IMG/VR virus record: IMGVR_UViG_3300010299_000086
Coordinates: 1 to 20,116 of that record
Origin: a virus
Direction: 5' to 3' (one strand)
Length of the DNA stretch: 20,116 bases
Made by a program: the position numbers and the translations under genes. The notes under the pieces are model-generated. The model was not told the origin of the DNA. It saw only the letters and a program-made list of their open reading frames with translations, and did no database searches. Shown here in pieces: positions 1-20,116 of this stretch (within the stretch, counting starts at the first letter, position 1; every line of letters begins with the position of its first letter).

Positions 1-1775
1 GAATAATATCCGATATTAGGTAAACACCCGAATTCATTTCCAAAGACTAAACTAACATTCTGTGACGTGGTATTACAATTCTGATTTGGACCTTGTATTT
101 TTTGATAATAATTACAATGTAATGAATCTGTAAATCCGGCACCTTTAGTAAATCTATATGTTATATACATAAATTGAGTATCACCTGTTAAAACACCTTG
201 TTCTGACCCATTTGGTGTGACAAGTGCGACTCTGGGAGCGGGAAGTGTCCAATTCCTATTTGATTTATAAGACATTGCCGCTATTATCTCCTCATCATCT
301 ATTACTATTGTATGTAAATCAGGGAAAACTTTACCAACTCGATTAGGGTATCCGTCAACATTTGGGTTATTATCCCATAAATGATAATATCTATGACCAG
401 GATTATTCATATCATTATTGAGATTTGAAGTTAAATAATGTTCTTCAAATAGATTTAATTCATCAAAGCCTTCGGGGTCAACATAAAACGTCTGTCCGCT
501 ACAACAACCATATGATGATTTATGCCACTGTAATGTTGGTAGATGAACTCTAAAGTTTCTAGCCATACCAACCGTGTTAGTTACATTTTCAGGATCAAAA
601 GGTTGTAGTGCAAATTTTTCACCATATACAAAATCTATGGTATTATTTGTATAATGTATAATAGCAATGGTCTTTTGTTCGGAACCATTAACTGTGATTT
701 TATCACCTAACGAATTATAATAATATACCGAATCACTATCTGTCTGTCCTGTACTATTACCATACCCAAAATATTCTTTACTACCCAAATAACCTGTAGA
801 ACCGAAATTTTCATACCCTTGATAAACGGAACCGTTAATTCCTGCCGGAGATTCGCTCCAAGGTATGTTCATATTCCATATATTAACGTTAAATAAATCA
901 ACATCACATACTGACTGAAAATTTAAAACATCTTGATTCCAATGTGGTTCAGGTGTTTGACTATCATATATTACAGTCATGCCTGATGGGTAAACCAAAG
1001 CTCTAGCATTTCCGTTTATTGACAATGTTGCAAAATTAGGTAGATAACGATCTAAAGTTAATGTTAATCCTGTAAATGAAACGATTCGGTATGTTAATAT
1101 AGGATAACAACTTTGTATTGATAGGAAACAACCTCTGTCTGTTGGGGGGATTGGCGGGCAAGGATCGTATGTAGAATATGGAGAAGTACAAGTTCCCGCA
1201 CTTGTTGTATAATCACAATCGCAATTTGTATTTCCGTTTTGATCAAAAAATAAAGTTATAAAATCACCAGCGGAAAATGATAATGTAGTTGCGGTATTAC
1301 AAATATCTTCAATTAATGTTATTTGGTTATTACTATTACCGAGTGAACTCATATCAACATAATAATTTGAGGTTTTTACGTATTCACTTCCAGTTTTTGC
1401 ACTCCAAGTTGTGGGTAGTGTGCTAGTATCAGCACTGAAAAACCCTCTCATAGGTGCAACATTAAAGACGTTACTAACAATAGAATCCATAAATGGGATT
1501 CCATATGTATTACCTTCATTTCCATCAACGTAATATGGGTATTTAATATTTTGGAAATTTGAGGCGGGTACAGGTGCACTATTCTGAGAATTAAACGCCG
1601 GATCTAAAATAAAGTTATTAACCTGATTTAAATTAGGTATTACATTATACGCAATTTCACTATCACCTATTTGAAAGTAACTAATGTTAAAATTACCTTG
1701 CGACATTTTTTCTCTACCCGCATCGGTTATTCTTGTATTTATTAAACCTGAAGTATTTTTTAATATGTAAGCCAT
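1..1775 (-). CDS. Putative tail fibre / receptor-binding structural protein, 3' end cut by the window
   Basis: The frame stays open from an ATG at 1775 down to the window edge, giving 591 complete codons with no stop, so the C-terminus is missing. The N-terminal 40 residues (AYILKNTSGLINTR, then DAGREKMSQGNFNISYFQIGDSE) look like the head of phage tail-collar fibre proteins, where a stretch on a gene-wide 'xxGxxxIxxA...' pattern is followed by an hydrophobic-x-x-GDS/GDG turn; that head normally attaches the fibre to the baseplate. The remainder is Asn/Tyr/Gly-rich beta-type sequence with scattered Cys (CDCDYTTSAGTC around residues 182-193, a GCC pair near 430) and no membrane segment. The leader is A/T-rich (AAAATAAATG) with no Shine-Dalgarno sequence. 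It follows the 535-aa gene by 14 bases and is the last gene visible in the operon. The fibre role is inferred from the head and position; the receptor is unknown. Confidence 0.75.
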   Translation of the reverse strand, partial: MAYILKNTSGLINTRITDAGREKMSQGNFNISYFQIGDSEIAYNVIPNLNQVNNFILDPAFNSQNSAPVPASNFQNIKYPYYVDGNEGNTYGIPFMDSIVSNVFNVAPMRGFFSADTSTLPTTWSAKTGSEYVKTSNYYVDMSSLGNSNNQITLIEDICNTATTLSFSAGDFITLFFDQNGNTNCDCDYTTSAGTCTSPYSTYDPCPPIPPTDRGCFLSIQSCYPILTYRIVSFTGLTLTLDRYLPNFATLSINGNARALVYPSGMTVIYDSQTPEPHWNQDVLNFQSVCDVDLFNVNIWNMNIPWSESPAGINGSVYQGYENFGSTGYLGSKEYFGYGNSTGQTDSDSVYYYNSLGDKITVNGSEQKTIAIIHYTNNTIDFVYGEKFALQPFDPENVTNTVGMARNFRVHLPTLQWHKSSYGCCSGQTFYVDPEGFDELNLFEEHYLTSNLNNDMNNPGHRYYHLWDNNPNVDGYPNRVGKVFPDLHTIVIDDEEIIAAMSYKSNRNWTLPAPRVALVTPNGSEQGVLTGDTQFMYITYRFTKGAGFTDSLHCNYYQKIQGPNQNCNTTSQNVSLVFGNEFGCLPNIGYY

Positions 1776-1789
1776 TTATTTTAATTTTT

Positions 1790-3397
1790 TCATTTATTAG
1801 GTGATGTTTTCATGGTTGTTGAGTTAACATTTCTTGCGGTAACAACACAACAGGAACAACCAACAATTCTAGGATTTAACAATGTAAAGAAATCCAAAGA
1901 TTCCAATATACAAACGTTTGGTGTTGTTTGATTTAATACAACATTTAAAGTACCCGTTATTACATCGCTATTTGATATAAATACTGACTCATAAGTTTTA
2001 GTTGTTGCCGTGGTATATTTTATAGATTGAGAAACCCCACAAAGATTGTTAACCGGTGTTGTTGTATTTGTTACTTGTTCAATTGGAATTATCCCTAAAT
2101 CAATACCATTTTTTTTCAATTGTATTACAGAATTAATGGTTGCCGAATTTAATATAGTCGTATTAAAACTATTGTTTTGAGATATATTGAAAGTTATTAT
2201 AGTCCCGCTTGGTAAGGTGCTAACCAAATTATTTTGATTATCCCTAACTTCTAAAGTAAAATTTAATGTTTTATTTTTTGAATTTGTTGTTAAAATACTA
2301 CTATTAAAACTTAAAAAATAGTTTGTTTGCGCGGGGGCTGGTGACACTATGACACCTTGAGTAATAGTTGTTGGTGTGCTATCTTGAACCCATACACTAT
2401 AAGTTCCTGAATTTAAATTACCAAATAACGGACTACTTTGTGTTGTTAATCCGTTATTAATTGAATACAATATGGGTGGAACTCCGTTAATTACATCTAT
2501 AAAAATAGAACCCGTATTTGGAGTTTTTTCACAAATTGGTCTTTGTATTGTTATATTCTTAAATGACATACCTCTATTTGTACAGGGTCCATTAGTAACT
2601 AAAGCGTTTGCTGGTGGTCCTTGCACTGTATAATTACCTAATGGCGTTGTTGAATTAGTACTAAATATAAAATTATCGTCTATCATTACTTGCCATGAAG
2701 GTTGGGGTGTTAAGATCCATTGTAATGTATATGTAGATGACGACCAAGTGGGTTTACCGTTAACGTAATTAGGTGTAGGGTTAAATGTGTAATTTGTAGT
2801 TATAAAGTTTTTAGTTATAAACAAACACAATACTTGTGTATTAACAGGTAATGGTGTTGGTGTTTGGGTTGGGGTTGGTGTTGGGGTTGGTGTTGGTATC
2901 GGTAATGAACATACGGTAGTTGCAGTAAAATCAGGTCCTGTTAACTGCCAACTATAATCTGTAACTATAACCCCATAATTTAGTCCAGGGGTTGCGTTAA
3001 TTGTCGGACCATCGAAACCATTATCCCACAATATCTTATATGGTGGCGTACCTCCTGATATTCCTATAGTTATAGTTGAGTTAATAATGTTAGGTAAACA
3101 TTCAATAGTAAGAGGACTAATCGTCACAACATTACATTCGTTAGATCCTGTTATTTTAACACACGGGTATGTTTGATTACAACTTTGACAATCGGAAAAT
3201 TCAGTAACTGTCACCGAACTTTGTAGGTATGTTGGGGAACCTGGGTTTACCTCACCTGAATTAATAATTTCAGTACACCCTGAAAAAATTTCAGGTATTT
3301 CAACATAATAAAAATCCCCAGTTAATGGAGAGAGAAAATCGGATATAATAAATGTTGTATTACTATCACAACATGATTTAAAATAGAAGGTTGCCAT
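1790..3397 (-). CDS. Mosaic adhesin-like virion protein (Cys module, SprB-like repeats, Pro-Thr linker), 535 aa
   Basis: No single family is recognised; the protein is a mosaic. Residues 5-79 form a Cys module (CC at 9-10, GC at 40-41, then C-x2-C-x5-C at 70-79) that recurs in the neighbouring 245-aa protein. Residues 95-165 resemble an SprB-type repeat (GGTPPYKILWDNG, then YGVIVTD). Residues 168-184 are a low-complexity Pro-Thr linker. Residues 187-287 are an unassigned beta-type domain (YVNGKPTW, SWQVMIDD). Residues 288-355 are a second SprB-like repeat (INGVPPILYSINNG, then LNSGTYSVWVQD). The C-terminal 180 residues are Thr/Asn-rich and end with a Cys cluster (GCSCC at 513-517). There is no signal peptide or membrane helix, as expected for a virion protein assembled in the cytoplasm. 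Its role as a host-surface adhesin, fibre or decoration protein is inferred from composition and neighbours. The ATG at 3397 follows a 15-base A/T-only leader. Confidence 0.8.
   Translation of the reverse strand: MATFYFKSCCDSNTTFIISDFLSPLTGDFYYVEIPEIFSGCTEIINSGEVNPGSPTYLQSSVTVTEFSDCQSCNQTYPCVKITGSNECNVVTISPLTIECLPNIINSTITIGISGGTPPYKILWDNGFDGPTINATPGLNYGVIVTDYSWQLTGPDFTATTVCSLPIPTPTPTPTPTQTPTPLPVNTQVLCLFITKNFITTNYTFNPTPNYVNGKPTWSSSTYTLQWILTPQPSWQVMIDDNFIFSTNSTTPLGNYTVQGPPANALVTNGPCTNRGMSFKNITIQRPICEKTPNTGSIFIDVINGVPPILYSINNGLTTQSSPLFGNLNSGTYSVWVQDSTPTTITQGVIVSPAPAQTNYFLSFNSSILTTNSKNKTLNFTLEVRDNQNNLVSTLPSGTIITFNISQNNSFNTTILNSATINSVIQLKKNGIDLGIIPIEQVTNTTTPVNNLCGVSQSIKYTTATTKTYESVFISNSDVITGTLNVVLNQTTPNVCILESLDFFTLLNPRIVGCSCCVVTARNVNSTTMKTSPNK
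2846..2896 (-). repeat. Pro-Thr dipeptide linker encoded by a short tandem repeat
   Basis: Residues 168-184 of the 535-aa protein read PTPTPTPTPTQTPTPLP. The + strand shows irregular tandem ggtgtt/ggggtt units. Such linkers usually separate folded extracellular domains; here the linker lies between the first SprB-like repeat and the next beta-type domain. Variable CCA/CCC codons interrupt the nucleotide repeat, which would lower but not abolish slippage. Confidence 0.85.
3161..3385 (-). other. Cys module, copy 1 (N-terminus of the 535-aa protein)
   Basis: Residues 5-79 carry the pattern F-x-S-CC, an aromatic-rich stretch, YVEIPxxxSGCT, then C-x2-C-x5-C (C70, C73, C79). The same order, and the same final spacing, is present at the C-terminus of the adjacent 245-aa protein. 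The paired and CxxC cysteines suggest disulfides or a bound metal; the sequence alone does not say which. Confidence 0.6.
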
Positions 3398-3412
3398 TAT
3401 AATACATAAATA

Positions 3413-4150
3413 TTAACAAGTATTTATTTCTGTGCAATCATCACAACTTTTCATAATCGGAAACGGAAAGACACTTGATGTATCAGTATTCGTTGTGTCA
3501 TTCCAATCGTCTTCAACATACGTGTGAATTGGGGTTTCGTAATTGCTAATAACGGTTGTACATCCCGTATAACCCGTACCCGAACCTGAAACTGATGGGG
3601 GAATATTAACATACCATGAAATATTTGGAGTGAATCCAGTTTGAAACTCTTCGTTAAATTTAAACGTATAATCATAACAACAAGCACTAAAATAAGTCGG
3701 AGCATTTTCATCAAAACATTCTTGACAATTATCATAAGTATAACTTATTGTTAAAACCTCAGAAGATTCGTTTGTAAATTGGTAACCTGAATATATCCAA
3801 CATTGTTCATTTTCTTCAAATTTAACCACCTTACCAATGTTCAATGATGGATCATTTTCAATATATTTACATATTGTTTCATCACTACAATTACAAAACG
3901 TATGAAATACATTACCAAAATATGAACATACAACATTTTGGTTTTTTTCGCAACCTGTTGTTAACTGTACAATTTTCACATTTAGTGCGGGGGTTCCACT
4001 GAATTGTGATGGTATTTGGTACACAAGAATCGGAGGTATAGTACCTACTACAGTGTCAACCAATACACAATTTATATTTAAAAAATCACAAATATAAATT
4101 TCATAAGGTGGTGTAAGACCCGTAACTTGTGATATGATGATATTTTCCAT
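3413..4150 (-). CDS. Cys-rich modular virion protein, 245 aa
   Basis: I do not recognise a named family. The protein has 16 Cys in 245 residues and appears to be three consecutive modules. Module A is residues 6-75 (TGLTPPYEIYICD, a second C at 28, then TTGC at 64-67 and VVC at 73-75). Module B is about 84-145 (FCNC, GKVVKFEENEQCWIY, ending in CQEC at 142-145). Module C is 152-245 (FSACC, YVNIPPSVSG, GCTTVI, then C-x2-C-x5-C at the very C-terminus). Module C matches the N-terminus of the 535-aa protein encoded next. There is no signal peptide or membrane segment. The gene sits 3 bases after the 746-aa adhesin-like gene and 15 before the 535-aa gene, so the three are probably co-translated. 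A role as a small fibre, decoration or adhesin subunit is inferred only. Confidence 0.75.
   Translation of the reverse strand: MENIIISQVTGLTPPYEIYICDFLNINCVLVDTVVGTIPPILVYQIPSQFSGTPALNVKIVQLTTGCEKNQNVVCSYFGNVFHTFCNCSDETICKYIENDPSLNIGKVVKFEENEQCWIYSGYQFTNESSEVLTISYTYDNCQECFDENAPTYFSACCYDYTFKFNEEFQTGFTPNISWYVNIPPSVSGSGTGYTGCTTVISNYETPIHTYVEDDWNDTTNTDTSSVFPFPIMKSCDDCTEINTC
3416..3694 (-). other. Cys module, copy 2 (C-terminus of the 245-aa protein)
   Basis: Residues 153-245: YFSACC, YVNIPP, GCTTVI and a final C-x2-C-x5-C (C236, C239, C245). Order and terminal spacing equal those of copy 1 in the 535-aa protein; the central segment is about eight residues longer here. Confidence 0.6.
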
Positions 4151-4153
4151 CGT

Positions 4154-6394
4154 TTAACAACTAACACAGTTTATGTCATATACTATTTTTAATTGTACTA
4201 TTAAATTTTGATTCGCCAGTGGTATAGTTTCATCTTCACAAGAAGTGTTAACTGTTAGTATATTATTATCAATATCGATTATCACGTCGCCAACACCCGT
4301 TGCACCACTAATTAATCCAGTTATGGTATCACCCCAAAGTTCGACGGTCGGAGTTTCATTAAGTGTCGTTGCGGTATAGAATGATGAACTATAACCTGTT
4401 CCACCAACACTAGTGACCGCAGAAAAGATTGCATTATTTAATAAACAATCCGTACATCCTGACGTTAAATCTAAATAACCTTCAACTAACATTGTGTTAA
4501 AAGATCTTTCAGTTAAATTATTTGAACTGACCAAATTAGAATCACAAATATTGTAAATTACTGTTGTTGATAAATTAAAAGTACCCTCTAAGGTTATGCT
4601 ATTAGACAGGGTACACCCACTAGCATCGGTAACTATTAATGAATACGTACCAGCTGATAAATTACTTACAGTAGTTCCAGTTTGTCCATTCACATTGGAT
4701 GACCAAACTAACGTAAATGGAGGTGTTCCTTCAAAAATATTTGCATATATTTGACCGTTACTTCCGTTTGTAGAATTTGTTGGTATTAATATAAAATTAA
4801 CATTTTGGCTAGAGTTTACTGTAACATAGTCGACTTCCTCACATCCTGACTGATCCTCAACAGTGACCGTATAAACCCCACTAGATAGATTATTAAAAGT
4901 ATACGAACTTGTTCCTGTATTTGTTGCGGTTTGATTACCAGTTCCATCACTTTTTATTATAGAATAAGTATATAAACCTGTACCGCCAGTTGTGACTTCA
5001 ACATAGATGGTACCGTTATCCTCACCACAAGTAGTACCTGTTACATAGGTATCTGCGGTAAAGTTTGATGTGGAATCAACAGTGTATAAACCGGAAAACA
5101 CACAATTCCCATCAGTTATTGTTAATAAATAATCACCTGATGTTAATTGACTAAAATTTGATGAAGTTGACGATTCTTTGGAGGATATTGAACCACTTTG
5201 TCCTGAAAGACTATATGTATATTTTTTATTTCTATCACCAATTAATAAAATGTTTATCTGCCCATTTGCGTTGCCACATGTTGCATTTTTAATATCAACT
5301 GAAGCAACATTAAAACTGTCAGGTTGGTTTAATTGTACGGTTACCTTACCACTACAAAGAGCCGCATCAGTAATTATAATTTCGTAACTACCACCAGGTA
5401 ATCCACTAAAAGTGTAAGTTTGATTATAACTAATATCGATAAACGACCTTGATGGTATATAATATCTATATGGGGCAACTCCATTAATTACTGTTATCGT
5501 TATTGATCCATTCTCGTCAAAACACGTTGGCGGGGTTGGATTAACATCAGCAATTGTTACAGGAATAGTTTCGGTTATTACGTCAGTTTTAGTTAAGACG
5601 CACCCCTGAGAATCCGTTATTGTCACAGAATACGCACCCGAGGTAAGTCCTGTTATTGAACTACCTGTTAATGGTTGTCCGCTTTGAGGTAAAAATTGAG
5701 GATTCGTTATTGATTCCCACAAATACACATAAGGGGGAATACCCGTTAGCCCGGTTACAAATAATTTTCCAACACCACTATTTTCATTCCCACAATCAGC
5801 ATCATTAACCTTATAAAACCCATAATCCAGTGTTTGTGAATTTTCCACAATAACATTCTCACTAAACCCTGTACATCCACCACCATTATTAGCAACAACA
5901 TAATAAACTCCACTTGGTAAATCTGTGAATACAAAAAATGTTGTTTCGGTAATACCTGTTTGATATGGGATACCACCCTGATATAAAACAATTGTGGCAG
6001 TCCCATTTATATTTTCAGTGGTGGCGGTAATTATACCATTATTCAACCCGCAAGTCGTTGATACCACACCTTCAATATTAACACATGAACTACCTGATGA
6101 AACAGTAATATTAATCGTCTCTCGATTATTTTGAGTTGGATCACCTGGCGATCCGCACGAGTCATTTACGGTGAAAACATAAGTACCTGCAGATAATCCT
6201 AAATATTCTCTAGGTCCGTTAAATATATTAGTTTCAGTAGTAGGTCCACCATATGGAGGCCACGGATTTGGTTCAAACCAAGTGATACTCATTGGTTCTG
6301 ATGTGGATGACAAATACAATGTGAATCCACCTGAACCGTTATTTTCACAATCACCTGTAACTGAAAACTGACTAAAATTATATGAACAAGACAT
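4154..6394 (-). CDS. Phage adhesin-like protein with seven SprB-like repeats, 746 aa
   Basis: About 590 residues are built from seven successive repeats of 70-87 residues. Each has the plan C-G-x-x-N-G-x-I, then a G-x-x-P-Y-x-Y-x-W type strand, then L-x-S-G-x-Y-x-V-x-V-x-D-x-x-G-C. This is the plan of the SprB repeat family known from gliding-motility adhesins and other secreted proteins of Bacteroidota. Cys pairs fall at 16/80, 115/174, 201/265, 291/347, 373/431 and 456/518; the seventh repeat keeps only C594. Residues 608-746 form a different C-terminal domain, with GCTDC at 646-650 and a CVSC end. There is no signal peptide or T9SS-type C-terminal domain that I can identify, consistent with a particle component rather than a secreted protein. 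The gene lies 4 bases after the 992-aa baseplate-type gene. Binding of host surface structures is inferred. Confidence 0.85.
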   Translation of the reverse strand: MSCSYNFSQFSVTGDCENNGSGGFTLYLSSTSEPMSITWFEPNPWPPYGGPTTETNIFNGPREYLGLSAGTYVFTVNDSCGSPGDPTQNNRETINITVSSGSSCVNIEGVVSTTCGLNNGIITATTENINGTATIVLYQGGIPYQTGITETTFFVFTDLPSGVYYVVANNGGGCTGFSENVIVENSQTLDYGFYKVNDADCGNENSGVGKLFVTGLTGIPPYVYLWESITNPQFLPQSGQPLTGSSITGLTSGAYSVTITDSQGCVLTKTDVITETIPVTIADVNPTPPTCFDENGSITITVINGVAPYRYYIPSRSFIDISYNQTYTFSGLPGGSYEIIITDAALCSGKVTVQLNQPDSFNVASVDIKNATCGNANGQINILLIGDRNKKYTYSLSGQSGSISSKESSTSSNFSQLTSGDYLLTITDGNCVFSGLYTVDSTSNFTADTYVTGTTCGEDNGTIYVEVTTGGTGLYTYSIIKSDGTGNQTATNTGTSSYTFNNLSSGVYTVTVEDQSGCEEVDYVTVNSSQNVNFILIPTNSTNGSNGQIYANIFEGTPPFTLVWSSNVNGQTGTTVSNLSAGTYSLIVTDASGCTLSNSITLEGTFNLSTTVIYNICDSNLVSSNNLTERSFNTMLVEGYLDLTSGCTDCLLNNAIFSAVTSVGGTGYSSSFYTATTLNETPTVELWGDTITGLISGATGVGDVIIDIDNNILTVNTSCEDETIPLANQNLIVQLKIVYDINCVSC
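4589..6361 (-). repeat. Seven tandem SprB-like protein repeats
   Basis: Residues about 12-602 of the 746-aa protein. Approximate repeat limits in residues: 12-98, 104-183, 190-275, 283-356, 362-440, 449-528 and 530-602. Recurrent elements are CGxxNG at the start and SGxYxVxVxDxxGC near the end. The copies are diverged from one another at the DNA level, so this is an old protein repeat and not a recent DNA duplication. Confidence 0.8.
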
Positions 6395-6398
6395 TTAT

Positions 6399-9377
6399 TT
6401 AAAAACAATTAATTGTAAAATTTATTCCTACGTTAATTTTAAACTCAGAATCTAAATTTAAATTATCACAAGTTATAGTTGATATTGTAACTGTATCTCC
6501 AGATATTGTGTAGTCTAACCCATATAAAATTAAACTATCTAACTGTGATTCTAACGCTGATAACCACTGCGTTGATGTCGGATAACTTATTTCAGGAATT
6601 GATAAACCTATCCCATTGAAGAATGGGTAGTTTATTATGGTGTTACCTGAAAGAGTCAAATTAACATACCAAGAACTATTTATCGTGTTAACGTCGCAGT
6701 TAGGATTATTTGTGTAACTTGATACAACCTCATTTAAAACTCCTCCAAATGAATTACCTATATTAGGGTTACTAGTCCACGGATATATGTCACATGTTGT
6801 ACTAATCTCAGGGCAATCATATAATAATACCGGTCCAGATATCGTACAAGGATTACAAGGTACTGGAACAATTTGACAACCCCTCTGTCTTCTCCACACG
6901 AACTTCTGTCTATGGAAAATTGAATTTTCAAATCTAACACCTGTATTCCAAATTGTAGTCGCCGGAACCATTTGTTCTACCAAACGAATCCAATAGTCTC
7001 CAAGTCCTTGGACGTAATCAATCATTTTTTGGTAAGTAAATAAACTATCGGGTATATCTTCAAAGTTTACTGATTTCAAGTACTTCCAATAAACGGACTC
7101 TAAGGTTGGGTATCCCCCAGTTTTCCCATTTGTAATGTACTGTCTATCCCTAACATTTATCATATTTTGCCAAAATGTTTGAGCAAACTCAAAAAACGTT
7201 TTGTCGGATGGGTTGGGATCTATTAATGTTTTATCTAAAATAGTTTCATTTAGATATGAAGGACAATAACAATTCCCGCTTATAGTATACCCTGTGGACG
7301 GTATTGGATAATTATAGTTGTTTGATAGGAACCATACATCGTAAGTTATACCTTGTGCCGGATTTAAATATAAATCAATATTTTTTACATTTAATATTAA
7401 CCGTTCATCATCAACAAAATAAAATGAATTATTACCATCCGTATTTCTTCTTAATCCAATTTCATTATCTAACCAACTTTTTTTATTATCTATTGTTTTA
7501 TTTAATGAAAACCCTAGATTAGTATATGGAAAATCTCTAAATCTATTTAAATATTTTTGACCATAAGTGAAATTTTCTAAAACAGTTTGATAATTAGGAT
7601 TTTGACCTGTGAATGTACTTGAAGTAGCATCAAATAACTCATTGGATCTATGTTGTGCCGTTTGTTCAAACCAACCCGAACCAATTTGGAAGTAGAAACT
7701 GTCAGTATTTTCAGGGGATCTCGGATAACCTTCATCATCAACCGGAAAATCTTCTCTTCCTAAAGAAACGTCTTCAATTGATGTTTGTGTTGTAAACCCT
7801 GTAAACACCCTTCCTAATATTTTAAAGGTATTTGTTGGTTCCAATACGGGTGTTTCTTGCGAATATGTCCCCCCTGTTATTTGTGCAAACTCAGAGTTAA
7901 ATTGGTTCATGTTTATTTTTTGATCCGCAATATAGATATATTCATTAAAATCAACTAAAGCTTCTGGAGCACCTATTAATCTTAATAGATTTTCTATTGA
8001 ACTTCTAGTCCCTTTTGATTTAAAAAGATACGCCGAATTTAAAATTAAGTTTCGGTAAAATTGATAACTAATTTCATCAGGTGTTGATGACACTGGTACT
8101 CCCTGAAACTGACTTGGTGTGTTATTATCAAAAATAGAATTTAAGAAATTCTCATTTGTGATAGGTGAGATATTTTCGGACCATCCTAATGTTTGAGATA
8201 GATTTTTTAAGAGTTGTGATGGTATATCATTTTTAATATTATAGTTAACCGAATTCATGTACGCCAATGAATCGGCGAATACCTTGACCTGATCAAAACT
8301 TCTACCATAAATCTCCAATAGTTTAGTAATTTTTTGATCATTTGTGTCAAAATCTTTAAAGGCACCAGTCGTTAAAAATCTAACGATCAATTTGGTTTTG
8401 AATTCGTCCAAATTTTCTGCAAATAGATTCAGTTTTTCTAAGTAATTAGTGAATCTAGACGTTATTATATCCAAATTCCATTGACCATAAGTCGGCCATG
8501 TAATAGATTCTGTTGTCACATAAGTTTTTCCATCATCAGACTCTTTAAAAACAGTAAATTTTGCTGTATATATTGGACTTGTTTTTCTGTTTAATAAAAA
8601 CTTTTCAACCTCATCAAAACTTTCGTTAAATACCATTTCAGTGGTCATGGAGTTTAATCGTATTAATAGATTGTCATAGACAATTGTTTTACCTGAAAAA
8701 GGATTTCCTTTAACATTCAACTTTAGAGTTCCTGTTAATAAAGAAGTGGTGGGGATTAAAAATGTAACATCATATGATGAACCACTATAGTCAAGTACGT
8801 ATTTGTTATAATTAACGGTCATATCACGTAATGGAGACACTTCAATCTCACTCAACTGAATATTTCTAGTTGAATTATCGGTAAAATCAATTGAGAATGG
8901 GTTTTGAATTCTACTAACGTCAATCTCCATATATGTTTCATCGTTTGACGAATTGTAAGTAATATTTGTTGCTGTTGATCCTGTCGTATAATTTGGACCT
9001 ACAAAGGGTATTTCAATTCCAGCCGGAAAATAGTTAATTATTTTGGTTATTGAGACTGATAGTCGTTTAACCAGTGAACCGTACTGAGAAAACGAAGTTA
9101 CATTACTTAAATCAAAATTTGGATATACTTTAAAATTTTTTTCAATAATCGCTTTTGACTCTTCAATGTTTTTTACACCCATAGAGTCTAAGGTTATAGG
9201 ATCCGAAAAAGTACCTATTACAAATTCCCTATCAGATTTTTCAGTTATTGATGTTGTAAACTCAAAATTACCTTGTGTTAGACCACCCCCATCAACAATC
9301 TGAAACCCTACCAGATTGTCTGAGAATGTGTTACCAGCAGTTGCCTGTTGTGGTGGACAAGTGTATTTTTTAGCCAT
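6399..9377 (-). CDS. Large baseplate protein with a tail protein I / gp7-like segment, 992 aa
   Basis: Residues about 345-480 look like the tail protein I / T4 gp7 C-terminal fold of phage baseplates: a helical stretch (KITKLLEIYGRSFDQVKVFADSL split by short turns), then FYRNLILNSAYLFKSKGTRSS and IENLLRLIGAPEALVDFNEY. The K-G-T followed by an amphipathic helix and a short beta strand is the recognisable element. Residues 1-340 are beta-type. Residues 480-830 contain repeated Trp/Tyr/Asn-rich stretches and end in EQMVPATTIWNTG. A Cys knot follows (GC at 833-834, CNPC at 841-844). The last 150 residues form a separate domain ending in FTINCF. The length is far above P2 gpI and close to T4 gp7 (about 1030 aa). 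The start overlaps the stop of the 302-aa gene as TAATG, implying translational coupling. The wedge role is inferred from this segment and the nearby gp6-like gene. Confidence 0.8.
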   Translation of the reverse strand: MAKKYTCPPQQATAGNTFSDNLVGFQIVDGGGLTQGNFEFTTSITEKSDREFVIGTFSDPITLDSMGVKNIEESKAIIEKNFKVYPNFDLSNVTSFSQYGSLVKRLSVSITKIINYFPAGIEIPFVGPNYTTGSTATNITYNSSNDETYMEIDVSRIQNPFSIDFTDNSTRNIQLSEIEVSPLRDMTVNYNKYVLDYSGSSYDVTFLIPTTSLLTGTLKLNVKGNPFSGKTIVYDNLLIRLNSMTTEMVFNESFDEVEKFLLNRKTSPIYTAKFTVFKESDDGKTYVTTESITWPTYGQWNLDIITSRFTNYLEKLNLFAENLDEFKTKLIVRFLTTGAFKDFDTNDQKITKLLEIYGRSFDQVKVFADSLAYMNSVNYNIKNDIPSQLLKNLSQTLGWSENISPITNENFLNSIFDNNTPSQFQGVPVSSTPDEISYQFYRNLILNSAYLFKSKGTRSSIENLLRLIGAPEALVDFNEYIYIADQKINMNQFNSEFAQITGGTYSQETPVLEPTNTFKILGRVFTGFTTQTSIEDVSLGREDFPVDDEGYPRSPENTDSFYFQIGSGWFEQTAQHRSNELFDATSSTFTGQNPNYQTVLENFTYGQKYLNRFRDFPYTNLGFSLNKTIDNKKSWLDNEIGLRRNTDGNNSFYFVDDERLILNVKNIDLYLNPAQGITYDVWFLSNNYNYPIPSTGYTISGNCYCPSYLNETILDKTLIDPNPSDKTFFEFAQTFWQNMINVRDRQYITNGKTGGYPTLESVYWKYLKSVNFEDIPDSLFTYQKMIDYVQGLGDYWIRLVEQMVPATTIWNTGVRFENSIFHRQKFVWRRQRGCQIVPVPCNPCTISGPVLLYDCPEISTTCDIYPWTSNPNIGNSFGGVLNEVVSSYTNNPNCDVNTINSSWYVNLTLSGNTIINYPFFNGIGLSIPEISYPTSTQWLSALESQLDSLILYGLDYTISGDTVTISTITCDNLNLDSEFKINVGINFTINCF

Positions 9378-10285
9378 TATTCTGTTATATTTGAAAAGTT
9401 TTTACTATAATCTATATTCCCATTTCTATCTTGTCTAACTTCGTATAATAGACTATCGAATTCATCTCTGACTTCATAAAGATTATATTGTCTGAAAATA
9501 TTATTATTCTTATCGTAAATGGTGTAAATACCATCATCCATTGATTTTGTTTGATTACCGTACAATGCAATTGCTAAAGTAGAAATATCGTCTTCAACAA
9601 TTTCCACCTCAACATTTATCGGATTAAAATAGGTATTGGTGATTATAACATTTTGATTTGGTTGACCAATGAATGGGGTGGCATTTGGTTTGTTAGTTGG
9701 TGAAGAAGACGGCGATAAAGTACAAAACATTAAATTAGTAGGACCGTCAACATACCTATATCTTATAGCCTTTTGTGTACTATTTGTTAAATTTTCAGTA
9801 ACAGGTTCACAAAAAAATGAAGATGTAATTATTCTAAAAAAATTAGGAATTTTTGACCCGTCAGAATTTAGATATTCCACTCTAAATCCTACCAAACCTT
9901 GAGCTACAAATTTATTTCTAAATTCAGTGGGAACTTGGTCTAAATTAAAGATCAGTCCCTTAACATTCGGTAAAGCCGATAATACTCCGCAGTCATTAAT
10001 TACGGTCCTAATCTGTGCTGGTCTAATATATATATTATATATACCTAAAGCGTTAAATTGATCTGAAGGTAATTTTAAATTATATAACCCACCTAATATT
10101 TCAATATCCGGGTTACCTCCAGTTTCTGAATTATTAAAATAAGGTCTTAAAACTTCTTGAGAGTTTAAAGTCGTTAATGTAAAATTATCAGTATCGTCTC
10201 TACTTGGGGTGTAATTAACTATAATTTCAACATCTTCGGGTGATACATCCGCAGGTCTTATAGTTCCATAACTTCCTGTTGCCAT
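9377..10285 (-). CDS. Virion structural protein of unknown family, 302 aa
   Basis: I do not recognise the family. The protein opens with MATGSYGTIRPADVSPEDVE, a short Pro-containing head, then a mainly beta-type body (GIYNIYIRPAQIRTV, GLVGFRVEYLNSDGSKIPNFF), a Ser/Pro/Asn-rich loop near residues 192-213, and a charged C-terminal stretch (NLYEVRDEFDSLLYEVRQDRNG). Only three Cys are present, there is no membrane segment and no enzyme motif. Its stop is shared with the start of the 992-aa baseplate gene (TAATG), so the two products are probably made in matched amounts and may interact. It is preceded by the longest gap in the central part of the operon (27 bases, A-rich). Being a small baseplate or connector component is an inference from position. 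Confidence 0.7.
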   Translation of the reverse strand: MATGSYGTIRPADVSPEDVEIIVNYTPSRDDTDNFTLTTLNSQEVLRPYFNNSETGGNPDIEILGGLYNLKLPSDQFNALGIYNIYIRPAQIRTVINDCGVLSALPNVKGLIFNLDQVPTEFRNKFVAQGLVGFRVEYLNSDGSKIPNFFRIITSSFFCEPVTENLTNSTQKAIRYRYVDGPTNLMFCTLSPSSSPTNKPNATPFIGQPNQNVIITNTYFNPINVEVEIVEDDISTLAIALYGNQTKSMDDGIYTIYDKNNNIFRQYNLYEVRDEFDSLLYEVRQDRNGNIDYSKNFSNITE

Positions 10286-10312
10286 TTTATTTTTTTTTAT
10301 AAATACTTTTAT
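10286..10312 (-). promoter_or_regulatory. A-rich leader of the 302-aa gene (translation enhancer-like)
   Basis: The 27-base gap reads, on the coding strand, as an ATAAAAG-TATTTATA segment followed by a run of nine A and TAAA just before ATG. It has one G and no Shine-Dalgarno sequence. A/T-rich unstructured leaders are the usual initiation context in Bacteroidota. Whether it also holds a promoter cannot be told from sequence. Confidence 0.35.
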
Positions 10313-11500
10313 TTAAGTTTTTGTGACTTTGAAAAATTTATATCCGTAAGAGGTTAATCCCCCTATTGTTGATACTTCATTTAATCTTCTCACTTTTTCG
10401 AATGCCGATACTTTTCCTCTTTCAATATAGACATTTGAAAATATTTCAGGTTCACTAATTATATTCATTAAAAGTTCGTCTTTTGTTATACCTGTTGAAA
10501 TTAACCAATCACCGGTTAATCCCGATGAATTTAAAATAAAAATGGTCGTACCGTCGTTAAAGTCATAGTATTCGGTGTCATTTAATTTATAACTAACCCC
10601 TAATCCATCGGGTGTATCCCCATAATAAACCCCTACACTACCACTACTACCTGTTATTTGTTGATTTAACTTAAAAGATTTTCCATTTTTTTGGGCGGTC
10701 CCTTTATATACTGATAAGTCACTTAAAGATGAATTTGTATATCCTGTAACTAAAAACGGTATTTGTGTGAATACTGAACCTGTAAAATCAGAGATATTCG
10801 GGTTTGAATCTCCTGAAAAAATAAAATCATATGAAATAGGGGTTCCGGACCAAGACCCTGACTGAGGTATAAAATAAGCGGTCCCATTTGGATTTGTGAT
10901 AGTATTACCTGTGAATGGTATTTTTATTTTTTTCTTGATTATGGACACCCCGAAATTTGTTGATCCAGTCATGGTTATGGTGTACTCATTTGGGGTTAAG
11001 GGGTATGAGTGTGAGGTATAATTTGGTGCAAAATTAGATACTATTTGTATTGGTGTATTATCGCCCCAATCTACTTTAAATGTAGATTCTTTTAAAAATT
11101 TTTTATATTCTTTTTCAGATGTATTATACAAATATATTATGGATGAATTAATACCTGTAACTGCAGAAAATAAAAAATTAGTAATAACATCTTTTTGTAA
11201 TATCGCACCGTCAAAAACCGAATAATAACCGATATCTACAACATTTTGAGTAAATAATATAGGTATAGTCAAACCCGTCATTAGTGAAGTACCCCCAGTA
11301 TTACCTGTTAATACTTGTTGCATGGTTAAAATAACACCTGTTCTACCAGTAATTACCACATTATTTTCGGTGTATGATGTAAAATCACAACACTCCTTAT
11401 CAATCGTAAATGTCACACCTGTAGAAGCTGTATAAACTACTGTAGTTAAATCACTTTTTATAACTTCTGGTGATATTTTTATATAATATTTATTTTCCAT
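10313..11500 (-). CDS. Virion protein with a PKD-like domain, 395 aa
   Basis: Residues about 112-195 fit a PKD-type immunoglobulin-like fold: FKVDWGDNTP at 141-150, the signature W-G-D-N/G-T turn, then SHSYPLTPNEYTITMTG at 163-179, matching the H-x-Y...Y-x-V-x-x-x-G strand pair. Such domains commonly mediate surface or sugar contacts and are also used as stalk modules in phage tails. The N-terminal 100 residues are Thr/Gly-rich with one CC pair (37-38). The C-terminal 45 residues (EPEIFSNVYIERGKVSAFEK and a following YGYKFFKV) are more charged and may be an assembly tail. The start lies one base after the stop of the 273-aa gene, and the stop lies 27 bases before the 302-aa gene. A peripheral baseplate or short-fibre role is inferred. 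Confidence 0.75.
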   Translation of the reverse strand: MENKYYIKISPEVIKSDLTTVVYTASTGVTFTIDKECCDFTSYTENNVVITGRTGVILTMQQVLTGNTGGTSLMTGLTIPILFTQNVVDIGYYSVFDGAILQKDVITNFLFSAVTGINSSIIYLYNTSEKEYKKFLKESTFKVDWGDNTPIQIVSNFAPNYTSHSYPLTPNEYTITMTGSTNFGVSIIKKKIKIPFTGNTITNPNGTAYFIPQSGSWSGTPISYDFIFSGDSNPNISDFTGSVFTQIPFLVTGYTNSSLSDLSVYKGTAQKNGKSFKLNQQITGSSGSVGVYYGDTPDGLGVSYKLNDTEYYDFNDGTTIFILNSSGLTGDWLISTGITKDELLMNIISEPEIFSNVYIERGKVSAFEKVRRLNEVSTIGGLTSYGYKFFKVTKT

Positions 11501-11501
11501 A

Positions 11502-12323
11502 TTATGGATTCACATATTCATACCATTTTATTGGGTTATTAACCCCACCAACTCTAACATCTTGACCTATCACATAATCAAATATCTCATAGGTATAATC
11601 ACTATAATTAAGTTTTACTTTATAATAAAAATATAGATCTGAATTAAATGTAAATTTATTAGACGAAAGAATGTTGCCACCCTGACTTCTGTTTATTAAC
11701 CTAATAAATTGTCCTGTAGAACCATTAAAAAACTTAGCACTCATATAGAAAGTGTCTATATTAAAAAACTCCCTTGATTTTAACCAATATATAAAATAAC
11801 CTTCCTTTTGATTGATATAATCCAAATTATACTTTGGTACACTTATCTTAACACTTGGTAAGTATTGAGATATTAAACCATCAATGTCTGAACTTTGATT
11901 TGCCGGTAAAATGATTGTGAAATAATTTTTTTGAGTTTTATTTTCATTAGTATCGTAAAAATCTAGTTTAAAAAACGAATTTAAAAATGGCTTGGTTGTA
12001 TAGTAGATTTCTTGGTCTGTAAACCCCTGACTATTATATGTTAAACCCCACTTAGACGAATCCGCAGTTAATATATCCTGAGTTAATCCCGTATAAAAAT
12101 AAAAATCATAATTAACTGAGGTATCGAATGAATTTAAATACTGTTTATTTTGAAATCTAGATAATTCAAAATCTTTAGGTTGACCGATTGCCTTTTCCAC
12201 AGTCTCTCTCTGAAACACATCTATCGCATCATCTTGACCATAGGTGTCCCATTTCAATTCAATTGGTATATCTAGTTGCCTATCGAGTGTTGACCTTAGT
12301 ATTTTTATCTTATTCACATTCAT
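11502..12323 (-). CDS. Virion structural protein of unknown family, 273 aa
   Basis: I recognise no family. The N-terminus (MNVNKIKILRSTLDRQLDIP, then ELKWDTYGQDDAIDVFQRE) is charged. The rest is rich in Tyr, Phe, Asn and Ser, with alternating aromatic strands (NYDFYFYTGLTQDI, YDTNENKTQKNYFTIILP, LYFYYKVKLNYSDYTYEIFDY) that suggest an all-beta protein. There are no Cys residues in the whole protein, in contrast to the Cys-rich genes at the left of the window. The start overlaps the 3' end of the 591-aa gene by 14 bases and the stop is one base from the next start, so it is translated as part of the structural operon. A baseplate-peripheral role is inferred from position only. Confidence 0.7.
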   Translation of the reverse strand: MNVNKIKILRSTLDRQLDIPIELKWDTYGQDDAIDVFQRETVEKAIGQPKDFELSRFQNKQYLNSFDTSVNYDFYFYTGLTQDILTADSSKWGLTYNSQGFTDQEIYYTTKPFLNSFFKLDFYDTNENKTQKNYFTIILPANQSSDIDGLISQYLPSVKISVPKYNLDYINQKEGYFIYWLKSREFFNIDTFYMSAKFFNGSTGQFIRLINRSQGGNILSSNKFTFNSDLYFYYKVKLNYSDYTYEIFDYVIGQDVRVGGVNNPIKWYEYVNP

Positions 12324-14085
12324 CTGTAGTTGGTAAAGGTACTGTGTTTAAATTTATTGAGGACGTTCCTTCGGGAATCAATCGAAATATAATATTCGTA
12401 TACGGATAATGAACTCCATTTAAAAATGGGTAATCAACCCCAACACCATCATTATCAACAAATCCATATTGATAGATATCTCTCCATATAAAATTTTTTG
12501 TTGAGTCGTTATATGTAGCCCAATCAGGTATACCGCTTGTGGTTTCACTATTACCATCCTCAAGATATGGGGAAAACGATCTAATCGTTATAGGGTAGTG
12601 TACTTGATAATAAAAACCAAGTGGGTTTAATTCATTGGATTGGTTGGTTAAGTTAATATCAAAAACATTTTCATTATATATTATTTTATGGTATATATTT
12701 GAAATTACCCTTTCTGTATATTCTGAATTATTCCATTCGCAAAAATCTCCGTCTATGACATCGTCTTTAACCATGGGTTTATTGGAATAAAATATTTTTT
12801 GTATATTATTAAAACTTTCTTTTACATATGACTCAGTTTCAATTCCAACATAAGAATTGGGGTTTTGATTTTGAGGATCATTATCCCACCAATCATTAGG
12901 TTGACCATCTCTTAATGGAATGTTAAAATCAAATCCCTGTTTTAGCGCGTATTGTGAATATGTCGGTTTAGATGTCCATCCTAATTCCCCGATCCATTGG
13001 AAAGTAAAATATAATTCGGTTAAAGGTCTTTGTTGGTTATCAATTAAACCTCCAATATCTAAATTATCACTAAAAGATAGATTATACGTTTGACTACCTT
13101 CTTTTACTGAAATTCTAGAGATTTGATTTGGAGTTAATGCCGATGGTTCATATTGTTTTTGGACTTTAAAAGGATTTAACTCGAACCCCGCATTTGTTAA
13201 TACAGATTGACTTTGATTTGTTAAAATTTTGTGTTTTCTTACATAATATTCTGACTTTGTTGATTCAACATTATTACCATCAATTACTCTTTTAAATGTT
13301 CCAGTAGTACCATCTAAAAAAGTATTTCCTGTGTATCCAATATTACTAATACTAAATATAAATAAATCTGAATTAAACCCACCGTCACCTAATTGTTCCA
13401 CTTGAAATACATTTCTACCGTCGTAGTTAATAGAAAGTTCTACAAACTCACCGACACTTAAACCATGTTTGCAAACCGATCTAAATGTTATTAAATTCCT
13501 ACCGTTAGATGTTGTATTACTGATTATAAAGGGTAACCCATTAACACTGTTCCAAAACAGATCTTGATTTGTTTGAGGTTCTACCGCATACATAGATTTT
13601 TGAACGTTTTCAAAAGGATAGCTTAGAAAAAAATTCCAATTATAAGACGAAGCACTAGTACTTACAAAATTTATTTGACCGTTTGTGTTAGGTGTGGTAT
13701 AACCGTCCGTATCATTATCAGTTCTCATTAAATCAAATTCGTTATATAGTGGATATCCGGACCAATAAACATTACTGTTTCCGTTACTACAAAACTGACG
13801 ACTAGACTCCAAAGCATTAACATAATATAAATTCTCATAGAATGGTTTATAATTTGTTTCACCGAAGTATGTATTTTTAAATAAAAAAGTTATTTTAGAT
13901 AGAGGTCTAAATTTATTAGATGTTTGCCTTTCGTTGTCAAAAACATCATTTAGGTCGATATTTTCACTCCTATCATACTCTATAATATTTTTAGAAGTTT
14001 GGACTAACGGCACATCAATCATCGAGCTGACATTAGGTGCCGACTTATATCTTTTTGTACTTAAAACAATTTTGGTATTATCCAT
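12310..14085 (-). CDS. Virion structural protein of unknown family, 591 aa
   Basis: I recognise no family. The protein is Asn/Tyr/Ser-rich and largely beta-type. Recognisable stretches are a basic N-terminus (MDNTKIVLSTKRYKSAPNVS), a central aromatic segment (LTELYFTFQWIGELGWTSKP), and a C-terminal third with DGDFCEWNNSEYTERVIS, a YHKIIYNEN strand and VHYPYTNIIFRLIPEG near the end. Few Cys are present. It starts two bases after the TGA of the 1661-aa gene begins its own codon plus one base, i.e. a single untranslated base separates them, and it overlaps the 273-aa gene by 14 bases. Both junctions point to coupling. Position after a gp6-like and a giant structural gene suggests a wedge-associated or peripheral baseplate protein, comparable in place, not in visible sequence, to T4 gp8. 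Confidence 0.75.
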   Translation of the reverse strand: MDNTKIVLSTKRYKSAPNVSSMIDVPLVQTSKNIIEYDRSENIDLNDVFDNERQTSNKFRPLSKITFLFKNTYFGETNYKPFYENLYYVNALESSRQFCSNGNSNVYWSGYPLYNEFDLMRTDNDTDGYTTPNTNGQINFVSTSASSYNWNFFLSYPFENVQKSMYAVEPQTNQDLFWNSVNGLPFIISNTTSNGRNLITFRSVCKHGLSVGEFVELSINYDGRNVFQVEQLGDGGFNSDLFIFSISNIGYTGNTFLDGTTGTFKRVIDGNNVESTKSEYYVRKHKILTNQSQSVLTNAGFELNPFKVQKQYEPSALTPNQISRISVKEGSQTYNLSFSDNLDIGGLIDNQQRPLTELYFTFQWIGELGWTSKPTYSQYALKQGFDFNIPLRDGQPNDWWDNDPQNQNPNSYVGIETESYVKESFNNIQKIFYSNKPMVKDDVIDGDFCEWNNSEYTERVISNIYHKIIYNENVFDINLTNQSNELNPLGFYYQVHYPITIRSFSPYLEDGNSETTSGIPDWATYNDSTKNFIWRDIYQYGFVDNDGVGVDYPFLNGVHYPYTNIIFRLIPEGTSSINLNTVPLPTTDECE

Positions 14086-14086
14086 A

Positions 14087-17000
14087 TCACTCGGTCAATT
14101 CTTCTGTGTTAATCCATTTGGCGGCAAACCTATCGAAAGCGCTACCACCTTTAGTTAATCCGAAATAAAAATAGAACGGGGCACCCATTAAATATTTATT
14201 AGGTATTCCAGGCTCTGGTTTATAATCAAATTCGTTTGTTTCAGGATTTATCGATCCATTATCCACGTTATAAATCCAACCTTTATGGTATTTTATTTGA
14301 TTAATTCCCGCATCGGGTTGAAACGTTTTAGATGATGGTTCTAATCTATTAATACTTTGATAAGTATATTTAAACGCATTATTACCTCCTAAATCCCACT
14401 CATTTTCTTGAGTTCCAAAAATATTTTGATTTGATCCATTTTGTTTAATGTCCCATAAATAAAAAGGAACTTCTTGCGAATTCAACGGAATAAAACTATA
14501 AGAACACACATTATCCACATCACCATCTGAATTGTATACCGTAATATTAGGGGATATATAATCTCTTATTTGGCTGTTTCCTGTATAAAATATACCAAAT
14601 GTAATATCTCCGACATTTTGAACTCCTGAGGGAAAGTAAAGTGGGGAATTATAGGTTAATAAGTCTTGAGGTTCAGGATAATCCTCAGGGTCATAAGGGG
14701 CAATACCAAATTGAGAATTTGTTGCAATCATTTGTGCGAAGTCCGAATCTACCATTCTCTTTTCTCTTGAGAAAAATCTTAAAATATTAACTCCTTCCCC
14801 TTGTTGGAACAAGGCTCCGAATGAAGTATTTGCAAATCTAGATAGTATAAATAAGTTTAGTATATCGGAGGTATCACCAAAAGTGGTTGATTCTAATTTA
14901 TTAACAATATACCCATCCCAATTACCACTTTGTGATAAAAATTTTTGTAATTCGTCTCGGGGTCCTAAATCCATTATAGTAGTTGGGAACATTAGATCTT
15001 TTTTATTTCCTATCTGTTCATTATTTAATGGATTTGTATATCCTTCTCTACCTATAAATTCATTAGTACTATCTTTATAGGGTGAACTTCTATAATAGTA
15101 ATTAAAAGTATCGGGATGTAAAAATACGGTTTCATTACAAAATTTATTGTAAGGTTGGTTAGGTGGATTATCGTTTGGTCCGGTAAAAAATCTTGAGTTT
15201 TTAAACGGAAACATATATAAAGTACCGTTTATCCAATTATTTACAAAAGTGTGAGAAAATACTTCTCTACAAGCGCCAAAATTTATATTAATACGTGATA
15301 ACCACTCTGTAACTAATTGTAAGTCTTTTCTTAGGTTATTACCTAAATAAGGTGGGTGTACCAAAGAATAACATGACCCCTGAATAAAGAACCTTTCGTT
15401 AGTACCTGGATAGTATTGACATATCGGTTCAGGTAGAATTGTAATGGTATCATTTGAATTTTGATAACACTGTATCGGTACCAATGATTCGCAACTAAAA
15501 CTATTTAATAATGTTGCAGTTTGACCTGTAACCTCTTCCTCAGGAGATGCAGTGCTAAAGGATGGTGTGTTTAAACCAGGGTCAGGACTAACGCTATTAC
15601 CATTTTCAGATATTTCCAAAATTAAAAATTGACCGTTATTCATTCCTTGGTAACTATTATTACCGAAAGTTTGGACGAATTCAGACGTGGGCATCCTATC
15701 GGTTCTCATTACAATTTTCTGTGAATTTGTCATATTAATACTTGTCGTACTAACATACATTGGTGAAAAATAAATCGATTCAAGACTTTGTTCAATGTCT
15801 CCTCCTGAGTTAGTTCTCATACCAATAACTGAACCTCCTTCAACACTTTCTCCTACTATGTAATTCGCGCCATACTCTACCAAAGGACTATTGTCATTGT
15901 CTTTACCGTATCGATTAGAAATACTAATTCTGAGACCTCTACTAACATTATTTACAATCGTGTAACTTCCAACCGTATTAAATAATTGTGTGAAAGGTCC
16001 GGGAGTTGATGGTGAGAATGATGTATTGATTTCATCTAAAGATGAATAATATGATACCTTATCATTAAAATACGAGGTCCATTGATTACCAGGTGAAAAA
16101 TGATAAGATGGAAAATAAATTCTACCTTTAGAGTATGAATCATCTGTAGAATTGTTCGTTTGGATATTATCGTGTTTAACACATCTTTGAGCATTTTGTT
16201 TAGCATCTGATTGTGATGAACCTACAGATTCATCACCAAAATCTAAACCATCATTAGGTTGTAAAGGTATGTTTAATTTAAAATCCCCATTTACGGACAC
16301 GTCCCAATGATTATCTCTACAAAATAACCTACCTATCCCATATTTAACTTTTTGTCTAGTCGAATGGGGGTCAACACCTCTAACCATTATCGTTATATAT
16401 GTATTATTCTTTTCTTGGAAAATTTGCCAAGCTGACAAACTAGTAAAAAAACTAGAAGAAGGTGATGGTATAATAGTAAATCGATATACATCGGTAAACG
16501 CATCAAAAACTCTATTTCTAAAAGATTTTTGATAACCGTTGTTACCTGGGGAACATCCATCCAACCCATCAATGATATTTACATATTGCGAATATGTAAT
16601 AGACGTTAATACTTGGAAGTATTCTACATCGGTTGGAAATTTTAAAAATTTATCGTCATCATTTTCGTTTTGTACAACATTATAAGTTGTTAGTACCCTG
16701 TGTCCTGTGATTGGATCTGTTGATGATACTGTTACTTCTTGTAAGTTAATTGGTGTTCCTGTTATTGCAAAATTACCGAATTCGTTCTCAGTTGTTGAAC
16801 TTAAGTTAACGTCAGAGGTATTAAAGACGTTTTGGAACGATAGTAAAGTACCTGAATCGTATTGATTTTCGGTTAAAAGAACCAAAGTATTATCATAATG
16901 ATATGTACTATCAGGATTTAATTCGTAATTAAAATTTACTTTAATTTGATTGGTTCCACCTCCGACATCGATATTACCAACTGTTGCGGTATTAAATAAA

Positions 17001-19072
17001 TTAACCCCGTTTAAATTTGGATCGGTAGTGTCAGAATAAGCCCCGAAAAATTTACCCTTAAAACTCATTAAATTAACTCTTTCTGCTAGCGGTAGTTTCT
17101 GAGTAAAATAAAGTCTTAAATCGGTGTCTTGTGAATCCACGTACACTCTAGGAGTTCTGAATGCATAACTGGTACCTAATAAATTACTTTCATACGTACC
17201 AACAGTTTGCTGAACAATTTGTGAGGTAATCTCATCTTGAGCTCCAGGATCTAAAAATAAATCTTGATTAATAACATCAGCTAAGACTGAATTATTAACA
17301 AATGGATTCGCGTTTTGTTGGTCAAATGTACTCGGTATTGGACTGGCGGTAGCTTTACAACTACAAAGTTCACAATCAGGGAATGTGAACATAGGTATAT
17401 TAACATTTGAAAAATTTTCTTGAATCTCTCTTAATCGATTGTTATTACCGGGTAATACATCGATTAAAATTTGCAGTAGTTGGCAAATAACGTGATAGAT
17501 TACCACAGTCACTTTTAATAAAATTGAGATAAAAGAAGTTGTTAATACAAATAATATGAATAATAAATCAAATTTAAATTGGCCGTCATTTGCTGGAAAT
17601 TTGTTATTGGTACTTTCACACTCTTCGTCAGTTATATTCTTAATACCTAAATAACGTCTTAACGCATTTCCTTTTCTATATCTTGTTATAAGTTGAGATA
17701 TGGTATAGACTTTGTTATAAGACATGTCATAAAAAGTGTCATTACAGTCAATTGCATCTCGTATCATTTGTTCTCCTTGAGCGGTTATTCCTGAATACCC
17801 ATAATCGTTCCAATCTAAACTAAACGCATATGAGGATTTAAGTAACTGATAATTTATATTGTTCACTATAATCGGATCTACATCACTACTATTCCAACCG
17901 TGTTCTTTTATATTAGGTATTAAAAAATTAGCTCTTTTGATGGGTGCAGATAAATCAGGTGATTGATTCCATTTAACTTTGAATCGGTATTTAGCTCTTG
18001 TAGGTATACCTTTTCTTTCATCGTTAGAAAATACCTGTTCTCCGAATTCATTCGTCACAATGTAGTCCATGTTCATGGGTAGATCAACTAACCAAGTACC
18101 GTTTTCATCTATTACATTACCATTATTTTCTAATTCGTATTCTTCTAATATCGGTTTACCTGTATTATCTTGTTGTATCGTTTGTCTTATTGCCAATATT
18201 TGGCCAGGTCCCGACACTAAGGAACACATTTGTCCATTTTTTAATGGTGGTTTACATCTTTTTTTAACCGCAGATTTGTCTGTGTCTGAAAATATGGAAC
18301 CCATAAATATTGAGGTAGGTTTGATCTCAATATTAGCCTCAGAAGTTAAATCAAAATCAGTTCTATTTATCGATACTTGACATAATTCCTCATCACCCCA
18401 TAATGGAGCAACCTCAACCTCTTTATTGATTCTGATAATTTGAGGTAGCGTTGTTATATTTTCAGATGACTTAAATGTCGTACCATTAACTTGATTTTCG
18501 GTTGCAATACCTAATCTAATTAAATCTTGAGGTGATTGTGAAAAAGGTCCGATGTCAGATAAATCAACATTCATGATCAATGTTTGAGACCCGACAGGTA
18601 CTCCAAATATCATATAGTCACCACTATCGTTTGTCGTTACCGTAAATTTGTAGTACTTGTCATATATTTCAATAGCGGTTGGGTTTGTTAAAACATCTTC
18701 TAAATCAGGAAAAGAACCTGTAGCTGAATGACCAGGATATGATGGTTTATATGGTAATAAATTATATTTATAACCATCCTCATTGACATCTTCGAATGTT
18801 TTATAGGGGTAAATCGAACTTATTATCGGATTATTCTCATCTTCTTGAGTTATTGGTATAAAAATAGATAATTTAGCATTTGGTATTCCAAAACCATCAT
18901 TAACAGATACTCTTCCAGCAACAACACCATAATCGGCACATTGTCTTACATATAACTCTGTTTGGGATAATTTTAATGAAAGTATTTCTAAAAACTCAAA
19001 ATCTTGTTCTAAGTTCACATTAACCTGTCTATCGACCCCAATTTGAGTCCTAATTCTCATTGATTTTGACAT
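14087..19072 (-). CDS. Giant virion structural protein with an internal hydrophobic hairpin, 1661 aa
   Basis: This is the largest gene in the window, just downstream of the gp6-like wedge gene. Residues about 45-175 resemble a carboxypeptidase-regulatory / Cna-B-like beta sandwich: GVVAGRVSVNDGFGIPNAK and LSIFIPI at one end, TNDSGDYMIFGVPVGSQTL at the other, with a Tyr/Pro-rich insertion of roughly 80 residues between. Residues 502-541 are strongly hydrophobic (DLLFILFVLTTSFISILLK, then VTVVIYHVICQLLQILI), long enough for two membrane-type helices. A CELCSC motif (567-572) follows. The remaining 1080 residues are Asn/Ser/Tyr-rich, with a Trp-containing block near 1310 (NNWINGTLYMFPFKNSRF). 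No enzyme signature is visible. The ATG at 19072 is chosen because it is the first one after the 73-base gap. A baseplate or tail-periphery role is inferred from position and size. Confidence 0.85.
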   Translation of the reverse strand: MSKSMRIRTQIGVDRQVNVNLEQDFEFLEILSLKLSQTELYVRQCADYGVVAGRVSVNDGFGIPNAKLSIFIPITQEDENNPIISSIYPYKTFEDVNEDGYKYNLLPYKPSYPGHSATGSFPDLEDVLTNPTAIEIYDKYYKFTVTTNDSGDYMIFGVPVGSQTLIMNVDLSDIGPFSQSPQDLIRLGIATENQVNGTTFKSSENITTLPQIIRINKEVEVAPLWGDEELCQVSINRTDFDLTSEANIEIKPTSIFMGSIFSDTDKSAVKKRCKPPLKNGQMCSLVSGPGQILAIRQTIQQDNTGKPILEEYELENNGNVIDENGTWLVDLPMNMDYIVTNEFGEQVFSNDERKGIPTRAKYRFKVKWNQSPDLSAPIKRANFLIPNIKEHGWNSSDVDPIIVNNINYQLLKSSYAFSLDWNDYGYSGITAQGEQMIRDAIDCNDTFYDMSYNKVYTISQLITRYRKGNALRRYLGIKNITDEECESTNNKFPANDGQFKFDLLFILFVLTTSFISILLKVTVVIYHVICQLLQILIDVLPGNNNRLREIQENFSNVNIPMFTFPDCELCSCKATASPIPSTFDQQNANPFVNNSVLADVINQDLFLDPGAQDEITSQIVQQTVGTYESNLLGTSYAFRTPRVYVDSQDTDLRLYFTQKLPLAERVNLMSFKGKFFGAYSDTTDPNLNGVNLFNTATVGNIDVGGGTNQIKVNFNYELNPDSTYHYDNTLVLLTENQYDSGTLLSFQNVFNTSDVNLSSTTENEFGNFAITGTPINLQEVTVSSTDPITGHRVLTTYNVVQNENDDDKFLKFPTDVEYFQVLTSITYSQYVNIIDGLDGCSPGNNGYQKSFRNRVFDAFTDVYRFTIIPSPSSSFFTSLSAWQIFQEKNNTYITIMVRGVDPHSTRQKVKYGIGRLFCRDNHWDVSVNGDFKLNIPLQPNDGLDFGDESVGSSQSDAKQNAQRCVKHDNIQTNNSTDDSYSKGRIYFPSYHFSPGNQWTSYFNDKVSYYSSLDEINTSFSPSTPGPFTQLFNTVGSYTIVNNVSRGLRISISNRYGKDNDNSPLVEYGANYIVGESVEGGSVIGMRTNSGGDIEQSLESIYFSPMYVSTTSINMTNSQKIVMRTDRMPTSEFVQTFGNNSYQGMNNGQFLILEISENGNSVSPDPGLNTPSFSTASPEEEVTGQTATLLNSFSCESLVPIQCYQNSNDTITILPEPICQYYPGTNERFFIQGSCYSLVHPPYLGNNLRKDLQLVTEWLSRININFGACREVFSHTFVNNWINGTLYMFPFKNSRFFTGPNDNPPNQPYNKFCNETVFLHPDTFNYYYRSSPYKDSTNEFIGREGYTNPLNNEQIGNKKDLMFPTTIMDLGPRDELQKFLSQSGNWDGYIVNKLESTTFGDTSDILNLFILSRFANTSFGALFQQGEGVNILRFFSREKRMVDSDFAQMIATNSQFGIAPYDPEDYPEPQDLLTYNSPLYFPSGVQNVGDITFGIFYTGNSQIRDYISPNITVYNSDGDVDNVCSYSFIPLNSQEVPFYLWDIKQNGSNQNIFGTQENEWDLGGNNAFKYTYQSINRLEPSSKTFQPDAGINQIKYHKGWIYNVDNGSINPETNEFDYKPEPGIPNKYLMGAPFYFYFGLTKGGSAFDRFAAKWINTEELTE
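17357..17569 (-). other. Hydrophobic two-helix segment followed by a CxxCxC motif
   Basis: Residues 502-541 of the 1661-aa protein are almost entirely Leu/Ile/Val/Phe with a single Lys (520) and His (527), followed by a Pro-Gly turn, a polar helix (NNNRLREIQENF) and C567-x2-C570-x-C572. The length fits two short transmembrane-type helices. Comparable stretches are absent from all other proteins of the window. Confidence 0.65.
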
Positions 19073-19074
19073 TT

Positions 19075-19120
19075 ACTATTTTTTTAGATAAATAGTTTAT
19101 ATTCTATTTTCATAAAATAG
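19075..19120 (-). promoter_or_regulatory. Two adjacent inverted repeats in the only sizeable intergenic gap
   Basis: Within the 73-base gap between the gp6-like stop and the 1661-aa start lie two perfect 7-bp inverted repeats. One is 19075-19096 (arms ACTATTT / AAATAGT, 8-base loop). The other is 19104-19120 (arms CTATTTT / AAAATAG, 3-base loop). Both share the core CTATTT / AAATAG. Each stem has only one or two G:C pairs, so hairpins would be weak. A paired operator, an RNA processing site or a leaky terminator are all possible. Confidence 0.4.
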
Positions 19121-19145
19121 TGAATATCATTTAAAAATAAATCAA

Positions 19146-20116
19146 TTAACTAAAGTTGACCGTTTTTAGATTTTTAACCCTAACACTAATATCTTGACCA
19201 GGTAATCTTACTTGGTAAATTTGAGTCGGTTCCGCAAAGATAGTGTCATCAATTAGTTCTATTTGTCTGGTCGTTGAGTCAATATACCTTTGAGAGGTTT
19301 GTGATGACGAGTACTGTCCTCCAACTAAATTAAATACATCAATTTTAGTAATTGATAAAACTCCGTTTAAATTTTGTATTTGTCTTTTTATTTCCGAAAC
19401 ATAAACATTCTCACCCATTTCTCGATTACTAGGTGAGAAGTAATTGGATATTATGTCAACAATTTGAGTAATAATAGTCCCTTGATTTTGACTTGAATCT
19501 AAAACTACATAGATGTCAAATTTTAAATCTAAAACTTGAGCACTTTCAACTACCACATAATCATTAATCATTCGATAATTTGAAAGATAATTTGCAATAT
19601 TGCTTTTTAAGGTGTTAGAAATTACGTTAGTTAATTTACCTGTTGAGTCAAAACTTAAACATTGTACTTTAATTTTATTATCTTGTTCAGTTATCGCAAC
19701 TTTAGCCGGTGCACCGAATTGTGATGGCATATTACGTATTAATGATTCATAATCATTAATGGTAACAGCTCTTTTTTGTGCCGCAAAATTATACGTTACA
19801 TAATTTCTTACTTCCTCAATAGATGGAAGATTAGCTCCCCCAATTGCCGCGGTGGTATTCGTACAACTTAATGAATTAATAACTACCGTATTTTGCGTTT
19901 GTGAGGGTCCGTTAACTTGAAAATTTATAGTCCCTAACTGATTAATTACATTAACACCTAAATTAGATGATATTCCTCCTCCAATTCTGTATTGAATGAA
20001 AAGAGTTGAGTTTGACTTTAACGTACTACCTAATGCAAAATTGTTAGAATATTTTTGTAGATTTAAGGGATTTCCTGTAGCGGCAAATTCTCTAAGTTGT
20101 TCATCCGCAGATTGAC
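19146..20116 (-). CDS. Baseplate wedge protein, gp6 / baseplate J-like, 5' end cut by the window
   Basis: The frame is open from the window edge at 20116 to a TAA at 19146, giving 322 complete codons; the Met at 19730 is internal, since in-frame residues continue upstream of it. The signature is the KRAVTINDYESLIRNMP block (about 19731-19775), the R-A-V-T-x-x-D-Y motif of the gp6 / baseplate J family. It is followed by a strand-helix-strand pattern typical of that fold: SNIANYLSNYRMINDYVVVE, then LDLKFDIYVVLD, a helix with NYFSPSNREMGENVYVSEI, and LNGVLSITKIDVF. Upstream of it is FIQYRIGGGISSNLGVNVI, a beta region seen in the body of gp6-type proteins. gp6 dimers form the ring of wedge arms around the baseplate hub in contractile tails. 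This is the anchor for calling the locus myoviral. The N-terminal part is outside the window. Confidence 0.85.
   Translation of the reverse strand, partial: QSADEQLREFAATGNPLNLQKYSNNFALGSTLKSNSTLFIQYRIGGGISSNLGVNVINQLGTINFQVNGPSQTQNTVVINSLSCTNTTAAIGGANLPSIEEVRNYVTYNFAAQKRAVTINDYESLIRNMPSQFGAPAKVAITEQDNKIKVQCLSFDSTGKLTNVISNTLKSNIANYLSNYRMINDYVVVESAQVLDLKFDIYVVLDSSQNQGTIITQIVDIISNYFSPSNREMGENVYVSEIKRQIQNLNGVLSITKIDVFNLVGGQYSSSQTSQRYIDSTTRQIELIDDTIFAEPTQIYQVRLPGQDISVRVKNLKTVNFS

Follow-up and report, generated by a model that had tools for sequence, protein, structure and literature searches.

The closest described proteins by repeat family are the SprB-type adhesins of gliding bacteria, of which SprB of Flavobacterium johnsoniae comprises 6497 aa (PMC9870892). 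The 746-aa phage protein described here shares with them the repeat family (Pfam PF13573), the predicted Ig-like beta-sandwich and the cysteines located towards either end of most repeats. There are also clear differences. The phage protein contains exactly seven position-specific repeats, whereas bacterial open reading frames contain 1-48 (some of them cut by contig ends). It carries neither a signal peptide nor a C-terminal T9SS signal and is encoded in a phage tail operon. Moreover, it possesses an additional C-terminal domain that is common to a phage tail protein.

In regard to structure, the best match (E 1.2e-19) is the grappling-hook protein GhpA of Aureispira (PDB 9flp, 9fly, 9flw), which is likewise a chain of Ig-like domains and is matched in fragments of its neck, base and shaft. 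However, GhpA is a huge bacterial surface protein with about 15% identity to the phage protein, and the whole-chain TM-scores are low (0.15-0.22), so that the match holds domain by domain.

That phage particles bear Ig-like domains is well established. Decoration, neck whisker and tail proteins of tailed phages carry such folds, and weak sequence matches were obtained to PDB entries 5lxk, 9occ and 8zvi; these concern one domain of a short chain, in contrast to the seven fixed SprB-type domains found here. A protein of an uncultured Caudovirales phage (A0A6J5LD72, BFVD/UniProt; 714 aa, 35% identity) matches over the whole length and is, judged by its sequence, evidently a member of the same family already listed under the automatic name 'SprB repeat'. 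A search of the literature for phage SprB repeats yielded no publication that deals with such a protein. Within the literature searched, the invariant number of seven, the colinear evolution of the repeats and the domain common to the neighbouring tail protein are new. The automatic label on phage proteins should not be equated with a captured gliding adhesin.

The 642-kb megaphage LR756502, likewise a very large phage genome, encodes a 1675-aa open reading frame with 13-14 SprB repeats (L088 20001-21437 and onward). We rejected it as a close relative, since it shows no match to the 992-aa neighbour of the gene studied here or to Baseplate_J. As in addition all 13 of its repeats in the repeat tree are closest to bacterial ones, LR756502 probably acquired them independently.

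The window, i.e. the whole stretch of 20,116 nt analysed here, carries all of its genes on the minus strand, forming one tail operon (Table 1). In the direction of transcription, the Baseplate_J-family protein is followed by proteins of 1661, 591, 273, 395, 302, 992, 746, 245, 535 and at least 591 aa. Ten of the window proteins had no match in PHROGs.

Table 1. Features of the tail operon in the window and the evidence for each
Feature	Position	Strand	Evidence
746-aa seven-domain SprB-like tail-region protein, whole gene	4154..6394	-	open reading frame; PF13573 above cut-off; adjoins 992-aa gene in 139/141 loci
Repeat 1 (aa 7-101)	6092..6376	-	phage-family profile; own clade in repeat tree
Repeat 2 (aa 104-187)	5834..6085	-	phage-family profile; repeat tree
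Repeat 3 (aa 188-278)	5561..5833	-	phage-family and bacterial-repeat profiles; repeat tree
Repeat 4 (aa 279-359), best Pfam SprB match	5318..5560	-	Pfam; phage-family profile; repeat tree
Repeat 5 (aa 360-443)	5066..5317	-	phage-family and bacterial-repeat profiles; repeat tree
Repeat 6 (aa 444-530)	4805..5065	-	phage-family and bacterial-repeat profiles; repeat tree
Repeat 7 (aa 531-606)	4577..4804	-	phage-family and bacterial-repeat profiles; repeat tree
C-terminal alpha-beta-beta-alpha-beta-beta-beta domain (aa 607-746)	4157..4576	-	homologous to end of 992-aa protein: reciprocal profiles, hhalign E 2.4e-7, same helix/strand order
C-terminal domain of 992-aa protein (aa 877-992), paralogous to SprB-like C-terminal domain	6402..6749	-	family profiles; model
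992-aa conserved tail protein, just upstream	6399..9377	-	mean pairwise identity 58.5%
Baseplate_J-family protein, C-terminal part, runs off window; tail-operon anchor	19146..20114	-	PF04865 1.2e-11; TIGR02243 1.7e-9, below its cut-off
245-aa Cys-rich protein, next gene; other genes instead in distant relatives	3413..4150	-	open reading frame list; locus comparison
535-aa protein: Cys-rich module, Thr-Pro linker, two more SprB-like domains	1790..3397	-	PF13573 28.0 bits; bacterial-repeat profile E 2.4e-15

The initial annotation had described a gene of seven SprB-like repeats in this region. The open reading frame is real, with its ATG at 6394, and the repeats were confirmed at the positions given there, on the minus strand; what had been missed is the non-repeat domain of about 140 aa that follows them. 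The proposed family also holds. The 746-aa protein matches PF13573 with 35.4 bits (E 8e-9; cut-off 28), and two stretches pass the cut-off alone. In a search of genomes the best score was 38.1 bits, and 14 control genomes gave no match. The PF13573 cut-off was exceeded in 43 of 46 records. An independent profile, built from bacterial repeats only (about 1300 repeats from 80 loci, with record titles all naming Bacteroidota), detects all seven domains in register with 194 bits (E 1.4e-59 at Z=1000), and the best of 2000 shuffled versions reached 6.3 bits. Domains 1 and 2, taken singly, score weakly with the bacteria-only profile (10 and 9 bits), and 45 and 46 bits with a phage-family profile. 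The motif at the repeat start varies: domain 1 has CENNGSG, and in domain 7 (STNGSNG) a serine replaces the first cysteine.

Virus loci were gathered by means of the 992-aa neighbour, that is, without selecting for SprB. The 746-aa gene lies directly downstream of the 992-aa gene in the direction of transcription, and a SprB-like gene is the next one in 139 of 141 loci, while the remaining two contigs stop inside the 992-aa gene. In 103 of these 139 loci the stop and start codons of the two genes overlap by one base. All 121 full-length homologues, which represent 81 distinct sequences and are not 121 independent observations, as many stem from related metagenomes, possess exactly seven repeats at lengths from 708 to 1222 aa. 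A lineage-specific repeat expansion behind these lengths was rejected, because the longer proteins carry extra terminal segments and keep the seven repeats. Six of the 81 distinct homologues have such a segment at the N-terminus and nine at the C-terminus, including one protein with both; those inspected consist of Cys-rich modules and Thr-Pro linkers. Since variable extensions occur at both ends, it is uncertain which end of the protein faces outward.

The copy number of repeat proteins usually shifts quickly. In contrast, seven repeats are kept in every homologue found, even between proteins less than 40% identical, versus 1 to 48 in bacteria, which offers a testable case of virion structure constraining the number of repeats.

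The history of the repeats was followed in a tree of 320 repeats, comprising 147 from 21 divergent phages (seven positions each), 160 bacterial ones and 13 repeats of megaphage LR756502. At every position the 21 members form a clade to the exclusion of all other repeats (supports 0.84-0.996). Repeats at the same position share a mean identity of 49% between phages, versus 28% among the repeats inside one phage protein. For none of the 147 phage repeats does the closest match come from the same protein, whereas for 439 of 1294 bacterial repeats it does; this contrast is only qualitative because the two sets differ in size. The position-specific clades and the constant number of seven therefore indicate that the array predates the sampled phages, without gain, loss or homogenisation of repeats. 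It is ancestral and frozen, and was in place before any of the sampled members of the phage family diverged. Pooled dN/dS, calculated from 23 pairs of which several have high dS, lies at 0.063-0.100 in the individual repeats and at 0.074 in the C-terminal domain, which means uniform purifying selection in every domain and no diversifying domain.

The initial annotation had suggested a host-derived adhesin scaffold. These results speak against a recently acquired host adhesin. The comparison with host SprB repeats that the initial annotation proposed shows every phage position as a separate clade across the family, and we therefore rejected a recent capture from the host. The tree has no overall root between phage and bacterial repeats, and its best split puts all 147 phage repeats together with 25 others. 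An origin of the array from a cell long ago is possible.

Repeat 7 is followed by the C-terminal domain. A family profile of this domain matches the end of the 992-aa protein in 51 members of the family, and a profile of the latter domain in turn matches the SprB-like protein in 45; in a profile-profile comparison (hhalign) the two domains match with 93.4% and E 2.4e-7. For the window's own pair the relationship is weak (cross-matches with E 0.016 and 0.094) and BLASTP between these two domains finds nothing, so that the homology is visible only with family profiles. Separate AlphaFold models of the two domains display the same helix-strand-strand-helix-strand-strand-strand order; most pLDDT values lie at 70-90 over residues 631-741 of the one and 877-988 of the other. 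Elsewhere in the fetched loci this domain is absent, and in a 326-kb relative contig (G046) only the SprB-like and the 992-aa proteins match it convincingly. That neighbouring tail genes share a domain argues most strongly for the SprB-like protein being part of the particle, and it suggests a docking site. Together with the constant gene place, it supports a place in the tail module and, with it, the SprB-like virion gene of the initial annotation.

The 992-aa gene can be called baseplate-type because of its place in an operon with the Baseplate_J gene. Its product had no match in Pfam or PHROG, and no relative of it was detected in 396 Bacteroidota genomes or in bacterial genome contigs. Outside residues 102-260 and 877-992 the model of this protein is poor, and by fold it matched no PDB entry below E 0.001. 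A weak 184-residue match in Microcystis phage Mel-JY01 is the sole outside lead on its identity.

On balance we lean towards the SprB-like protein being a conserved arm of fixed length that is associated with the tail or baseplate, docked by its C-terminal domain, and supports fibres. The seven Ig-like domains, constant in number, would make up a fixed-length rod; the full-length model shows seven beta-sandwich domains (mean pLDDT 81.6), but its pTM is low (0.35), so the relative placement of the domains, and hence the stiffness, is not predicted by it. The C-terminal domain, given its homology, might dock the arm where the 992-aa protein sits, either by pairing with the corresponding domain or by replacing it. 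The genes following the SprB-like gene vary by subgroup, encoding Cys-rich proteins in the window's group and collagen-like fibres of more than 1600 aa in others, and the arm may hold, space or support these collagen-like or Cys-rich, Thr-Pro-linked fibre proteins. A conserved role of its own for each domain position could explain that repeats are not gained, lost or homogenised. In a bolder version, which is tentative and rather doubtful, the seven SprB/Ig domains are not interchangeable, a duplicated baseplate-protein domain docks their chain, and the arm acts as a ruler that sets the reach of the fibres. If it were true, a repeat that is freely expandable in bacterial adhesins would have become a fixed-length structural part in virions.

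A conserved protein of fixed length could also be a binding fibre. As an accessory adhesin, its Ig-like domains would bind glycans of the host surface, of the SprB-type filaments of the host, or of the surrounding matrix. This is the view of the initial annotation, which considered the glycans bound by the host adhesin, the host surface or mucus-like polymers as targets. The domain family is that of Bacteroidota surface adhesins, the closest solved structures are the GhpA fragments of Aureispira, and Ig-like domains of phages may bind carbohydrates weakly, as suggested by Fraser et al. (2006) in the wording quoted in PMC9230969. However, beyond the domain family nothing in our data speaks for this role. 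The fixed domain number and the position-specific conservation are unlike bacterial adhesins, the uniform purifying selection is no less compatible with a structural arm, and the more variable genes nearby are better candidates for receptor binding; we consider an adhesin unlikely. A position elsewhere on the tail, as a neck whisker, a sheath decoration or a tail-tip scaffold instead of a fibre-holding arm, appears less probable still. The sole solved proteins matched by sequence are indeed two Ig-like phage decoration proteins and one phage neck-whisker protein, but these matches are weak and cover one domain, and both the gene order after the baseplate-module genes and the C-terminal domain common to the adjacent tail protein point to another place. 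Finally, repeats of the SprB family typically occur elsewhere in surface proteins that are secreted, and the protein could be secreted or displayed by infected cells instead of being built into the particle. TIGR04183 (Por_Secre_tail) lies just above its cut-off (27.3 versus 23), but the match is internal, within repeat 5 (aa 380-430), and we rejected the protein as T9SS cargo. There is no T9SS signal at its end, which is formed by the different, phage-shared domain. A simple hydrophobicity screen of the first 35 aa for a Sec signal peptide gave low values for the 746-aa protein (0.44) and 80 of 81 homologues. Since the gene is also coupled to the tail operon, we regard this explanation as highly improbable. 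A location of the arm in the virion is suggested by its gene place and by the domain common to the tail protein.

The 326-kb relative encodes a portal (PF07230, 4.2e-77) and a terminase (PF03237, 1.8e-14), both of T4 type, as well as 12 tRNAs, and another relative measures 317 kb. On this evidence the family belongs to the T4-related very large phages (>200 kb); the 20-kb window itself is too short for such an assignment. The SprB-like gene marks a widespread, uncultured group of these phages, whose tail genes lack PHROG families. No Shine-Dalgarno signal was detected in G046 (4.4% versus 2.9% in shuffled sequence), and Bacteroidota-type promoter motifs are in excess (96 versus about 56 expected). 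Bacteroidota are likely to be the hosts, as judged from these genome signals.

Several further observations concern the neighbouring genes. Close to the tail module, the 326-kb relative carries genes for a sugar epimerase, a DegT aminotransferase and a glycosyltransferase (L231 566-11329, L232 1683-3125). It also contains a second SprB-bearing, Thr-Pro-linked gene beside a homologue of the window's last gene (L245 13175-17877). This pair is distant from the seven-repeat gene in the 326-kb relative and lies beside it in the window's group. Very long collagen-like fibre proteins of more than 2136 and more than 1616 aa are encoded shortly downstream of the SprB-like gene in other subgroups (L066 16563-22970, L029 18114-22961). 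The 245-aa and the 535-aa protein, neither of which has a Pfam match except SprB, each contain a Cys-rich module (CC ... GC ... C..C....PC) of about 76 aa, located on the minus strand at window 3161-3388 and 3416-3697. In the fetched loci this module occurs in 37 copies, often beside Thr-Pro linkers, and also in some SprB-like homologues. The 1661-aa protein contains a strongly hydrophobic stretch resembling a membrane helix at aa 501-545 (window 17438-17572, minus strand). Such a stretch, which is odd for a tail protein, lies near aa 480-560 in the relatives inspected (from 81 homologues), and it is possibly membrane-active during infection.
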